A DNA stretch of 64,000 bases from Zeimonas arvi (lineage in GTDB: Bacteria; Pseudomonadota; Gammaproteobacteria; Burkholderiales; Burkholderiaceae_E). A program made the position numbers and the translations under genes. The stretch covers positions 62,001 through 126,000 of the forward strand of contig NZ_VDUY01000007.1 in assembly GCF_008039575.1 (NCBI RefSeq). Direction: 5' to 3'. How positions within the stretch are numbered: position 1 is the first letter of the stretch; each line of letters starts with the position of its first letter. The notes under the pieces were generated by a model that saw only the letters and a program-made list of their open reading frames with translations, was not told the DNA's origin and did not search any database. Shown piece by piece: positions 1 to 64,000 of the stretch.

Positions 1-860
1 TGCGGCTGCACAGTGGGCGCGGAATCGTGAACGTGATCGTGCGCGTGGCCGTGCCCGGGGCAGTGCGCATGCCGATGCGCGTGGTCGTGCTCACACGCGT
101 GGTCCTCGCCGTGCCCATGTGCGTGATCGTGTGCATGCGAGTGATCGTGCCCATGTCCATGCCCATGCTGATGTCCATGCTCATGTCCATGATCGGTTTG
201 CGTGCCGTGCAGAAGCCGATCGGCTTCCGCGAGTGACATCGCGTCCATCATGGCGAGCGGGCCCGTCTCCATGCCGGCTTCGATCGCGCTGGATTCGATC
301 AGCGATGCGGGAACACCTTCGCCGAGCAGCGCGAGTCCCTCGTTCGCATAACAGCGTGCAAGTCGCCTCGCATGGCAACCCGCCGTGTCGGCCACCAGGA
401 TGGTTCGGACTCTGGCCTGCGCAAGGAGATTGCGCAGCGTTTCGATGTGCGCGGGCGCGCCGCCGCCGACGACCTCCGCCAGGCGCAGCGGCCCGGTTCC
501 TGCGCAGATCGAGAGACCGATCAGCCGTCCGGGTTCGTGAAGCGCCCTGGCGAGCGGCGCAACGGGGTCGTTGCCCGCGATCGCGACCATCGGGACAGAC
601 CGGGGCAGGTCGTGTTCGAGGCGGTGAAGGGACTCGGCGCGCCGAGATGCCGGGCAGCCCGATGCTTCGACGAGAATGTCCGCGTCGGCGCGAGCCTCGG
701 CCTTCGATTCGGAGGGGATGCGTTGCACCGTTGCGCCCGCGTCGACCAGGCGATCGAGGAGGCGCGCGGCGACGGGATCGTCCCCGATCGCGACGATCGT
801 CGCAGAGCCGCGGGAAGGCGCGGCCGGTTGCCCAGACGAGGCTGCGCGAGGAGTGTTCAT
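1..860 (-). CDS. 3-hydroxyacyl-CoA dehydrogenase-like protein with histidine-rich tail (partial, 3' end outside window)
   Basis: The frame is open from the ATG at 858-860 to the left edge (286 codons seen). The first about 215 residues follow the layout of the 3HCDH N- and C-domains: an 'LAEVV' stretch, a 'VADTAGC' stretch, then 'LIESSAIEAGMETGPL', which resembles the C-domain of FadB/FadJ. There is no enoyl-CoA hydratase module in front. The nucleotide-binding glycine motif is degenerate (GDDPVA where GxGxxG is expected), so NAD binding by the usual mode is doubtful. The chain then enters a tail with 25 His in 55 residues, mostly alternating HxH with a few Cys/Asp/Glu, typical of metal-buffering segments. 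The tail codons show the sequence is coding, not a simple repeat: spacer residues vary (G,E,Q,D,S,A,R,V). What follows the tail is unknown. Family assignment is moderate; enzymatic activity is uncertain. Confidence 0.6.
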   Translation of the reverse strand, partial: MNTPRAASSGQPAAPSRGSATIVAIGDDPVAARLLDRLVDAGATVQRIPSESKAEARADADILVEASGCPASRRAESLHRLEHDLPRSVPMVAIAGNDPVAPLARALHEPGRLIGLSICAGTGPLRLAEVVGGGAPAHIETLRNLLAQARVRTILVADTAGCHARRLARCYANEGLALLGEGVPASLIESSAIEAGMETGPLAMMDAMSLAEADRLLHGTQTDHGHEHGHQHGHGHGHDHSHAHDHAHGHGEDHACEHDHAHRHAHCPGHGHAHDHVHDSAPTVQP

Positions 861-865
861 CGTTG

Positions 866-891
866 GTATCCGGATACGGCGCGGTAGCGCC
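866..891. promoter_or_regulatory. Two adjacent dyads before the His-rich gene
   Basis: GTATCCGGATAC (866-877) is a perfect 12-bp palindrome ending 5 nt before the start codon at 860. Directly beside it, GGCGC-GGTA-GCGCC (878-891) is a perfect 5-bp stem with a 4-nt loop. There is no Shine-Dalgarno sequence between the palindrome and the ATG. They could form an operator or leader hairpins; nothing in the sequence decides which. Confidence 0.35.
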
Positions 892-946
892 ATGCAATCC
901 GGAATCATAACGCCGCCGGAACGCCCCCCGGCGTGCCCGGCCGTCT

Positions 947-3900
947 TCAGACCGAAAGGATGCTGCGCCGACCGGTGATGCCGTTGCGGCGCCTCGCGGG
1001 CGGCGCGTGGTGGCCCAAGACCTCGATCACCTGGGTGTCCTGAACCAGGCTCATCCCGTGCTCGGCATGCAGAAGGCGCTCGCGGTCGACGGGCCGGCAC
1101 AAACCGAAGCCCTGCGCGTAATCGACGTTCAGGTCCATGAGCGTGCGCACGATCTCGGCGTTCTCGGCCCATTCGGCCACGCAGGCCATGCCGATCTCGT
1201 GGGACAGGTCGACGATGGCGCGCGTGATTGCGTGGTTCGCGGGGTTCAGGTTCACATCCCGAATGAAGCTGCCGTCGATCTTCACGAAATCCCCGGGCAA
1301 TTCCTTCAGGTAGCTGAATGACGTGTAGCCGGCACCGAAGTCGTCGAGCGCCACCCGGGCGCCGAAGGATTTCACCCTGTCGACGAAGCGGCGCGTCGTT
1401 TTCAGGTCGTACAGCGCCACGCTCTCGGTGATCTCGAAGCAGACGCGTTGCGTGGCGTCGGGATGATTGCGAATGAGCGCGATCGTGTCCTGCAGGAACT
1501 TCTCGTCGTTCAGCGACGCGCCACTGAGGTTGATCGTGCAAAAGCCCAACCGCTCGCGATGGTCCGGATTCTCGTCGAGCCACTCGAGAGTGGAGCGCAG
1601 CACCCAGCGATCGATCTGGCTCATCAGGCCGTTGCGCTCGGCGGCGGCGATGAACCGGCCGGGCGGCACCACCGCACCGGCACCATCGCGCATGCGCACC
1701 AGCACCTCGTAGGAGAGGCTGGCATACGGGGTCCGCAACGACACGATGGGCTGCAGCTGCGTGAAGAAGTTCTCCACCGGCAGTCGCTCGCGCATGTTCG
1801 CCACGAGCTTGATCTCGTCGAGGTAGGTCGTGAGCTCCGAGCTGCGCGAGCCCAGGGCGACCACCGTGGAGCCACCCGCCTTCTTCGCCTCGGCGCAGGC
1901 GCGGTCCGAGGCGGTGAGCGCGTCGCGCGGGGTCATCTCGGGCGCAAGCTGGATGACGCCGATGCTCGCCGCGACACTGAATGCCTTGTCCTGATGCTGG
2001 TACGGCCGCTCGCTCAGCGCACGCCGGAGCTCCTCGCAAAGCGCTCGGGCGGTCTCCAGGGACATGTCGTTGATGACCACGACGAACTCGTCGCCGCCCA
2101 CCCGCGCGGCAATGTGCGGCGGGCGGATCACGCTACGCGTGCGCGTCGACATCTGCCGAAGGATCTGGTCTCCCGCCACGTGACCGAACAGGTCGTTAAC
2201 GAGCTTGAAGCGGTCGAGATCGACGTAAGCGAAGCAGATGCTGCGCTCCCTGGACGCCGCGATCGCACGCTCGAGATGCCCATTGAAGCCGCGACGATTG
2301 AGCAGGCCAGTGAGCGAGTCGTGATCTGCAAGGAACTGCAGCCGCCCTTCGGCTTCCTTACGGGCGGTCACATCCTCGATCCAGGTCTCGATACGGCCCT
2401 GCTTGCGCAGAGCCCGCATGTGCAGCCAGCGACGCCCACCTTCCCGGGACGAGATCGCGATCTCGGTATCGGTGAGCCGGCTCTCGTCGGCCTGACGGAT
2501 GAGTGACTCGAGCGCGTGCTGGTTAGCTACCTCGGCCCAGCTCTTGGGCTCCCGGTACTGAGAGGGCGGTGGTAGGTCGAACATGACCCCGAAGGCGGGG
2601 TTGTACTCCAGGATCGTTCCGTCGTCCCGCATGGAGAACAAACCGACCGGCATGGTGTTGTAGTTCTCGCGGAAGCGTTGGAGGGCGCTCACTGCTCTGT
2701 TCTGCGCTGTGACTCGTGCGGCTCTCTCCTCATTCATTCGCGCAGCGAGGGCAATCGCCATCACTAATGCCGACGCTAGCGCGCTGACCTGGCTGTTAAG
2801 CAGTTTCGGAGCCTCATCGGTCACGCCACTCGCATATGCAATTTCGCCAATTAGGCCTGCTGCCGTAATTCCCCAGCCGATTGCGTACCAGTAGGCGATT
2901 ACATTTGGATGCGTCCGAATGATTTGAGCAACTGAAACGGTGATTAGAATTATCGATGCAAATCCGAAAACCCAAATTACATTCAAAGACTGAGAGGGAA
3001 AGAAATGAGAAACTAGAGTCGTAACTATTACTACTGATAGAAGAACGGACCATACATATCGGCGCAGGCCAAGTTTTGTTAGCTCTGTGCGAAAGAGTGC
3101 CTCAAATAGTCCGAGAGACAGGACGAAATGTGCAACTAAAGAGAGCCGCAGAACCAAACGCTGCGCGCTATTCCCAAGTTCGAGCCCTATCCAATTTAAG
3201 TCCCATCCCCCGTTTTGAGCTGCCACACGAAGGCTAGTGATTAGCCAGGCACCGAAAAGAAGAAATACCATGTCCCGATTGAATGCGGCAATTAGCAGGC
3301 TAAACATTGCCAACATCAACAGCGATCCCAGTAGTAGCCCACCTTGTCGCTCAAATCGAAACTGGCCTGCATTCAGAGTCGCCTCGTCTTGGACCAGACG
3401 TACCGAGGGGCGATTGAAGGAGTCAGTTGAGAAACGCCCCAGAACCTTGAGAGAGATCCCAGTGTATTTTGGAATCGCGATGGAGACTCCATCGCGAATT
3501 GGATTCCACGGCAATTCCGCGACTAAGTCCCACTCGCCGTCCGTCTTGCTCGCGAAAAGCCAGAACTCTCCGCGCTGTAGCCTCAGTGACTCGAGCTTGA
3601 GCTGATTGCGGGTCGAAACATCCGCTGGCTCCAAGTCAATCATGAGCCAGTGAGTGCCACCAGTCAGCTTTCCTGCACGAAGTCGAGGGGTGCCACCGCC
3701 CTTCGTTGCAGTGAGTTCGTTGAGTGCCTCGCCCGGACCAAGTCCTGGTTGTTCCTCAAGCGCGGTTATGACTTCGAGTTGGAGATCGCGATCCGCGGGC
3801 GATTCGGCGCTTACGGTGAAATAAGCGGCCAAGCCGGCCGCAACCACGACCATAATCGCAATGGCAGCCGGTACGTAGGCTAAAGTCGTCGCTAACGCCG

Positions 3901-4000
3901 AGTGATAAACGGAGCGTCTGAAGGTGGCAAGGGGGTTGAGCAAGGCAGCCGATCCGTCAGGGTGATCTCTGCAGACAGTATAGGCAGCGGTACATGTCAC
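947..4000 (-). CDS. 7TMR-DISM / PAS / GGDEF / EAL membrane c-di-GMP signalling protein
   Basis: A 1017-residue sensor. An N-terminal membrane segment (about residues 42-66) is followed by a periplasmic DISMED2-like domain (about 70-215), seven hydrophobic segments (about 222-425, 7TMR-DISM type), a PAS domain (about 450-555), a GGDEF domain with intact RVGGDEF near residue 636, and an EAL domain with YEVLVRM (EVL variant) near 765 and DDFGAGYTSF near 885. Both c-di-GMP synthesis and hydrolysis are possible; which dominates cannot be read from sequence. The GTG start at 4000 lies inside an inverted repeat and has no clear RBS; a TTG about 20 codons in is an alternative. It lies 85 nt downstream of the acyltransferase gene and is probably co-transcribed. 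The sensor half is low in GC (about 35% at 2941-3000) while the catalytic half is about 70%. Confidence 0.9.
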   Translation of the reverse strand: MTCTAAYTVCRDHPDGSAALLNPLATFRRSVYHSALATTLAYVPAAIAIMVVVAAGLAAYFTVSAESPADRDLQLEVITALEEQPGLGPGEALNELTATKGGGTPRLRAGKLTGGTHWLMIDLEPADVSTRNQLKLESLRLQRGEFWLFASKTDGEWDLVAELPWNPIRDGVSIAIPKYTGISLKVLGRFSTDSFNRPSVRLVQDEATLNAGQFRFERQGGLLLGSLLMLAMFSLLIAAFNRDMVFLLFGAWLITSLRVAAQNGGWDLNWIGLELGNSAQRLVLRLSLVAHFVLSLGLFEALFRTELTKLGLRRYVWSVLLSVVIVTTLVSHFFPSQSLNVIWVFGFASIILITVSVAQIIRTHPNVIAYWYAIGWGITAAGLIGEIAYASGVTDEAPKLLNSQVSALASALVMAIALAARMNEERAARVTAQNRAVSALQRFRENYNTMPVGLFSMRDDGTILEYNPAFGVMFDLPPPSQYREPKSWAEVANQHALESLIRQADESRLTDTEIAISSREGGRRWLHMRALRKQGRIETWIEDVTARKEAEGRLQFLADHDSLTGLLNRRGFNGHLERAIAASRERSICFAYVDLDRFKLVNDLFGHVAGDQILRQMSTRTRSVIRPPHIAARVGGDEFVVVINDMSLETARALCEELRRALSERPYQHQDKAFSVAASIGVIQLAPEMTPRDALTASDRACAEAKKAGGSTVVALGSRSSELTTYLDEIKLVANMRERLPVENFFTQLQPIVSLRTPYASLSYEVLVRMRDGAGAVVPPGRFIAAAERNGLMSQIDRWVLRSTLEWLDENPDHRERLGFCTINLSGASLNDEKFLQDTIALIRNHPDATQRVCFEITESVALYDLKTTRRFVDRVKSFGARVALDDFGAGYTSFSYLKELPGDFVKIDGSFIRDVNLNPANHAITRAIVDLSHEIGMACVAEWAENAEIVRTLMDLNVDYAQGFGLCRPVDRERLLHAEHGMSLVQDTQVIEVLGHHAPPARRRNGITGRRSILSV

Positions 4001-4020
4001 TCGTTGAGAGCCGACGAGTG
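3998..4020 (-). promoter_or_regulatory. Inverted repeat enclosing the GTG start of the GGDEF/EAL gene
   Basis: CACTCGT (3998-4004) and ACGAGTG (4014-4020) are perfect 7-bp complements around a 9-nt loop. On the minus-strand mRNA the 3' arm ends with the GTG start codon, so a folded hairpin would hide the initiation codon. Confidence 0.4.
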
Positions 4021-4085
4021 GAATACTTGGACACCCGGACGGTTATGAGATGGTGCGGGAGGCGTTGCAGACCGTGACTGGCGTC

Positions 4086-4931
4086 CTACACGACGGGTAT
4101 GTCGAGTGTCGCCGGCACTTCGGGAATGCGACCCTCGCGCGTTCTCTTCGACCGTGGCATCGCCCACATTCCTCGAACAGATGAGAATATCTCGATGTCC
4201 GGGTGGAAGTCCTCGATCATAAATTTATAGAGCGGGTGCTGGGCGTCCCGCCATGTTCGTTCCCCGGCGGGAACATCAAAGACGAAAAGCCGAAGATGCT
4301 TCTTTCCTTGACTCGGAAAGCTCAGTAAGGTTGGATGGTCAAATACTTCTCGGAATCCAAGTTTCATGAATTCGCGGTCAACGGGTGTGCGCGCCGCGAC
4401 AAGCATGTAGTCAATTTGGGTGGCAAGACAAAAGCGATAAAGAGCTTTAAACAAAGCACGTTTCACCAGAGTTCCAGTGGGCCCTGCCTTGACTCCAAGG
4501 CGGCCAACTTGGGCAATTGTCTTGTCGCGAAGGAAGTCGGGCAGTCGAACTACAGCTTCGAGTTCAGTCCGAAAATTAAGGTTTGTCTCGATGCGTATTG
4601 AGCCCTCGGGCTCGCCGGTGCTCTTTGATTCCGCGAGAAGAACCACGTTCCCACGGGTGCGATCAGCTTCTTCCGGTTGCAGCAATCGGGCGCCGAACTG
4701 CGGGGCATGGCGAAGGAAGGCTTGAGCGCGAACTTGAACCGCTTTTAGGAGATGTTCCTCGGTCCGAGCCAGTCGCACAGTGAACGGCAGGTTGATGCCG
4801 CGCGCATGGACTGGGATGCCCCGCGAGGAGTGGAGGTCTTCATCGCTGATAGTGAGAACCTGAGATCCGAGAGCCCTCGAACCAGCAACATCGTGGGGGA
4901 GAGTCTCCAGTACGTTCACGTCGACATTCAT
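4086..4931 (-). CDS. FeeM-type N-acyl amino acid synthase (GNAT-fold acyltransferase)
   Basis: A 281-residue protein. The body fits the N-acyl amino acid synthase FeeM family, GNAT-related enzymes that move a fatty acyl chain from acyl carrier protein to an amino acid. Visible landmarks: 'KAVQVRAQAFLRH' near residue 65, 'GSIRIETN', an acceptor-side 'GRLGVKAG' strand, 'VKRALFKALYRFC', 'AARTPVDREFMKLGFREVF', and a C-terminal 'HPLYKF..EDFHPDI'. No signal peptide or membrane segment, so cytoplasmic. I start at the ATG at 4931, the first ATG, with GGAGAG about 10 nt upstream; a TTG at 5000 would add 23 poorly family-like residues. It is divergent from a hybrid kinase and is followed by a GGDEF/EAL gene, which suggests a regulated lipid-like signal or surface product. 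The amino acid acceptor is unknown. Confidence 0.75.
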   Translation of the reverse strand: MNVDVNVLETLPHDVAGSRALGSQVLTISDEDLHSSRGIPVHARGINLPFTVRLARTEEHLLKAVQVRAQAFLRHAPQFGARLLQPEEADRTRGNVVLLAESKSTGEPEGSIRIETNLNFRTELEAVVRLPDFLRDKTIAQVGRLGVKAGPTGTLVKRALFKALYRFCLATQIDYMLVAARTPVDREFMKLGFREVFDHPTLLSFPSQGKKHLRLFVFDVPAGERTWRDAQHPLYKFMIEDFHPDIEIFSSVRGMWAMPRSKRTREGRIPEVPATLDIPVV

Positions 4932-4964
4932 TCTTCTGAGGCTCTCCGGTTGCGCAAAAGTACT

Positions 4965-4988
4965 TCCCAAGGTCCAGCAGCCTTGGGA
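4965..4988. promoter_or_regulatory. 24-bp dyad upstream of the acyltransferase (candidate operator)
   Basis: TCCCAAGG (4965-4972) and CCTTGGGA (4981-4988) form a perfect 8-bp inverted repeat with an 8-nt spacer, centred about 45 bp before the acyltransferase ATG and inside the intergenic region shared with the divergent kinase. Geometry suits a dimeric DNA-binding regulator, or a hairpin in the 5' leader. Confidence 0.4.
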
Positions 4989-5155
4989 GCATCCCCTCAA
5001 CTAAGACTTTCGGATGATTGCAGATGTGTGTGTTGTATGTCACTAAGGCATCTGGGGCACCTTGCCGGTAACTTGGCCTGGACTTCGGCTTGTTGCAGAA
5101 AAACTACATTCGAGCCGATCGCCGGCGGTTGCCAAGGGGTAAGAGACCCTTGTCA

Positions 5156-5174
5156 GCTCACATGTCTCGTGAGC
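5156..5174. promoter_or_regulatory. Inverted repeat in the kinase leader
   Basis: GCTCAC (5156-5161) and GTGAGC (5169-5174) are exact complements with a 7-nt spacer, 34 nt before the chosen ATG of the kinase gene. A second dyad in the same 277-bp divergent region; role unknown. Confidence 0.3.
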
Positions 5175-5208
5175 CCGCTTGGAGTCGTCGTCAATTCTAG
5201 TGCGCTCA

Positions 5209-7065
5209 ATGCAGGGGAATCGCTTGTATCCACGAAAGTTTCCCGACGCCGACCAGGAGTCCGCCTTTCTTCAGGAATTTCGACGAAGTGGCGCACGTTT
5301 TGCACTTGCCGCGTCACTCGCGGGCGCTCTAATGGCGTTCTCTTTTGTGGTCCTAATGATTGGCGATGAGGCTCGAGATATCAACCAGCATTCCAGGCAA
5401 CTAGTTCGATTGGGCATTGGTGGGTTATTGTCAACGTCATGCCTAGTCCTTTGGCTTCTGCCGAGATTCTCAGTTCGCAACTATCTATTTGTGGTTGGGG
5501 TGCCAGCCACTTTGGCCTGCTTCACGGTTGCGCTTCTAGGATATCTGCCAACCGACGCAGAATTTCCCCGGTCGGGGCGTCTCACTGTCGCGATGTGCTT
5601 GACTTGTTTTCTCGTCTACGGATTCACCAGACTCCCGGTTGTACTAATGTTCACAATTTGCTCTGTATCGTCTGCGATCGCGATTGCAGCGGCGATCTCG
5701 AATGGCGATGACTATGGTCGGGCTCTGGTTATTTATCTGGCTGCCGCAAACGTCTCGGGGTGCTTGTTGAGCGCGCAGATAGAAAATAGGGAGCGGGAGA
5801 GCTTCAATAGGGAAATTGCGCTTGTTGAAGCGAGAGAGAAGCTCGCAGCCAGCGCTCAAGCTAGTAGTGATGCAAGCGCCGCGAAATCGCTCTTGATGGC
5901 GGCAGTAAATCATGATCTAAGGCAGCCAGCTGCAAGTGCAACCCTTTACCTTGAACGGCTTACTGCGCATATCGAGGAATGCGCTCCGAGTTGCATGCCC
6001 CTGCTGGGAAAAGTCAGAGAGTGCGTTGGAGCTATTACCGATAACCTTTCACGCTTGTCGGTTGTTGCGGATCTAAATGACAAGGAGCGAGTCCTAGTCC
6101 CGACACAGGTCGATTTGTGCGCTATTCTAGACCGGCTCGTAGGAGTTTATTCTGGACCTGCGCTTGAGCGAAAAATCAGGTTCGAAGTGGCTTTGCCGCG
6201 CCGTGGGAATTTGACACTGATGACGGATGGCGCGCGCTTGGGAGATGTCCTTGCCAATTTAGTTAGCAATGCACTGAAGTTTACGTCAGAGGATGGTCGT
6301 GGTTGGGTCGCCGTTCGCGCGATTCGATTCGGCTCTCGGATTCGAATTACTGTTCGAGACAATGGGATCGGGATCGCCAAGCATCATCATCATCGTGTAT
6401 TTGACGAGTATTTCCAAATCGATAACGCGGAACGTGACCGTGATCGCGGCTATGGTCTCGGCCTTTCGATCGTCCGGGACACGATCGCGCGGCTCCCGGG
6501 GCACTCTATTTTCCTAAGATCCGCGTTAGGAGAAGGAACGCGGTTCGATGTATGGGTGCCGCTCGCACCCACAATTGAACGTGCCGTTGGAGAGTCGGCT
6601 TGGTCCGGTTTGCACAGTTCGGCTTGTAATTGCGAGGAGACGCTAGCGCGAGGATGCGGCCATGAATTGGAGGAGAAGGAAAGAAACCTTCGAGGCGTGT
6701 ACGTTTTGCTCGTAGAGGATGATCCGTTGGTAAGGTCGGCACTCATTGAAACGCTAAAAGGATGGGGGATGCTCGTTGATGCGGCGGCGTCCCCTGAAGC
6801 CGCGCTAGCACTTGCCAGGCGCGCGGAGCGTTTGTTTGACTTAGTGGTTTCAGACTTCGGGTTTGACGCCGCGCTGGACGGATTGGATTTGATTCGAGAG
6901 GTTCGGGGAGAGCAGGGGCGCGTGACCCCGGCAATAATTTTCTCTGGACAGATCCCATCCATTGATGAAAAGAGGCTGAGCGAACTGCAGGTTCGCGCCG
7001 TTTCAAAGCCAATACATGCAGAGAGATTGCGGGCGGAATTGGATGCGTGCCTGACGTCCGTGTGA
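5209..7065 (+). CDS. Membrane hybrid sensor histidine kinase with receiver domain
   Basis: A 618-residue protein. Several hydrophobic segments (about residues 28-187) form an integral membrane sensor of no named type. Then a HisKA domain with the phospho-accepting His235 in NHDLRQP, a HATPase domain with N box (NLVSNALKF), G1 (DNGIGIA) and G2 (GYGLGLSIV), and a C-terminal receiver beginning LLVEDDPLV with Asp549 in VVSDFGFD and a conserved KPI lysine. All catalytic boxes are intact. No output domain follows, so the phosphate goes to an unlinked partner or the receiver is autoregulatory. ATG 5209 is chosen; a TTG at 5179 is possible. GC is well below the genome average. Divergent from the FeeM-type acyltransferase, it is a candidate sensor for that locus. 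Confidence 0.9.
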   Translation: MQGNRLYPRKFPDADQESAFLQEFRRSGARFALAASLAGALMAFSFVVLMIGDEARDINQHSRQLVRLGIGGLLSTSCLVLWLLPRFSVRNYLFVVGVPATLACFTVALLGYLPTDAEFPRSGRLTVAMCLTCFLVYGFTRLPVVLMFTICSVSSAIAIAAAISNGDDYGRALVIYLAAANVSGCLLSAQIENRERESFNREIALVEAREKLAASAQASSDASAAKSLLMAAVNHDLRQPAASATLYLERLTAHIEECAPSCMPLLGKVRECVGAITDNLSRLSVVADLNDKERVLVPTQVDLCAILDRLVGVYSGPALERKIRFEVALPRRGNLTLMTDGARLGDVLANLVSNALKFTSEDGRGWVAVRAIRFGSRIRITVRDNGIGIAKHHHHRVFDEYFQIDNAERDRDRGYGLGLSIVRDTIARLPGHSIFLRSALGEGTRFDVWVPLAPTIERAVGESAWSGLHSSACNCEETLARGCGHELEEKERNLRGVYVLLVEDDPLVRSALIETLKGWGMLVDAAASPEAALALARRAERLFDLVVSDFGFDAALDGLDLIREVRGEQGRVTPAIIFSGQIPSIDEKRLSELQVRAVSKPIHAERLRAELDACLTSV

Positions 7066-7116
7066 GGCGTTAAGTGCGAACTTCGAGATCGCGCTTGAGA
7101 ACTCCATCCCGCCCCT

Positions 7117-7602
7117 TCAACCCACCAGATAAGCCGCAGAGCCGGTGGCGATCAGTGTGCCCGCCTCGTTCTCCAGCGTCATCTGCGCGGACCCGATCCG
7201 GCCGCCGAGTCGGGTCACACGCCCGGTGGCAAGAAAGTGCTGGCCGATCCCGGGGCGAAGGAAGTCGGTTCGCAGGTCGATCGTGCCGAACCGGCCGAAG
7301 CGGGTCATGACCTGCGCCGCCGATTCATCCCTGTGCTTGTCGGCGATCGCGCACATCAGCGCGAGACCGCCCGTTGCGTCGAGTACGGATGCGATGACGC
7401 CGCCGTGGAGGCGGCCAGTGGGGTAGTGCCCGATCAGTTCGGCCCGCATGTCGAACCGGATCGTCGAGCCGTCGGGGTCGAGCGTGCCGACCTTCATGCC
7501 GAGCAGCTGGTTGAAGGCGATCATCCGCTCGAACAACTCGCGGTACGTGTCGTCGAGTCGTGCTTGTTCTTCCGCGGAGCGCGGAGGGCGCTGGGTGGTC
7601 AT
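7117..7602 (-). CDS. PaaI/YigI-like hotdog-fold acyl-CoA thioesterase
   Basis: A 161-residue protein of the right length for a single hotdog domain. The central 'TGRLHGGVIASVLDATGGLA' stretch is the typical helix of this fold, with the HGG turn and a downstream acidic Asp; 'GTIDLRTDFLRPG' and 'ATGRVTRLGGRIG' are the later beta strands. It probably hydrolyses medium- or long-chain acyl-CoA in the cytoplasm. Convergent with the kinase gene (51 nt apart) and divergent from the lipoprotein gene, so transcribed alone. The ATG at 7602 precedes MTTQ and fits the domain start; the longer upstream frame has no family resemblance. Confidence 0.85.
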   Translation of the reverse strand: MTTQRPPRSAEEQARLDDTYRELFERMIAFNQLLGMKVGTLDPDGSTIRFDMRAELIGHYPTGRLHGGVIASVLDATGGLALMCAIADKHRDESAAQVMTRFGRFGTIDLRTDFLRPGIGQHFLATGRVTRLGGRIGSAQMTLENEAGTLIATGSAAYLVG

Positions 7603-7771
7603 CGCTGCTCGGGGGGTCTCGTTGTCCGTCGCGATGATGGCACAGCCGGCCCACGGGGCTCGCGCCGCGAGCGGAACAGCCGGCTCGTGCTGCGCCCGGA
7701 ATATTTCGCCGCTCTCCGGCGTTTGCCCTCCAAGGCCGTCTCCTGCGGCCTGCTCCATGGGAGGAATGACG

Positions 7772-8149
7772 ATGCTCAGGTTGACAGCTGCCCTTGCAAC
7801 GACGGCCCTGATGACGGCGTGCGCCGGTTGGGGAACAATGAGCAACGCACCGGCAAGGGTCTCGGACGGCGTGCTCGTGGGCGAGAACGGGATGACCCTG
7901 TACACCTTCGACCGGGACCAGGCGGGTTCCGGGCGGAGCGTGTGTAATGGGCAGTGCGCGGTGAATTGGCCTCCGCTCAAGGCGGCCGGCGGGAAGTCGG
8001 CCGGCGACTGGACCGTGATCGCCCGCGACGACGGTTCCGCGCAGTGGGCCTACAAGGGCAAGCCCCTGTACTTCTGGGTTCGCGACCAGAAGCCGGGGGA
8101 TCGCACGGGGGAAGGGTTCAACGGTGTCTGGCGTGTCGCTCGCCCATGA
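7772..8149 (+). CDS. Secreted repeat-type lipoprotein (COG4315 family)
   Basis: A 125-residue protein with a short N-terminal signal ending in LMTAC, a lipobox-like site with an unusual Met at -3, then two copies of the 'TLYTFDRD' / 'PLYFWVRD' beta motif with paired cysteines (CNGQC) found in the secreted repeat lipoprotein family. Biochemical role unknown; related proteins are often encoded beside ECF sigma factors, as here. GGAGGA lies 7 nt before the ATG at 7772; an in-frame ATG at 7766 is too close to it. It overlaps the sigma factor gene by 26 nt, so the three genes 7772-9605 form one operon. Confidence 0.85.
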   Translation: MLRLTAALATTALMTACAGWGTMSNAPARVSDGVLVGENGMTLYTFDRDQAGSGRSVCNGQCAVNWPPLKAAGGKSAGDWTVIARDDGSAQWAYKGKPLYFWVRDQKPGDRTGEGFNGVWRVARP

Positions 8150-8666
8150 AGAGCTGGTTGCGCTGATTCCGCGCCTGCGCCGTTACGCGCGGGTGCTGTG
8201 CCCCGACCCGGCCGCTGCCGACGATCTGGTGCAGGACACGCTGGAGCGTGCCTGCGCAAGGATCTCGCAGTGGCGGCCGGGCTCGGACCTCAGGGCCTGG
8301 ACGTTCGCGATCATGCATAACGTGTTCGTGAGCGAGACCCGCCGCCCTCGGTATCGCTTCGAGAGCCCGCTCGGCGGGGATCACGATGGCGCTGCCGATT
8401 CATGCGCATCGAACGGCGATCCCGCTCTCGACTGGGGTACGACGAGGGACCTGGAACGGGCTCTGCGCTTGCTTCCCGAGGCGCAGTTGCAGGTCCTGCT
8501 GCTGGTCGCCTTCGAGGACATGTCCTACGAACAGGTCGCGCAAGCGGTCGGCGTGCCGGTAGGCACGGTGATGTCGCGGCTGTTCAGGGGGCGAGCCCGG
8601 TTACGCGAGCTGCTCGAGCCGACGGCGGTCCGGCCCGCGGCAGCCAAGGTGACCGTCTTGAAGTGA
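8124..8666 (+). CDS. ECF-family RNA polymerase sigma factor
   Basis: A 180-residue protein with region 2 (DPAAADDLVQDTLERA followed by an RAWTFAIMHNVF helix) and region 4 (LPEAQLQVLLLVAFEDMSYEQVAQAVGVP and the recognition helix GTVMSRLFRGRARLRE). No extra C-terminal domain. It begins with GTG inside the end of the lipoprotein gene and is followed immediately (0 nt) by the putative anti-sigma gene, the usual pair for stress- or envelope-responsive ECF systems. The target promoter could not be identified by eye. Confidence 0.93.
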   Translation: MSGVSLAHEELVALIPRLRRYARVLCPDPAAADDLVQDTLERACARISQWRPGSDLRAWTFAIMHNVFVSETRRPRYRFESPLGGDHDGAADSCASNGDPALDWGTTRDLERALRLLPEAQLQVLLLVAFEDMSYEQVAQAVGVPVGTVMSRLFRGRARLRELLEPTAVRPAAAKVTVLK

Positions 8667-9605
8667 GTGGAACTGGTGACGAATCGACCTGACAGGGACG
8701 ACATTCTGGCGTGGGTGGACGAGCGCGCGACTGGCGAACAGTCCAGCCGGGTGGAGAGCTGGCTTGCGCAGGATGCCGAGGCGCGCGACGAGGCGCTCGC
8801 CTGGCGCTCGCAGTCGAGGGCGCTCGCCGGGCTCGGAAAGCAGGTCCTCGAGGAGCCCGTGCCGCAGTGTCTGCTCGATGCGGCGCGGGGTGCTCCCGCG
8901 GCCATGAGCGCCGACGGTCGAGAGGCCGGCGGTCGAGAGGCCGACGGTCAAGCGTTCGGTGGTCCAAAGTTAGCCAGGCCCAAGTTCGCCAGTCCAAGGT
9001 TCGGCGGTGCCAGGTTCTGGCTGGCTGCGGCGTCGCTCGCCGCGCTCGCCTGGTCGGCCGGCTGGCTGTCGCATGCGTGGCTCGCGCCGCCCGCTTCCCT
9101 GACGCTGGCAACGGGTCCGGATGTCGGCTTGCCGGCCGATCGAGGCGCGCCGCCCGGGTTCGTTCGCGACGCGGTGGCCGCGCACGCGGTCTTCGTTCCG
9201 GAGGTCCGGCATCCGGTCGAAGTGGCCGCGGCGCAGCAGGAGCACCTGGTTCAATGGTTGTCCAAGCGCCTCGGGGCGCGCCTGACCGTTCCTTCGCTCG
9301 ATGCCGCCGGCTGGTCGCTGGTGGGCGGGCGCCTGCTCCCGGGAGAGGACGGCGCGCGCGCACAGTTCATGTACGAGGACGCCACCGGCGCGCGGATCAC
9401 GCTCTACCTTGCGGACGCCGGGTCGGCGTCGCGCGACACCGCGTTTCGATTCGAGACCGAGGGCGGAGTCTCGGCCTTTTACTGGGTGGACGGGCGATTC
9501 GGCTATGCGCTCGCGGGGCAGCTCGAGCGCGCGGCGATGCTCGCCCTGGCCGAGGAGGTCTACAGGCAGGTGGCGGGCGGGTTGCCCGAGGCCAGGCCGA
9601 ACTGA
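8667..9605 (+). CDS. Transmembrane anti-sigma factor
   Basis: A 312-residue protein starting directly after the sigma factor stop (GTG 8667; GTG 8676 possible). The first about 70 residues resemble the cytoplasmic anti-sigma region ('DDILAWVDERATGEQSSRVESWLAQDAEARDEALAW' pattern), but the zinc HxxxCxxC signature is absent. A low-complexity linker with repeated GRE-G/D and PKF/PRF units (about 78-115) precedes one membrane helix (FWLAAASLAALAWSAGWL) and a periplasmic domain of about 170 residues. It is expected to hold the ECF sigma at the membrane until an envelope signal arrives. Confidence 0.85.
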   Translation: MELVTNRPDRDDILAWVDERATGEQSSRVESWLAQDAEARDEALAWRSQSRALAGLGKQVLEEPVPQCLLDAARGAPAAMSADGREAGGREADGQAFGGPKLARPKFASPRFGGARFWLAAASLAALAWSAGWLSHAWLAPPASLTLATGPDVGLPADRGAPPGFVRDAVAAHAVFVPEVRHPVEVAAAQQEHLVQWLSKRLGARLTVPSLDAAGWSLVGGRLLPGEDGARAQFMYEDATGARITLYLADAGSASRDTAFRFETEGGVSAFYWVDGRFGYALAGQLERAAMLALAEEVYRQVAGGLPEARPN

Positions 9606-9623
9606 CCGGCGCGACGCGCGGTC
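9604..9623. terminator. GC-rich hairpin between convergent genes (possible terminator)
   Basis: GACCG (9604-9608) pairs with CGGTC (9619-9623), with further CGC/GCG pairing inside after one bulged base. It overlaps the stop codon of the anti-sigma gene and precedes the convergent dctM end at 9645. No T-tract follows, so intrinsic termination is uncertain. Confidence 0.25.
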
Positions 9624-9644
9624 CGCCTGGTCGAACGGCCCCGC

Positions 9645-10949
9645 TCAGCGATCGAGGGTTCCTGGCAGCCAGAGGGAGAGGATCGGGAACGCGCACAGCA
9701 GCACGAGCCGCACGACGTCGATCGCGATGAAGGGCATCGTGCCGGCGTAGATCCGCCCGAGCGGCACGTCGCGCGCGATCGAGTTGATGACGAACACGTT
9801 CATCCCGACCGGCGGGCAGATCATGCCGAAGGTCACAGCCATCACGATGATGACGCCGAACCAGATCGGGTCGAAGCCCAGGTGCATCATCGCCGGGTAC
9901 ACGATCGGCACGGTGAGCAGGATCATCGCCAGCTCGTCCATGACCGCGCCCAGGATCAGGTAGCCGACCATGACCAGCGCCAGCACGCCGTAGGCGCCGA
10001 TCGGCAGGTTGACCAGCAGGTCCACCGCCTTCTGCGTGAACTGGGTGATGGTCAGGAAGTAGCCGAACAGGTAGGCGCCCACCACGATGAGCATGATGGC
10101 GGAGGACACGCGCAGCGCGTCGACCAGAGCGGCCCGTATCTGGGGGCCCCGCAGGCGGCCGCGCAGGATCCCGATCAGCAGCGTGCCGGTGGCGCCCATG
10201 CCGGCGGCCTCCTGCACGGTGAAGAAGCCGCCGTAGATGCCGCCGAGCACGAAGGCGAACAGCAGGATCACGGCCCACAGTTGCCGGAGCGTGGCGAAGC
10301 GCTCGCCCCAGCTGTGAAGCGCGCCGCGCGGCATGGATTCCGGGCTGCGCCAGCCGATGATCTGGATGACGATGAAATAGCCCAGCACCGCGAGCAGCCC
10401 GGGCACCACGCCGGCCGCGAAGAGCTTCGACAAGTCGGTCTCGGTCATGATCCCGTACAGCACGAAGATCACCGAGGGCGGAATCATGATGCCGATGGTG
10501 CCCCCGGCGGCGATCACCCCGGCCGACAGGCCCGGCGCGTAGCCGGCCTTGCGCATCTCGGGCAGCGCCACCTGTGTCATCGTGGCCGCGGTGGCCACCG
10601 AGGAGCCGTTGATGGCCGAGAAGCCCGCGCAGGCAGCGACCGCCGCCAGGCCCAGCCCGCCGCGCCGATGGCCCAGCCAGGCGAGCCCGGCGTTGAACAG
10701 TTCCCGGCTCATGCCCGCGTGCGAGGCGAAGGCGCCCATCAGCACGAACATCGGGATCACGCTCAGGTTGTAGTCGGTGAGCACCGAGAGCGGCACGTTC
10801 GACAGCAGGTTCAACGCGGTCTTCGCGCTGGTGAGCGAGGCGAAGCCGGCCACGCCCACGATGCCCATGGCGATGCCGATCGGCACGCGCAGCGCCATCA
10901 GCGCGAACATGCCGACGAAGCCGAACAGGGCGACCAGGTCACGATCCAT
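9645..10949 (-). CDS. dctM: TRAP transporter large permease subunit
   Basis: A 434-residue, almost wholly hydrophobic protein with the DctM landmarks: 'LRVPIGIAMG' at the N-terminus, 'GFSAINGSSVATAATMTQVALPEM', 'GTIGIMIPPSVIFVLYGI', and the near-C-terminal 'GMICPPVGMNVFV' Na+/substrate-site loop. It forms the transport channel of a sodium-driven tripartite uptake system with the small permease, whose gene overlaps its start by 11 nt. The ATG at 10949 is chosen for the overlap and for the family N-terminus (MDRDLVALFGF). Confidence 0.95.
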   Translation of the reverse strand: MDRDLVALFGFVGMFALMALRVPIGIAMGIVGVAGFASLTSAKTALNLLSNVPLSVLTDYNLSVIPMFVLMGAFASHAGMSRELFNAGLAWLGHRRGGLGLAAVAACAGFSAINGSSVATAATMTQVALPEMRKAGYAPGLSAGVIAAGGTIGIMIPPSVIFVLYGIMTETDLSKLFAAGVVPGLLAVLGYFIVIQIIGWRSPESMPRGALHSWGERFATLRQLWAVILLFAFVLGGIYGGFFTVQEAAGMGATGTLLIGILRGRLRGPQIRAALVDALRVSSAIMLIVVGAYLFGYFLTITQFTQKAVDLLVNLPIGAYGVLALVMVGYLILGAVMDELAMILLTVPIVYPAMMHLGFDPIWFGVIIVMAVTFGMICPPVGMNVFVINSIARDVPLGRIYAGTMPFIAIDVVRLVLLCAFPILSLWLPGTLDR

Positions 10950-11466
10950 GGCCGGCCTCCGTGCCCGAGGCGGACGCGCGCAGCTCCGACGCGAGGTGTT
11001 CATCGTCTTCGGGCGGCCGGCGCCGGGCCAGCGCAAGCAGGCGCGCCGCGGCCAGGATGGCTGCCACCGTGGCGCCGACTGCGCCCACCGCATAGAACCA
11101 GGTCAGCGGCAGCCTGAGGTCGGAGGTCGTCTGCCCGCCGGTGCTGCCGACCTTCACCCAGATCATCCAGGCCATCGGTGCGAGGAAGGCGAGCGCGATC
11201 GTCGTGGCGACGATGTCCATCAGCCGCCTGCCGGGCGGGCGCAGGTGCTCCCAGACGATGTCCACGCAGATGTGCGAGCCGCGCCAGGTGGCCAGCGCGA
11301 TCCCCCAGAACAGCGCGATGCCCTGCAACTGCTTGGTGCCGTCGAACCAGTCGGGGATCTGGATGCTGAGCAGGTCGCGCAGCACCACGTTGCCCGCGGT
11401 GAGCAGCGCGATCAGCAACAGGAAGAACGCGGCCGTGCTCTCGGTCGCCGACAGGAATCGCTTCAT
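10939..11466 (-). CDS. dctQ: TRAP transporter small permease subunit
   Basis: A 175-residue protein with four hydrophobic segments, the small-permease pattern, including 'LLTAGNVVLRDLL' and 'FWGIALATWRGSHICVDIVWEHL' (the conserved R-GSH-I-D element). It holds the large permease and the periplasmic binding protein together. A hydrophilic, Glu-rich C-terminus overlaps the start of dctM. The binding-protein gene lies 84 nt upstream on the same strand, giving operon order dctP-dctQ-dctM. Confidence 0.93.
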   Translation of the reverse strand: MKRFLSATESTAAFFLLLIALLTAGNVVLRDLLSIQIPDWFDGTKQLQGIALFWGIALATWRGSHICVDIVWEHLRPPGRRLMDIVATTIALAFLAPMAWMIWVKVGSTGGQTTSDLRLPLTWFYAVGAVGATVAAILAAARLLALARRRPPEDDEHLASELRASASGTEAGHGS

Positions 11467-11550
11467 GGAGATGCGGGACAGGGACGAGTGGGTGCGGCGG
11501 AAGGGCGCGGTGTCGGCGCCGCCTCCGCCGGTCAGTCGGCGCCTAAGCGA

Positions 11551-12582
11551 TCACTCGTTCAGCGCGCCTTGCTTCTTGAGCTCCGCGCGCAGGGCCTCCA
11601 GCGCAGCCTTGCCGTCGTGGCCCGCCTTGCCGGCTGCCTCGATCCAGCTCGTATACAGCGGCTGCGCCGCGTCGCGCCAGGCCTTGTGCTGCGCGGGCGT
11701 GAGCTTGTGGATCGTGTGGCCGCCCTTGGCTTCGAGCTTCTGCTGGCCCGAGTCCTCGTCGTCGCCCCAGGCGGCGCCGACCTTGCCGGCCCACTCGTTG
11801 TTGCAGTGGTCGTCGATGACCTTCTTCTGGGCCGGGCCAAGCTTGTCGTACCAGCTCTTGTTCATGACCCAGTTGAAGGTCGATGCGTACAGGCGCTGAT
11901 CGTTGTGGTGCTTGACCACCTTGTCGATACCGAAGGTGATGATCGAGTGCCAGGGGAAGGTGATCGCGTCGGCGACACCCTTCTCGAGCGCGTCGCGCGA
12001 CTCGGGAGCCGAGACCTGCACGTTGGTCGCGCCCAGCAAGGTCATGAAGGCCTGGATGGTGCCGTTGGACGGGCGGATCTTCATGCCCTTGACCTCGGCC
12101 GGATCGAGGATCGGCTTCTTGGAGTGCATGGTGCCGATGTGCACGTGCGACAGGCACATGCGGACGTCCTTCATCTCCGCTTCTTCGTACTTCGCGTACC
12201 AGGCGTCGAGCGCGGCGGAACCGCCGCCGGGCTTGCTCATCAGGAAGGGCAGCTCGCCGGCCGAGATCATCGGGAAGCGGCCGGCCTGGTAGCCGGGATT
12301 GATCCAGGTCATGTCGGCGATCCCGTCGCGCGCCATGTCGTAGTGGTCGGGCGCCTTGCCGAGTTGCTGCGCGGGGAAGAACACGACCTTGATCGACCCC
12401 TTGGAGGCGGCTTCGACCGATTTCGCCCAAGGCTCGAAGCCGGTCTTGGCGAGCGGATGGGTGGGCGGCAGCCAGTGCGCGAAGCGCAACTCGACGGGTT
12501 TGTCCTGGGCCATCGCGTGGGTCGTCCCGGCGGCCAGGATGACGGCCGCGGCGATGCGTGCGATGCGGAAGCTTCGGTTCAT
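11551..12582 (-). CDS. dctP: TRAP transporter periplasmic substrate-binding protein
   Basis: A 343-residue protein with a cleavable signal (about residues 1-25, cut after AMA) and a DctP-type fold: 'LRFAHWLPPTHPL', 'PAQQLGKAPDHYDM', and 'KGMKIRPSNG', whose Arg is the expected carboxylate-binding residue, so the ligand is probably an organic acid. 'NKSWYDKLGPAQKKVIDD' is a standard C-terminal element. The iorB gene lies 42 nt upstream on the same strand, so the import system may be co-expressed with aryl-pyruvate oxidation; an aromatic or keto acid is a reasonable substrate guess, not shown. Confidence 0.93.
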   Translation of the reverse strand: MNRSFRIARIAAAVILAAGTTHAMAQDKPVELRFAHWLPPTHPLAKTGFEPWAKSVEAASKGSIKVVFFPAQQLGKAPDHYDMARDGIADMTWINPGYQAGRFPMISAGELPFLMSKPGGGSAALDAWYAKYEEAEMKDVRMCLSHVHIGTMHSKKPILDPAEVKGMKIRPSNGTIQAFMTLLGATNVQVSAPESRDALEKGVADAITFPWHSIITFGIDKVVKHHNDQRLYASTFNWVMNKSWYDKLGPAQKKVIDDHCNNEWAGKVGAAWGDDEDSGQQKLEAKGGHTIHKLTPAQHKAWRDAAQPLYTSWIEAAGKAGHDGKAALEALRAELKKQGALNE

Positions 12583-12624
12583 GGGCTTGTCTCCTCGTGG
12601 TGTTCGGATGATCTCGGGCGCCTC

Positions 12625-14268
12625 TCAGGGTGCCGTGCCGGGATTCTCTCCGATTTCCCGCTTGCCGTCGCCTGGACCCGAGCGCGGCTTGCGCATCCAG
12701 ACGATCGGCTTGGATCTGGGGGGCAGCGGCTCGATGCCGGCGCGCGCAAGCGTGTCTTCGAGCCGGCGTCCCTCGGGATCGGCCAGCGCTGCGCTGACCG
12801 CATCGCGAATCTGTCCGACGCGATCGCGGACGTCGCGGCCGGCGGCCGGCTCGGCCATTGCCGGGCTCACCAGCGTCGCGAAGATGCGGTCGTAGCTTGC
12901 CCGGCCGCGGGCCCAGGTGTCACCGTAGCCTTTGAGCAGGCGCGGCAGGCCGGCGATCTGCAGCGCCAGCTCGGGCGCATCGGGCAGGGCCTTTCCCAAG
13001 GCGTCGAGCCAGCGCCCCATGGCCTCGCGCTCTTCGTGGAAGCGCAGCGAGCGGCGGCGCAGCGGGCGCAGCGCGGCCAGCAGGCGCAGCGCCAGATAGC
13101 CCCGCACGTGCGAGGTCGACATGTGCAGGCCGCGGCCGAGCAGCGGCAAACCGCCACCGCGCGAGGCCCGGGCGCGCAGCCGCTTGCCGAGCGCGCGCGG
13201 CAGGATCTGCGCGATTTCCTCGGAACCCGGTTTCAGGTAGTCGACGATGCGCACGATGTCGTCGTCGCCGGCCTGCGCTTCGGCCCGGATCCGAGCGAAT
13301 CGCTCGGGCCGGGTCTTCAGGTCCGCGACCCGGATCGCGTCCTCGTAGCTCATCCACAGTGCAAGCTGGCGCGCCGCCTCGGCGAGGCTGTCGCGGGCGG
13401 CCGCGGACTCGGCCGGCGCCGCGGCCGCGAGGGCCACGAGTCGGTCCACGTACTCGCGCGCCCAGGGGGCATCCTGCCAGTCGATCAGCCGGGCGACGCC
13501 GTGGGCCGCGAAGGCATGCATCGACTCGGGCAGCGTGGCGATCAGCGGCGCCCAGACCTCGGGAGCCGCCCGTGCAGCGGCGGGCGTCTCGGCGAGCGCC
13601 GACTCGATCGTGGCGCCGGCCGCCGCGTCGAAGGCGGCGCCGAAGCCGGCCAGGCTCGCGTCGACGCCCAGTCCGCCGCGCCGGATCGCCTCCTCGCAGA
13701 CCGCCCGCGACCAGGGCAGCAGGCCCGAGCCGGCAAGCGCGCCGAACATCACCGCGCTGATGACCGTGCCGTGCCGCGTGGCGATGCCTTCCATGTCCAG
13801 GCTCAGGTAGCGGCGGGCGAACTGCGCGGCGGCCTCGTGGATGCGCGCGTCGTGGAACCGGCCGTCGCCCATCTGCATCTTCTCGGCCGTGGTGTAGACC
13901 CGGTGGCGGGCGGCGATCAGGGTGGTGCGAGCGGGGCTCACGAAACCGCGCTCGATCATCCGCGCCGATTCGAGCAGCTCGCTGGCCAGCACGACGTCGA
14001 CCCGGCCGGGCATCGGGTTCAGCGCGAACACCGGCTGCGAACCGGGCGCAGCCGGGGCGCGCAGGGTCTCGATGTAGTAGCTGGTGGCCCCGGTGCGCTG
14101 GGCCACGCCCGGCACCGAGGTCGCCTGCACCGGCAGCCCCTGGGCCAGCGCGCAGCCCACGATCCAGTCGGCCAGCACGCCGCCGCCTTCGCCGCCCAGG
14201 GCCGCGATCAGGATGCAGAAGGGCGCATCGCCCGCTGCGGGCACGGAACTCGACACGCTTGCGCTCAT
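12625..14268 (-). CDS. iorB: Indolepyruvate:ferredoxin oxidoreductase, beta-type subunit with C-terminal extension
   Basis: A 547-residue protein. The first about 210 residues are the gamma/beta domain of 2-oxoacid:ferredoxin oxidoreductases: 'ALGGEGGGVLADWI', 'VPGVAQRTGATSYYIE', 'PGRVDVVLASELLE'. Archaeal IorB ends about there; this one carries some 300 more, mainly helical residues of the DUF6537 type seen in proteobacterial versions. With IorA it converts arylpyruvates from aromatic amino acids to aryl-acetyl-CoA, reducing ferredoxin. It starts 7 nt after the iorA stop, so it is translated with iorA. Confidence 0.9.
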   Translation of the reverse strand: MSASVSSSVPAAGDAPFCILIAALGGEGGGVLADWIVGCALAQGLPVQATSVPGVAQRTGATSYYIETLRAPAAPGSQPVFALNPMPGRVDVVLASELLESARMIERGFVSPARTTLIAARHRVYTTAEKMQMGDGRFHDARIHEAAAQFARRYLSLDMEGIATRHGTVISAVMFGALAGSGLLPWSRAVCEEAIRRGGLGVDASLAGFGAAFDAAAGATIESALAETPAAARAAPEVWAPLIATLPESMHAFAAHGVARLIDWQDAPWAREYVDRLVALAAAAPAESAAARDSLAEAARQLALWMSYEDAIRVADLKTRPERFARIRAEAQAGDDDIVRIVDYLKPGSEEIAQILPRALGKRLRARASRGGGLPLLGRGLHMSTSHVRGYLALRLLAALRPLRRRSLRFHEEREAMGRWLDALGKALPDAPELALQIAGLPRLLKGYGDTWARGRASYDRIFATLVSPAMAEPAAGRDVRDRVGQIRDAVSAALADPEGRRLEDTLARAGIEPLPPRSKPIVWMRKPRSGPGDGKREIGENPGTAP

Positions 14269-14275
14269 GTCCGGA

Positions 14276-16465
14276 TCAGCCTGCCTGTCCGGACGCGGCG
14301 CGCGACGCCGCCGGTCGCGCCGCCGGCTGGAACCACGCGATCACGCGCCTGCGCAGGCGGTCCATGAAGCGGTCCCAGCCGCTCGGGTTGCTGACGATCT
14401 CGGCGCGCCAGAAGGAGGGGCACAGCGTGGCCGCGTGGGCGACTTCGCCGCACAGCCCGCAGCCCACGCAGCCGTTGGTGACATGGGCCACCGGGTCCAC
14501 CTTCAGCGGATCGGAAGAGGGTTTCACGGTGAGCGTGGGACAGCCCGAGAGCCGGATGCACGAGTGGTCGCCGGTGCAGGTGTCTTCGTCCACGCCGAAA
14601 CGGGTTCGCACCACGCGCTTGCCTTCCTTCAGCATCTTCGCGCGCAGCGGCTTGATGCGGCGCTGGCGCTCGAGCTGGCACTCGCCCTCGGCGACCACGA
14701 CCTTCAGCCCGTCGAAGTCGGAGGTGAGCGCCTCGCGCAGCGTGTCGCGCACCTCGGCCACCCTGTAGTTGTGCACCGTGCGCAGCCACTTCACGCCCAT
14801 GCCCTTGAGCGTGTTCTCGATGGTCACCTCGGTGCCGGTGGCGCTCGCCCCCTCGGCGACCCGGCGCGACTCGGATGCGGGCGTGGAGATCACTTCCTGC
14901 GTGCCGGTGGCCGAGGTGTAGCCGTTCTTCATGATGACCAGCACCCCGTCGCCCTGGTTGAGCAGCGCCGAGGACACGCCGGAGAGCAGGCCGTTGTGCC
15001 AGAAGCCGCCGTCGCCCATGATCGCGAGCGGCCGGCGGGCGGAGAAGTTGCGCACGCCGGCGCTGCTGGCCAGGCTCATGCCGTAGCCGAGGATCGAGTT
15101 GCCGAAGGAGAAGGGCTCGAAGGTGGCGAAGGAGTGGCAGCCGATGTCCGACGAGATGTGCATCGGCCCGATCTCGCGCTGCACCAGCTTGAGCGCGGCG
15201 AAGACCGGCCGCTCGGGGCAGCCGGTGCAGAAGTTGGGCGGGCGGGCAGGTATCGGACCGCCGAAGGCAGCGCCGGCGCGACTGCGCAGGTCGTCGATCT
15301 CGCTTACCAGCTCCTGACCGGAAGTGAGGCGCACGTCGGGCGCGTGCAGCGCGAGGAACTTCAGCAGCCCTCGCAGGATCAGCTCGGCGGTGTATTCGCC
15401 GGCCATCGCCAGCATGTCCTTGCCATGCAGCTTCGTCTGAAGGTCGGCGCGGCGAAGGATCGTGCTGAGCTCCTGCTCGATGAAGTCGGGCTGGCCCTCT
15501 TCGAGCAGCAGCACGCCGCGCCGTCCGGCGCAGAAGGCGGTGAGCTGCTCGGGGACCAGCGGGTACACCACGTTCAGGTTCAGGATCGGGATCGGCGAGC
15601 GGCCCCACGCGTCGGCCAGGCCGAGCTGCTGCAGGGCGCGGATCAGGTTGTTGTAGAGCCCGCCCTGCACCACGATGCCGATGTCGCCGCGCTCGCCGGG
15701 GAAGAGCTCGTTCAGGCCCGCGTCGACCACGAACTTGCGCGCCGCCGGCATCCGCACCTCGTACTTGAGCTTCTCGTGGCCATAGGTGACCGGCGGGTGC
15801 GCGAGCTTGGCGTAGTCGAAGGGCGCCGGATCCTGCTGCAGGTCGCGCGTGGACACCTTGGGCCGGCGGTTGTCGCTGGCCACGAAGCTGCCGCGTACGT
15901 GGCAGGCGCGGATCCGCAGTTCCATCATCACCGGCGTGTTCGACCGCTCGGAGAGCTCGAAGGCCTGCTCGACGCAGCGGACGATGGCAGGCAGGTCGGG
16001 GCGCGGGTCCATCAGCCACATGCCGGACTTCATGGCGTAGGCATGCGTGCGCTCCTGGATCACGCTGGCGCCTTCGCCGTAGTCTTCGCCGACCACGATC
16101 AGCGCGCCGCCGGTCACGCCGGGCGAGGCCAGGTTGGACAGTGCGTCCGAGGCCACGTTGGTGCCCACGATGGACTTCCAGGTGACCGCGCCGCGCACCG
16201 GATACATGATCGAGGCGCCGAGCATCGCGGCAGCCGAGGCCTCGTTGGTGCAGGCCTCGACGTGCACGCCGAGAGCGTCCATTTCGTCGCGCGCCTGGAC
16301 CATCACGTCGAGGAGGTGCGAGACCGGCGCTCCCTGGTAGCCGCCCACGTAGCTGACGCCGGACTGCAGCAGGGCCTTGGTGACCGCGAGGATGCCCTCG
16401 CCGTGGAAGACCTCGCCTTCGCCGAGGCCCAGCAGTCGGATTTCTTCCCGGAACGAACGTTCCAC
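14276..16465 (-). CDS. iorA: Indolepyruvate:ferredoxin oxidoreductase, alpha subunit
   Basis: A 729-residue thiamine-diphosphate enzyme. N-terminal pyrimidine-binding domain ('GEGILAVTKALLQSGVSYVGGYQGAP'), a middle transferase-type domain, a TPP/Mg site (MGDGGFWHNG followed by IMKNGYTSATG), and C-terminal ferredoxin-type cysteine clusters (CTGDHSCIRLSGCPT and CVGCGLCGEVAHAATLCPSF) for [4Fe-4S] centres. The zinc/iron-type motif 'NFCTGCPERPVFAAL' is also present. GTG 16465 is chosen because GGGGAGGAG precedes it by 3 nt and the family N-terminus begins here; longer frames upstream are arginine-rich and unrelated. It forms an operon with a 90-residue gene 23 nt upstream. Confidence 0.93.
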   Translation of the reverse strand: MERSFREEIRLLGLGEGEVFHGEGILAVTKALLQSGVSYVGGYQGAPVSHLLDVMVQARDEMDALGVHVEACTNEASAAAMLGASIMYPVRGAVTWKSIVGTNVASDALSNLASPGVTGGALIVVGEDYGEGASVIQERTHAYAMKSGMWLMDPRPDLPAIVRCVEQAFELSERSNTPVMMELRIRACHVRGSFVASDNRRPKVSTRDLQQDPAPFDYAKLAHPPVTYGHEKLKYEVRMPAARKFVVDAGLNELFPGERGDIGIVVQGGLYNNLIRALQQLGLADAWGRSPIPILNLNVVYPLVPEQLTAFCAGRRGVLLLEEGQPDFIEQELSTILRRADLQTKLHGKDMLAMAGEYTAELILRGLLKFLALHAPDVRLTSGQELVSEIDDLRSRAGAAFGGPIPARPPNFCTGCPERPVFAALKLVQREIGPMHISSDIGCHSFATFEPFSFGNSILGYGMSLASSAGVRNFSARRPLAIMGDGGFWHNGLLSGVSSALLNQGDGVLVIMKNGYTSATGTQEVISTPASESRRVAEGASATGTEVTIENTLKGMGVKWLRTVHNYRVAEVRDTLREALTSDFDGLKVVVAEGECQLERQRRIKPLRAKMLKEGKRVVRTRFGVDEDTCTGDHSCIRLSGCPTLTVKPSSDPLKVDPVAHVTNGCVGCGLCGEVAHAATLCPSFWRAEIVSNPSGWDRFMDRLRRRVIAWFQPAARPAASRAASGQAG

Positions 16466-16488
16466 GGTCTCCTCCCCGGCGGGCCGCG

Positions 16489-16761
16489 TCAGACTTCGTC
16501 GGCCAGGCCCAGCACGGCGTCGTCGGGCCAGTCGTCGATGTCGCCGAAGATCGCGCCCAGCGCGGCGTCTTCGGCATCGTCCCAGGCCTTGGCCGCGTTG
16601 CGGTCGAAGGACTCGCGATTCGAGCGCTTCATCACGGCCGCATAGGCTTGGTCGACGGTGATGCCGCGCGACTCGATCAGGGCCTTGGCGGCTGCGCACC
16701 CTTTTTGGATTTCCTCGCGGGTGACGTCGTCGCCGACGTCGTGAAGCCACAACTCGCTCAT
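16489..16761 (-). CDS. Small acidic protein of unknown function, first gene of the ior operon
   Basis: A 90-residue acidic, soluble protein with no signal peptide, cysteines paired only once, and no family I recognise. It begins with ATG at 16761 and ends 23 nt before iorA on the same strand, so it should be translated with the oxidoreductase. The C-terminus is rich in Asp/Glu and Trp ('FGDIDDWPDDAVLG'). It could be an assembly or regulatory partner of IorAB, but that is context only. Confidence 0.75.
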   Translation of the reverse strand: MSELWLHDVGDDVTREEIQKGCAAAKALIESRGITVDQAYAAVMKRSNRESFDRNAAKAWDDAEDAALGAIFGDIDDWPDDAVLGLADEV

Positions 16762-16835
16762 CGAAGTTTCCTGTAAGTGTTCGGGCCGAGTTTAGCGCGA
16801 TCCCGGCACCCTGGCCGCCCCATAGAATCGCAGGG
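16762..16835. promoter_or_regulatory. Divergent promoter region (unresolved)
   Basis: The 74 bp between the small ior-operon gene (minus) and the ferric-reductase-like gene (plus) must contain both promoters. I see a 'CATAGAAT' sequence (16823-16830) only 6 nt before the plus-strand ATG, which resembles a -10 box but would give an almost leaderless message; no convincing -35 was found. Confidence 0.3.
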
Positions 16836-18245
16836 ATGAACACGGCCAGGGATTCGCGCGCGCCCGGAGATCGACGCATCGCCGGGGGCTCGTGCGCGCC
16901 CGGCGCCCCCGTGCTGCTGGCCGCTTACGCAGTCCTGGTGCTCGCGCCGGCGGCGGCGACCGTCGTGGACCGGGACATCTTCGGCGGCCTGGCCGGCTGG
17001 CTGGGCGGCGCGACCGGCGTCGCCGCGCTGGCGATGCTCCTGCTGCAATTCCTGTCGTCGGGGCGATTCGGCTGGCTCACCGACCGTCCGGGCATCGACC
17101 GGACGATGCGCTTTCACCAACTGGCCGGCCGGGCGCTCGCGCTGTTCGCCATGGCGCACGTAGCGCTGGCGGTCGCGAGCGCCGGTCCTGCCACGCTGGC
17201 GGGGTGGCTGGGCGCGGCGGCGATGGTGCTCTCGAGTTCGTTCTTCGCGACCGGCGTGGCGGCCTTCGTGCTGCTGCTGGCCCTGGTGGTGCTCGGCGTC
17301 CGTCGCAAGCGTCTGTCCTGGCGCTACGAGCGCTGGCGCGCGAGCCACCTGGGCGGCGCCGTGCTGGCGGCGGCTCTGGGACTGCACCATTCGCTGACGG
17401 TGGGCGTGACCAGCAGCCGGCCGCTGCTGGCGGCGTTCTGGACGATCCTGGGGGCCGCCGCTCTGGCGGCGGTGTCCTGGGTTCACCTGGTCAAGCCGCT
17501 GCGCATGAAGCGCCGGCCCCTGCGCGTGGCGCGCAATGCGCAGTTGGCGGAGGGCATCCGGGAGATCGTGCTCGAGCCCGCCGGCGGCGAGCGCGTCGAC
17601 TGGCGGGCGGGTCAGTTTGCCTGGGTCCTGATCGGGCAGCCGCGCGTTCCGCTGCTCGACCACCCGTTCTCGATCGCGTCCTCGCCTCGGGCAGGTAGCG
17701 GGCTGCGATTCCTGATCAAGGCGCGCGGCGATTTCACGACGGCGCTGGCCGACGTGCGGGTCGGCGCGCCCGCCTGGATCGATGGCCCGTTCGGTCACTT
17801 CACGCTGCCGGGGCAGACGGCGGACGGCGCCGCGGCCGCGCGGTCCATTGCGCTTTTCGCGGGCGGGATCGGCATCGCGCCCATCCTCGGCTTGCTGGAC
17901 GAGCTGGCCGCGCAGGGCGATCGGCCACCGGTGAGCCTGGTCTATGGGGTGGCCGATGCGGTCGAGCTGGTCGATGCGGACAGGCTGGCGGCCCTGCGCC
18001 AGCGTATCGACCTTCGCCTGCAGGTCTGCGTCGATGCAGGCGAACCGCCGCCGGGCCTCGCAGAGTTCACGCGGCGGGGGCGGCCCGACGGGGCGGCGAT
18101 CGCGCAGGCGCTTCGCGGCGAGCCCGGCCAGGCGCGCTGCTACGTCTGCGGACCGCCGGCGATGATGCGCGCGGTGGCGCGGCAGCTTCGCGAGCTCGGG
18201 GTGCCCGCGGGCAACATCGTCAGCGAGCGCTTCGAGTACGACTGA
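16836..18245 (+). CDS. Ferric reductase-like transmembrane flavoprotein (FAD/NAD-binding)
   Basis: A 469-residue membrane protein. The first about 225 residues contain six hydrophobic helices with histidines in 'RFHQLAGRALALFAMAHVAL' and 'SHLGGAVLAAALGLHHSL', the expected haem ligands of the ferric-reductase-like domain. The second half is a ferredoxin-reductase module: FAD-binding 'HPFSIASSP', NAD(P)-binding 'GGIGIAPILGLL' and terminal 'CGPPAMM'. It should pass electrons from cytoplasmic NAD(P)H through FAD and haem to the periplasm. The acceptor is unknown. Its 3' end overlaps the convergent cytochrome c gene by 26 nt. Confidence 0.9.
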   Translation: MNTARDSRAPGDRRIAGGSCAPGAPVLLAAYAVLVLAPAAATVVDRDIFGGLAGWLGGATGVAALAMLLLQFLSSGRFGWLTDRPGIDRTMRFHQLAGRALALFAMAHVALAVASAGPATLAGWLGAAAMVLSSSFFATGVAAFVLLLALVVLGVRRKRLSWRYERWRASHLGGAVLAAALGLHHSLTVGVTSSRPLLAAFWTILGAAALAAVSWVHLVKPLRMKRRPLRVARNAQLAEGIREIVLEPAGGERVDWRAGQFAWVLIGQPRVPLLDHPFSIASSPRAGSGLRFLIKARGDFTTALADVRVGAPAWIDGPFGHFTLPGQTADGAAAARSIALFAGGIGIAPILGLLDELAAQGDRPPVSLVYGVADAVELVDADRLAALRQRIDLRLQVCVDAGEPPPGLAEFTRRGRPDGAAIAQALRGEPGQARCYVCGPPAMMRAVARQLRELGVPAGNIVSERFEYD

Positions 18246-18522
18246 GCAGCCACTCGGCAAGCGCCTTGCGGGTCGGCTCGTCGGGCGGGAAGTGTCCGGC
18301 CAGGAACTGCGCGAGCCAGGCTTCCCGGCCCTCGGGTGGACGTTTTTCGATCGATGTCGCGACCTTGTCCGCCGTATGGCATCGCGCACAGCGAGTGGCG
18401 AAGACTTTCTCGGCGTCGATCGCGTCTTGCGCCGCGGAGGCGGGGAGCGGCTGCACGGCGGCAGCCGCGCCGGCGGCGAACAAGGCGGCGAGGGCGGTGC
18501 GTTTCATGACAGCGCGTTTCAT
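18220..18522 (-). CDS. Small periplasmic c-type cytochrome
   Basis: A 100-residue protein with a signal peptide (about 1-31, cut after PASA/A) and one haem site CARCH (residues 45-49). No methionine follows the haem motif, so the usual Met distal ligand is missing; the His in 'AGHFPPDE' is the only plausible substitute, suggesting bis-His coordination. 'ALAEWLL' is the expected C-terminal helix. It lies 8 nt downstream of the dehydratase gene and overlaps the end of the convergent flavoprotein gene. A second ATG at 18507 is possible as start. Confidence 0.85.
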   Translation of the reverse strand: MKRAVMKRTALAALFAAGAAAAVQPLPASAAQDAIDAEKVFATRCARCHTADKVATSIEKRPPEGREAWLAQFLAGHFPPDEPTRKALAEWLLSRTRSAR

Positions 18523-18530
18523 CGTGGCGC

Positions 18531-20336
18531 TCAACCGCCCGAGCGGGGCAGGCTGCCGCGGCGTTCGGCCGCGCGAAGGAAGTCGAAGTCCACGCCGGCG
18601 TCGGCCTGCAGGACCGACTCCAGGAAGAGCTTGCGGTAGCCGCGATCCGCTGAAGGCGGCGAGACCGGAAGCTCGGCCCGGCGGCGGGCGAGCTCCTCGT
18701 CGGAGACCCGCAGGCTCAGTTCGCGGTTCGCCACGCTGAGCCGGATGCGGTCGCCGCTGCGCACCAGGGCGAGCGGCCCGCCCGCGGCGGCCTCGGGCGT
18801 CACGTGCAGCACGATCGTGCCGGCCGCGGTGCCGCTCATCCGGCCGTCTGAGATGCGCACCATGTCCTTCACGCCCGCGCGGGCGAGCTTCTTCGGGATG
18901 GGCAGGTAGCCGGCCTCGGGCATGCCCGGCGCGCCGGCGGGGCCGATGTTCTTGAGCACCAGGAAATCGTCGGCGTTCACGTCGAGGTCGGGCGCGTCGA
19001 TGCGGGCGGCCAGGTCCTCCATGTTCTCGAAGACCACGGCCCGGCCCTCGCGCTCCATCAGCCCCGGCGAGGCGGCCGACTGCTTGATGATGGCGCCCCC
19101 CGGCGCAAGGTTGCCCTCGAGCACCGCGATGCCGCCCTGCGGGTAGATGGGGTCCGACAGCGGGCGCACCACGTCCTGCGCGAAGCCCGGGCCGGCGCGA
19201 TCGATCTCCTCGCCCAGCGTGCGGCCGGTGACGGTCGGCGCGTCGAGGTGCAGCAGCGGGCGCAGCTCGCGCAGCAGCGTGGCCATGCCGCCGGCCTTGT
19301 GGAAATCCTCCATGTAGTGCCGCCCCGAGGGCTTCAGGTCGACCAGCACCGGCGTCTCGCGGCTCATCCGGTCGAGCGCCTTCAGGTCCACGTCGAAACC
19401 CATCCGCCCGGCGATCGCGGTCAGGTGGACGATGCCGTTGGTGGAGCCGCCGATCGCCAGCAAGACCCTCATCGCGTTCTCGAAGGCCTCGGCGGTGAGG
19501 ACCCGGTCGATGGTGAGCCGGCGGCGCGCGATCTGAACGGCCAGCGTGCCGGTGCGCTCGGCCACCCGGATCCGGTCGGCGGTCACCGCCGGCGCCGAGG
19601 CCCCGCCCGGCGCCATCATGCCCAGCGCCTCGGCGATGCAGGCCATCGTGCTCGCCGTTCCCATGACCGAGCAGGTGCCCACGCTGGCCACCAGCTGGTC
19701 GTTGACCTCCGCGATGTCCGCCTCGTCGATTTCCTCGGCGCGATAGCGGCCCCAGAACCGGCGGCAGTCGGTGCAGGCGCCGACCCGCTCGGCGCGGTGC
19801 GAGCCGGTCAGCATCGAGCCGGTGACCAGCTGGATCGCCGGAATGCCGGCCGACGCGGCGCCCATCAGCTGGGCAGGCACGGTCTTGTCGCAGCCGCCGA
19901 TCAGCACGACCGCGTCCATCGGCTGCGCGCGGATCATCTCCTCGGTGTCCATCGACATGAGGTTGCGCAGGTACATGCTGGTGGGCGCCGAGAAGCTCTC
20001 GTGGACCGAGATGGTCGGGAAGTCCATCGGAAGCCCGCCCGAGAGCATGACGCCGCGCTTCACCGCCTCGATCAGCTGCGGCGCGTTGCCGTGGCAAGGG
20101 TTGTAGGCGCTGCCGGTGTTCACGATGCCGATCACCGGCCGCTCCAGCGCGGCGTCGGTGTAGCCCGCCCCCTTGATGAAGGCCTTGCGAAGGAAGAGCG
20201 AGAATCCGCTGTCGCCGTACTGGGTCAGGCCCTTCTTCAGGCCCTGCGGGCCGCTCGGGACGGACTCGCCCGGGTCGTCGCCAGGGGCGCTGCCAGGGGC
20301 GCTGCCAGGTTCGTTGCGCGATTCGTGGGATCCCAT
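18531..20336 (-). CDS. IlvD/Edd family dehydratase, sugar-acid type
   Basis: A 601-residue Fe-S dehydratase. Cluster cysteines are visible in 'NPCHGN', 'IGGCDKT' and 'GTCSVMGTAST', and the Mg/Lys region in 'RISDGRMSGTAAGT'. The 'GACTDCRRFWGRYRAEEI' stretch is typical of aldonic-acid dehydratases (arabinonate/xylonate group), not of the branched-chain enzyme IlvD. It should convert a sugar acid to its 2-keto-3-deoxy form; the substrate is not certain. ATG 20336 starts a Gly/Ala/Pro-rich extension of about 28 residues before the family start at 'GLKKGLTQYGD'. No sugar pathway genes are adjacent. Confidence 0.88.
   Translation of the reverse strand: MGSHESRNEPGSAPGSAPGDDPGESVPSGPQGLKKGLTQYGDSGFSLFLRKAFIKGAGYTDAALERPVIGIVNTGSAYNPCHGNAPQLIEAVKRGVMLSGGLPMDFPTISVHESFSAPTSMYLRNLMSMDTEEMIRAQPMDAVVLIGGCDKTVPAQLMGAASAGIPAIQLVTGSMLTGSHRAERVGACTDCRRFWGRYRAEEIDEADIAEVNDQLVASVGTCSVMGTASTMACIAEALGMMAPGGASAPAVTADRIRVAERTGTLAVQIARRRLTIDRVLTAEAFENAMRVLLAIGGSTNGIVHLTAIAGRMGFDVDLKALDRMSRETPVLVDLKPSGRHYMEDFHKAGGMATLLRELRPLLHLDAPTVTGRTLGEEIDRAGPGFAQDVVRPLSDPIYPQGGIAVLEGNLAPGGAIIKQSAASPGLMEREGRAVVFENMEDLAARIDAPDLDVNADDFLVLKNIGPAGAPGMPEAGYLPIPKKLARAGVKDMVRISDGRMSGTAAGTIVLHVTPEAAAGGPLALVRSGDRIRLSVANRELSLRVSDEELARRRAELPVSPPSADRGYRKLFLESVLQADAGVDFDFLRAAERRGSLPRSGG
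20280..20309. repeat. 12-bp tandem repeat in the dehydratase N-terminus
   Basis: GCCAGGGGCGCT occurs twice in tandem (20280-20291, 20292-20303) with a third partial copy. It is in frame and encodes SAPG units of the flexible N-terminal extension, so copy-number change would alter the protein by 4 residues without frameshift. Confidence 0.7.
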
Positions 20337-20600
20337 CGGTCTGCTCCGGGGGGCCAGCCGGCCTCCGCTGCGTGTAAGGTATCGGCAGGCCAGGCCCACC
20401 GAACGAGGCACAATTGTCGGCAGTTCTTACGACGTCGGGCTAGAATCGAGACATCGTTCACGTAAGCCTTTGATCGAACAGAGTATTGTATTCAGCAGGC
20501 AGGATTCTTGCATGGTGTTCTGTATTGCTTTGCACAGGTCGATCCGAGGCTCGAGGCGTTCGCCGCGGTTGCGATCGCCGGCTCCAGGAGGGCCAGGACC
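20337..20600. promoter_or_regulatory. Divergent intergenic region between the dehydratase and HPr-rel-A cassette
   Basis: 264 bp without a supported gene, visibly richer in A/T than its flanks between about 20405 and 20540. It holds a palindrome ACAATTGT (20410-20417) and a good -10-like TAGAAT (20441-20446) reading towards the cassette; I could not find a matching -35 at 16-18 bp. The presumed start of the first cassette gene at 20601 has an AGGAGG-type site in front. Confidence 0.35.
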
Positions 20601-21221
20601 ATGACGGCCAGAAACGACAACGACAAGACGATGCCCACGGGGGCGGACCGCCCGGCTGGCGACGCCACCGCCAAGGGCGTCGCGCCTGCCCGCCGCAGGC
20701 TGGTATTGCGCGGCGCCGCGGCAGCCGTGCCGACCATCCTCACCCTGCACAGCGGGTCCGCGGCGGCCGCGCGCTCGAGCTTCCTGATCAGCAAGGCCGA
20801 CGGCACGCCGGTCAACGAGCAGGGCAAGCACATGTGCATGGACCTGAGCGGCAGCCAGGAGGTCGCGCCCAACGTCTACGACCTGGGCGACAACCCGGCG
20901 CCGCAGATCACCACGATCGACTCCCGCGCCGAGTACTACAAGGACGCCAACGGCAGCCAGCGGGCCTACGCCCAGGAGGTCTGCGAAACCGGCGACGTCT
21001 TCTACAAGAAGACCGCCGGCGATGCCGGGCAGGCCCTCGCCGAGGGCGCCAAACCGGGCACCTCGGGCATGGTGCGCCAGAGCAAGGCGGTTGAAAGCGA
21101 CTGGATTCCAGCGAACTCCAACGAGGCCTTCCAGCAGGTCCAGGTGCAGGGCCGCGGCATGCTGGTCTCGGCCACTGCCCTGCGCTCCTTCGCCAATCAC
21201 ATCGTCGTCAGGGACATTTGA
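20601..21221 (+). CDS. Tat-type exported protein of unknown function, first gene of HPr-rel-A cassette
   Basis: A 206-residue protein. An arginine pair in 'RRRLVLRGAAAAVPTILTLHSGSAAAA' (about residues 31-57) looks like a twin-arginine signal, with cleavage near AAAA. The mature part has two cysteines (CMD near the start, CETGD) and no family I know. ATG 20601 is chosen because GGAGG lies about 9-13 nt upstream; a longer frame from 20508 is unlikely. The stop TGA overlaps the TTG start of the PqqD-like gene. Given the next three genes it may be the secreted target of the cassette. That is inference. Confidence 0.75.
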   Translation: MTARNDNDKTMPTGADRPAGDATAKGVAPARRRLVLRGAAAAVPTILTLHSGSAAAARSSFLISKADGTPVNEQGKHMCMDLSGSQEVAPNVYDLGDNPAPQITTIDSRAEYYKDANGSQRAYAQEVCETGDVFYKKTAGDAGQALAEGAKPGTSGMVRQSKAVESDWIPANSNEAFQQVQVQGRGMLVSATALRSFANHIVVRDI

Positions 21222-21511
21222 CGCCTGCGACCTCGCCGGTTCCGGACCCAGTCCCGGACGGCGCCCCGGTGGACCAAGGACGCTGGATCGCATCGCCGGC
21301 TGCCGAGTTCGCCTGGGCGGACTGGAGCGACGGCCACGTCCTCTATCACCGGACCTCCGGCAAGACCCACTTCCTGAACGAGGCCGGCGCCACGTTGCTG
21401 CGTGAGATGCTGGCGAATCCCGGCGAGGCCTTCGAGGCCGATCCGGCGCTGAACGGACTGTTGCTGCGCTTCGAGACGCTGGGTCTGGTCCAGCGCGTGC
21501 GCGGGCGGTGA
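21218..21511 (+). CDS. PqqD-like peptide chaperone of the HPr-rel-A system
   Basis: A 97-residue protein from TTG 21218, or 80 residues from GTG 21269, which is nearer the family start (W....AEFAWADW). The 'HVLYHRTSGKTHFLNEAGATLLREML' stretch and 'LLLRFETLGLVQRV' are the PqqD-like winged-helix pattern used to bind precursor peptides in peptide-modifying pathways. It overlaps both neighbours (TTGA upstream, GTGA downstream), so it is translated with them. Confidence 0.85.
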   Translation: MTPATSPVPDPVPDGAPVDQGRWIASPAAEFAWADWSDGHVLYHRTSGKTHFLNEAGATLLREMLANPGEAFEADPALNGLLLRFETLGLVQRVRGR

Positions 21512-22458
21512 GTGCTGCGGCCATGCGGGTCGGCGACCTGTCGCCGCGCGAGTTCGAGCGCCTCCTGGCAGGCGGTGGCGCGGGCCTCCGCATCGGTCCG
21601 TTCGACGGGCTGTTCCGCGTGCAGGTGCCGGGCATCGCAGGGCCTCTCCAGACGCTGTATGCCGACCACCCCTTGCTGGATCGCGGGCGAGTCTTCAGCT
21701 TCCACCTGATGCTGCGCGAGGCGCCCCGGCTGCTGCCCTGGCGGGCGCGCAAGGTGCGCTTCACGGTCGACGGCCGGCAGCCGCACGACGACATGCCTTT
21801 CGAACACGCGCTGGCGGTGCTCGAGTGGGGCGTGAACCTGATCGTGGCGCTGCGTTTCCACCGCTATCTGATGCTGCACGCCGCGGTGCTCGCGCGCGGC
21901 GATCGCGCCCTGCTGATGCCGGCGGCGCCCGGTCACGGCAAGACAACGCTGTGCGCGGCGCTGGCAGTGCGCGGCTGGCGCCTGTTCTCGGACGAGTTCG
22001 GGCTGGTGCTGCCCGAGACTGGCCGCATCGTGCCGATGCCGCGTCCGATGCCGCTCAAGAACGCGTCGATCGAGGTGCTCGGCGCGTTCGCCCCCGAGGC
22101 AGTCTTCGGACCCACGATACCCGGCACGATCAAGGGCACGGTCAGGCACCTGAAGCCGCCGGCCGACAGCGTGGCGGCACAGGGGCAGGGCGCACGCCCG
22201 GCCTGGGTCGTGTTCCCTCGATGGGAAGCCGGGGCGCCGCTTGACCTGGCAGAGATCCCGAAGGCCGAGGCCTTCATGTTGATGGCCGCCAACGCGTTCA
22301 ACTACGAGATGCTGGGCGAGCCGGCCTTCGACGCGCTGCGCGAGATCGTCGGGCAGGCACGCTGCTTCAGGCTGCGCTATTCGCGGCTCGAGGAGGCGAT
22401 CGCCGCGCTCGGGAGGCTGGCGGACGAGGCCGAGGCGGCGGCCGGCGACGAGCGGTGA
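21508..22458 (+). CDS. HprK-related kinase A
   Basis: A 316-residue protein. A P-loop APGHGKTTL lies near residues 139-147, followed by 'FSDEFGLVLPE', the acidic motif after the P-loop in HPr kinase/phosphorylase relatives, and a later 'PLKNASIEVL' element. In classical HprK the kinase phosphorylates a Ser of HPr; HPr-rel-A family members act on unknown targets. It starts with GTG overlapping the PqqD-like stop. Cytoplasmic, no membrane segment. Confidence 0.9.
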   Translation: MSAAAMRVGDLSPREFERLLAGGGAGLRIGPFDGLFRVQVPGIAGPLQTLYADHPLLDRGRVFSFHLMLREAPRLLPWRARKVRFTVDGRQPHDDMPFEHALAVLEWGVNLIVALRFHRYLMLHAAVLARGDRALLMPAAPGHGKTTLCAALAVRGWRLFSDEFGLVLPETGRIVPMPRPMPLKNASIEVLGAFAPEAVFGPTIPGTIKGTVRHLKPPADSVAAQGQGARPAWVVFPRWEAGAPLDLAEIPKAEAFMLMAANAFNYEMLGEPAFDALREIVGQARCFRLRYSRLEEAIAALGRLADEAEAAAGDER

Positions 22459-22462
22459 TGCG

Positions 22463-23599
22463 ATGAGCGCCGACCCGATGAGCGCCGACCGATCCGATGC
22501 CTCGCCCGACGGCGTGCGCCAGCGGGTCCTCGCGGCGCTGCGCGATCCCGTGTCGCTTGCCATGCTGTCGCCCCGTGACCTGGACTTGTCCATCCGGCTG
22601 CTGCGGCGCGCGCGCCTGCTCGGCCGCATCGCCTTCCGGCTGCGAGAACAGGGGCTGATGGACTCGCTGCCCCATCCGTTGCCCGATCACCTGCGCAGCG
22701 CGCTCGTCTCGGCCGAGGCCCGAGAAAGGGCCGCGCGCTGGGAGCTCGACCGGATCGCCTGGGCGATCGGCGACTCCCAGATCCTGCCGATCGCGCTGAA
22801 AGGCTGCGCCTACCTTCTGCTCGGCACGCCCAACGCGGCAGGCCGCAGCTTTGCCGACGTGGACCTGATGGTGGACCCGGCGCAACTCGGCCTGGTCGAG
22901 CGGCGGCTCGCCGAGCGCGGCTGGGCGGCCGGCAAGCTGAGCGCCTACGACGAGCACTATTACCGCCATTGGGCGCACGAGCTGCCGCCGATGATCCACG
23001 CCGAGCGCGAGGTCGAGGTGGATCTGCACCACGGCATCGTGATGCCCACCGGCCGGCTGCGGCCCGATCCGCGCCTGCTGCTCGAATCGGCCCGGCAGGT
23101 GCCGGACCAGCGCTATCGCGTGCTGGCGCCGATCGACATGGTGCTGCATTCGGCCACCCACCTCTTCTACGGCGGCGAGATGGAAGACGCGCTGCGCGAG
23201 CTGGTGGACATCGCCGACCTGCTGGGGCATCTCGGCGAGCACGAGTCGGGCTTCTGGCGAGACTTCTGGCCTCGGGCAGAGCGCCTGGGGCTCACGCGGC
23301 CGGCCTTCTACGCGCTGCGCTACGCGACGCGCTGGTTGGCAGCGCCGGTGCCGCAGGCGGTGCTGGCCGCCTCGCAGGCCGCGGCGCCGCCGGCGGTCGT
23401 GCTGGCATTGATGGACCGGCTGGTGCCGCTGGCCTTGTTCCCGGTGCATCCGGATGCGCCTGCGGGCAGCGCGGCCCTCGCGCGCTTCGCCTTGTTCGTG
23501 AGATCGCACTGGGTGCGCATGCCCCCGGCAATGCTCGCGAAGCACCTGGCCTTCAAGTTCTGGCTGCGCCATCTGAAGCGGGATCCGCTCGCACATTGA
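22463..23599 (+). CDS. Nucleotidyltransferase family protein of HPr-rel-A cassette
   Basis: A 378-residue protein of the uncharacterised nucleotidyltransferase family found with HprK-related kinase A. 'ALKGCAYLLLG' (about residues 111-121) and 'SFADVDLMVDP' with Asp131 and Asp133 form the metal-binding nucleotidyltransferase core; 'VEVDLHHGIV' supplies the third acidic strand. Two in-frame ATGs, 15 nt apart in a near-perfect duplication (22463, 22478), could serve as starts. It lies 4 nt after the kinase stop. A decayed partial copy of its 3' end is present at 24689-24823. Confidence 0.85.
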   Translation: MSADPMSADRSDASPDGVRQRVLAALRDPVSLAMLSPRDLDLSIRLLRRARLLGRIAFRLREQGLMDSLPHPLPDHLRSALVSAEARERAARWELDRIAWAIGDSQILPIALKGCAYLLLGTPNAAGRSFADVDLMVDPAQLGLVERRLAERGWAAGKLSAYDEHYYRHWAHELPPMIHAEREVEVDLHHGIVMPTGRLRPDPRLLLESARQVPDQRYRVLAPIDMVLHSATHLFYGGEMEDALRELVDIADLLGHLGEHESGFWRDFWPRAERLGLTRPAFYALRYATRWLAAPVPQAVLAASQAAAPPAVVLALMDRLVPLALFPVHPDAPAGSAALARFALFVRSHWVRMPPAMLAKHLAFKFWLRHLKRDPLAH

Positions 23600-23639
23600 G
23601 CGATGCGTTACGCTCGGCTCCTTGACAGAGGAGAGAGCG

Positions 23640-24086
23640 GTGGCAGACGAGCGATTCGACAAGGGCCTGCAGATCCGGCGCGAGGTGCTGGGTCCCGAGC
23701 ATGTGGACCGCCAGTTCGAGGCGGCCCGCAAGGACCCGTTCATGTGGCCCGCCCAGCAGCTGGTGACCGAGAACGCCTGGGGCACCGTCTGGGCCCGGCC
23801 CGAGCTGGCGCGCCGCGACCGCAGCCTGGTCACGCTGGCCATGCTGGCGGTGCTCAACCGTCCGCACGAACTGCGCGTGCACCTGCGCGGGGCGGTGCGC
23901 AACGGCCTGACGGCCGAGGAGATCCGCGAGGTCTTCCTGCACGGCAGCGTCTACGCGGGCTTTCCCGCGGCGCTCGATGGTTTGCGGGTGGTGGCGGAAG
24001 TGCTGCGCGAGATGGGGTTGATCGGTGAAGAAAAGGGAGGCCGCGATGAGTCCCCCAGGCACGACGAGACTGCGCCTCGAACCTGA
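23640..24086 (+). CDS. Carboxymuconolactone decarboxylase family protein (PcaC-like)
   Basis: A 148-residue protein with the PcaC-like layout: 'GLQIRREVLGPEHVDRQ', 'WGTVWARPELARRDRSLVTLAMLAVL' and 'HLRGAVRNGLTAEEIREVFLH..VYAG'. No CxxC redox pair, so not AhpD-like. GTG 23640 follows GAGGAG with 6 nt spacing; a TTG at 23622 is less likely. No protocatechuate-pathway genes lie nearby, so the substrate is open. The unknown gene downstream begins inside its 3' end, 41 nt overlap. Confidence 0.85.
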   Translation: MADERFDKGLQIRREVLGPEHVDRQFEAARKDPFMWPAQQLVTENAWGTVWARPELARRDRSLVTLAMLAVLNRPHELRVHLRGAVRNGLTAEEIREVFLHGSVYAGFPAALDGLRVVAEVLREMGLIGEEKGGRDESPRHDETAPRT

Positions 24087-24501
24087 GCGAACGACGCTGG
24101 CGATCGGCACGGCGCCCGAGGTCGTCATTGCGGTGGGCGCCGGCGACATCGCCGCGCGGATCTTCCGGCACGACCCGCCGACGTCGTTCGAATTGGAGCA
24201 GGCGATCGACGCCGTCGAGGACGCGTTGGCGGCAAGCGGTCTGGCTCACGCGGCGCGCGGCGAACTGCTGATCGACGCCGCCTTGTTGCTGGGAATCCTG
24301 GGCCTGCAGGCCGAAGGCGATCGGCTGGCACGAGACGACGTGGAGGCGGTCTTCGAGCGGCTGGCCTCGGCCTCGCTCGGTCGGACGGGCATGCTCGCAG
24401 GCGTTCCGGCAGGTCGGGACGCTGCCGCGGCCTTGCTGATTCTGCGTGAATGCATGCACCACCTGGGATTCGAAGGGGTGCGGCGCGTGCGGGGCGGGTG
24501 A
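24046..24501 (+). CDS. Protein of unknown function between CMD-family and DUF1232 genes
   Basis: A 151-residue protein, mostly helical in appearance, no signal peptide or membrane helix, no family recognised. The ATG at 24046 has a good GGGAGG 7 nt upstream, which favours it over GTG 24025. It overlaps the CMD-family gene by 41 nt and the DUF1232 gene by 4 nt (GTGA), so it is real and co-translated. 'FRHDPPTSFELEQAIDAVEDAL' and a terminal 'LRECMHHLGFEGV' may help a profile search. Confidence 0.7.
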   Translation: MSPPGTTRLRLEPERTTLAIGTAPEVVIAVGAGDIAARIFRHDPPTSFELEQAIDAVEDALAASGLAHAARGELLIDAALLLGILGLQAEGDRLARDDVEAVFERLASASLGRTGMLAGVPAGRDAAAALLILRECMHHLGFEGVRRVRGG

Positions 24502-24704
24502 AGCGCGACGGCGTCACCCTCTGGTTCGCCCTCGGGCATCCGGCCACGCCGTGGCCGGTGAAGGCGATCGCCGCGGTCGTCGTGGCCTACGCGTTGAGCC
24601 CGATCGACCTGATTCCCGACTTCGTCCCGGTGCTGGTTTATGTCGACGACGTCCTGCTCGTGTCCAGCGTCTGGGCCTTCCTCGCGTGGCCGTGCCGGCG
24701 CTGA
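24498..24704 (+). CDS. DUF1232 (YkvA-like) protein, C-terminally truncated
   Basis: A 68-residue protein whose core 'AYALSPIDLIPDFVPVLVYVDDVLLV' is the DUF1232 signature (membrane-associated, function unknown). Relatives continue 20-60 residues beyond this point; here the frame leaves the family at about 'VWAFLAW' and stops after four unrelated residues, exactly where a nucleotidyltransferase fragment begins. So the 3' end has been lost by rearrangement. GTG 24498 overlaps the stop of the preceding gene. Confidence 0.75.
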   Translation: MKRDGVTLWFALGHPATPWPVKAIAAVVVAYALSPIDLIPDFVPVLVYVDDVLLVSSVWAFLAWPCRR

Positions 24705-24823
24705 CGGACAGGCTGGTGCCCTCGGCCCCGTTCCCGATGCACCCGGATGCGCCCGCGCACGGGGCGGCCTTGGCGCGCTTCGCACTCTTCGCGCGTTCGC
24801 ACTGAGCGATGCGTCCCGCTCCG
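24689..24823 (+). pseudogene. Decayed fragment of the nucleotidyltransferase gene (partial duplicate of 23396-23625)
   Basis: In the frame ending at 24804, 38 codons align without gaps to codons 312-349 of the nucleotidyltransferase (23396-23509): 29 of 38 residues agree by my count, including 'HPDAPA' and 'AALARFALF.RSH'. The copy then jumps from the RSH codons straight to the sequence following the parent's stop (TGAGCGATGCG), skipping about 87 bp; in the parent, TCGCAC stands at both ends of the skipped part, so a deletion between these short direct repeats explains it. No start codon or upstream part of the gene remains. It cuts off the DUF1232 gene. Confidence 0.8.
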
Positions 24824-24857
24824 CCGCCGTGCTTGGCTGAGCGGGGGCGAGTCCGGG

Positions 24858-27335
24858 TCAGCGTCCGGACATCCGAGCCCGACGCGCGGGGCGGCCGTGC
24901 CCACTGCGCCGCTCGATGGCCGGCGCATCGTGGACGGCTTCGGCGAGCGCCGCTGCCTCGAAAGGCGCAGTCGGGAGGGCTGGGGTGGCGCCCGCCGGCC
25001 CGCTGGTCATCGTGGCCTCGAATCGTTCCCGCGATACGCCCGGCGAGAACAGGAAGCCTTGCACCTTGTCGCAGCCCATCTGCTCGAGCAAGGTCAGTTG
25101 GTCCTCGGTCTCCACGCCTTCGGCGGTCACGCTCAACCCCAGGCTGTGACCGAGCTCGATCGTGGAGCGCACGATGGCGCTGTCGTGCGCGTTGCTCGTC
25201 ATGCCCGCCACGAAGGACTTGTCGATCTTCAGCTCGGTGACCGACAGGCGCTTCAGGTAAGTCAACGACGAGAAGCCGCTGCCGTAGTCGTCCACTGCAA
25301 CCTGCACGCCGAGCTTGCGCACCGCTTGCAGGGTGTCGGCGGCCCGGTCCGGGTCCTCGATCAGCGCGCTTTCGGTGACCTCCAGGCACAGCAGCCTGGG
25401 GGGCAGCGACTCGAGCGTCAGCAGGCTGGCGATCCGCTGCGGCAGTTGCTGATCGATGAGATCGCGAGCCGAGATGTTGATCGACAACTCGACCTCGCGA
25501 CCCTGGCGGCGCCACACGGCCGCCTGCCGGATCGCCCGTTGCAGCAGCCACTGCGTCATCTCGCGGATGAACCCGGTCTTCTCGGCGAACGGGATGAAGT
25601 CGTCGGGCGTGACAAGGCCACGGGTCGGATGTTCCCAACGCATCAGCACCTCGGCCGCTACGACCGGAGCCTCGCGCAGCGAGATCTTCGGTTGATACAG
25701 CAACCGCAACTCGGGCCTGTCGAGCGCATTGCGAAGTTCGGACAGCAGTGACAGGTGATGCTCTCGGCTGGTGTCGAATCCCGGGTCGTAGACCGATGAA
25801 GGAACGCCCTGGCGCTTTGCCGCGTACATCGCCACGTCGGCGTGCCGCATCAGTTCGCTTGGCGTTCGTCCATGCTCCGGGAAGTGCGCGATGCCGATGC
25901 TCGCGCTCACGTCGACCGTCTGGCCGGCCAGGGTGATCGGCGACTCGAGGCCGCGCGAGATCCTCGCGACGATGTCGTCGGCCCGACCCTCGGCCGAACG
26001 GACGACAATCGCGAATTCGTCGCCCCCCAGTCGCGCGATCGTGGGTGCGCCCGGCAATGCGTCCCGAAGGCGGTCCGCGACTTGGGCGAGCACCTGGTCG
26101 CCGCACTCGTGCCCCAGCGTGTCGTTGACCCACTTGAAGCGGTCGAGATCCATCAGCAGCACCGCGAAGTGCGCATCGCCGGCGTCACGGCTCGCCGAGG
26201 CGTCGGCAACGGTTCGCTCGAGCGTGGCAGCGAAACACGCGCGATTGGCCAGGCCGGTCAGCGTGTCGGAGTAAGCGAGCCGGGACACCTCCTGCTCGCG
26301 CGCCGTCATGCCCTGTCGCATGTGCTCCAGGCTCGCGGCAAGTTCGCCGATCTCGTCGCGGCGCGACAGGGTGAAGCTGGCCTTCCCGTCGCCGCTCCGC
26401 ACGCGATGGGCAGCGGCGGCGAGCTCGCGGATCGGGCGCGTGATCGACGCCGAGATCAGCGCGCTGCCGATCATGAAGACGAGCATGCCGCCGCCGGTCA
26501 CCAGTGCGAAGGCGGTCTGCAGTGGCTCGACCGATCGCTCGAGTTCGCCGATCGGCTGGCGCAGCACGATCGCCGACTTCGAATCACCCGGTGGCAGCTC
26601 GATCTGCTGAAGGCCGTGCGTGCGCGGCCGGAGCAGCTGCAAGACGTCGCCGAGGCCCGGTGCCAAGGCCGCGGTGACGGCCTCGGTCACCGCTTCGAGG
26701 TCGTCGCCGCCAGTGGTCCAGGCAATGCGCCAGTCCTGGCGCTCCCGCGTGGCGACGCTCACCTCGATGCCGTGCGCCCAGCCCAGCGACGCGGCCAGGC
26801 GCTCGTCGAGCGCGAGGCCGACCGCAATCCGGTGGCCAGGGGAGTTCCCGGGCGCGCGGGCGACGGCAATCAGGTGCGGGACCCCCGCTGCATCCGCAAA
26901 CGTGCCGACCACCGGCCGATCTCTCGCAGACAGGGCGAGCGATCCCGGGAAGGCCTTGTTCGCGATCGCTCCGCGGGTGACGGTGAGCGCTAGGTTGCCG
27001 TCGGCGGATACGAACCCGACGAGATCGGCGTGGGCACGCGCGCCCTCGGTCTGGAGCAAGGCCTGGACCCGTCGCGCATTTCCGGTGCGCGCGGCCTCGC
27101 GCAGCGCCGGACTGGCAGCCAGCGCGCCCGCTGCCCGCACGAGCGAAGCCTGTCGGGCGCTCAGCGCCGCTTCCACGCTGTCGCGCACCGTTTCCAGTTG
27201 GCGGTCCGTTCGCTCGAACCCCGCCTGCGAACCGAGGTGCCGAATCACCATGAACGCGCCGACCTGCACCACGACCAGCAGTGCGAGCAGGCACAGGGTG
27301 ATTCGCAGGCGGATGCCGCGCGGCAGCAGTCTCAT
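24858..27335 (-). CDS. Membrane GGDEF/EAL protein with HAMP domain
   Basis: An 825-residue protein: membrane helix about 11-32, periplasmic sensing domain about 35-265, second helix about 275-297, HAMP about 298-350, GGDEF about 355-515 with intact RLGGDEF, and EAL about 530-780 with AEVLMRW (EVL variant), 'DDYGSGFSSL' and 'VTAEGVETE'. The EAL catalytic acidic residues seen are present, so it may both make and degrade c-di-GMP. A Ser/Arg-rich tail follows. ATG 27335 has no overlapping neighbour; it appears transcribed alone. Confidence 0.92.
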   Translation of the reverse strand: MRLLPRGIRLRITLCLLALLVVVQVGAFMVIRHLGSQAGFERTDRQLETVRDSVEAALSARQASLVRAAGALAASPALREAARTGNARRVQALLQTEGARAHADLVGFVSADGNLALTVTRGAIANKAFPGSLALSARDRPVVGTFADAAGVPHLIAVARAPGNSPGHRIAVGLALDERLAASLGWAHGIEVSVATRERQDWRIAWTTGGDDLEAVTEAVTAALAPGLGDVLQLLRPRTHGLQQIELPPGDSKSAIVLRQPIGELERSVEPLQTAFALVTGGGMLVFMIGSALISASITRPIRELAAAAHRVRSGDGKASFTLSRRDEIGELAASLEHMRQGMTAREQEVSRLAYSDTLTGLANRACFAATLERTVADASASRDAGDAHFAVLLMDLDRFKWVNDTLGHECGDQVLAQVADRLRDALPGAPTIARLGGDEFAIVVRSAEGRADDIVARISRGLESPITLAGQTVDVSASIGIAHFPEHGRTPSELMRHADVAMYAAKRQGVPSSVYDPGFDTSREHHLSLLSELRNALDRPELRLLYQPKISLREAPVVAAEVLMRWEHPTRGLVTPDDFIPFAEKTGFIREMTQWLLQRAIRQAAVWRRQGREVELSINISARDLIDQQLPQRIASLLTLESLPPRLLCLEVTESALIEDPDRAADTLQAVRKLGVQVAVDDYGSGFSSLTYLKRLSVTELKIDKSFVAGMTSNAHDSAIVRSTIELGHSLGLSVTAEGVETEDQLTLLEQMGCDKVQGFLFSPGVSRERFEATMTSGPAGATPALPTAPFEAAALAEAVHDAPAIERRSGHGRPARRARMSGR

Positions 27336-27654
27336 CGCGCTCCTGAGAAGAAAAAGCGGGTTCGCGAGGCCGGTAGATCCGGACAGGCGACAGGGGTGAA
27401 GTCTTGGCGGTGCCCCTGAACGATGGTGTGTCGGATGTCTCGCATGCGCCGAAACGGCGACGCATGGCCGGCAGCCCCGGACGGGCGGCGAGGCGATCGC
27501 GCCGGGCGTTGTTGTGAGCGCAGCGTCGGCGCCGCCTTTGCGTGGCTCGGCTGGCGCTGGTGGGCAGGGTGGGAGTCGATTGGCCGGCAGGGCCGAGTTG
27601 CCACGGAAATGCCGCGCTGTCAGTAAGCGCTATCGTGGAAACCTCTTGAAATTC
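27336..27654. other. Intergenic region without a supported gene
   Basis: 319 bp between the start of the GGDEF/EAL gene and the 3' end of the tRNA. It should contain the promoter of the GGDEF/EAL gene. I see a CGCCG-AAA-CGGCG stem-loop (27448-27460, approximate) and no convincing coding frame or T-rich terminator. Confidence 0.4.
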
Positions 27655-27730
27655 TGGCGCCCCCGGCACGAATCGAACGTGCGACCCTCCCCTTAGGAGG
27701 GGGATGCTCTATCCACTGAGCTACGGAGGC
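27655..27730 (-). tRNA. tRNA-Arg (anticodon CCU)
   Basis: The 76-nt minus-strand sequence folds as a complete tRNA: acceptor GCCTCCG pairs with CGGGGGC (one G-T pair), D arm AGCTC..GAGC, anticodon loop CTCCTAA giving anticodon CCU, T arm with TTCGATT, discriminator G, and an encoded CCA end. It reads AGG codons. No other tRNA lies nearby. Confidence 0.97.
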
Positions 27731-27752
27731 GTTGTGGCAGGCGCAGGTCGCC

Positions 27753-27758
27753 ATTCTA
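27753..27758 (-). promoter_or_regulatory. Likely -10 box of the tRNA-Arg gene
   Basis: TAGAAT on the minus strand, 22 nt before the tRNA 5' end, giving a leader of about 15 nt. A clear -35 at 17 bp was not found, so this rests on the -10 and the position. Confidence 0.4.
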
Positions 27759-27894
27759 CCGAAGTCGACCTACCTGGCCCGACGAGAGTCGGGAGGAGTG
27801 GACGCCGCTTCGGAAGGCGCCGGACCCAGCGCATCGGTCAGCTGTAACCAAGCGCGGTTCGCGAAAGGCTATCCTCGGACGCTCTGGAGCCGAG

Positions 27895-29466
27895 ATGTCC
27901 ACCGATCGCGAAATCGAACTCAAGTTCCTCGTTCCCCCCTCGTCGCGCAAGGCGCTGGCCGCCGAGATGGCGAGCGCGTCGGCGAGCCTGGAGCGGCGCA
28001 CGCTGGCCGCGATGTACCTCGACACGCCCGATCGGCGGCTGGCCAGCGAGGGCATCGCCTGGCGCCTGCGCCGCGAGGGCCGGCGCTGGGTGCAGACGCT
28101 GAAGGCGGCCGGGGCGAATGCGCTCGAGCGCTTCGAGCACGAGGTGCTGCGCCCGGACGCGAGCCCGGATGCTTCACTTCACGCGGACACGTCGGTGGGC
28201 GACCGCTTGCTGAAGATCCTGCGCAAGGCGGAGGCGACCGGCGAGTTCGCCGGTGTGCGGTATCGCACCGAGGTGCGTCGCACCCTGCGCAGGGTGCGGA
28301 CCCGCGGGGCGGTCGTGGAGGTCGCCTTCGACGAAGGCCGGATCCTCGCGGGTCCCAGGCCGGGTCCGGAGGCCGCCGCGGGTGGTCCTCCCGAAGCCCC
28401 GTTGCGGCTCTGCGAGATCGAGTTCGAGCTGGTGTCCGGCTCGCCGCTGGCGATGCTCGCGCTCGCCGAGCGCTGGCGAAAGCGCTTCGGCCTGATCTTC
28501 GACCCGCGCACGAAGGCCGAGCGCGGCGACCGTCTTGCCGATGGCCTGCGGTTTCCGGCAGTCCGCAAGGGGCGATCGCCTGCCTATCCCCGCGACGCGT
28601 CGGTGCTGGACGCCTTCTGCGCGGTGCTCGACGAATGCCTGGACCAGATCGGACGCAATGCGATCGGCCTGGTCGACGGCGATCCGGAACTGCGCGTCGA
28701 GCACGTTCACCAGATGCGGGTCGGCATCCGGCGTCTGCGTTCGGGGCTGCGCAGTTTTCGCGGCTGGGTGTCCGCGCCGCCGCCGCCCCTCGTCGACGGC
28801 CTGCGCGCGCTCTTCGACACCCTGGGGCTGTCGCGCGACGCCGACGTGCTCGGTGCCGGCGTGGCGGCTGCGCTGGCGCAGGCCGGTGCGCCGCCACTCG
28901 AGGCCGGGGTCGTCGCCAAGCCGGCGCCCGACCCACGCGAGGCGGTCGCCTCGGCCGCGGTGCAGCAGATCATGCTCGCCTGGTTGAGCTGGCGCGTGGG
29001 GTTGGTCGAGGAAGCGCTTCCCTGCGATGCGGCTCCGAACGCCGCCACAGCGGACAGCAAGCCGTTCCCGCTCCAGGCCGAACGCCGCCTGCGCCGCTGG
29101 CACCGCGCGATCGCCGACGCTGCCAAGGCCTTCGATTCGCTCGACGACACTGCCCTGCACGCGCTGCGCAAGCGGATCAAGCGCCAGCGCTATGCCGCCG
29201 AGTTCTTCGCGCCGGTATTGAAGGCCGGCGCGCTCGGGCGCTATCTGAAGCGCCTTGCAGTGGTGCAGGACCGGATGGGCGAGCTGAACGACCTGGTCGT
29301 AGCGCGCGAGCGTTACCGGGCGATGGTGGCCGACGCTCCGGCGGCGTGGTTCGCGCTGGGCTGGCTGGCCGCGCGCATCGCGGAGTTCAAGGGTCTCGCG
29401 CGTCCCGAGCTCGAACGGCTGGCGGGCACTCAGCCTGCGGCGCGCTCCCAGTCCTCGATCCGGTAG
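27895..29466 (+). CDS. CYTH and CHAD domain protein (putative inorganic triphosphatase)
   Basis: A 523-residue protein. The N-terminal CYTH domain starts with EIELKF (the ExExK metal/triphosphate motif, residues 6-10) and carries the alternating charged strands 'AWRLRREGRRWVQTLK' and 'RYRTEVRRTL'. From about residue 235 a CHAD domain follows, with 'VHQMRVGIRRLRSGLRSF' and 'LHALRKRIKRQRYAAEFF', helices rich in conserved His/Arg that bind polyphosphate. CYTH enzymes hydrolyse triphosphate. The 3' end overlaps the convergent folA gene by 37 nt. Confidence 0.92.
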   Translation: MSTDREIELKFLVPPSSRKALAAEMASASASLERRTLAAMYLDTPDRRLASEGIAWRLRREGRRWVQTLKAAGANALERFEHEVLRPDASPDASLHADTSVGDRLLKILRKAEATGEFAGVRYRTEVRRTLRRVRTRGAVVEVAFDEGRILAGPRPGPEAAAGGPPEAPLRLCEIEFELVSGSPLAMLALAERWRKRFGLIFDPRTKAERGDRLADGLRFPAVRKGRSPAYPRDASVLDAFCAVLDECLDQIGRNAIGLVDGDPELRVEHVHQMRVGIRRLRSGLRSFRGWVSAPPPPLVDGLRALFDTLGLSRDADVLGAGVAAALAQAGAPPLEAGVVAKPAPDPREAVASAAVQQIMLAWLSWRVGLVEEALPCDAAPNAATADSKPFPLQAERRLRRWHRAIADAAKAFDSLDDTALHALRKRIKRQRYAAEFFAPVLKAGALGRYLKRLAVVQDRMGELNDLVVARERYRAMVADAPAAWFALGWLAARIAEFKGLARPELERLAGTQPAARSQSSIR

Positions 29467-29939
29467 CCGAGCCCGCCGGCCGACCGGTGGGTCTGGCTGG
29501 ACTTCAGCCTCCACTCGGGCGGGCCGAGCGGCTCGAAGCGTGCGTCGCCCTCGGGGTCGAGGTCGATCTCGGTGACGATCGCGCGGTCGGCGATCACGCG
29601 GGCCTCGGCATAGAGCTGCGCGCCGCCCACCACGAAGACCTCGTCGATGGCGATCGCGGGATCGGGACCCGGCGTGGCGGCCAGCGCGATCGCCTCGGCC
29701 AGCGAGCCGGCGCGTTCGCAGCCGGGATGCGTCCAGTGGGGATCGCGGGTGACCACGATCGTTCGCCGGCCCGGCAGTGCGCGGCCGATCGACTCGAAGG
29801 TGCGCCGGCCCATGACGATCGCATGGCCGGTGGTGGTGGCCTTGAAGTGCTTCAGGTCCTCGGGCAGGTGCCAGGGCAGCGTGTTGTCGCGGCCGATGAC
29901 CCCGTTGCGGGCCCGCGCGACGACGATCGTGACCCGCAT
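29430..29939 (-). CDS. folA: Dihydrofolate reductase
   Basis: A 169-residue protein of normal length. Landmarks: 'NGVIGRDNTLPWHLPEDLKHFK' pattern (substrate-site Asp/Glu and Trp), 'IVMGRRTFESIGRALPGR' (NADPH site), 'VFVVGGAQLYAEA'. It reduces dihydrofolate to tetrahydrofolate with NADPH, recycling the product of ThyA. The start ATG shares one base with the thyA stop (TGATG), so the two are translationally coupled. Confidence 0.97.
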   Translation of the reverse strand: MRVTIVVARARNGVIGRDNTLPWHLPEDLKHFKATTTGHAIVMGRRTFESIGRALPGRRTIVVTRDPHWTHPGCERAGSLAEAIALAATPGPDPAIAIDEVFVVGGAQLYAEARVIADRAIVTEIDLDPEGDARFEPLGPPEWRLKSSQTHRSAGGLGYRIEDWERAAG

Positions 29940-30733
29940 CAGACCGCCACCGGCGCCTTGATGTGCGGATGCGCCTGGTAGCCGTGCACCGCGAAGTCCT
30001 CGAAGCGGTAGTCGAAGATCGAGTCGGGCTTGCGCAGGATCTCGAGCCTGGGCAGCGGGTAGGGCTCGCGCGAGAGCTGCTCGCGCGCCTGCTCCAGGTG
30101 GTTCGAGTACAGATGGCAGTCGCCGCCGGTCCAGACGAAGTCGCCGACCTCGAGTTCGCACTGCTGCGCCACCATGTGCGTGAGCAGCGCGTACGACGCG
30201 ATGTTGAAGGGCACGCCCAGGAAGATGTCGGCGCTGCGCTGGTACATCTGGCAGGACAGGCGGCCGCCGGCCACGTAGAACTGGAAGAAGGCGTGGCAGG
30301 GCGCGAGCGCCATCTTCGGCAGGTCGGCCACGTTCCAGGCCGACACGATCAGGCGGCGCGAGTCCGGGTCCTTGCGGATGCGCTCGATCACGTCGGCGAT
30401 CTGGTCGATCTCGCCGCCTTCGGGCGTGCGCCAGTGGCGCCACTGGTAGCCGTAGATCGGGCCGAGCTCGCCGTTCTCGTCGGCCCATTCGTCCCAGATG
30501 CTCACGCCGTTCTCGCGCAGCCAGCGGGTGTTGGTCTCGCCTTTCAGGAACCAGATCAGCTCATTGACGATCGAGCGAAGGTGCAGCTTCTTGGTGGTGA
30601 CCAGCGGGAAGCCTTCCGTGAGGTCGAAGCGCATCTGCCAGCCGAAGACCGAGCGGGTGCCGGTGCCGGTGCGATCGGGTTTCTCGGCGCCGCGCTCGAG
30701 CGCGTGGCGCATCAGGTCGAGGTACTGTCTCAT
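29939..30733 (-). CDS. thyA: Thymidylate synthase
   Basis: 264 residues, the same length as the E. coli enzyme. 'DRTGTGT', '[16 protein letters not shown]', the nucleophile Cys in '[12 protein letters not shown]', '[20 protein letters not shown]' and 'HLYSNHLEQ' are all present. It makes dTMP from dUMP with methylene-tetrahydrofolate. Its ATG overlaps the stop of the upstream tetR-type gene (ATGA), and its stop overlaps folA, so the three read as one operon. Confidence 0.97.
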
Positions 30734-31374
30734 CGGGTGATGCCGTCGAAGGCGGCGCGGACCATCTGCGCGACGATCTGGTCGTCGGTCAGCGCGCCGC
30801 CGGCCTTCAGGAAGTCCAGCGTGGGGTCGCAGGCGCGGGCGTAGAAGTGGTAAAGGACGAACTCGTCGGCGAAGTCGCCGGACAGCGCGCCGTCGGATCG
30901 CGCCTGGCGCACCAGGTCGCCGAGCATCTCGGACAGCGCCATCAGCTCGTCGACGTACTCGCGGTTGGCCAGCAGCGCGTCGCGCAGCGTGGCGCTGGTG
31001 GAGGGCAGGTGGGGCACGCCGCCGTCCAGCCGCTCGCGCAGCGTCCACTCGAGCATGGCGCGCAGCCGATCGGCGGCCGGCGCCTCGGCGGGCAGCGCGT
31101 CGAGCGCCTCGCGCGTGCGGCGCAGCAGCCGGATCATCACCGCCGCCGCCAGCGCTTCCTTGGAGGCGAAGTGCTTGTAGAGGCTGCCCTTGGCGATGCC
31201 GACCTCGGCGGCGATGTCGTCCATGGCCATGGGCTCGTAGCCCTTCTCCGCCAGCAGGCGGTTGGTGGCGTCGAGGATGGCCTGCTCGCGGCGCTCGAAC
31301 TGGGCCTGTCGGAAGGACTTGGCGGGTCGCTCCGGTTCGCGGGCGCTGCGGGTCGGGATGCTGAAGAGGGTCAC
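30730..31374 (-). CDS. TetR/AcrR family transcriptional regulator
   Basis: A 214-residue protein with an N-terminal TetR helix-turn-helix ('[43 protein letters not shown]', about residues 31-73) and a variable helical ligand-binding domain. GTG 31374 gives the family start with a basic lead-in. Its stop overlaps the start codon of thyA, an unusual partner for a TetR gene; whether it controls thyA-folA or something else is unknown. Confidence 0.9.
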
Positions 31375-31399
31375 TGCGTCGGGTGGTTGCGGGAGGCGG

Positions 31400-32158
31400 C
31401 TACTGTCGCACGCCGACGGATGCCGGCTGCGTGGGGTCCTGCGCGCCGGTGGGACTTTCGGCACCGTTGGATTGTCCGACAGGATTGCCGTCGGCAGGCT
31501 GCTGCAACTCGGCGGGCGGCTGCGCCGGCGGGGGTTCGGTACCCGCGGACGGAGCCGGCAGCGGCGGCGCGGCCGGCGGCAACGCGGGCGCTGCGGCAGG
31601 CGGAACCGGCCGCGGTGCGACAGGCGGCAGGCGGGGCAGGGCAGGCGCGACCGACGCGGGCGCCGCGACGCTCGCCGCGCCGGCGGCTGCCGGACCGGCG
31701 CTGAGCAGGGCCGGGTCGGGCCGCTCGGGCGTGGGCAATTCCACCCGGCCGCCGGCCTGCTCGACGATGACTGCGTCGGGGCGCACTTCGACCAGCATGG
31801 CGTGCTCGTCGATCTTGTCGCCCACCATGAAGGCCTTGGGCGGCTTGCCGTCGATGGACAGGATCGCGCTGCCCCGCTGCGAAGAGGCCGCGACGCCGAT
31901 CACCTTGATGTTGGAGGCCGCGGCTGCCGCGCGCCGGGATTGCACCGCCGAAGGCGGCATGCCGAACAGGCGCGACGCCGCGGCAAGGTCGGGTGCCTTC
32001 TGCCAGTCGACGAGGGAACCGGCCGGCGCGATCGCCATGCGCGGCGCGAAGAGCTGCAGCCCCCAATAGGTGGCGATGCCGCACAGCGCCGCGAACAGCA
32101 CGGTGGCGGCCAGGTGAGGCGCCCAGCGGCCCGTTGCCGCCGGCGATTTCAAGCGCAT
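31400..32158 (-). CDS. gspC: Type II secretion system inner-membrane protein C
   Basis: A 252-residue protein: short cytoplasmic start, one membrane helix (about 16-36), a GspC homology region (about 75-145: 'SNIKVIGVAASSQRGSAILSIDGKPPKAFMVGDKI' is characteristic), then a long Ala/Pro-rich tail. There is no PDZ domain. It connects the inner-membrane platform to the GspD secretin. Divergent from gspG, 74 bp apart, the arrangement common in Burkholderiales. Confidence 0.88.
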   Translation of the reverse strand: MRLKSPAATGRWAPHLAATVLFAALCGIATYWGLQLFAPRMAIAPAGSLVDWQKAPDLAAASRLFGMPPSAVQSRRAAAAASNIKVIGVAASSQRGSAILSIDGKPPKAFMVGDKIDEHAMLVEVRPDAVIVEQAGGRVELPTPERPDPALLSAGPAAAGAASVAAPASVAPALPRLPPVAPRPVPPAAAPALPPAAPPLPAPSAGTEPPPAQPPAELQQPADGNPVGQSNGAESPTGAQDPTQPASVGVRQ

Positions 32159-32192
32159 GTGCGACCCGTGCCGTTTCGTAAAAACCCGCTGC

Positions 32193-32199
32193 TATCATA
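32193..32199. promoter_or_regulatory. Overlapping -10 boxes between gspC and gspG
   Basis: CTATCATAG (32192-32200) reads TATCAT on the plus strand and TATGAT on the minus strand, so both divergent gsp transcripts may share one core promoter. No good -35 was found in either direction. Plus-strand gspG follows with CAGGAG before its ATG. Confidence 0.4.
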
Positions 32200-32232
32200 G
32201 CCCGGTTCACCTACGGACATTCAGGAGTGACG

Positions 32233-32724
32233 ATGCACCGTCCATCGGCCGACAGCAGCATTCCGGCCAATCCGGCAGCCTGGGCGCAGGGCCCGAGCCG
32301 GTCACGCCGCGCGAGCGGCTTCACCCTCATCGAGATCATGGTCGTCATCGTGATCCTCGGCGTGCTGGCGGCCATCGCCGTGCCGCGGATCATGAGCAAG
32401 CCCGACGAGGCCCGCGTGAAGGCGGCCCAGACCGAGATCGCCCAGCTGCTGCAGGCGCTGGATCTCTACCGCCTCGACAACCAGCGCTACCCCACCACCG
32501 AGCAGGGCCTGCTCGCGCTCGCCCAGCGCCCGGCGACCGAGCCGGTCCCGCCCAACTGGAAGGCCTACCTGAAGCAGGCGCCGGTCGATCCCTGGGGCCG
32601 CCCTTATCAATACCTGAATCCCGGCGTGAAGGGCGAGATCGATGTCTTCAGCCTGGGCGCCGACGGCCAGCCCGGCGGCGAGGGCGTCGACGCCGATATC
32701 GGGAACTGGGCGCTGAACCGCTGA
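32233..32724 (+). CDS. gspG: Type II secretion major pseudopilin
   Basis: A 163-residue pseudopilin. A 31-residue leader ends at G|FTLIEIMVVIVILGVLAAI (Glu at +5), followed by the GspG globular part with 'RYPTTEQGLLALAQRP', 'YLKQAPVDPWGRPYQY' and 'FSLGADGQPGGEG', a calcium-site loop. It builds the pseudopilus. ATG 32233 has CAGGAG 5 nt upstream; GTG 32227 lies within the RBS spacing and is rejected. The leader is longer than the usual 6-10 residues. Confidence 0.97.
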   Translation: MHRPSADSSIPANPAAWAQGPSRSRRASGFTLIEIMVVIVILGVLAAIAVPRIMSKPDEARVKAAQTEIAQLLQALDLYRLDNQRYPTTEQGLLALAQRPATEPVPPNWKAYLKQAPVDPWGRPYQYLNPGVKGEIDVFSLGADGQPGGEGVDADIGNWALNR

Positions 32725-32730
32725 GCATGC

Positions 32731-33192
32731 GTGGGTAGCAGCCAGCGCGGATTCACTCTCCTCGAGCTGCTCGTCGCGATCGTCATCGCCGGCGTGCTGA
32801 TCGGGGTGGCCACGCTTTCGATCGGCGGCTTCGACCGCGGCCTGCGCTTCGAGGCCGACCGCCTGGCGCAGCTCCTGTCGCTGGCCCGCGAAGAAGCGCT
32901 GGTGCGCGGGGCCCCGATTCGCCTGGAGGCCGACGAGGAGCGTTACCGCTTCGCGATCTGGCGCGACCGGCGCTGGCAGCCCATCCTCGACGACCGCGAC
33001 CTGCGCGAGCGTCTGTGGGAGCGGCCGACCCGCGTCTCGGTCGAGCGGCCCGACACCCGCAAGGTCGTGGAATTCGGCCGCGACCAGGTCGACACGCCCT
33101 TCGCGCTGCACCTGGAGCGGGAGGGGGACCGGGTGTCGATCCTGTCGAACGGGCTCGGCGTCTTCGAGCTGCGCCAGGAGACCGGCAAGTGA
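32731..33192 (+). CDS. gspH: Type II secretion minor pseudopilin H
   Basis: A 153-residue prepilin-like protein with the processing site G|FTLLELLVAIVIAGVLIGV after a 6-residue leader. The globular part is variable, with 'LAREEALVRGAPIRLEADEERYRF', the region recognised in GspH. GTG start, 6 nt after gspG. It helps initiate or cap the pseudopilus. Confidence 0.9.
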   Translation: MGSSQRGFTLLELLVAIVIAGVLIGVATLSIGGFDRGLRFEADRLAQLLSLAREEALVRGAPIRLEADEERYRFAIWRDRRWQPILDDRDLRERLWERPTRVSVERPDTRKVVEFGRDQVDTPFALHLEREGDRVSILSNGLGVFELRQETGK

Positions 33193-33204
33193 GAGGCAGC
33201 TGAG

Positions 33205-33573
33205 GTGCAGATGAGGGCGAAGTCGCGCGGCTTCACGCTGGTCGAGGTGCTGGTGGCGATGACCATCGCCGCGATCGCGCTGATGACCGCGATGCGCGCG
33301 ACCGGCTCCCTGGCGGTCAACAGCGCGGAGCTGCGGTCGCGCTCGCTGGCCCAGTGGAGCGCCGAGAACCGCCTGTCGCAGATCCGGATCGCCGCGGAGT
33401 GGCCGGCCCTGGGCCGCCGCGAGTTCGACTGCAGCCAGGCCGGCGTCGAGCTGGTCTGCGTCGAGCAGGTCTTCCAGACGCCGAACCCGCAGTTCCGGCG
33501 GGTCGAGGTCGGCGTCTACGCGCGCGGCTCCGACCATCGCCTGTCGCGACTGGTCGGCTTCTCGACGAGGTAG
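33205..33573 (+). CDS. gspI: Type II secretion minor pseudopilin I
   Basis: A 122-residue prepilin-like protein; G|FTLVEVLVAMTIAAIALM after a short basic leader, then 'LAQWSAENRLSQIRI', characteristic of GspI, the tip pseudopilin. GTG 33205 or ATG 33211 could initiate; both keep the leader basic. 12 nt after gspH. Confidence 0.93.
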   Translation: MQMRAKSRGFTLVEVLVAMTIAAIALMTAMRATGSLAVNSAELRSRSLAQWSAENRLSQIRIAAEWPALGRREFDCSQAGVELVCVEQVFQTPNPQFRRVEVGVYARGSDHRLSRLVGFSTR

Positions 33574-33577
33574 CGGC

Positions 33578-34327
33578 ATGAGGTTTCGCCGGAGCCGCGG
33601 CTTCACCCTACTCGAGCTGCTGGTTGCGGTCGCGCTGCTGGCGGTGCTGGCGCTGCTCAGCTGGCGAGGCATGGGCTCGGTGATCGCCGGGCGCGACAGC
33701 ATCGTCGAGCGCTCCGACGAGCTGCGGGCCCTCACCGTGGTCATGTCGCAGATGGAAGAAGACCTGCGGCGGTCCTGGGCGGTGCGGCTGCTCGGCCTGT
33801 CGGTGCCGCCGGTGGGCTTCAGCACGGGCAACGACCGGGAGCCGCCTTCGCTGACCATTCTGCGCGAGGCGCCGGGCGACGACACCACGCAGATCCAGCG
33901 GGTGGTCTGGCGCCTGCGCGACGGCACGATCGAGCGAGGGTTCAGCGCCTGGACCGTGCCCATCCCGGGCGTCACCAACCCGGTGCCGGACATTCCCTTC
34001 ACCTGGCAGCCGGTGGTGCGCGGGATCGAGGCGCTCGAGCTGCGGGGCTGGCTGGACGGCCGCGGCTGGCTGCCCGCCGGGGTGCTGGCCGCGAGCCAGG
34101 CGTCGGAGATGGCCGCCGAGGCGGCGCGGGCCGAGCAGCTCGCCCGCGCGGCGCAGATGGGCCAGCCGGCGCAGCCGGGACAGCCGGGCCAGACCCTGCC
34201 GCCGGGGCAGGCCCCGCAGGCGGGCGCCGCCACGCCGGCCTCGAACGGCGTGCTCGTGACCGGCGTGGAAATGGTGCTGGTGCGTCGCGGTGAGCGCATC
34301 GTGCGCGTATTCGCGGTGGCCGACTGA
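33578..34327 (+). CDS. gspJ: Type II secretion minor pseudopilin J
   Basis: A 249-residue pseudopilin, G|FTLLELLVAVALLAVLALL after a 7-residue leader. 'MSQMEEDLRRSW' and 'QRVVWRLRDGTIERG' are GspJ elements. A low-complexity Ala/Gln/Pro/Gly insertion (about residues 178-222) is unusual for the family. The stop overlaps the gspK start by one base (TGATG). Confidence 0.93.
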   Translation: MRFRRSRGFTLLELLVAVALLAVLALLSWRGMGSVIAGRDSIVERSDELRALTVVMSQMEEDLRRSWAVRLLGLSVPPVGFSTGNDREPPSLTILREAPGDDTTQIQRVVWRLRDGTIERGFSAWTVPIPGVTNPVPDIPFTWQPVVRGIEALELRGWLDGRGWLPAGVLAASQASEMAAEAARAEQLARAAQMGQPAQPGQPGQTLPPGQAPQAGAATPASNGVLVTGVEMVLVRRGERIVRVFAVAD

Positions 34328-35331
34328 TGCGTGCCCGACCGCGTGCCGCTCGGCGCGGCGTGGCCGTCGCCCAAGCCGCCCAGCACGGCGTGGCGATCAT
34401 CAGCGTGCTGCTGGTCGTCACGCTCGCCACGCTGATCGTGAGCAGCCTGTTCTGGCGCGAGATGGTCACCGTGCGATCGGTCGAGAACCGCCTGTCGCTC
34501 GCGCAGGTACGCTGGATCGAGAGCGCGGTGCTGGACTGGGCCGAGGTCGTGCTGCGGGTGGATCGCAACAGCACTGGCGCGGTCGACCACCTGGGCGAGA
34601 TCTGGGCGCTGCCGGTGGCCGAGACCCGGCTCGACGAGACCGTGATGGGCGGCGCGCGGGTGTCCGATGCCGAGCGCAACGCGATGATCGCGGGCCAGAT
34701 GTTCGACGCGCAGTCGCGCCTGAACCTGAACAACCTGGTGATCGCCGGCCAGCCCTCGGCGCCGCACCGCCAGGCCCTCGAGCGGCTGCTGGGCCTGCTG
34801 GGGCGGCCGGAGAGCCTGGCCACGCTGCTGCAGCAGCGCATCATGCAGGCCTATCCGCCGGTGGTGGAGGGCAGGCGGCTGCCGGCGAGCGCGCTGCCCC
34901 TGCTGAAGGTGTCGGACCTGCGCTCGGTGCCCGGCTTCGATGAAGCCACGGTCCAGGCGCTTGCGCCGTTCGTGACCATCCTGCCGAAGTCTGTCCGGCT
35001 CGCGCGGGCAGTGGTCAACACCGAGAACACCAAGGTCAATGTGAACACTGCCCCGGCCGAGGTGCTGGCCGCGGTCATCGCCGACATCGACCTGCAGGCC
35101 GCTCGTCAGTTCGTGGAAGGCGTCAGGCAGCGGACCTTCTTCGCCAGCCTGGACGTGGCCCGCTCGATGTTCGGCGGTTCGCCGGTCCTGGCGCCGAACC
35201 TGCTGTCCGTCGGATCGGACTTCTTCATCGTCAGCGGGATGGTACGCTTCGGCCGGGTCGAGGCGCAGAGCGAGTCCCTGTTGTATCGCGGGAGCGTGCG
35301 CGTGGAACGGGTATGGCAGCACAGGTTCTGA
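34327..35331 (+). CDS. gspK: Type II secretion minor pseudopilin K
   Basis: A 334-residue protein, larger than other pseudopilins as usual. Its N-terminal hydrophobic stretch 'GVAIISVLLVVTLATLIVSSLF' replaces the canonical Glu5 helix, the normal GspK state; 'DAQSRLNLNNL' and a helix-hairpin-helix-like 'FDEATVQALAPFVTILP..VNVNTAPAEVLAA' follow. Caps the pseudopilus tip with GspI and GspJ. Overlaps gspL by 19 nt. Confidence 0.92.
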   Translation: MRARPRAARRGVAVAQAAQHGVAIISVLLVVTLATLIVSSLFWREMVTVRSVENRLSLAQVRWIESAVLDWAEVVLRVDRNSTGAVDHLGEIWALPVAETRLDETVMGGARVSDAERNAMIAGQMFDAQSRLNLNNLVIAGQPSAPHRQALERLLGLLGRPESLATLLQQRIMQAYPPVVEGRRLPASALPLLKVSDLRSVPGFDEATVQALAPFVTILPKSVRLARAVVNTENTKVNVNTAPAEVLAAVIADIDLQAARQFVEGVRQRTFFASLDVARSMFGGSPVLAPNLLSVGSDFFIVSGMVRFGRVEAQSESLLYRGSVRVERVWQHRF

Positions 35332-36671
35332 GAAGAGGTCAGGCGATCGTCTGGGTCCCGCCGCGCGCGAGCGGGGAGCGGGCGTTCGCGACCGAGCCTT
35401 CGCTGCTCGCGATGCTGCCGATCGCGGCCACCGAGAAGCTGGTCAGCGGCCCGGGCCACACGATGGTCACCGTGCAGGGCACGGGCAGTGCGGCGCGCTA
35501 CGCGCGGATCAGCCTGGACGCGCTGCCGCCCCTCAAGTCGGTCACCCTGGTCTTCGATGCGCGCGACGTCACGCTGCTGCGCGCCAAGGTGCCGCCGCTC
35601 TCGGGCGTGCGGCTTCGCCAGGCCCTGCCCAACATCGTCGAGGACCTGTTGCTGCAGGATGCCCAGCAGTGCGCGCTCGCGGTGGGTCCGAAGACGGGCG
35701 AGGGCGAGCGGCTGGTCGCGGTCATCGATCGCGGCTGGCTCGAGCTGGTGGTCGGCGCCTTCGAGCGCAAGGGCACCAAGGTCACCGCGGCCTGGCCGGC
35801 CCAGCTCGCCCTGCCGGTGGGCGCCTCGGGCGCCGCGCTGGCCTGCCTGAACGAGGGCCTCGCCCTGCGGCTGGCGCCCAGCGAGGGCATCGGCTGGAAC
35901 GCCGGCGACAGCCAGCAGGCCAGGGCCGAGGCGATCGTGTCGCTGCTGCAGGCCGCCTGGACCGGCGAGGCCGGCGGCGAGCCGTCCTTCGCCGAACGCG
36001 AGCTGCCGGAAGTGTCCGGCGGCGCGCCGCGCAACCTGCCGGTCTACATCGAGGGGCCCGCCTGGCAACCTTCGGTGATGATCGCCGCCGCCAAGGCGGG
36101 CTTCTCGGCCGAGATCCGGTCGCTGCCGCTTCCGATCGCGGCGCCGGTCGACCTGCTGAGCGGGCGACGGGGCAGCAAGGCGGGCCGCTGGGTCGCCGAG
36201 ATCGACTGGCGGGCCTGGCGGCTGCCGGGCGCGCTGGCCGCCGCGACCGTGGCGATCGCCCTGTCGGGACTGAACCTGCACTGGGCCATGCTGACCCAGG
36301 AGCGCGACGAGCTGCGCAGCGCGATCGAGCGGCGCTATCGGCAGACCTTCCCGGATGCGCAGGTCGTCGTCGATCCGGTGCTGCAGATGGAGCGACAGGT
36401 GGCCGGCATGCGCACCCGGGCCGGCCAGAGCGGACCCGAGGACTTCGTGCCGCTGCTCGCGCGATTCTCGCAGGCGCTGGGCAGCCAGGCCAACGACGCG
36501 CTCTCCGGCGTCGACTATCGCGACGGCCGCCTGCGCGTGCGCTTCCAGCCCGGGCAGTTCGAATCCCGCGCGGTGCGCGACACCCTGATCCAGGCCTGCC
36601 AGCGCCTCGGCCTGCAACTGCGCTTCGATGCCGAGCGCGAGCCGACCGCCACGGTCGCGCTGCTTCGCTGA
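35313..36671 (+). CDS. gspL: Type II secretion inner-membrane protein L
   Basis: A 452-residue protein with an actin-like cytoplasmic part (about 1-280; 'ALPPLKSVTLVFDARDVTLLRAKVP..RLRQALPNIVEDLLLQD'), one membrane helix (about 308-325) and a small periplasmic ferredoxin-like domain. It binds the ATPase GspE and GspM. No catalytic residues expected. Overlaps gspK by 19 nt, so is coupled to it. Confidence 0.92.
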   Translation: MAAQVLRRGQAIVWVPPRASGERAFATEPSLLAMLPIAATEKLVSGPGHTMVTVQGTGSAARYARISLDALPPLKSVTLVFDARDVTLLRAKVPPLSGVRLRQALPNIVEDLLLQDAQQCALAVGPKTGEGERLVAVIDRGWLELVVGAFERKGTKVTAAWPAQLALPVGASGAALACLNEGLALRLAPSEGIGWNAGDSQQARAEAIVSLLQAAWTGEAGGEPSFAERELPEVSGGAPRNLPVYIEGPAWQPSVMIAAAKAGFSAEIRSLPLPIAAPVDLLSGRRGSKAGRWVAEIDWRAWRLPGALAAATVAIALSGLNLHWAMLTQERDELRSAIERRYRQTFPDAQVVVDPVLQMERQVAGMRTRAGQSGPEDFVPLLARFSQALGSQANDALSGVDYRDGRLRVRFQPGQFESRAVRDTLIQACQRLGLQLRFDAEREPTATVALLR

Positions 36672-36683
36672 GGATCGCGCGCG

Positions 36684-37184
36684 ATGCTGGACACGCTGAT
36701 GCAACGCTGGCAGGCAATGGCCCTGCGCGAGCGACGCCTGGTGCTCGCGGCAGCCCTGGTGGTGATCGCGGCGATCGTCTACCTGTTGCTGATCGAGCCG
36801 GCCTGGCAGGGCCGCGAGCGACTGCAGCGCGAGTTGCCGGCGCTGCGCTCGCAGCTCGCCCGCATCGACCAGCTGGCCGACGAGGCGCGCCAGCTCGGTA
36901 CGGCCCAGGCGGGCGCCGACACGCCCCAGGCGGTCCGGGCCCGGCTGGAACAGTCCATCGACGGCGCCGGCCTGCGGCCAGCGCTGGCCCAGCTGCAGCA
37001 GACCGGGAACCTGTTCGACGTGCGTTTCCGGGGCGTGCAGCACGCCGCCTGGCTGGCCTGGATCGACGTCGCGGTGCGCGACACCCGCCTGCGGATCGTC
37101 GACGTGTCGGTCACGCGCGAAGCCTCGCCCGGCATGGTGACCGCGCGCGCCTCGCTGGAGCTTCCCCGTCGCGAGGGGCGCTGA
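36684..37184 (+). CDS. gspM: Type II secretion inner-membrane protein M
   Basis: A 166-residue protein with one N-terminal membrane helix (about 20-38) and a periplasmic domain of the GspM type ('LARIDQLADEARQL' coiled coil, then a ferredoxin-like part). It pairs with GspL. 12 nt after gspL, 3 nt before gspN. Confidence 0.9.
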   Translation: MLDTLMQRWQAMALRERRLVLAAALVVIAAIVYLLLIEPAWQGRERLQRELPALRSQLARIDQLADEARQLGTAQAGADTPQAVRARLEQSIDGAGLRPALAQLQQTGNLFDVRFRGVQHAAWLAWIDVAVRDTRLRIVDVSVTREASPGMVTARASLELPRREGR

Positions 37185-37187
37185 GCG

Positions 37188-37961
37188 ATGCTGCGATGGA
37201 TCCTCTTCGGGCTCGCCGGCCTGGTCGTCGCGGCGGTGGTCGCGGTCGCGACCGCGCCGGCCCGCTTCGTCGACCTCGCCCTCGACCGGGCCACCCTGGG
37301 CCGGGTGCGCCTCGCCGAGGCCGAGGGGACGGTCTGGCAAGGCAGCGGGCGGCTGGTCTTCGCCGACCTGGGCGGCGAGGACGCGCAGCGGCTGTCCACG
37401 CCCGGCGTGGCGATCCCGGGCCGCGTGGGCTGGGCCGTGCGGCCCTGGCCCTTGTTCGCCGGTCTGGTCGACGCGGCGATCTCGGTCGACGGCATGCCGC
37501 AGCCGGTGCGCCTGCAGGGCAGCTTCGCCGAGATGCGGGTCGGGCCGGGCGCCCTGTCGCTGCCCTCGGTCGAATTGAGCCGGCTGGGTTCGCCCTGGAA
37601 CAGCATTCGCCCCTCCGGCGCGCTTGCGGTGCGCTGGGAGCCGCTCACGATTCGCGGCGGCCAGATGCACGGGCGCGCGACCGTCGAACTGCGCGAGGCG
37701 GCCTCGGCGATGACGCCGGTCCGACCGCTCGGCAGCTACCGGGTGGAGATCGACGGCCAGGGCTCGCGGGCCGACGTCGGATTGCAGACACTGTCCGGGC
37801 CGCTCAAGCTGACCGGCAAGGGCACCTGGGACGCGCGCGCGGGCCTGCGCTTCGAGGCCGACGCCAGCGCGGAGCCGAACGAGGCGGAAAGGCTACAGTC
37901 CTTCCTGGGTCTGGTCGGAAGGCGCGAAGGCGGGCGCACCATCATTAGAATAGGGGCATGA
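37188..37961 (+). CDS. gspN: Type II secretion protein N
   Basis: A 257-residue protein with an N-terminal signal-anchor (about 3-24) and a beta-rich periplasmic part beginning 'RVRLAEAEGTVWQGSGRLVF', the N-subunit signature. Present in Burkholderiales and some other gsp clusters, not universal; exact role unclear. Its stop overlaps the gspD start by 4 nt. Confidence 0.87.
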   Translation: MLRWILFGLAGLVVAAVVAVATAPARFVDLALDRATLGRVRLAEAEGTVWQGSGRLVFADLGGEDAQRLSTPGVAIPGRVGWAVRPWPLFAGLVDAAISVDGMPQPVRLQGSFAEMRVGPGALSLPSVELSRLGSPWNSIRPSGALAVRWEPLTIRGGQMHGRATVELREAASAMTPVRPLGSYRVEIDGQGSRADVGLQTLSGPLKLTGKGTWDARAGLRFEADASAEPNEAERLQSFLGLVGRREGGRTIIRIGA

Positions 37962-40414
37962 CCTTGTACCAGGCTTGCGGGCGCCGGCTCGCCTCGATGC
38001 GAAACGCCGCTGCCGCGGCGTGCGGCGCCTTGTTGCTGCTGGCGGCCGCTGCGCAGCCTGTGTTCGCGCAGCCCTCGCGGCAAGGCAAGGAACGGCCCGC
38101 CAGCCCGACGGCCGCCACGCCGGCGGCGGCGGACTCCGCCGGCAGCGATGCCGTCACGCTCAACTTCAAGGATGCCGACATCGACTCGGTGGTCGGCGCC
38201 TTCGGGCACCTGCTCGACCGCACCTTCATCATCGACCCGCGCGTGCGCGGCAAGATGACCCTCGAAACGCCGCGCCCGGTCAGCCGCGACCAGGCCTATC
38301 GGCTGCTGCAATCGCAGCTGCGCTCGCAGGGCTTCGCGGTGGTCGAGGCGGGCGGCCTCACCAAGGTCGTGCCGGAGGCCGACGCCAAGCTGCAGTCCAG
38401 CCCGGTCACCGCCGGACGCACGCCCGGCGCGAGCGGCGACCAGATCGTCACGCAGATCTTCAGGCTGACCCACGAGTCGGCCTCCAACCTGGTGCCGGTG
38501 CTGCGGCCGCTGATCTCGCCGAACAACACCATCGTCGCCTATCCGAACAACAACTCGCTGGTCGTCACCGACTACGCGGCCAACCTGCAGCGCATCGCCC
38601 GGATCGTCGCCACCCTCGACAGCCCGTCGACCAGCGGGGTCGAAGTGGTGCCGATCGAGCACGCGGTGGCGGCCGACATCGCGGTGGCCGTGTCCCGGAT
38701 GCTCGACGACAGCGCGCGAGCCAGTGCCGGCGCCCAGGTCGATGCCGGCCAGCGCGTCATGGTGATGGCCGACCCGCGGATCAACGCGGTGCTGATCCGC
38801 ACCGGCAGCGCGGCCAAGATGACGCTGGCGCGCTCGCTGATCGCACGCCTCGACCAGCCGAGCGCGCAGCCTGGCAACATCCACGTCGTGTTCCTGCGCA
38901 ACGCCGAGGCGGTCAAGCTCGCGCAGACGCTGCAGGGGGTGCTGGCGGGCGGCTCGGGCAGGCAGGGCAGCACCGGCGCCCCGGGCTTCGGCGCCGATGG
39001 CGCATCGGGCCTGCTCGGCGCGAGCGGCGCCAATCCTGCCGGTTCGATCGCCGGCGCGCAGGCCGGCGCCGCGGGGCAGGGCGCCGCCGCGACCACGCCG
39101 CTGCAGCAATCCACCACGCAGCCGGTCACGGTGCAGGCGGGCGGAGCGACCATCGCCGCGGACCCGACCACCAACTCGCTGATCATCACCGCGCCCGAGC
39201 CGGTCTACCGCAACCTGCGCTCGGTCATCGACAAGCTCGACACCCGCCGCGCCCAGGTCTTCATCGAGTCGCTGATCGTCGAGATCAGCGCCGAGCGCGC
39301 GGCCGAGCTCGGCATCCAGTGGCAGTTCCTGAGCGCGCCCGAGGGCACCACCCGCGTGATCGGCGGCACCAACCTGCCCACGCGCGGCACCGGCGGCAAC
39401 ATCCTCGACGCCACCGCCAACATCGGATCGGTCGGCACCGGCCTGAACGTGGGCGTGGTGCGCGGCACCACCACGATTCCCGGCATCGGCACCGTGCTGA
39501 ACCTGGGCTTCCTGGCGCGCGCGCTGGAGACCAACGCCAACGCCAACATCCTGGCCACGCCGAACCTGCTGACGCTGGACAACGAAGAGGCGCGGATCAT
39601 CATCGGCCAGAACGTGCCCTTCGTCACCGGCCAGTTCACCGCCACCGGCACCGGCGGCGCCTCGGTGAACCCCTTCCAGACGATCGAGCGGCGCGACGTC
39701 GGCACCACGCTGCGCGTCAAGCCCCAGGTTTCCGAGTCGGGCACCGTGCGCCTGCAGATCTTCCAGGAGGTCTCCAGCGTGCAGAGCGTCACGCTGGCTG
39801 CAGGCATCATCACGAACCGCCGGGCGATCGAGTCCAACGTGCTGGTCGACGACGGCCAGATCGTGGTCCTGGGCGGCCTGATCGAGGAGCGGGTCGAGGG
39901 CGGCGAGGACAAGGTGCCCGGGCTCGGCGACGTCCCGGTGGTGGGCCAGCTCTTCCGCTACGACAATCGCCGGCGGGTGAAGACCAATCTGCTGGTCTTC
40001 CTGCGCCCGGTGGTGGTGCGTGACGGCGAGGCCGCCTACGGCGTGACCGCCGACCGCTACGAGTACATGCGCCTGCTGCGCGGCGACTCGGGCCTGCCCG
40101 AGCACTGGCTGCTGCCCGACTTCAAGCCCTCGGAGCTGCCGCCGATGCCGCAGCCGCCGTCGCGCCGGCCGCCGCCGGGCATCGCGCCGGCGCCGGCCAG
40201 CCTGGCCCCCGAGATCGACGAGGCGGTGCAGCGCGAGCCGGCGCCGATCCAGCGCTCGGTGCCCACCACGATCAATCCGCCGCGCGGCACCAACGAGGTG
40301 GTGGTGCCGCTCAATGGCCGCGTCACCCCGATCGTGCCCCCGGAGGCGGGCGCGGGGGCCTCGCAGCCGCCTGCGCCCGCAGGCACCGAGGCGCCGCTGC
40401 CCGCGACCGACTGA
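37958..40414 (+). CDS. gspD: Type II secretion outer-membrane secretin
   Basis: An 818-residue protein: signal peptide (about 1-38), N0 domain ('VTLNFKDADIDSVVGAFGHLLDRTFIIDPRV'), N1-N3 domains, and the secretin core with 'VPGLGDVPVVGQLF'. N3 carries a Gly/Ala/Ser-rich insertion (about residues 328-390). The C-terminus is a Pro-rich extension in place of a recognisable pilotin-binding segment, and no lipobox is present. ATG 37958 overlaps the gspN stop (ATGA). Confidence 0.95.
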   Translation: MTLYQACGRRLASMRNAAAAACGALLLLAAAAQPVFAQPSRQGKERPASPTAATPAAADSAGSDAVTLNFKDADIDSVVGAFGHLLDRTFIIDPRVRGKMTLETPRPVSRDQAYRLLQSQLRSQGFAVVEAGGLTKVVPEADAKLQSSPVTAGRTPGASGDQIVTQIFRLTHESASNLVPVLRPLISPNNTIVAYPNNNSLVVTDYAANLQRIARIVATLDSPSTSGVEVVPIEHAVAADIAVAVSRMLDDSARASAGAQVDAGQRVMVMADPRINAVLIRTGSAAKMTLARSLIARLDQPSAQPGNIHVVFLRNAEAVKLAQTLQGVLAGGSGRQGSTGAPGFGADGASGLLGASGANPAGSIAGAQAGAAGQGAAATTPLQQSTTQPVTVQAGGATIAADPTTNSLIITAPEPVYRNLRSVIDKLDTRRAQVFIESLIVEISAERAAELGIQWQFLSAPEGTTRVIGGTNLPTRGTGGNILDATANIGSVGTGLNVGVVRGTTTIPGIGTVLNLGFLARALETNANANILATPNLLTLDNEEARIIIGQNVPFVTGQFTATGTGGASVNPFQTIERRDVGTTLRVKPQVSESGTVRLQIFQEVSSVQSVTLAAGIITNRRAIESNVLVDDGQIVVLGGLIEERVEGGEDKVPGLGDVPVVGQLFRYDNRRRVKTNLLVFLRPVVVRDGEAAYGVTADRYEYMRLLRGDSGLPEHWLLPDFKPSELPPMPQPPSRRPPPGIAPAPASLAPEIDEAVQREPAPIQRSVPTTINPPRGTNEVVVPLNGRVTPIVPPEAGAGASQPPAPAGTEAPLPATD

Positions 40415-40434
40415 CGCCTGGCGCAGCGCCCCCC

Positions 40435-41877
40435 ATGTCCACGATCTCGCCCTCGCGCTACGTGCCCTACGGATTCGCGCGCGCACACCAGTTGCTGGTG
40501 GCCGGCATGGTGGGCGACACCATCGAGGTCTGGATCGGCGATCGCACCCCGCGCCACGCGCTGGCCGAGCTGGCACGGCTGGTGCCGATGCGGCTGGTCG
40601 CGGTGCGCAAGACCGACGAGGAGCTCGGCGCCGCCATCTCTCGCGCCTACTCGCAGAACCAGGGCGGTTCGGCGGCCGCGGTGGTCGACGAGCTCGAGAG
40701 CGACATGGACCTCTCGCGGCTGATGCAGGACCTGCCCAAGATCGAGGACCTGCTCGAGACCGAGGACGACGCGCCGATCATCCGGATGATCAACGTGCTG
40801 CTCACCCAGGCCGCGCGCGACGGCGCCTCGGACATCCACATCGAGCCCTTCGAGACGCATTCGCTGGTGCGCTTCCGGGTCGACGGCACGTTGCGCGACG
40901 TGGTGCGTCCCAAGCGCGAGCTGCACGCCGCGCTGATCTCGCGGATCAAGATCATGGCGCAGCTCGACATCGCCGAGAAGCGCCTGCCCCAGGACGGCCG
41001 GATCACCCTGCGCATCGGCGGCCGGCCGATGGACGTGCGGGTGTCCACGCTGCCCACCGGCCACGGCGAGCGTGCCGTGCTGCGCCTGCTCGACAAGGAA
41101 GCCGGCAGGCTCGACCTCGCCCGGCTGGGCATGGCGCCCGACACGCTGGCGACCTTCGATCGCCTGACCCGCCAGCCGCACGGCATCCTGCTGGTGACCG
41201 GACCGACCGGCTCGGGCAAGACCACCACGCTCTACGCGGCCCTCGGCCGGCTCGACACGACCACGACCAACATCCTGACCGTCGAGGACCCGATCGAGTA
41301 CGACCTGCCCGGCATCGGCCAGACCCAGGTGAACGCCCGGATCGACATGACCTTCGCCAAGGCGCTGCGTTCGATCCTGCGTCAGGACCCGGACGTGGTC
41401 ATGATCGGCGAGATCCGCGACCTGGAGACCGCGCAGATCGCGGTCCAGGCCTCGCTCACCGGTCACCTGGTGCTCGCCACCCTGCACACCAACGATTCGG
41501 TGTCCGCGGTGACCCGCCTGATCGACATGGGCATCGAGCCCTTCCTGCTGTCGTCCTCGCTGATCGGCGTGGTGGCGCAGCGCCTGGTGCGCAAGCTGTG
41601 TCCCGAGTGCCGCGAGCCCGATCCGGTCGCCGGGGGCTGGCGCGCGGTGGGCTGCGTGGCCTGCAACCGCACCGGCTACCAGGGCCGCACCGGCATCCAC
41701 GAGCTCTTCGTCGTCGACGACCGGATCCGCGCGCTGATTCACCAGGGCGCCTCCGAGGCCACGCTGCGCGAGGCGGCCGAGGCCGACGGCATGCGCTCGA
41801 TGCGCGAGGACGGCGGCCGCTGGGTCGAGTCCGGTGTCACCTCGGCCGACGAGGTGATCCGGGTCACGCGCGACTAG
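40435..41877 (+). CDS. gspE: Type II secretion ATPase E
   Basis: A 480-residue ATPase. N2 region with GspL-binding part, then Walker A GPTGSGKTTT, Walker B 'VVMIGEIRD', His box 'TGHLVLATLHTNDS', and the zinc-binding tetracysteine 'LCPECRE...GCVACNRTGY'. It powers pseudopilus assembly on the cytoplasmic face. 20 nt after gspD. Confidence 0.96.
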   Translation: MSTISPSRYVPYGFARAHQLLVAGMVGDTIEVWIGDRTPRHALAELARLVPMRLVAVRKTDEELGAAISRAYSQNQGGSAAAVVDELESDMDLSRLMQDLPKIEDLLETEDDAPIIRMINVLLTQAARDGASDIHIEPFETHSLVRFRVDGTLRDVVRPKRELHAALISRIKIMAQLDIAEKRLPQDGRITLRIGGRPMDVRVSTLPTGHGERAVLRLLDKEAGRLDLARLGMAPDTLATFDRLTRQPHGILLVTGPTGSGKTTTLYAALGRLDTTTTNILTVEDPIEYDLPGIGQTQVNARIDMTFAKALRSILRQDPDVVMIGEIRDLETAQIAVQASLTGHLVLATLHTNDSVSAVTRLIDMGIEPFLLSSSLIGVVAQRLVRKLCPECREPDPVAGGWRAVGCVACNRTGYQGRTGIHELFVVDDRIRALIHQGASEATLREAAEADGMRSMREDGGRWVESGVTSADEVIRVTRD

Positions 41878-41894
41878 CGCACCGGGCCCGCAGC

Positions 41895-43106
41895 GTGCCG
41901 GCATTCCGTTTCGAGGCCGCCGACGCGGCGGGGCAGATCAAGCGCGGCGTCCTCGATGCCGACTCGGCGCGCCACGCGCGCGCCACCCTGCGCGAGCGGG
42001 GCATGACGCCGCTCGAGGTCGCGCCGGTCCAGGAAGCCGGGGCGACGCGGGCCGTCCCGGTGTTCTCGGCGCGGCTGCGCGCAGCGGACCTGGCGCTGGT
42101 CACGCGCCAGCTGGCCAGCCTGTTGTCGGCGCGCCTGCCGATCGAGCAGGCGCTCAACGCGGTGGTCGAGCAGGCCGAGAAGCCCGCGGTGCGCGAGCGC
42201 TTCGCCGCGGTGCGCAGCGAGGTGGTGTCGGGCCAGACGCTGTCGCAGGCGCTGTCGCGCTTTCCCCGCGATTTCCCGGACGTCTACCGCGCGCTGGTCT
42301 CGGCCGGCGAGCAATCGGGCGACCTGTCCCTGGTGATGAGCCGGCTGGCCGACTACGTGGAGTCGCGCACCGCGCTATCGCAGCGGATCATGCTCGCCTT
42401 CACCTATCCGGCGATCGTGACCGTGGTGGCCACCCTGGTGATCATCGCCCTGCTGACCTACGTGGTGCCGCAGGTGGTCGGCGTGTTCTCGCAGACCCGG
42501 CAGGAGCTGCCCTGGCTCACCGTGGGCCTGATCGCGGTATCCGACTTCGCGCGGCAGTGGGGCATCTGGGCGCTGATCGCGCTGGGCCTTGCGCTGCTCG
42601 GCTTCCGGCTGGCCCTGCGCTCGCCTTCGTTCCGGCTGGCCTGGCATGCGCGCCTGCTGTCGATGCCGGTCGCGGGCCGCCTCATCCTCGGACTGAACAC
42701 CGCGCGCTTCACGTCGACGCTGGGCATCCTGACCAGCAGCGGGGTGCCGCTCATCAAGGCGCTCGACGCCGGCGCGCGCACGCTGGGCAACGACGCGCTG
42801 CGGTTGGTGGTCGACGACGCGATCGACCGGGTGCGCGAGGGCGCGGCGCTGTCGCGCTCGCTGGCCGCGGGCGGCCGCTTCCCCCCGGTCATGATCCACA
42901 TGATCGCCAGCGGCGAGGCCACCGGCGAGCTTCCCGAGATGCTCGAGCGCACCGCCTACCAGCTGTCCCAGGAAACCGAGCGCCGCACGCTCACGCTGAC
43001 CAGCCTGCTCGAGCCGATGCTGATCCTGCTGATGGGAGCGGTGGTGCTGGTGATCGTGCTGGCGGTGCTGCTGCCCATCATCGAGATCAATCAGCTGGTT
43101 CGTTGA
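41895..43106 (+). CDS. gspF: Type II secretion inner-membrane platform protein F
   Basis: A 403-residue protein with duplicated T2SF domains ('LVTRQLASLLSARLPIEQALNAV' and 'FTSTLGILTSSGVPLIKALDAG') and three membrane helices, the platform on which GspE acts. GTG 41895 follows gspE by 17 nt. The operon ends here; the next gene is convergent. No prepilin peptidase (gspO) lies in the window. Confidence 0.95.
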   Translation: MPAFRFEAADAAGQIKRGVLDADSARHARATLRERGMTPLEVAPVQEAGATRAVPVFSARLRAADLALVTRQLASLLSARLPIEQALNAVVEQAEKPAVRERFAAVRSEVVSGQTLSQALSRFPRDFPDVYRALVSAGEQSGDLSLVMSRLADYVESRTALSQRIMLAFTYPAIVTVVATLVIIALLTYVVPQVVGVFSQTRQELPWLTVGLIAVSDFARQWGIWALIALGLALLGFRLALRSPSFRLAWHARLLSMPVAGRLILGLNTARFTSTLGILTSSGVPLIKALDAGARTLGNDALRLVVDDAIDRVREGAALSRSLAAGGRFPPVMIHMIASGEATGELPEMLERTAYQLSQETERRTLTLTSLLEPMLILLMGAVVLVIVLAVLLPIIEINQLVR

Positions 43107-43118
43107 GCGAACGCCAGG

Positions 43119-45935
43119 TCAGGCGCCGCCGGTGCGCCCGGCGATCATCGCCTCGATGCAATGGGCGAAGTCGGCCAGGTCGAGCGGCTTGGTCAGGAAG
43201 GCGCCCGCGCCGGCTGCGAGCGCGCGTTCCCGGGTGGCGCCGGTGGCATCGGCCGACACCACGAGCACCGGAATCCCGGCCAGGGCAGGGTCGGCCTTCA
43301 GCTCGGCGAGCAGCTCGAGCCCGTGACGGTCGGGCAGGTTGAGATCCAGCACCAGCAGGTCGGGCGGCCGCGCGCGCAGCGCGGCCAGGCCCTCGGCTGC
43401 GGTCGCGCAGGTTTCGAGCGAGTAGGCCTCGCGCAAGGCGAGGGCGTCGCGGAACAGCGCCGCATTGATCGAGTTGTCCTCGATGCACAGGATGCGGTGG
43501 GCCCCCTCGCTGCCGTTCCTGGCGGCGGCCTGAGCGGTGCTCGGGTTCATGGACGCCTGCGCGGCGATCCGAGCCGGCGCGGCCGGCATGACCAGCGTGA
43601 AGGTGCTGCCGCGCTGCGGCTCGCTGTGCACCTCGAGCCTGCCGCCCATCGATTCGGCGAGCTGTCGCGAGATCACGAGCCCGATGCCGGTGCCCGGCGA
43701 GTTCTTCTCGCGCCCGAGCCGGTCGAAGGGCACGAACAGCCGCTCGAGCTCGTCGGCAGACAAGCCCGGGCCCGTGTCGACGACCGAGACGGCGACCTCT
43801 CCATTGCCGTTGCCGACGCCATCGCCTTGCCGGGCGATCTTCAGACTCACCGACCCGCCGTCGCGGTTGTACTTCACCGCGTTGCCCAGCAGGTTGAGCA
43901 GGATCTGGCGCAAGCGGGTCGAATCGGCGAGCACGGTCGCGGGCAGGGCGCCTGCCGGGACGAAGGTCGCGGGCTCGATCACGATCCGCCGCTGCGTCGC
44001 CTCGACCGCGAGCAGCGAGCGGCACTCGTCGAGCAAGTGGCCGACGTCGACGGGAGCGATCGCCAGCTTCATCGCGCCCGCCTCGATGCGTGCCAGGTCG
44101 AGCACCTCGTCGATCATGTCGAGCAGGTGCCAGCCGGCCTTCTCGATCAGTCGCACCCGTTCGAGCTGCGTGCCCGACAGCGGGGCCGAGGGATCGGTCG
44201 CGAGCAGTTGCGCGAAGCCCAGCACCGAGTTCAGCGGCGTGCGCAGCTCGTGGCTCATTCTCGAGAGGAATTCGCCCTTGGCGCGATTGGCCGACTCGGC
44301 CGCCTCGCGCTCCCGGATCTCGCGCGCGAGCTCGCGGGTGCGCGTCTCGACTTCCTGCTGGAATCGGCGTTGCCGGTCGAACTGCATCAGCAGGAACACG
44401 CCCAGCATCGTCACGCCCAGCAGGCCCAGCACCGAGAGCGTCCAGCTGCCCCAGTCGCGGGCCGACACGATATAGGCCGGGTTGGCGGCGATGCGAAGCT
44501 GCCAGTGCCGGCCCGCGAAGCTGCGATCGATGACCCGGCTCAGCGGGCCGGCGACCGGACGCGCCGGACAGTCCGGCGCGCCGGCCAGCCGTTGCGCCAG
44601 TCCTTGCGTCGACACGTCCAGCAGGCACAGCTCGATCAGGCCCGAAGCGGCCACCGGCAGGCGCTCGAAGGTGTCGCGCAGGCGCAGCGAGACGAACACG
44701 ATGCCGAGCGTCGCGTCGGGGGCCGGTGTGGCCGGCGCAGCCTTCGGATCCGCCAGCGCCCGGTAGACCACGACCCCGAGGTCGTTCGGCGCGAGCTGCA
44801 CCAGGTGGAAGGGGGCGCTGGCCTGGGCGGTTCCGGTCCGGCGTGCGCGCAGGATCGTCTCCCGGGTCACCTCCGACGCCAGCTGGTTCAGGCCGAGCAC
44901 GCTGGCGTTGGACCGGGCCGGCGACACGTAGGTGATCGCGAAGTACTCGCCGGCTGGCGCGGGGGGCACGACCGAGCCGTTGGGCAGGCGGTCGAACACC
45001 CGGTAGTCGGGCTCCTCTTCGTCGCGCATCGCGCGCTCGTGCGCTTCGATTCCGCCCTCGCGAATGCGCTGCGACCAGCCGATCGCCTGGATCGTGGGCA
45101 CCGCGAAGATCCAGGGGTCGGCGAATCGCGCGAACTCCTGCCGGGTGACCTGCTCCGAGGCGGTGAACAGGCCGTTCAGCGCCTCGAGCGCCAGCAACAC
45201 GCTGTCGAATCGGTCGAACACCGAGTTGGCGGTGAACAGGACCTCGCGGTCGAAGGCGGACTGCAGTTGCAGGCGGTCGCGTCGGCCGATCTCTGCGATC
45301 GCCAGGCCGAGCATCACGATCGCCACCACCATCGGCAGCACGAAGTTCGCGATCGGCCTGATGCGGTCCGAGCTCCGTCGGGACAGCATGACCGCGAGCA
45401 CCGGGCCGACCAGGGCCGAGCCGAAGGTGTCGCCGATCCACCAGGTCAGCCAGTTGAAGGCCAGGTCGTTCGCGCCGATCGCGCCGACCAGGTACAGGGT
45501 CAGCACGCCGGTGGTCGGGCTGATCACGCTGCCGGCCGGGCCCGCCAGGAGGATGCGGCGAAGCGCCGGCCTGTCCGAGCCCGGCGTGCTGGGGAAGCGC
45601 CCGTAGCGGCGGACCAGCCAGACGGCGAACCAGGCCTGGATCGTTGCGCCGGCGGCCATTGCCGCGGGCGCGAAGATCGCGCCGGCGCCATACACCGCTT
45701 GGGCTCCGACCCAGTCGAGAAAGAGCAGGCAGCCGACGAACACCGCCGGCAGCATCCGCCAGCCGTGGAACAGGACGACCGCAGCGGCGATGCCCGCCGG
45801 CGCGAACATCGGGCTGGCGAAGCCGGTGGGCAGCGTCAGCTCGTTCGACAGCACGCCCGCGCTCGCGTAGGCGAGGGCGAGCGCGGCGCTCGCCGCCAGC
45901 CAGCGCACCAGCGGCGGAATGCGATGCACGTTCAC
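43119..45935 (-). CDS. MASE1/CHASE hybrid sensor histidine kinase with receiver
   Basis: A 938-residue protein. Eight hydrophobic segments of a MASE1 domain (about 10-220), a CHASE domain ('LQSAFDREVLFTANSVFDRF', about 245-440), another membrane helix (about 480), coiled coil, then HisKA with His in 'SRMSHELRTPLNSVLGF', HATPase (NAVKYN, DTGPGLS, GTGIGLVIS) and a C-terminal receiver (Asp in VLDLNLPDRHG, TKPLD lysine). Complete catalytic set. Last gene of a minus-strand run; its GTG overlaps the lipocalin-like gene stop (GTGA). It ends 12 nt from the convergent gspF end. Confidence 0.93.
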   Translation of the reverse strand: MNVHRIPPLVRWLAASAALALAYASAGVLSNELTLPTGFASPMFAPAGIAAAVVLFHGWRMLPAVFVGCLLFLDWVGAQAVYGAGAIFAPAAMAAGATIQAWFAVWLVRRYGRFPSTPGSDRPALRRILLAGPAGSVISPTTGVLTLYLVGAIGANDLAFNWLTWWIGDTFGSALVGPVLAVMLSRRSSDRIRPIANFVLPMVVAIVMLGLAIAEIGRRDRLQLQSAFDREVLFTANSVFDRFDSVLLALEALNGLFTASEQVTRQEFARFADPWIFAVPTIQAIGWSQRIREGGIEAHERAMRDEEEPDYRVFDRLPNGSVVPPAPAGEYFAITYVSPARSNASVLGLNQLASEVTRETILRARRTGTAQASAPFHLVQLAPNDLGVVVYRALADPKAAPATPAPDATLGIVFVSLRLRDTFERLPVAASGLIELCLLDVSTQGLAQRLAGAPDCPARPVAGPLSRVIDRSFAGRHWQLRIAANPAYIVSARDWGSWTLSVLGLLGVTMLGVFLLMQFDRQRRFQQEVETRTRELAREIREREAAESANRAKGEFLSRMSHELRTPLNSVLGFAQLLATDPSAPLSGTQLERVRLIEKAGWHLLDMIDEVLDLARIEAGAMKLAIAPVDVGHLLDECRSLLAVEATQRRIVIEPATFVPAGALPATVLADSTRLRQILLNLLGNAVKYNRDGGSVSLKIARQGDGVGNGNGEVAVSVVDTGPGLSADELERLFVPFDRLGREKNSPGTGIGLVISRQLAESMGGRLEVHSEPQRGSTFTLVMPAAPARIAAQASMNPSTAQAAARNGSEGAHRILCIEDNSINAALFRDALALREAYSLETCATAAEGLAALRARPPDLLVLDLNLPDRHGLELLAELKADPALAGIPVLVVSADATGATRERALAAGAGAFLTKPLDLADFAHCIEAMIAGRTGGA

Positions 45936-47068
45936 AGCCGCAGCGCCCCGGCGTAGCCGGTCAGTTCCAGATACCCGGCGCCAATCTGCCGGCCGCCTTC
46001 CAGGACCCGCACCGCGCCCTCCCAGTACACGGTGCCGGTGCTGGCCGATGCGTCGATCTCCTGGTCGTCCAGCAGCGGATCGAGTTCGAGCACACGGTCG
46101 CCGACAGCCAGCCGCATCGCCACCGGCCAGCTCGCGCCGGTGCGCGGCGAGCGCCATTCCCGCAAGGGCGTGAAGCGCGGCTCCGGCGTCGATCCGGGGG
46201 CTGGCGCCGGGTTCGGGGCAGCCACCCGCTCCGGGGCGATCCAGTTCGCGTCGGACCAGAGCACGCGGCCGTCGCGACGGCGGATCCGGAAGGCCATCAG
46301 CGCGCTGCCGTCGTCGAGGTTCAGGCCGACCCAGTCCCAGCCGGCGGCCTGCGGATCGAGGATCTCCGACGACCATTCGTGGTCCAGCCAGGCATGGCCT
46401 CGCACCGGTCGGGTCGGCCGGCCGTCGGGGCCGCCGATCGCGCCCGTCACCGTGAGTTGCGGACGGCTGTAGTACCAGCTCGCCTGCGTCGGCAGGGGGC
46501 CCTTGCGCGAGAAGCCCGCGTCGCCCTGCGGCACCGGCGGCCCGGGCGGCGCGAAGTCCAGCGCCAGCTCGAGCGCCGCGTCGTCGATCCTGGCCACGAT
46601 CCGGTCGTCGGACTCGCGGTGCAGGCGCCAGCTGCCGATCGACACGTCGAGGTCGCGCACCGAGAAGTCCGCCAGCCCGAAGCCGGGGCGCGCCGACCGC
46701 TCGGCATGCGTCAGCCGGCCCCGCCGCGCCGAGGCGATCGCCGCGTGGGCGAAGAGAAGCTGGGTCGGGGCGAAGCGGCTCGGGTTGGACGCGTCGTGAC
46801 GGGTGCGGCTGCGGAAGAAGGTGATCTGCACCCCCAGCGGCGCCTCGTCGGCATCGGTCAGCCAGCCGGTCAGGTACCACCACTCGGTGCGGTAGGCCGG
46901 ATGCGCGCCGTGGTCGCGCGGAAAGCCCAGTGGCCGGCCAGGGACGACCGGGGGCCAGGCGCCGGCGGGCGCGTCGTCCTGCGCAAGGGCCTTGCCGATC
47001 AGGCCGGCGGCGCTGCCGGCGCTGGCGGCGATCAGCAGGCTGCGGCGAAGCGGGCGCACCGCGCTCAC
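45932..47068 (-). CDS. AttH/CrtC-like secreted lipocalin-type protein
   Basis: A 378-residue protein with a signal sequence (about 1-28, cut after LAQ) and the AttH/carotenoid-hydratase-like double lipocalin fold: 'PRDHGAHPAYRTEWWYLTGWL', 'FGLADFSV..', 'GHAWLDHEWSSE', 'WDWVGLNLDDGSALMAFRIR'. Some relatives are hydratases; most are uncharacterised. The gene overlaps the ABC permease stop (GTGA), as in AttEFGH export systems, where this protein is the periplasmic partner. Confidence 0.85.
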   Translation of the reverse strand: MSAVRPLRRSLLIAASAGSAAGLIGKALAQDDAPAGAWPPVVPGRPLGFPRDHGAHPAYRTEWWYLTGWLTDADEAPLGVQITFFRSRTRHDASNPSRFAPTQLLFAHAAIASARRGRLTHAERSARPGFGLADFSVRDLDVSIGSWRLHRESDDRIVARIDDAALELALDFAPPGPPVPQGDAGFSRKGPLPTQASWYYSRPQLTVTGAIGGPDGRPTRPVRGHAWLDHEWSSEILDPQAAGWDWVGLNLDDGSALMAFRIRRRDGRVLWSDANWIAPERVAAPNPAPAPGSTPEPRFTPLREWRSPRTGASWPVAMRLAVGDRVLELDPLLDDQEIDASASTGTVYWEGAVRVLEGGRQIGAGYLELTGYAGALRL

Positions 47069-49671
47069 CAGTCCTCCCGCACCGCCCGGATCGGCGAGGC
47101 GCTGCTGGCCTGGCGGGCGGCGAGCGCCGCCACGGCGACCGCCAGCACGATCATCGCGCAGGCGCCGGCGGCGAGCTGCGTGACAGGCCAATCGATGTCC
47201 ATCGTCCAGTGGAAGGATTGCGGATTCACCCAGTGCACCAGCACCAGCGCGATCGCGACGCCCAGCGCGATGCCCCAGCATACGGCAGCCGCGACCAGGA
47301 TGCCCGCCTCGAGCGCGAACTGCGCCACGATGGCCGACGGACGGACGCCCAGGTGTCGCAGCATCCCGAACTCGCGGCGCCGGGCGATGGCCTCGGTCGA
47401 CCAGGCCGCCGCCACACCGAACAGGGCCACGACGATCGCCACCGCCTCCAGCGCCCAGGTGGCGGCGAAGCTGCGATCGAAGATCGTGAGCGAAAGCGCG
47501 CGCAGCTCGGCCGCGCCGCGCAGCTGCAGGGCCGGGCCGTCGGCCATCGCCTGGCGGATCCGCTCCGCGACCGCCGCATCGCTCGCGCCCGGCGCGAGCC
47601 AGACCGACAGGTCGGTCACGCGCGCCTCGCCGGCCAGGGCCTGCCAGGCCTGCAGGTCGATCGCGATCGCGCCGTGCTGTCGCGCGTAGTCTCGCCAGAC
47701 GCCGGCGACGAAGAAGCGGGGCTGGGCCGCGCCGGGTTCGCGCGTGCCAGGATCGCTCGCGGCGGATTCGGCCGACAGCCGCGCACCGCCCGGCCCGGCT
47801 GCAGGGGGCAGCGGCAGGGCGATCAGGCTGCCCGGCCGCCACCCGTACAGGTCGACGACCGCCTCGCTGACCCAGATCGGCGTCGCGCCCGCCGGGGCCT
47901 GCAGGGACTGGCCGGTCAGCGGCAGGCGGCGCTGGGGGTCGTTCGCATCGATCGGCCGCGCCAGCAGCGCGACCGGCGGCCGCCCCGGATCCAGCACCAG
48001 CCGCGCCGCGTGCAGGAACTCGGCGCGCGCCACGCCCGGGATCGCGGCGATCCGGGCCTGGGCGGCCGGGTCGATCCCGTCCAGCGGCCCGGGGTTGTCG
48101 ATCCGGCCGTACAGGTCCGCGGGCAGCACGTTGTGCAGCCAGGCGTCGACCGAGGTCCGGAAGCTCGCGACCATGATCGCCATCGCGCTGGCCAGCGCGA
48201 CCGACGCCACGATGCCGCCGAGCGCGGCACCCGAGGCGCCTGGCGACGCGGCCACGCGCTGCGCGGCGAGCCAGGCGGCCGGTCCGGCCCGGGCGCTGGC
48301 GTCGCGCTCAAGTGGGCCGCGCGCCAGGGCCAGGGCGCGCGGCAGCAGCGCGATGCCGGCCACCAGCCAGAGCGCGATCGTCGCGTAGGCGGGGATCGGC
48401 AACTCGCGGACCGGCGGCGCCGCGAGCAGCAGGGCGCCCCCGGCGAACAGCGCGATCGGCAGGGCGGCCGGCCAGCGACCGGCCGGCAGTTCGTCGCCGC
48501 CACCCTCGCGCAGGGCGCGCGCGGGCGGCTGCCGGACGATGCGGCGCGCCGCTGCGAGGCTGCCGGCCAGGGCAGTCGCCACGCCCGCCAGGCCGAAGCC
48601 GGCCAGCGCGCCTGCGTCGACCGCCAGCGCCGGACTGCTGCCGGCGAAATAGCCGCCGCCCAGGTCGCCGCCCACCGCGGCCAGCAGCAGGCGCGCGCCG
48701 GCCACCCCGCCGGCCAGGCCGAGCAGGGTGCCGGCCAGGCCGGGCAGCAGGCCCAGCCCCAGCACCTGCCGCATCAGCAGGCCCCGGCCGGCGCCCAGCA
48801 CCGCGAGCAGGGCCAATCGGGAGCGCTCGCGCGCGACCGCCAGCGCGATCGCCGAGTGCACGATGAAGCCGCCGGTGAACAGCGCGACCAGCGCCAGCAC
48901 GGTCAGGTTGACCCGGTAGGCGCGCGACAGGTTGGACATGCGCTGGCGCGACGCGTCCGGCGTGGTGACGACCGCGTCGGCGGGCAAGCCGAGGGCCTGC
49001 GGCTCGCTCAGCATCGCGGGGGTGATTCCGGCGGCCAGCCGAAGCTCGATCCGGCTCAGCCGGCCCAGCCAGCCGAGCCGCCACTGCATCGTGCCGATGT
49101 CCATCACCGCCAGCGCCACGCCCGCCGGCGCGCGCTCCAGCGTGCCGGCGATGCGAAGCTCGATCGGGCCCGAAGGGGTGTCGAGCGCGAGCCTGTCGCC
49201 GGCCTGGCGGCCGCTCAGTTCCAGGGCGCGGCGCGACAGGAAGATCGCATCGTCGGCGAACAGGTCGGTGCCGGCGCCACCCTCGCTCACGCTGGGCAGC
49301 AGCGCGGGCGTCACGCGGGCCGCCCGCATGGGGTCGATGCCCACCACCCGAAGCCGCAGGCCTTCGTCGGCGCCCGAAACCGCGAAGCTCGCCTCGATCA
49401 CCGGGCTGGCTGCGGCGATCTCGGGCGCGGCGGCGATGCGCGGCCAGAGGGTCTCGTCCAGGTTGCCGGTGCGCGACTCGATGCGCGCCTGCGCGTCGCC
49501 GTTCACGGTGGCGAGGGCGGCGTCGAACTCGTCGAGCGCGGAGCGGTTGACCAGGTGGATCGCCAGCGCCAGGGCGACCCCGATCGCGATCGAGGCTGCG
49601 GCTGCGGCGAGCCGTCCGGGCTGCGCGCGCAGTTGCGCGCGCCAGAGCCAGGCCTGCAGGCCGGTGCTCAT
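47065..49671 (-). CDS. FtsX-like ABC transporter permease (AttF/AttG-type)
   Basis: An 868-residue membrane protein with an N-terminal helix, a large periplasmic domain, then two FtsX blocks ('VALFTGGFIVHSAIALAVARERSRLALLAVLGAGRG' near 260-300; 'VVALFGVAAAWSTEAIARRREFGMLRHLGVRPSAI' near 740-775). One long subunit replaces two permeases. With the adjacent ATPase it should act like MacB/Lol-type mechanotransmission exporters. The 3' end overlaps the lipocalin-like gene. Confidence 0.9.
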   Translation of the reverse strand: MSTGLQAWLWRAQLRAQPGRLAAAAASIAIGVALALAIHLVNRSALDEFDAALATVNGDAQARIESRTGNLDETLWPRIAAAPEIAAASPVIEASFAVSGADEGLRLRVVGIDPMRAARVTPALLPSVSEGGAGTDLFADDAIFLSRRALELSGRQAGDRLALDTPSGPIELRIAGTLERAPAGVALAVMDIGTMQWRLGWLGRLSRIELRLAAGITPAMLSEPQALGLPADAVVTTPDASRQRMSNLSRAYRVNLTVLALVALFTGGFIVHSAIALAVARERSRLALLAVLGAGRGLLMRQVLGLGLLPGLAGTLLGLAGGVAGARLLLAAVGGDLGGGYFAGSSPALAVDAGALAGFGLAGVATALAGSLAAARRIVRQPPARALREGGGDELPAGRWPAALPIALFAGGALLLAAPPVRELPIPAYATIALWLVAGIALLPRALALARGPLERDASARAGPAAWLAAQRVAASPGASGAALGGIVASVALASAMAIMVASFRTSVDAWLHNVLPADLYGRIDNPGPLDGIDPAAQARIAAIPGVARAEFLHAARLVLDPGRPPVALLARPIDANDPQRRLPLTGQSLQAPAGATPIWVSEAVVDLYGWRPGSLIALPLPPAAGPGGARLSAESAASDPGTREPGAAQPRFFVAGVWRDYARQHGAIAIDLQAWQALAGEARVTDLSVWLAPGASDAAVAERIRQAMADGPALQLRGAAELRALSLTIFDRSFAATWALEAVAIVVALFGVAAAWSTEAIARRREFGMLRHLGVRPSAIVAQFALEAGILVAAAVCWGIALGVAIALVLVHWVNPQSFHWTMDIDWPVTQLAAGACAMIVLAVAVAALAARQASSASPIRAVREDW

Positions 49672-49713
49672 CGGAAGTCGCCCGTGGCGCTCATCGGGGT
49701 TCGCGCCTGGCGC

Positions 49714-50405
<692 letters not shown>

Positions 50406-50409
<4 letters not shown>

Positions 50410-52046
50410 CGCCCGAGCCGGCCGCGCAGCGCGTAGCTCAGCGCGTCGACCGCGGCGACGATGGCCAGCATCGCGATCACGACCGTGGCTGCCTGCTCCA
50501 TCTGGAACAGGCTCAGGTGGAAGTGCAGCATCTGGCCCAGGCCGCCCGCGCCGACCACGCCGAGCACTGCGGCCGCGCGGATGTTGTTCTCCCAGCGGTA
50601 CAGCGCGTAGGAGACCATCTGCGGCAGCGCCTGGGGCAGCGTGGCGTACAGGAACACGGCGAGCGGCGCCACGCCGTTGTCGCGCAGCGCACGCGCCGGA
50701 GCCGGCGGCAGGTTCTCGAGCGTGTCGGCGAACAGGCGGCCGATCACGCCGGTGGTGTGGGCGGCCAGCGCGAGGGTGCCGGGGAAGGGACCGAGACCTG
50801 CGGCGATCACCCACAAGGCGGCCCAGACGAGCTCGGGGATCGAGCGCAGCAGGTTCAGCAGGAATCGCGTGGCGGCGCGCAGCAGGCCCGGGGCATCGCG
50901 GCCGGCGGGCAGGCTGGCTGCCAGCGCCAGGGCCAGCCCGAGTGCGCAGGCGATCAGCGTGCCGATGGCCGACATGGCCAGCGTTTCCAGGGCGCCCTGG
51001 CCGATCCGCGCCAGGAAGCCGGGCGAGACGTCGGGCGGGAAGAAGCCGGCGACGAACTCGCGCATCTTCGCGAGTGCGTCGGGTGACAGGAAATCGCGCC
51101 AGCGCAGGTCGAGGGTCACGAAGGACGCAATCGCCAGGCCGGCGAAGCCCGCGGGCCAGGCGAGTCTCGCCGCCGTGCCGGGAAGCGCCAGCGCCGGGCC
51201 GTCGAGCCTGCCCCGCAGTGCCCGGCTCACGACGTCGGCCATCGCGACCAGCAGCACGAAGACGGCGAGCATCGTGAAGACCTCGCCGCCCGCGAGCATC
51301 TTCATCGACATCTCCATCTGCTGGCCCAGGCCGCCGCCGCCCACGAAGCCCATGATCACCGACGAGCGCACCGCGCATTCCCAGCGGAACACCGTGTAGG
51401 AGACCAGTTCGGGGGCGGACTGCGGCAGCGCGCCGTAGAGGAAGGCCTGCAGCCGGCTGCCGCCGTTCCTCAGGATCGCGTGGGTCGGCGCCGGGTCGGC
51501 CGACTCGAGCACCTCGGCATAGACCTTGCCGAGCATGCCGCAGTAGGTCAGTGCGATCGCCAGCACCCCCGCGGTCGGGCCCAGGCCGACCACCCGCACG
51601 AAGAGCAGGGCCCAGACGAGCTCTGGCACGCTGCGCAGGAAGATCAGCAACCAACGCACCAGCTGCCTGATCGCCGAGGGGACCCGCCCCATCGGGCGGC
51701 CGACGGCCGACTGCGACAGCCGCGCGGTGCCCACCAGCGTGAGCGGGATGGCGGCGAGCATCGCCAGCGCCAGGCCGGCGGTGGCGGTGGCCACGGTGAT
51801 CCAGGCGGCTTCGGCCACCAGGAGCAGGAAATCCGGCGCGGTGGCCGGCGGCACGAAGCTGGCCAGGAAGCCCGAGACGGCCGCCAGCGCCTGCGGGTCG
51901 AACAACTGCCAGGGCCGGAACTCGCTCGCCACCAGCATCGGCCAGGTCAGCGCCGCGGCCAGCACCAGGAACGTCAGGCGGCCGCGCCAGGCAGGATCGC
52001 GGAAGTCGGCGCTCGCGCTGCTGCGGGGAGGCGAAGGGGCGTGCAT
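50406..52046 (-). CDS. ABC importer permease, fused double PhnE-type (putative selenate system)
   Basis: A 546-residue protein containing two complete PhnE-like permease halves, each with the EAA-type loop (first 'FRWECAVRSSVIMGFVGGGGLGQQM', second 'YRWENNIRAAAVLGVVGAGGLGQML'). Relatives usually have two identical single-domain subunits; here both are one chain. It pairs with the ATPase and binding protein upstream. ATG 52046 is 36 nt after the ATPase gene. Confidence 0.9.
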
Positions 52047-52082
52047 GCTCGTGCGCGGAGGCGGCCGGACCTTGCCGCCGGA

Positions 52083-53006
52083 TCAGAAGCAGCGGGCGGG
52101 CCTGGAAGCGGCCGAGCCGTCGTCGACGTCCGCCTCGGGCCGCCCCGGCGAGGGGCCGGCGTCGCGGTTCAGGTACAGCCGCGCGATGTCCTCGCGGCCG
52201 ATCCTGGAAGGCGGGCGATCGAAGACCACCGACCCGTCGCGCAGGCCGATCACGCGGGGAAATCGCTCGAGCGCCAGATCGACCTGGTGCAGGCTGCAGA
52301 CCAGCGTGGCGCCGCGTGTCGCGGCCGTCTCGATCAGCACGTCGAGCGTCTGCCCGGCCAGCGTGGGATCGAGCGCCGACAGCGGCTCGTCGATCAGGAA
52401 AGCGCCCGCATCGGAGACCAGCGCGCGGGCCAGGCTCACCCGCTGGCGCTCGCCGCCGGACAGCCGATCGACCCGCGACCAGAGCCGGTCGTCGAGCGAG
52501 AAGCGGGCCAGCGCGGCGGCGGCGATCTCCGGCTCGCGCGCGCGCCAGAGCGAGGCCAGCGAACGGCGCAGCGACCACTGTGGCAGCCGGCCCGCGAGCA
52601 CCGCGGTGACCACGCGCTGGCGCGGCGGCAGCGGCGGCGTCTGCGGCGCGCTGAACAGGCGCCGACGCAGCGTGCGCAGGGCCGGTCCGGACAGCGACCA
52701 CGGCTCGGCGCCATCGACCAGCACGCGGCCGGCGGTGGGCCGGACCGCGCAGCCGAGCACGCCCAGCATCGTGGTCTTGCCGGCGCCGCTCGGGCCGATC
52801 AGCGCCACCTGCTCGCCCGGGGCGATCGACACGCTGGTGTCGCACAGCGCGCATCGCGGCCCGCCGTGATGCACCGAGGCGCGCTCGAGCGCGAGCGCGA
52901 CCCCGGCACCAAGCGCGACTCCGGTGCCGGGCGCGACCGGCAGCGCAGGCACTTGCCGGGCAGGCTGCCCGGCCGGCTGCGGCCCCGCGTCGGCCGCCGG
53001 CCGCAT
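52083..53006 (-). CDS. ABC importer ATPase, PhnC-type (putative selenate system)
   Basis: A 307-residue ATPase with Walker A GPSGAGKTT, signature LSGGERQR and Walker B 'FLIDEPLSALDP'. Family members are about 250 residues; this has an extra Pro/Gly-rich N-terminal lead of about 45 residues. ATG 53006 shares one base with the stop of the binding-protein gene; a GTG at 53009 is possible. Confidence 0.9.
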   Translation of the reverse strand: MRPAADAGPQPAGQPARQVPALPVAPGTGVALGAGVALALERASVHHGGPRCALCDTSVSIAPGEQVALIGPSGAGKTTMLGVLGCAVRPTAGRVLVDGAEPWSLSGPALRTLRRRLFSAPQTPPLPPRQRVVTAVLAGRLPQWSLRRSLASLWRAREPEIAAAALARFSLDDRLWSRVDRLSGGERQRVSLARALVSDAGAFLIDEPLSALDPTLAGQTLDVLIETAATRGATLVCSLHQVDLALERFPRVIGLRDGSVVFDRPPSRIGREDIARLYLNRDAGPSPGRPEADVDDGSAASRPARCF

Positions 53007-53872
53007 CACTTCAGCAGGCCCGCGCTGCGCGCGGCGGTTTCGATCGAGGCGTAGTTCGAGGCCTTGGTCGGGATGAAGCGGGTGGCGCGCTGCAGGTCGA
53101 GGATCTGCTTGTCCCCGGGCCTGGCCGGATCGAGCGAAACGAAGGCGTCGAGCAGCTTGGCGCGCAGCGCCGGATCCATGTCCTTGCGCACCGTCCAGTT
53201 GTAGTCGTAGTAGGGCGGCGTGGTGTAGAACACGCGCACCTTCGAGGTGTCGACCCGCTTCTCGGCGACCATCTTCTCCCAGACAGAGATGTTCAGCGCG
53301 CCGGCCGCCACGCGGCCGCCGGCCACCGCGAGCGCGGTCGCGTCGTGCGCGCCGGAGAAGGACACCCGCAGGTCGCGATCCGGGTCGACCTTGGCCTCGA
53401 GCAGGTAGGAGCGTGGCATCAGGTGGCCCGAAGTGGAAGAAGGCGAGCCGAAGGCGACCGACTTGCCCTTCAGGTCTTCCAGCTTCTCGATGCCCGAGCC
53501 CACCGGCGTGATGAAGACCGACTTGAACTGCTCGTCCTCCACGCGCTGCACCAGCGGCTCGACACCGTCGTTCGAACGGATCCGCGCCTGCACGAAGGTG
53601 AAGCCGCCGAACCAGACCATGTCGACTTTCTTGTTGACCAGCGCCTCGACCGAGGCCGCGTAGTCGGTGACCGGGATGAATTCGACCTTCATGCCCAGCT
53701 TGCGCTCGAGGTGCTCGCCCAGCGGCTTGAACTTGCGCTGCAATTCGGTGGGCGATTCGTCGGGGATCGCGGACACGCGGAACACCTCGGCGGCCTGCGC
53801 CAGGGTCGGCGGCAGGCCGGTCAGCAGCAGGGTCAGGGGCAGGGCGAACAGGGAACGGCGCGGAATCTTCAT
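53006..53872 (-). CDS. Putative selenate ABC transporter substrate-binding protein
   Basis: A 288-residue PhnD-like protein with a signal peptide (about 1-28, AQA|A). 'SAIPDESPTELQRKFKPLG', 'VTDYAASVEALVNKKVDMVWFGGFTFVQA', 'FGSPSSTSGHLMPR' and 'TTPPYYDYNWTVRKD' are features I associate with the family annotated as putative selenate-binding, distinct from true phosphonate-binding PhnD. The assignment rests on those and on selD and senB just upstream; binding itself is unproven. It is 57 nt after the TonB-domain gene. Confidence 0.85.
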   Translation of the reverse strand: MKIPRRSLFALPLTLLLTGLPPTLAQAAEVFRVSAIPDESPTELQRKFKPLGEHLERKLGMKVEFIPVTDYAASVEALVNKKVDMVWFGGFTFVQARIRSNDGVEPLVQRVEDEQFKSVFITPVGSGIEKLEDLKGKSVAFGSPSSTSGHLMPRSYLLEAKVDPDRDLRVSFSGAHDATALAVAGGRVAAGALNISVWEKMVAEKRVDTSKVRVFYTTPPYYDYNWTVRKDMDPALRAKLLDAFVSLDPARPGDKQILDLQRATRFIPTKASNYASIETAARSAGLLK

Positions 53873-53929
53873 GAGTATCCTCGTGAGGGGACGGATGGCA
53901 TGCGCGGTCTTCGTGCCGCGGTCCTGCGT

Positions 53930-54541
53930 TCAGGCCGCGTTCTCGTAGTCCTTCTTGGAGCGCTCGAGCACGGGTTCGAGCTGCCAGCGCTGCCAGGCGT
54001 CGAAAACCCAGGTCTCCTCGACGATGACGCGCTTCGGCGGCCCGCCATCGGCCATGACCGGTACCTGGAAAGGCGCGGCGCGGCGCACCGAGTCCAGCGC
54101 GCGGCCGGCCAGCGCCTGGCCCTGGCCGCTGGTGGCGCTGACCTTGACACCGAGCAGTTGCCCGCCCGGCCCGATCTCGATCTGCAAGGTGGCGGTGCCG
54201 GCCACCGGGCTCAGCAGCTTCGGCCCGGAGACCTGCGCCGGATCGGCCCGCTGCAGCACCTGCTGGAGCACGCCGGCCACGTAGTGGGGCGCGGCCACGC
54301 CCAGTTCCCCGACGCCCGGGAGCGCGCCGATGCCGGGCACCAGCGTGGACATCCGGGCGCGGGCGGCTTCGAGGAGCTTCTCGAACACGCTCTGCGCGCG
54401 GGCAGGGCCGATCGCCCAGGGCGACGCGAGCAGGCCGAGCAGCGCAAGGCTCGCGAGCGCGAAGCCGCGGCGCGCGGCCCGCGCGGGGACGGTCCGGCGA
54501 CGGACCACGGAGTGCGTGGGATCCTGCGCTTGCGTGTTCAT
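53930..54541 (-). CDS. TonB C-terminal domain protein, exported
   Basis: A 203-residue protein with a signal peptide (cleavage near ARA|Q, about residue 49) and a C-terminal TonB-like domain ('GTATLQIEIGPGGQLLGVKVSATSGQGQALAGRALDSVRRAAPFQVP'). It lacks the long Pro-rich spacer of true TonB and any N-terminal anchor that remains after cleavage is uncertain, so energy transduction is doubtful. It sits between selD and the binding protein in the selenium locus; its role there is unknown. Confidence 0.8.
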   Translation of the reverse strand: MNTQAQDPTHSVVRRRTVPARAARRGFALASLALLGLLASPWAIGPARAQSVFEKLLEAARARMSTLVPGIGALPGVGELGVAAPHYVAGVLQQVLQRADPAQVSGPKLLSPVAGTATLQIEIGPGGQLLGVKVSATSGQGQALAGRALDSVRRAAPFQVPVMADGGPPKRVIVEETWVFDAWQRWQLEPVLERSKKDYENAA

Positions 54542-54576
54542 GCCGTTCTCTCCTGGGTCGGGTGAGCTCGGCCCGC

Positions 54577-55638
54577 TCAGGGCCGGACGTTCACCACCGG
54601 TTCGCCCGCAGCGAGGTCGCCGATCACCGCCGCCTGCTCGAAGCCGTCGCGCCGGAAGATCTCCAGCACCCGCTCGACCGCGTCCGGGGCGCAGGCCACC
54701 AGCAGGCCGCCCGAGGTCTGCGGGTCGGTCAGCAGGGCGCGGTCGATGTCGCCCAGCGAGGCGTCCATGTTCACCGAGGCGCCGTAGGCTGCCCAGTTGC
54801 GGCCGGATGCGCCGGTGAACAGGCCCTGGGCCGCGAGCTCCCGAACGTCGCGGATCAGCGGCACTTCGTTCATGGACAGGCGCGCCGACAGTCGCGCGCC
54901 GCGGCACAGCTCCAGCGTGTGGCCGAGCAGGCCGAAGCCGGTGATGTCGGTCAGCGCGTGCACGCCCTCGAGGTCCGAGAGCGCCTGTCCCGGGGTGTTC
55001 AGCCGCGTGGTGTTGGCGAGCATCGCCGCATAGCCGTCGTCCGACAGCTTGTCCTGCTTCAGCGCGGCCGACAGCACGCCCACGCCCAGCGGCTTGCCGA
55101 GCACCAGCTTGTCGCCGGGGCGCGCGCCCGCGTTGCGCTTGATGCGATCCGGATGCACCAGTCCCATGACCACCAGGCCGTAGATCGGCTCCACCGAGTC
55201 GATCGTGTGGCCGCCCGCGATCGGGATGCCGGCCGCGGCGCAGACCGATTCGCCGCCTTCCAGGATCCTGCGGATCGTGTCGGCCGGCAGGCGGTCGATC
55301 GGCATCGCCACGATGGCCAGCGCCATGATCGGCTTGCCGCCCATCGCGTAGACGTCGGAGATCGCGTTGGTGGCGGCGATCCGGCCGAAGTCGAAGGGAT
55401 CGTCGACGATCGGCATGAAGAAGTCGGTGGTCGCGATCAACGCCTGCTCGTCGTTGAGCTTCCAGACGGCCGCGTCGTCGGCGGTCTCGATGCCGACCAG
55501 CAGTTGCGGCGGCACCGGCAGCTTGCCGGTGTCCTTCAGGATGTCGGACAGCACGCCGGGCGCGATCTTGCAGCCGCAGCCGCCGCCGTGGGAAAAGGAG
55601 GTGAGCCGCATCGGCCCCGGAGACGTGGGTGCGTTCAT
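54577..55638 (-). CDS. selD: Selenide, water dikinase
   Basis: A 353-residue protein. N-terminal 'HGGGCGCK' with Cys21, Cys23 and Lys24 places cysteine, not selenocysteine, at the catalytic position. ATP/Mg sites: 'DDAAVWKLN', 'TTDFFMPIVDDPFDFGRIAATNAISDVYAMGG', 'GGHTIDSVEPIYGLVV', 'LTDITGFGLLGHTLELCRGA', 'TDPQTSGGLLVAC'. It makes selenophosphate from selenide and ATP, the selenium donor for SenB and others. ATG 55638 overlaps the senB stop by 4 nt. Confidence 0.96.
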   Translation of the reverse strand: MNAPTSPGPMRLTSFSHGGGCGCKIAPGVLSDILKDTGKLPVPPQLLVGIETADDAAVWKLNDEQALIATTDFFMPIVDDPFDFGRIAATNAISDVYAMGGKPIMALAIVAMPIDRLPADTIRRILEGGESVCAAAGIPIAGGHTIDSVEPIYGLVVMGLVHPDRIKRNAGARPGDKLVLGKPLGVGVLSAALKQDKLSDDGYAAMLANTTRLNTPGQALSDLEGVHALTDITGFGLLGHTLELCRGARLSARLSMNEVPLIRDVRELAAQGLFTGASGRNWAAYGASVNMDASLGDIDRALLTDPQTSGGLLVACAPDAVERVLEIFRRDGFEQAAVIGDLAAGEPVVNVRP

Positions 55639-56600
55639 GAGCAGCGATCCTGGGTCGTGGACAGGAGATTATGCGCCAGCGCGCGGACTGCTTCGCGTTC
55701 TCGGGCCGGCTCGAACAGGGGAGCCCGGGCGGCGCAGCGGGAGCGAAGACTGTCGAGAAAAGAGGGCGATCCCTGACAATCGGCGATCAGCGCGGCCAGC
55801 GCGGCGTCGTCGCCCACCGGGAAATAGCCGGGATAGTCCTCGCCGAGCAGCCCGAGCGAGCCCCCGATCCGCGAAGCCAGCACCGGCACGCCGCTGGTGA
55901 CCGCCTCGATCGCCACGTTCGCGCCGCCTTCCATCAGCGAGGGCAGGACCAGCAGCCGCGAGCGGCGGATCAGCTGGCGCGCGGCCGCGTGCGGGAGCGG
56001 CCCGCGAAGCTCGATCCGCGGGTCCGCCGCGGCGGCGGCCCGGAAGGCATCGCCAAGCGGGTCGTCGGGCACCGCGCCGGCGTGCAGCAGGCGCAGCGCC
56101 GGGGAGGGCAGCCGGGCCAGCGCCCGGGCGGCGGTCAGCGGATCCTTCTCGGCCCGCAGATGACCGACCAGCGCCAGGTCGAAGCTGCGGGTTCTCGGCT
56201 TGCCCGGCGACAGCGTGCGCGCCGACTGGTGGATCACCCGGGCGCGCGGCCGCAGGTGCGCGGGGAGCGCCTCGATGCCTTGCGTCTGCAGGACCACCAG
56301 CACCGTGGCTCGCTCCAGCGAGGCCTGCGCCGCGGCGTCGCTGTGGATGTCGCGGTAGAGATCGGTGCCGGTCAGCACCACGGCCCGCGGCCGGCCGATT
56401 CGCGCGAAGGCCGCGATCGAGGCGGCCGATCGGCGCGCGTGCAGCGCGATCATCGCGTCGGCCGGCTCGCCGCGCCATTCGCGGCAGGTGAAGACCTCGA
56501 ATTCGCCCTTCAGGAATTGTGACCAGCGGTACGCGGTCTGCCAGTTCCCGTTGTTCGCGTCGGCCAGGGCCGGCGTGACCAGGGCGATTCGCGGCTTCAG
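55635..56600 (-). CDS. senB: Selenosugar synthase (glycosyltransferase)
   Basis: A 321-residue glycosyltransferase matching SenB, which couples selenophosphate with a UDP-sugar to form a seleno-sugar in selenoneine biosynthesis. Signature: 'VTPALADANNGNWQTAYRW' at the N-terminus, then 'DAMIALHARRSAASI', 'LTGTDLYRDIHSD', 'VIHQSA', 'GHLRAEKDPLTAARAL', 'SLMEGGANVAIEAVTSGVPVLASR'. The signature lies before the first ATG (56453), so I choose the CTG at 56600: AAGGA is 6 nt upstream and the CTG overlaps the fabI stop (CTGA). senA, the partner that attaches the sugar's selenium to hercynine, is not in the window. Confidence 0.87.
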   Translation of the reverse strand: MKPRIALVTPALADANNGNWQTAYRWSQFLKGEFEVFTCREWRGEPADAMIALHARRSAASIAAFARIGRPRAVVLTGTDLYRDIHSDAAAQASLERATVLVVLQTQGIEALPAHLRPRARVIHQSARTLSPGKPRTRSFDLALVGHLRAEKDPLTAARALARLPSPALRLLHAGAVPDDPLGDAFRAAAAADPRIELRGPLPHAAARQLIRRSRLLVLPSLMEGGANVAIEAVTSGVPVLASRIGGSLGLLGEDYPGYFPVGDDAALAALIADCQGSPSFLDSLRSRCAARAPLFEPAREREAVRALAHNLLSTTQDRCS

Positions 56601-57388
56601 GCGATGTCCTTCATGCCGCCGGCCAGGGTGCTGAAGCCGCCGTCGACATAGGTGATCTCGCCGGTGACGCCGCCAGCCAGGTCCGAGAGCATGAAGGCCG
56701 CCACGTTGCCGACGTCCTCGATCGTGACGTTGCGGCGCAGCGGGGCATTCTTCTCGACGTAGTCGAGGATGCCCGAAAAGCCCTTGATGCCGCTGGCCGC
56801 CAGCGTGCGGATGGGGCCGGCCGAGATGCCGTTGACGCGGATGCCGCGCGGCCCGAGGTTGTCGGCCAGGTAGCGCACCGAGGCCTCGAGGCTCGCCTTG
56901 GCCAGACCCATGGTGTTGTAGTGCGGCACCACGCGCACCGAGCCCAGGTAGGTCAGCGTGACCATCGCGCCCCGACGGCCCTTCATCATCGGCTCGGCCG
57001 CCTTGGCCAGCGCCACGAAGCTGTAGGAGGAGACGTCGTGGGCGATCCGGAAGGCCTCGCGGCTGATCCCGTCGAGCAGGTCGCCGGCGATGGCCTCGCG
57101 CGGCGCATAGGCGATGGCGTGGACCAGCCCGTCGAGGCTGTCCCAGCGCTCGCGCAGCGCGGCGAACAGGCCGTCGATCTGGCCGTCTTCCGACACGTCG
57201 CAGGGGAACACCAGCGAAGACCCGAACTCGGCCGCCATGTCCGTCACGCGGTCCTTGAAACGGTCGTTCTGGTAGGTGAACGCAAGGTCGGCGCCCTGCT
57301 CGCGACAGGACTTCGCGATTCCGTAGGCGATCGAACGGTTGGACAGCAGTCCGGTGATCAGGATGCGCTTGCCGGCAAGGAATCCCAT
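56597..57388 (-). CDS. fabI: Enoyl-[acyl-carrier-protein] reductase, NADH-dependent
   Basis: A 263-residue short-chain dehydrogenase-type enzyme: 'GKRILITGLLSNRSIAYGIA' cofactor site, catalytic Tyr-x6-Lys in 'YNTMGLAKASLEA', 'GPIRTLAASGIKGF' loop. It reduces trans-2-enoyl-ACP in fatty acid synthesis. ATG 57388 has GGAG 8 nt upstream. Start of a minus-strand run that continues with senB; divergent from yejA by 30 bp. Confidence 0.97.
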   Translation of the reverse strand: MGFLAGKRILITGLLSNRSIAYGIAKSCREQGADLAFTYQNDRFKDRVTDMAAEFGSSLVFPCDVSEDGQIDGLFAALRERWDSLDGLVHAIAYAPREAIAGDLLDGISREAFRIAHDVSSYSFVALAKAAEPMMKGRRGAMVTLTYLGSVRVVPHYNTMGLAKASLEASVRYLADNLGPRGIRVNGISAGPIRTLAASGIKGFSGILDYVEKNAPLRRNVTIEDVGNVAAFMLSDLAGGVTGEITYVDGGFSTLAGGMKDIA

Positions 57389-57404
57389 TCGGGGGTCTCC
57401 GCTA

Positions 57405-57410
57405 TAGAAT
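57405..57410 (+). promoter_or_regulatory. -10-like box just before yejA
   Basis: TAGAAT ends 8 nt before the yejA ATG, so a transcript from it would begin at or within a few bases of the start codon; there is no Shine-Dalgarno sequence in the gap. No -35 match was found. yejA may be initiated on a leaderless message, or the true promoter lies elsewhere. Confidence 0.35.
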
Positions 57411-57418
57411 CTTCGACG

Positions 57419-59293
57419 ATGGCAATTGTCGCACGCGCGCTTGCGCCGCTTCTCGTCTCCCTGCTCGCCCTTCTCGCGCTGCCTGCCGCGCCGTCGCTGG
57501 CCGCCCCGTCGCTGGCCTGGGGCGACCAGCCGAAGTACCCGCCCGGATTCCAGGCCTTCGACTACGTGAATCCGCAGGCGCCCAAGGGCGGCACGCTGAA
57601 CCTCGCCGGCTACGGCTCCTTCGACAAGCTGAACCCGTTCACGCTGCGCGGCCTGGCGGCGGCCGGCCTGGGCATGCTGATGTTCGAGACGCTCGCCGAG
57701 CCGAGCGACGACGAGCCCTTCACGATGTACGGACTGCTGGCCGAGGACATGGCGTTCGCCGCCGACGGCCTGTCGATCACCTTTCGCCTGAACCCGGCCG
57801 CCCGCTTCTGGAACGGCGACCCGGTCACCGCCGAAGACGTGCGCCATTCCTTCGAGGTGCTCACCGGAAAGCGGGCGCACCCGCGCTTTCGCCAGTACTT
57901 CTCGGACGTGTCGAAGGTGGTGGTGGTCGACCCGCGGACCGTGCGCTTCGAGTTCCGCGCCCGCAACCACGAGCTGCACATGATCATCGGGATGCAGCTT
58001 CCGATCTTCTCGCGCAAGTGGGGCGAGGGCCGACCATTCGACGAGGTGGTGCGCGACGAGCCGATCGCCAGCGGCCCCTACCGGATCGAGCGCACCGACT
58101 GGGGCAAGTCGATCACGTATCGCCGCAACCCGGACTGGTGGGCGCGCGACCTGAACGTGCGCCGCGGCATGTTCAATTTCGATCGCGTGGTCTACAAGTA
58201 CTTCAGCGACGAGACGGCCCGGCTGGAAGGCTTCAAGGCCGGAGAGTTCGACTGGGTGTCGGAGAATTCGGCGAAGAACTGGGCGCGCGGCCACACCGGG
58301 CGCCGCTACGCGAGCGGGGAGATCCTCAAGCGGGAGTTCCGTCACTCGAATCCGGCCGGCATGCAGGGCTTCGTGCTGAACACCCGCCGTCCGCCCCTCG
58401 ACGATCCGCGGGTGCGGCAGGCGCTGGGGCTGGCCTTCGACTTCGAGTGGATGAACCGGCAGGTCTTCTACGGACAGTACGTGCGCAGCCCGAGCTATTT
58501 CACCAACAGCGAGATGCAGGCCCGGGGCCTGCCCGGCCCGGACGAAAAGGCGCTGCTCGAGGCAGTGCGCGGGCAGGTGCCGGGCCTCGGTCCTGCCGTC
58601 TTCGGCGAGGCGCCGATGCCGCCGCTCACCGATCCGCCGGGCAGCCTGAGGGACAACCTTCGGCGGGCGCTCGCGCTGCTGAAGGAGGCCGGCTGGCAGG
58701 TCGCCGACGACGGGCGGCTGCGCGATGCCGGCGGGCAGGCGCTGTCCTTCGAGATCCTCAGCTACTCCAAGGGACTGGAGCGCGTGGCCGATCCCTGGGC
58801 GCGCAACCTGGCCAAGCTCGGGATCGAGGCGCGGCTGCGGGTCACCGACCCGGCGCTCTACCAGAAACGCATCGATGACTTCGACTACGACGTCGCGATC
58901 CACGTCTACCCGGCCAGCCCCACGCCCGGCAACGAGCTGCTCGAGCGCTTCAGCAGCGCAGCCGCGGCACAGAAGGGCTCGGACAACGTGGCCGGCGTCC
59001 GCGACCCGGCCGTCGACGCGGTGATCGAGCGCCTTCTGCGCAGCCGCAGTCGCGCCGAGCTGGTGACCCACGCGAAGGTGCTCGACCGGCTGCTGCGCCA
59101 CGGCTTCTACCTGGTGCCGCACTTCCACGCGCCGACCCACAGGGTCGCCTTCCGCAACCACCTGGCGCATCCGGATCGCCTGCCGCGCTACTACGGCGCC
59201 GAGGCCTGGCTGCTGAAGACCTGGTGGTCGCGCGAGGCGCAGGCCGCGGGCGCCGCCTCAGACGGCCCGACGCAACGGAGCGCCGCCCGATGA
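57419..59293 (+). CDS. yejA: Oligopeptide ABC transporter substrate-binding protein
   Basis: A 624-residue periplasmic binding protein (SBP family 5) with signal peptide (about 1-28, LAA|P). 'YVNPQAPKGGTLNLAGYGSFDKLNPFTLRG', 'LAEDMAFAADGLSITFRLNPAARFWNGDPVTAEDV' and 'YPASPTPGNELLERFSS' match YejA. It delivers peptides and microcin-C-like compounds to YejBEF. The stop overlaps yejB (ATGA). Confidence 0.95.
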   Translation: MAIVARALAPLLVSLLALLALPAAPSLAAPSLAWGDQPKYPPGFQAFDYVNPQAPKGGTLNLAGYGSFDKLNPFTLRGLAAAGLGMLMFETLAEPSDDEPFTMYGLLAEDMAFAADGLSITFRLNPAARFWNGDPVTAEDVRHSFEVLTGKRAHPRFRQYFSDVSKVVVVDPRTVRFEFRARNHELHMIIGMQLPIFSRKWGEGRPFDEVVRDEPIASGPYRIERTDWGKSITYRRNPDWWARDLNVRRGMFNFDRVVYKYFSDETARLEGFKAGEFDWVSENSAKNWARGHTGRRYASGEILKREFRHSNPAGMQGFVLNTRRPPLDDPRVRQALGLAFDFEWMNRQVFYGQYVRSPSYFTNSEMQARGLPGPDEKALLEAVRGQVPGLGPAVFGEAPMPPLTDPPGSLRDNLRRALALLKEAGWQVADDGRLRDAGGQALSFEILSYSKGLERVADPWARNLAKLGIEARLRVTDPALYQKRIDDFDYDVAIHVYPASPTPGNELLERFSSAAAAQKGSDNVAGVRDPAVDAVIERLLRSRSRAELVTHAKVLDRLLRHGFYLVPHFHAPTHRVAFRNHLAHPDRLPRYYGAEAWLLKTWWSREAQAAGAASDGPTQRSAAR

Positions 59294-60336
59294 CCGGCTA
59301 CATCCTGCGACGCCTGCTGCTGATGATCCCGACGCTGGTCGGCATCCTCGCGGTGTCCTTCGCCGTCATCCAGTTCGTGCCGGGCGGGCCGGTCGAGCAG
59401 CTGGTGCAGCAGCTGCGCGGCGGCGGGCTGGCCGGCGAGGTCGCCGCCACCGGCAACGTCTATCGCGGCGCCCAGGGCATCGAGGCCGAGCGCATCGAGG
59501 AGATCCGCAAGCTCTACGGCTTCGACAAGCCGGCGCCGCAGCGATTCTGGGAAATGCTCGAGCGCTACGCGGTCTTCGACCTGGGCGACAGCTATTCGCA
59601 CCACAAGGGGGTCTGGCCGCTGATCGTCGAGAAGCTGCCGGTGTCGATGAGCCTGGGCATCTGGAGCTTCCTGATCGTCTACGCGGTGTCGATCCCGTTG
59701 GGCATCGCCAAGGCGGTGCGCAACGGGAGCCGCTTCGACCTGTGGACCTCGATCGCGATCCTGGTCGGCTACGCGATTCCCGGCTTCGTGCTGGGCGTGG
59801 CGCTGCTGGTGCTGTTCGGCGGCGGCAGCTTCCTGCAGTGGTTCCCCTTGCGGGGCCTGACCTCGGACGATTTCGACCAGCTGTCGCTGGCGGGCAAGGT
59901 GCTCGACTACTTCTGGCACCTCGCCCTGCCGCTGCTCTGCCTGGTCGTGGGCAGCTTCGCGGTGACCACGATGCTCACCAAGAACACCTTCCTGGAGGAG
60001 ATCCGCAAGCAGTACGTGCTGACCGCGCGCGCCAAGGGGCTGTCCGAGCGCAAGGTGTTCTACAAGCACGTGTTCCGCAATGCGCTGATCCCGCTGGTCA
60101 CCGCGCTGCCGGCTGCCTTCGTCGGCGCCTTCTTCACCGGCTCGCTGCTGATCGAGACCCTGTTCTCGCTCGACGGCCTGGGCCTCCTGTCCTACGAGGC
60201 GGTGATCAAGCGCGACTATCCGGTGGTGCTCGGCTCGCTGTACGTGTTCTCGCTGATCGGGCTGTTCACGAAGCTGCTGACCGACATCGCCTACACCTGG
60301 GTGGACCCGCGCGTGAAGTTCGAGGCCAGTCGATGA
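59290..60336 (+). CDS. yejB: Peptide ABC transporter permease B
   Basis: A 348-residue permease: 'MTGYILRRLLLMIPTLVGILAVSF', EAA-type loop 'YVLTARAKGLSERKVFYKHVFRNAL' and 'DGLGLLSYEAVIKRDYPVVLGSL', with a long periplasmic loop after the first helix as in YejB. ATGA overlaps on both sides; forms the channel with YejE. Confidence 0.95.
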   Translation: MTGYILRRLLLMIPTLVGILAVSFAVIQFVPGGPVEQLVQQLRGGGLAGEVAATGNVYRGAQGIEAERIEEIRKLYGFDKPAPQRFWEMLERYAVFDLGDSYSHHKGVWPLIVEKLPVSMSLGIWSFLIVYAVSIPLGIAKAVRNGSRFDLWTSIAILVGYAIPGFVLGVALLVLFGGGSFLQWFPLRGLTSDDFDQLSLAGKVLDYFWHLALPLLCLVVGSFAVTTMLTKNTFLEEIRKQYVLTARAKGLSERKVFYKHVFRNALIPLVTALPAAFVGAFFTGSLLIETLFSLDGLGLLSYEAVIKRDYPVVLGSLYVFSLIGLFTKLLTDIAYTWVDPRVKFEASR

Positions 60337-61364
60337 GTGCGCGCGTCTCGCTGTCGCCTGGCCGGCGCGCCTGGCTGCGCTTTCGCGCGAACCGGCGCGG
60401 CTGGGTCAGTCTGTGGATCTTCCTGGCGGTGTTCGGCACCAGCCTGTTCGCCGAGCTGCTGTCCAACGACCGGCCGATCGTGGCCAGCCACCAGGGCCAG
60501 CTCTACTGGCCGCTGTGGAACCACTATCCGGAGACCACCTTCGGCGGAGACTTCCGTACCGCCACCGATTTCCACGACCCGTTCATCCGCGAGCAGCTCA
60601 CGAAGGACGGCAACTGGGCCATCTGGCCGCCCAACCGCTACAGCTACGACACGATCAACTACTTCGCGCCCAGCCCCAATCCGGCGCCGCCGTCGGCCGA
60701 GAACTGGCTGGGCACCGACGATCGCGGCCGCGACGTGCTGGCGCGCCTGCTGTACGGATTCCGCTTGTCGGTGCTCTTCGGAATGGCGCTCACCGTGATC
60801 GGCGTGGGGCTGGGCGTGCTGGCCGGCGCGGTGCAAGGCTACTTCGGGGGGCGGCTCGACCTGGCCTTCCAGCGCTTCATCGAGGTCTGGAGCTCGATTC
60901 CCGAGCTCTACCTGCTGCTGATCCTCGCCGCGATGTTCGAGCCCAGCGTGTGGATCCTGCTGGCCATCCTGTCGCTGTTCGGCTGGATGGGCCTGTCCGA
61001 CTACGTGCGTGCCGAGTTCCTGCGCAATCGTCAGCTGGAGTACGTGACCGCGGCGCGCGCGCTGGGGCTGCCGGACTCCAAGATCATCCTGCGCCACGTG
61101 CTGCCCAATTCGCTGACGCCGGTCGTCGCCTTCCTGCCGTTCCGGATGAGCGCGGCCATCGTCGCGCTGACCAGCCTGGACTTCCTCGGCCTGGGCGTTC
61201 CGCCCTCCACGCCCAGCCTGGGCGAACTGCTGGCCCAGGGCAAGGCCAATCTCGACGCCTGGTGGATCTCGCTCGGCACCTTCGGCGTGCTGGTGGGCAT
61301 GCTGATGCTGCTGATCTTCGTCGGCGAGGCGCTTCGCGACGCACTGGACACCCGCCGTGGCTGA
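60333..61364 (+). CDS. yejE: Peptide ABC transporter permease E
   Basis: A 343-residue permease with a periplasmic insertion after helix 1 (containing 'GQLYWPLWNHYPETTFGGDF', typical of YejE) and EAA loop 'YVTAARALGLPDSKIILRHVLPNSL'. ATG overlaps the yejB stop; its 3' end overlaps yejF by 8 nt. Confidence 0.95.
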   Translation: MSARVSLSPGRRAWLRFRANRRGWVSLWIFLAVFGTSLFAELLSNDRPIVASHQGQLYWPLWNHYPETTFGGDFRTATDFHDPFIREQLTKDGNWAIWPPNRYSYDTINYFAPSPNPAPPSAENWLGTDDRGRDVLARLLYGFRLSVLFGMALTVIGVGLGVLAGAVQGYFGGRLDLAFQRFIEVWSSIPELYLLLILAAMFEPSVWILLAILSLFGWMGLSDYVRAEFLRNRQLEYVTAARALGLPDSKIILRHVLPNSLTPVVAFLPFRMSAAIVALTSLDFLGLGVPPSTPSLGELLAQGKANLDAWWISLGTFGVLVGMLMLLIFVGEALRDALDTRRG

Positions 61365-62943
61365 GGCCTTGCTCGACATCCGCGATCTCTCGGTGGACTT
61401 CCGCACCGCCAGCGGCAGCGTGCGCGTGGTCGACGACGTCTCGATCTCGGTGGCGCCCGGCGAAAGATTCGCGCTGGTGGGCGAATCGGGCTCGGGCAAG
61501 ACGGTGACCGCCCTGTCCGTGCTGCGGCTGAATGCCGACGCGCGCTACGGCGGCAGCATCCGCTTCGATGGCCGGGAACTCCTCTCGCTGTCCGAGCGCG
61601 AGATGCGCGGCGTGCGCGGCCGCGACGTCGCGATGGTGTTCCAGGAGCCGATGACCGCCTTCAACCCGCTCTACACGGTGGGCGACCAGATCTGCGAAGT
61701 GCTGGAACTGCACGAGGGCCTGAGCCGCGGACAGGCGGCGAAGCGCGCGGTCGAACTGCTGGCGCTCACCCGCATCCCCGAGCCGCAGAGACGCTTTTCC
61801 AGCTTGCCGCACCAGCTCTCGGGCGGCCAGCGGCAGCGCGCGATGATCGCGATGGCGCTCGCCTGCGGGCCGAAGCTGCTGCTGGCCGACGAGCCCACCA
61901 CCGCGCTGGACGTGACCATCCAGCGCCAGATCGTTTCACTGCTCGAAGACCTGCAGCGCGAGCTCGGCATGGCCGTGCTGCTGATCACCCACGACCTGCC
62001 GCTGGTGCGCGCCTTCGCGGACCGGGTGGCGGTGATGAAGGACGGCCGGGTGGTCGAGGAGGGCGCCGCCGCCGCGGTCTTCGGCGCCCCGCGCGAGCCC
62101 TACACCCGGATGCTCATCGACAGCCGACCGGCGCGGGAGGTCGGGCCCGCGCCCGCCGATGCGGCCACCCTGGTCGAAGCGCATCGCCTGCGCTGTCGCT
62201 TCGTGTCGCGCAAGGGATGGTTCGGCAAGCACGTGTTCGAGGCGGTTCGCGGCGTGGATCTGCAGGTGGCCCGGGGCGAGACGCTGGCGATCGTCGGCGA
62301 GTCGGGGTCGGGCAAGACCACGCTGGGGCTGTCCTTGCTGAAACTCGCGGCCGGCGAGGTCGACGGGCAGGTGCGCCTCGACGGCCGGCGCATCGACGCA
62401 CTTCCGCGCGGCGAGTTCCGCCCGCTGCGCCGGCGGATGCAGGTGGTCTTCCAGGATCCCTACAACTCCTTGTCGCCGCGCATGACGGTCGGCGAGATCG
62501 TCGGCGAAGGCCTCGCGCTGCACCGTCCCGAACTGGATGATCGGGCGCGTCGCGCCGCAGTGGCCGCCGTGCTCGCCGAGGTCGGGCTGGACGAGTCCGT
62601 GATGAGCCGATATCCGCACGAGTTCTCGGGCGGCCAACGGCAGCGGATCGCGATCGCGCGCGCCGTCGTGCTCGAACCCGATCTGCTGTTGCTCGACGAA
62701 CCCACCTCGGCGCTGGACGTCTCGGTGCAGCGGCAGGTGCTCAGGCTGCTGGCCTCGCTGCAGCGCCGCCACGGTCTCGCTTACCTGTTCATCACGCACG
62801 ACCTGGCGGTCGTGCGCGCGATGGCGCATCGGGTGCTGGTGATGAAGGACGGCGAGGTGGTCGAGGCGGGCGAGGTCGGGCAGGTGTTCTCGGCGCCGCG
62901 CGCCGACTACACGCGGCAGCTGCTCGCGGCGTCGCTCGACTGA
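61357..62943 (+). CDS. yejF: Peptide ABC transporter ATP-binding protein (double ATPase)
   Basis: A 528-residue protein with two complete nucleotide-binding domains: each has GESGSGKT, a signature (LSGGQRQRAM, then FSGGQRQRIA) and DEPT Walker B. First half about 1-250, second about 265-528. Energises YejBE. GTG start 8 nt inside yejE. Last gene of the yejABEF operon; convergent with mltD 13 nt away. Confidence 0.95.
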   Translation: MAEALLDIRDLSVDFRTASGSVRVVDDVSISVAPGERFALVGESGSGKTVTALSVLRLNADARYGGSIRFDGRELLSLSEREMRGVRGRDVAMVFQEPMTAFNPLYTVGDQICEVLELHEGLSRGQAAKRAVELLALTRIPEPQRRFSSLPHQLSGGQRQRAMIAMALACGPKLLLADEPTTALDVTIQRQIVSLLEDLQRELGMAVLLITHDLPLVRAFADRVAVMKDGRVVEEGAAAAVFGAPREPYTRMLIDSRPAREVGPAPADAATLVEAHRLRCRFVSRKGWFGKHVFEAVRGVDLQVARGETLAIVGESGSGKTTLGLSLLKLAAGEVDGQVRLDGRRIDALPRGEFRPLRRRMQVVFQDPYNSLSPRMTVGEIVGEGLALHRPELDDRARRAAVAAVLAEVGLDESVMSRYPHEFSGGQRQRIAIARAVVLEPDLLLLDEPTSALDVSVQRQVLRLLASLQRRHGLAYLFITHDLAVVRAMAHRVLVMKDGEVVEAGEVGQVFSAPRADYTRQLLAASLD

Positions 62944-62956
62944 GCGACGCCGGCCC

Positions 62957-64000
62957 TCAGGTCCGCTTGCCCGAGCGGGCGACCGGCGTCTTGGCGCCGC
63001 TGCCGGAAGTGCGCGCCGCCGGCCTGGGCTCGGCGACGGGGCGGACGGCCTTGCGCGAGGCGGCCTTGACAGGCGCCTTGGCAGCGGGGGCGGGCGTGGG
63101 CGCGGCGACCCTGGCTGCGGGCGCCCTCGGGCCTGCAGCCGGCTCGGCGGGCGCGGTTTCGCGAACCACCGCACGGACGATTCGCGCTTCGCTCTGGGCC
63201 ACGACGCGGCGGTCGCCGCTCTCGGTGGTGAGCAGGGTCTGCGAGTTCGCGGGGCTGATCAGCAGGCGGGCGCCGCGCGCCGCGACGGCCTTCTTGAGCC
63301 CGTTGAGCTGGCGCAGCGTCGCGACCGTGGTCCCATAGCGACGCGCGATCGAGGCCAGCGATTCGCGCGGGCGCACCACGTGGTAGACCGCCGGCCGTTC
63401 GACCAGCTCGTAGATCCGGGGCCCGTCGAAGGCTTCGACGCGGGTCTCGTCCTCGACCTGGCGATGCGGGCTCAGGATGCGGGTGCCCGGCAGGATGCGT
63501 GCGCCGGGGCGCAGATCGTTGGCATCGCGCAGCTCGGCTACGCTGATTCCGGCGCGCGAGGCGAGGGCCTCGAGCGTGTCGCCGGCCTTCAGCGTGTAGG
63601 GCTGCCAGGTCGCGAAGGCGCGATTGCTGCGCCCGTGCGATTCCACCGCATCGAGGAAGGCGTCGACCCGGTCCGCAGGGAGCTTGATCTCGTTGTTCCG
63701 GCTCGCCGAGATCACCGGGCGGTTGTGCGCCGGGTTCAGCGCCACGAACTCGTCGACCGTCATTCCGGCAAACCGGGCGGCCAGCTTCAGGTCGATGGGC
63801 CGGGTCTTCTCGATGGTCACGAAGTAGGGTCGGTTCGGCAGCTCGGGCAGCTTCACGCCGAGCTGCTCGGCACGCTGGACGATGCGCTTGAGCGCGATCA
63901 GCTTGGGCACGTAGTGCCGGGTCTCGGCCGGCATCTGCAGCGACAGGTAGTCGGCGGGCAGTCCGCGGGCGCGGTTGCGCTTGACCGCCCGCCCTACCGC
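62957..64000 (-). CDS. mltD: Membrane-bound lytic murein transglycosylase D (partial; 5' end outside window)
   Basis: 348 codons to the right edge. The visible start 'RNRARGLPADYLSLQMPAETRHYVPKLIALKRIV' belongs to the end of the MltD lytic domain; the catalytic Glu lies off the window. Then follow an MltD-specific linker repeat ('PIDLKLAARFAGMTVDEFVALNPAHN') and two LysM peptidoglycan-binding repeats (first beginning 'YTLKAGDTLEALASRAGIS', second 'YHVVRPRESLASIARRYGT'), and a basic Ala/Pro-rich tail. Cleaves peptidoglycan glycan strands at the cell envelope. In-frame ATG 63934 is not the real start. Confidence 0.93.
   Translation of the reverse strand, partial: AVGRAVKRNRARGLPADYLSLQMPAETRHYVPKLIALKRIVQRAEQLGVKLPELPNRPYFVTIEKTRPIDLKLAARFAGMTVDEFVALNPAHNRPVISASRNNEIKLPADRVDAFLDAVESHGRSNRAFATWQPYTLKAGDTLEALASRAGISVAELRDANDLRPGARILPGTRILSPHRQVEDETRVEAFDGPRIYELVERPAVYHVVRPRESLASIARRYGTTVATLRQLNGLKKAVAARGARLLISPANSQTLLTTESGDRRVVAQSEARIVRAVVRETAPAEPAAGPRAPAARVAAPTPAPAAKAPVKAASRKAVRPVAEPRPAARTSGSGAKTPVARSGKRT

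Follow-up and report, generated by a model that had tools for sequence, protein, structure and literature searches.

In the window, that is, the whole stretch of 64,000 nucleotides of Zeimonas arvi DNA analysed here, a FeeM-like acyltransferase (the presumed signal synthase) lies between a GGDEF/EAL protein with a 7TMR-DISM sensor (called the cyclase below) and a divergent hybrid histidine kinase. This trio is real and conserved. Unexpectedly, positions 2690-7065 behave in the window's family of loci as an exchanged cassette, in which the synthase is replaced together with the sensor half of the cyclase. We regard the locus as a pherotype-like synthase-receptor communication module feeding c-di-GMP and probably His-Asp signalling, and give this reading a probability of about 0.6.

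The components are listed in Table 1. Open reading frame calls and Pfam searches agreed with the three genes and the positions given in the earlier note; the acyltransferase gene is 85 nt upstream of the GGDEF/EAL gene, on the same (minus) strand. Its low-GC block was also found: in 250-base bins G+C content is 48-59% across 2750-7000 versus 60-71% across 1000-2750 and 7000-9000, and the remainder of the window has about 65-79% per kb. Position 2690, where that note let the block begin, is inside the GGDEF/EAL gene and coincides with a real boundary of DNA similarity. The earlier note had missed that an exchanged cassette makes up the block and that its edge falls within this gene.

Table 1. 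Features of the three-gene block (positions in the window)
Feature	Position	Strand	Remarks
7TMR-DISM/PAS/GGDEF/EAL protein, 1017 aa	947..4000	-	downstream partner of synthase; ORF and Pfam; GGDEF, E(VL), DDFGAG and K motifs present
Cyclase sensor half, aa 1-436	2692..4000	-	N-terminal TM helix, predicted periplasmic beta-rich domain, 7TM; in exchanged cassette
Catalytic half of GGDEF/EAL gene (PAS, GGDEF, EAL)	947..2691	-	conserved backbone
FeeM-like GNAT acyltransferase, 281 aa from ATG	4086..4931	-	presumed signal synthase; TTG start at 5000 possible
Divergent hybrid sensor histidine kinase with receiver domain	5209..7065	+	ATG 5209; TTG 5179 alternative
Kinase sensor half	5209..5763	+	changes along with cassette in other locus pairs
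Low-GC exchanged cassette	2692..7065	.	cyclase sensor half, synthase and (in window) whole kinase
Inverted repeat, synthase-kinase intergenic/start region	4965..4988	.	not conserved
Second inverted repeat	5130..5155	.	not conserved

Where does the exchange begin and end? Between the window and the sister genome G003, DNA similarity of 83.5% ends at 2707 inside the GGDEF/EAL gene and resumes past the kinase. The catalytic half of the cyclase is 91% identical between them as protein (83.5% as DNA), and the sensor half 33% over its aligned part. Two contigs from one bin, C1 and C33, are 100% identical over 6963 bp reaching into the kinase, have no detectable similarity across the kinase sensor half, the synthase and the cyclase sensor half, and are then 95% identical over 65 bp; the first 8488 bp of C33 are 99.4% identical to C1. 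We took them for two strains carrying two types, the alternative being a duplicated locus. In G015 and L077 the same gap is flanked by identities of 94.1% and 92.5%. As a control, 16 loci of G006 and G000 (8 per genome) were tried against those of G015 and G003, and one pair, L180-L169, was dropped as not orthologous. None of the 10 other orthologous sensor kinase pairs of these genomes had a comparable break, and generally fast sensor evolution was rejected on this ground; over their first 60 residues three of the pairs share only 40-44% identity, and elsewhere a few bins go down to 53-58%.

The components of the cassette also vary together. In 22 loci the synthase, cyclase and kinase sequences were all usable. 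Among these, pairwise identity of the synthase correlated with that of the cyclase sensor half at r 0.95 (0.93 as a partial correlation controlling for the catalytic half), with the kinase sensor half at r 0.76, and with the two catalytic halves at r 0.56 (the cyclase's) and 0.54. All these correlations exceeded 2000 permutations, those with the catalytic halves included, and the contrast is small by rank (0.56 with the cyclase sensor half versus 0.49 with the catalytic half). The kinase is the looser partner: its sensor half correlated with the catalytic halves at r 0.81 and 0.76 (rank 0.87 and 0.86), no worse than with the synthase (rank 0.53), and in locus L072 its type departs from that of the synthase. 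A second comparison drew on the 35 loci with synthase and cyclase. Here 69 locus pairs had cyclase catalytic halves at least 70% identical; 36 were mismatched in both synthase and sensor, 32 were matched in both, one was borderline and none was discordant. Polymorphism of the presumed signal gene and the sensor half beside a conserved output half was found for the cyclase; only some locus pairs showed it for the kinase.

Phylogenetic trees of 16 loci, drawn from the genus of the window and from two near contigs and built with the simpler LG+G4 model, gave a clade of type B with support of 100/100 for the cyclase sensor half, 100/99 for the synthase and 86/91 for the kinase sensor half. This clade was rejected by both catalytic-half trees (p 3e-94 and 2e-11); conversely, each of the three cassette trees rejected the clade G015+L077+G006a (p 1e-8, 1e-68 and 4e-72). 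Types A and B, named post hoc with the data already seen, are each present across several genomes, one genome per species. Inside types the genes are under purifying selection (dN/dS 0.04-0.13 where finite).

The acyltransferase is FeeM-like by fold and via its homologues. Against the FeeM model PF21926 the window protein itself scored 13.1 bits (E 0.08), under the gathering score of 27 bits, as did one type A protein (25.5), one type B protein (17.6) and G010a (12.3); homologues from G003 (42.7), L058 (34.3) and L056 (29.7) scored above it. FeeM was matched by 24 of the 25 aligned acyltransferases, the window's included, at E <= 1 (best 2.1e-11). The exosortase-associated acyltransferase (7/25 members at E <= 1, best 1.2e-5) and the OlsB ornithine acyltransferase (9/25, best 1e-4) were weaker matches and were rejected as the true family. 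The structure model (pLDDT 82.7) had FeeM 2g0b as its closest fold (Z 18.7, with 172 residues superposed at 2.6 A, against 15.3 for the next row), so that the FeeM placement of the earlier note stood when checked.

The column of the FeeM catalytic glutamate, Glu95, corresponds to Gln141 of the window protein in two of three alignment modes, the third shifting the FeeM fragment relative to this column. Of 34 loci examined from the window's family and from related contigs, 32 have Q, Y, H, G, F, A, N or W instead of glutamate, but all 18 order-wide and plasmid loci keep it; the replacing residue is nearly always uniform inside one type. Arg144 is invariant in 25 aligned rows and present in at least 90% of 36. 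According to passages of PMC4897644, glutamate is catalytic in FeeM-type enzymes and Glu103Ala abolishes Nas354 activity. Because it is missing from nearly all members of the family, the activity of their synthases is uncertain.

The GGDEF/EAL protein has Pfam matches to 7TMR-DISM_7TM (1.5e-9), GGDEF (2e-35) and EAL (2.5e-63), with PAS below the cut-off. The 7TMR-DISM domain PF07695, above the cut-off in the window protein, was matched by 30 of 30 aligned cyclase sensor halves at E <= 0.01. An AF2 model of this half (pLDDT 83.7) had no match in the PDB at E <= 0.001; the RetS periplasmic domain was matched at E 0.012 (probability 0.99). The kinase has the architecture of a hybrid sensor histidine kinase, with HATPase (1.1e-25) and receiver (4.7e-13) domains, HisKA below the cut-off, and both phospho-His and receiver Asp motifs. 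Its sensor half has five hydrophobic segments, one of 40 aa, and no Pfam domain above the cut-off in the three sequences searched.

The earlier note had proposed a trio of acyltransferase with both sensors. Its co-occurrence check came out in favour of the pairing of synthase with GGDEF/EAL protein, which is broad: it is kept at 27 of the best-scoring 28 relative places, in 10 of 10 further loci of the Burkholderiales and in all 8 Paraburkholderia/Caballeronia plasmid loci fetched (of 13 records). The kinase, however, joins only in the window's family, at 21 of the 27 paired places. Of the 45 places other than the window's own, 40 were fetched with long flanks, and the frameshifted L051 was excluded from the pair counts. 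The pair is retained despite divergent or convergent gene order in L072, L099, L104 and L105. A wider distribution in the class was rejected, with 0 of 368 other genomes sampled positive, and an initial contig scan with a single protein as query gave no match. Outside the window's family no exchange of the pair was detected (r 0.89 for synthase versus catalytic half, with residue 440 of L058 taken as the half boundary since the boundary motif was not found there).

We propose that the product of the FeeM-like enzyme is a signal of acyl-amide type, which may diffuse. Its sensor would be the 7TMR-DISM half of the cyclase, which would set c-di-GMP; in the window's family the membrane half of the kinase probably, though less surely, senses it as well. 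The synthase is located between both sensor halves, therefore an exchange between the output halves carries all three. Such replacement by recombination in the conserved output halves would make signal specificity polymorphic, with discrete types shared across species and comparable to the ComQXP pherotypes of Bacillus. The idea of the earlier note that a signal is tied to His-Asp and c-di-GMP signalling fits these data, and is stronger since the sensor halves travel with the synthase.

Co-exchange alone is no proof of mutual recognition among synthase and sensor halves. If selection acted on one sensor half only, for example on a membrane protein exposed to phages or toxins, the synthase would be swapped for lying between the recombination arms. 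Co-transfer is indeed forced by the gene order, the output halves are similar enough to recombine, and few stretches are less conserved than the periplasmic part of the 7TMR-DISM half. We nevertheless find this unlikely: the synthase itself falls in discrete types under purifying selection with mostly one catalytic-position residue per type, and the pair stays linked in lineages without exchange and with different gene order.

Less probable still is that the acyltransferase makes an envelope aminolipid or surfactant and that the sensors only control its production or keep watch on the envelope, no signal passing between cells. The weak OlsB and exosortase-associated matches are in its favour, as are the long-chain N-acyl amino acids with surfactant properties that passages of PMC4897644 describe from FeeM relatives, but with a structural lipid it is hard to see why there should be discrete trans-species types and sensor halves that match them. 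The nearly family-wide replacement of a glutamate that is kept elsewhere might also mean that these synthases have lost catalysis and now serve the sensors as regulators that bind a ligand, or as physical partners. The intact fold, the conserved Arg144 and the low dN/dS make this very improbable, and Tyr and His can serve as acid/base in other GNATs.

The communication module we favour has partial counterparts among known systems. The most familiar cases of pherotype polymorphism are Gram-positive peptide systems. In ComQXPA of Bacillus the genes that make the signal are likewise polymorphic, and so is the half of the neighbouring receptor gene that codes for the sensor, comQ, comX and the 5' end of comP being the poorly conserved part (passages of PMC6334282). 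There, however, the signal ComX is a modified peptide and its receptor a kinase, whereas here a FeeM-like acyltransferase adjoins two unlike candidate receptors, one of them a c-di-GMP enzyme, in a Gram-negative host. If true, our reading adds Burkholderiales, and a c-di-GMP enzyme, to the range of pherotype polymorphism. The N-acyl amino acid synthases FeeM, NasY and Nas343-Nas354 share family (through homologues) and fold with the window protein, but no counterpart of their second domain was found here, the 7TMR-DISM-GGDEF-EAL partner is separate and most members of the window's family have another residue in place of the catalytic glutamate; the sections on these enzymes that we used describe no signalling circuit. 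The LuxI-type acyl-homoserine lactone synthases LasI, BjaI and RpaI are similar in fold (Z 14-15), but FeeM is nearer and the trio has no LuxR-type partner. In CqsA/CqsS and LuxM/LuxN, as in the trio, the synthase adjoins a hybrid kinase with a multi-TM sensor, but the synthases are different and we know of no linked GGDEF/EAL receptor or swapped half. Quorum signals read directly by c-di-GMP enzymes are described for BDSF-RpfR and for AI-2-dCACHE diguanylate cyclase receptors; these differ in synthase and sensor domain, and the relevant sections of PMC8846402 name no 7TMR-DISM quorum receptor.

Among the open PMC papers searched, no report was found on FeeM with a histidine kinase and GGDEF, or on N-acyl amino acids with a diguanylate cyclase, a synthase and a histidine kinase. 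Tentatively, this may be the first lipid-amide "dialect" locus, where one recombination would reprogramme a FeeM-like synthase with a changed catalytic residue and the matching sensor halves of two unlike receptors, one wired directly to c-di-GMP. We know of no receptor for FeeM-family products. They were suggested as cellular messengers (passages of PMC4897644), and the matched polymorphism names one candidate receptor, perhaps two, from sequence alone.

The two dyads that the earlier note placed in the shared intergenic region do exist in the window, but not as a shared feature: the CCAAGG..CCTTG dyad is absent from all 16 homologous intergenic regions examined. They are therefore probably incidental, and a common operator was rejected. 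The un-swapped version of the pair was found in the legume symbiont P. phymatum STM815 and in P. graminis and P. caribensis; these Paraburkholderia are culturable, and the pair is therefore open to immediate testing.

The active-site motifs of the GGDEF, EAL, kinase and receiver domains are all present in the proteins of the three-gene block, and no acyl-carrier gene lies among the three genes. The genome (3.83 Mb, 16 contigs) gave one match to the acyltransferase and no second.

Genes of the block, and the tRNA gene, in the window
Feature	Position	Strand	Remarks
GGDEF/EAL protein with 7TMR-DISM membrane half, weak PAS match	947-4000	minus	intact ORF
Acyltransferase	4086-4931	minus	intact ORF; ends 85 nt before the GGDEF/EAL gene, same strand
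Hybrid kinase	5209-7065	divergent	intact ORF
tRNA-Arg (cct)	27655-27730	minus	sole tRNA found in the window

The acyltransferase gene is present in 32 of 101 genomes (100 relatives and its own); of the 45 places outside its own genome, 40 were fetched with long flanks. Among the 28 best-scoring places, 27 have the GGDEF/EAL partner next to the acyltransferase gene; all 12 lower-scoring places fetched lack it there. The divergent kinase adjoins in 21 of the 27 partner-bearing places, all within the family of the window; loci L044 and L057 have more distant kinases nearby, arranged otherwise. An order-wide sample contained the acyltransferase in 19 of 399 genomes; the ten loci newly fetched, which belong to four other families, all had the partner directly behind it, and none had the divergent kinase beside it. 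Plasmids of Paraburkholderia and Caballeronia gave 13 matching records with the pair in 8/8 fetched; the two records that carry annotation call its members hypothetical protein and EAL domain protein. The acyltransferase occurred in 0 of 368 other genomes of a class sample. The pair is also kept in other gene orders, divergent (L072, L099) or convergent (L104, L105). Because of these linkage counts and the persistence of the link in other gene orders, the acyltransferase and the GGDEF/EAL protein are the core, which the kinase accompanies in one family. The trio proposed in the earlier note was thus upheld by the neighbourhood search as regards the pair, with the kinase joining it only in the family of the window.

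Most loci come from metagenome bins. In L051 (genome G005) the cyclase and kinase genes are each broken into two frames, possibly by sequencing errors. Five short locus-bearing contigs (L072, L076, L077, L079, L088) were filed in bins of improbable organisms, named archaeon, Thiocapsa, actinomycete, Pirellula and deltaproteobacterium; the odd base composition of the cassette may mislead binning here.

The window and its sister genome G003 share 95.1% identical DNA in the rpoB region. At the syntenic locus, ungapped DNA similarity of 83.5% extends over 947-2707 and is then lost, resuming only past the kinase, at 7377 and then from 8114 on. The GGDEF/EAL protein is 91% identical in its catalytic half and 33% in its sensor half, the acyltransferase 46% and the kinase 35-42%. 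In both genomes G+C is low across the block, and the whole kinase falls inside it; the kinase halves are sisters in trees, yet just 42% identical. At L031 (genome G010) the closest relative of the window synthase (70%) stands in DNA of high G+C (67-68%), beside the partner and without the kinase; low G+C is therefore not intrinsic to the type.

The pattern appears again in bin G006, where contigs C1 and C33 match at 100% identity for 6963 bp, until the membrane part of the kinase ends. Across the kinase sensor half, the synthase and the cyclase sensor half DNA similarity is undetectable, and the match resumes past the cassette (95%, 65 bp) at the end of C33. Since the first 8488 bp of C33 are 99.4% identical to C1, C33 most likely represents a second strain, duplication being the alternative. 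Between G015 and contig L077 the same gap separates flanks of 94.1% and 92.5% identity. The two junctions fall at the passage from membrane part to cytoplasmic helix, near codon 435 in the cyclase gene and near codons 180-195 in the kinase gene.

In 22 loci, pairwise identity of the synthase correlated with that of the cyclase sensor half at r 0.95 (partial 0.93 given the catalytic half), with the kinase sensor half at 0.76, and with the catalytic halves at 0.56 and 0.54 (partials 0.13 and -0.07 given the sensor halves); in 35 loci r was 0.88 against 0.66. Every pairing, those with catalytic halves included, beat 2000 permutations. The contrast is far smaller in rank correlation (0.56 with the cyclase sensor half, 0.49 with the cyclase catalytic half), since the distant pairs mostly differ to nearly the same degree. 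Among the 69 pairs of loci whose cyclase catalytic halves share at least 70% identity, synthase and sensor were alike mismatched in 36 and matched in 32; one pair was borderline and none discordant.

The types, A and B among them, are groups of loci with alike synthase and sensor halves and were named after inspection of the data. In trees of 16 loci, type B was a clade for the cyclase sensor (100/100), the synthase (100/99) and, not decisively, the kinase sensor (86/91), and was rejected by both catalytic-half trees. Conversely, G015, L077 and G006a formed a clade in the catalytic-half trees (92/91, 100/99) which all three cassette-part trees rejected. In the synthase and cyclase sensor trees the window grouped with G010a, in both catalytic-half trees with G003; its union with G003 was rejected clearly for the synthase (p 0.0015), weakly for the cyclase sensor (0.04) and not for the kinase sensor (0.25).

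Could such mosaics arise from position, or from the nature of these genes? Co-exchange is partly forced by position because the synthase sits between the sensor halves. Other kinases of the genomes under comparison were examined in ten orthologous pairs, six between G006 and G015 (including a 7TMR-DISM kinase) and four between G000 and G003; their sensor parts were mostly 61-98% identical and had no sharp identity break, and only the first 60 residues dropped to 40-44%, in three pairs. In 20 loci of other families the synthase and both halves of the cyclase diverge in step (r 0.89-0.94), and a tendency to exchange is therefore not inherent in these genes.

The kinase is, judging by sequence comparison, the looser partner of the synthase. 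Its sensor half correlates with the catalytic halves at 0.81 and 0.76 and with the synthase at 0.76 (rank 0.53), at least as well with the former, and therefore, across the set as a whole, it lacks the close tie to the synthase that the cyclase sensor shows. L072 combines a type A kinase sensor with a synthase and cyclase sensor of another type, and an IS5-like transposase (identified by eye, 3387-4202) lies between its inverted synthase and the kinase. This locus is a natural recombinant.

The synthase would join an acyl group to an amine, and the 7TMR-DISM half would sense the product. In the predicted model this half has a beta-rich periplasmic domain ahead of a set of membrane helices, with weak likeness to the RetS periplasmic domain. 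Judging from the domains, binding would shift the balance of GGDEF and EAL activities; less surely, the kinase may read the same or a related cue. Since both sensor genes turn their sensor-coding ends towards the synthase gene, a single exchange could swap signal and receptors at once. A review of c-di-GMP sensing names RpfR and a dCACHE cyclase as two c-di-GMP enzymes that are receptors of quorum signals (PMC8846402). The open-access papers searched yielded nothing linking FeeM with a histidine kinase and GGDEF, nor anything joining N-acyl amino acid, diguanylate cyclase, synthase and histidine kinase; on pherotype, quorum sensing and c-di-GMP only apparently unrelated work turned up.

The suggestion that the acyltransferase is of FeeM type (N-acyl amino acid synthases, PF21926) was borne out by predicted fold and homologues, the window protein singly scoring 13.1 bits, under the cut-off of 27. 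The top match of the predicted fold (pLDDT 82.7) was FeeM 2g0b (Z 18.7, 172 residues, 2.6 A), followed at Z about 15 by another GNAT and the acyl-homoserine lactone synthases RpaI and BjaI. The FeeM profile was matched at E <= 1 by 24 of 25 aligned acyltransferase sequences (best 2.1e-11). The G003 homologue reached 42.7 bits, well over the cut-off, and when six homologues were scored singly three were over it and three under. Many genomes of the genus have a second FeeM-like paralogue (L059, L061-L070) without the two sensors, in a common neighbourhood of M16-like peptidase, ferredoxin, glutathione-transferase-like and other housekeeping-type genes (named by eye).

In the Nas343/354 study, activity was reportedly lost in Glu103Ala, the residue corresponding to FeeM Glu95, and this glutamate is catalytic in FeeM-type enzymes (PMC4897644). 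The column was read in two of three alignment modes. Glutamate stands there in all 18 order-wide and plasmid loci, G062, G067, two Rhodoferax/Comamonadaceae contigs, L072 and G021a. In the remaining loci, which belong to the family of the window and related contigs and may have or lack the kinase, the residue is Tyr (12, including type A, 8/8), His (9, including type B, 4/4), Gly (4), Gln (2, the window and G010a), Phe (2), Ala, Asn or Trp (1 each). The residue is uniform in seven of the eight multi-member types of the 35-locus set, the exception being G042/G052/G022 (Gly, Gly, Ala), and some types share theirs with another type. Replacement would mean either altered chemistry, hence an altered signal, or else the end of catalysis. 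Within-type dN/dS of cassette parts was 0.04-0.13 where finite, values that are rough because synonymous sites are near or at saturation; the purifying selection they suggest argues against simple decay of the Glu-replaced synthases. A relative at L054 / L098 retains the catalytic Glu, lacks the 7TMR-DISM partner and is adjoined by two other GGDEF-type stretches.
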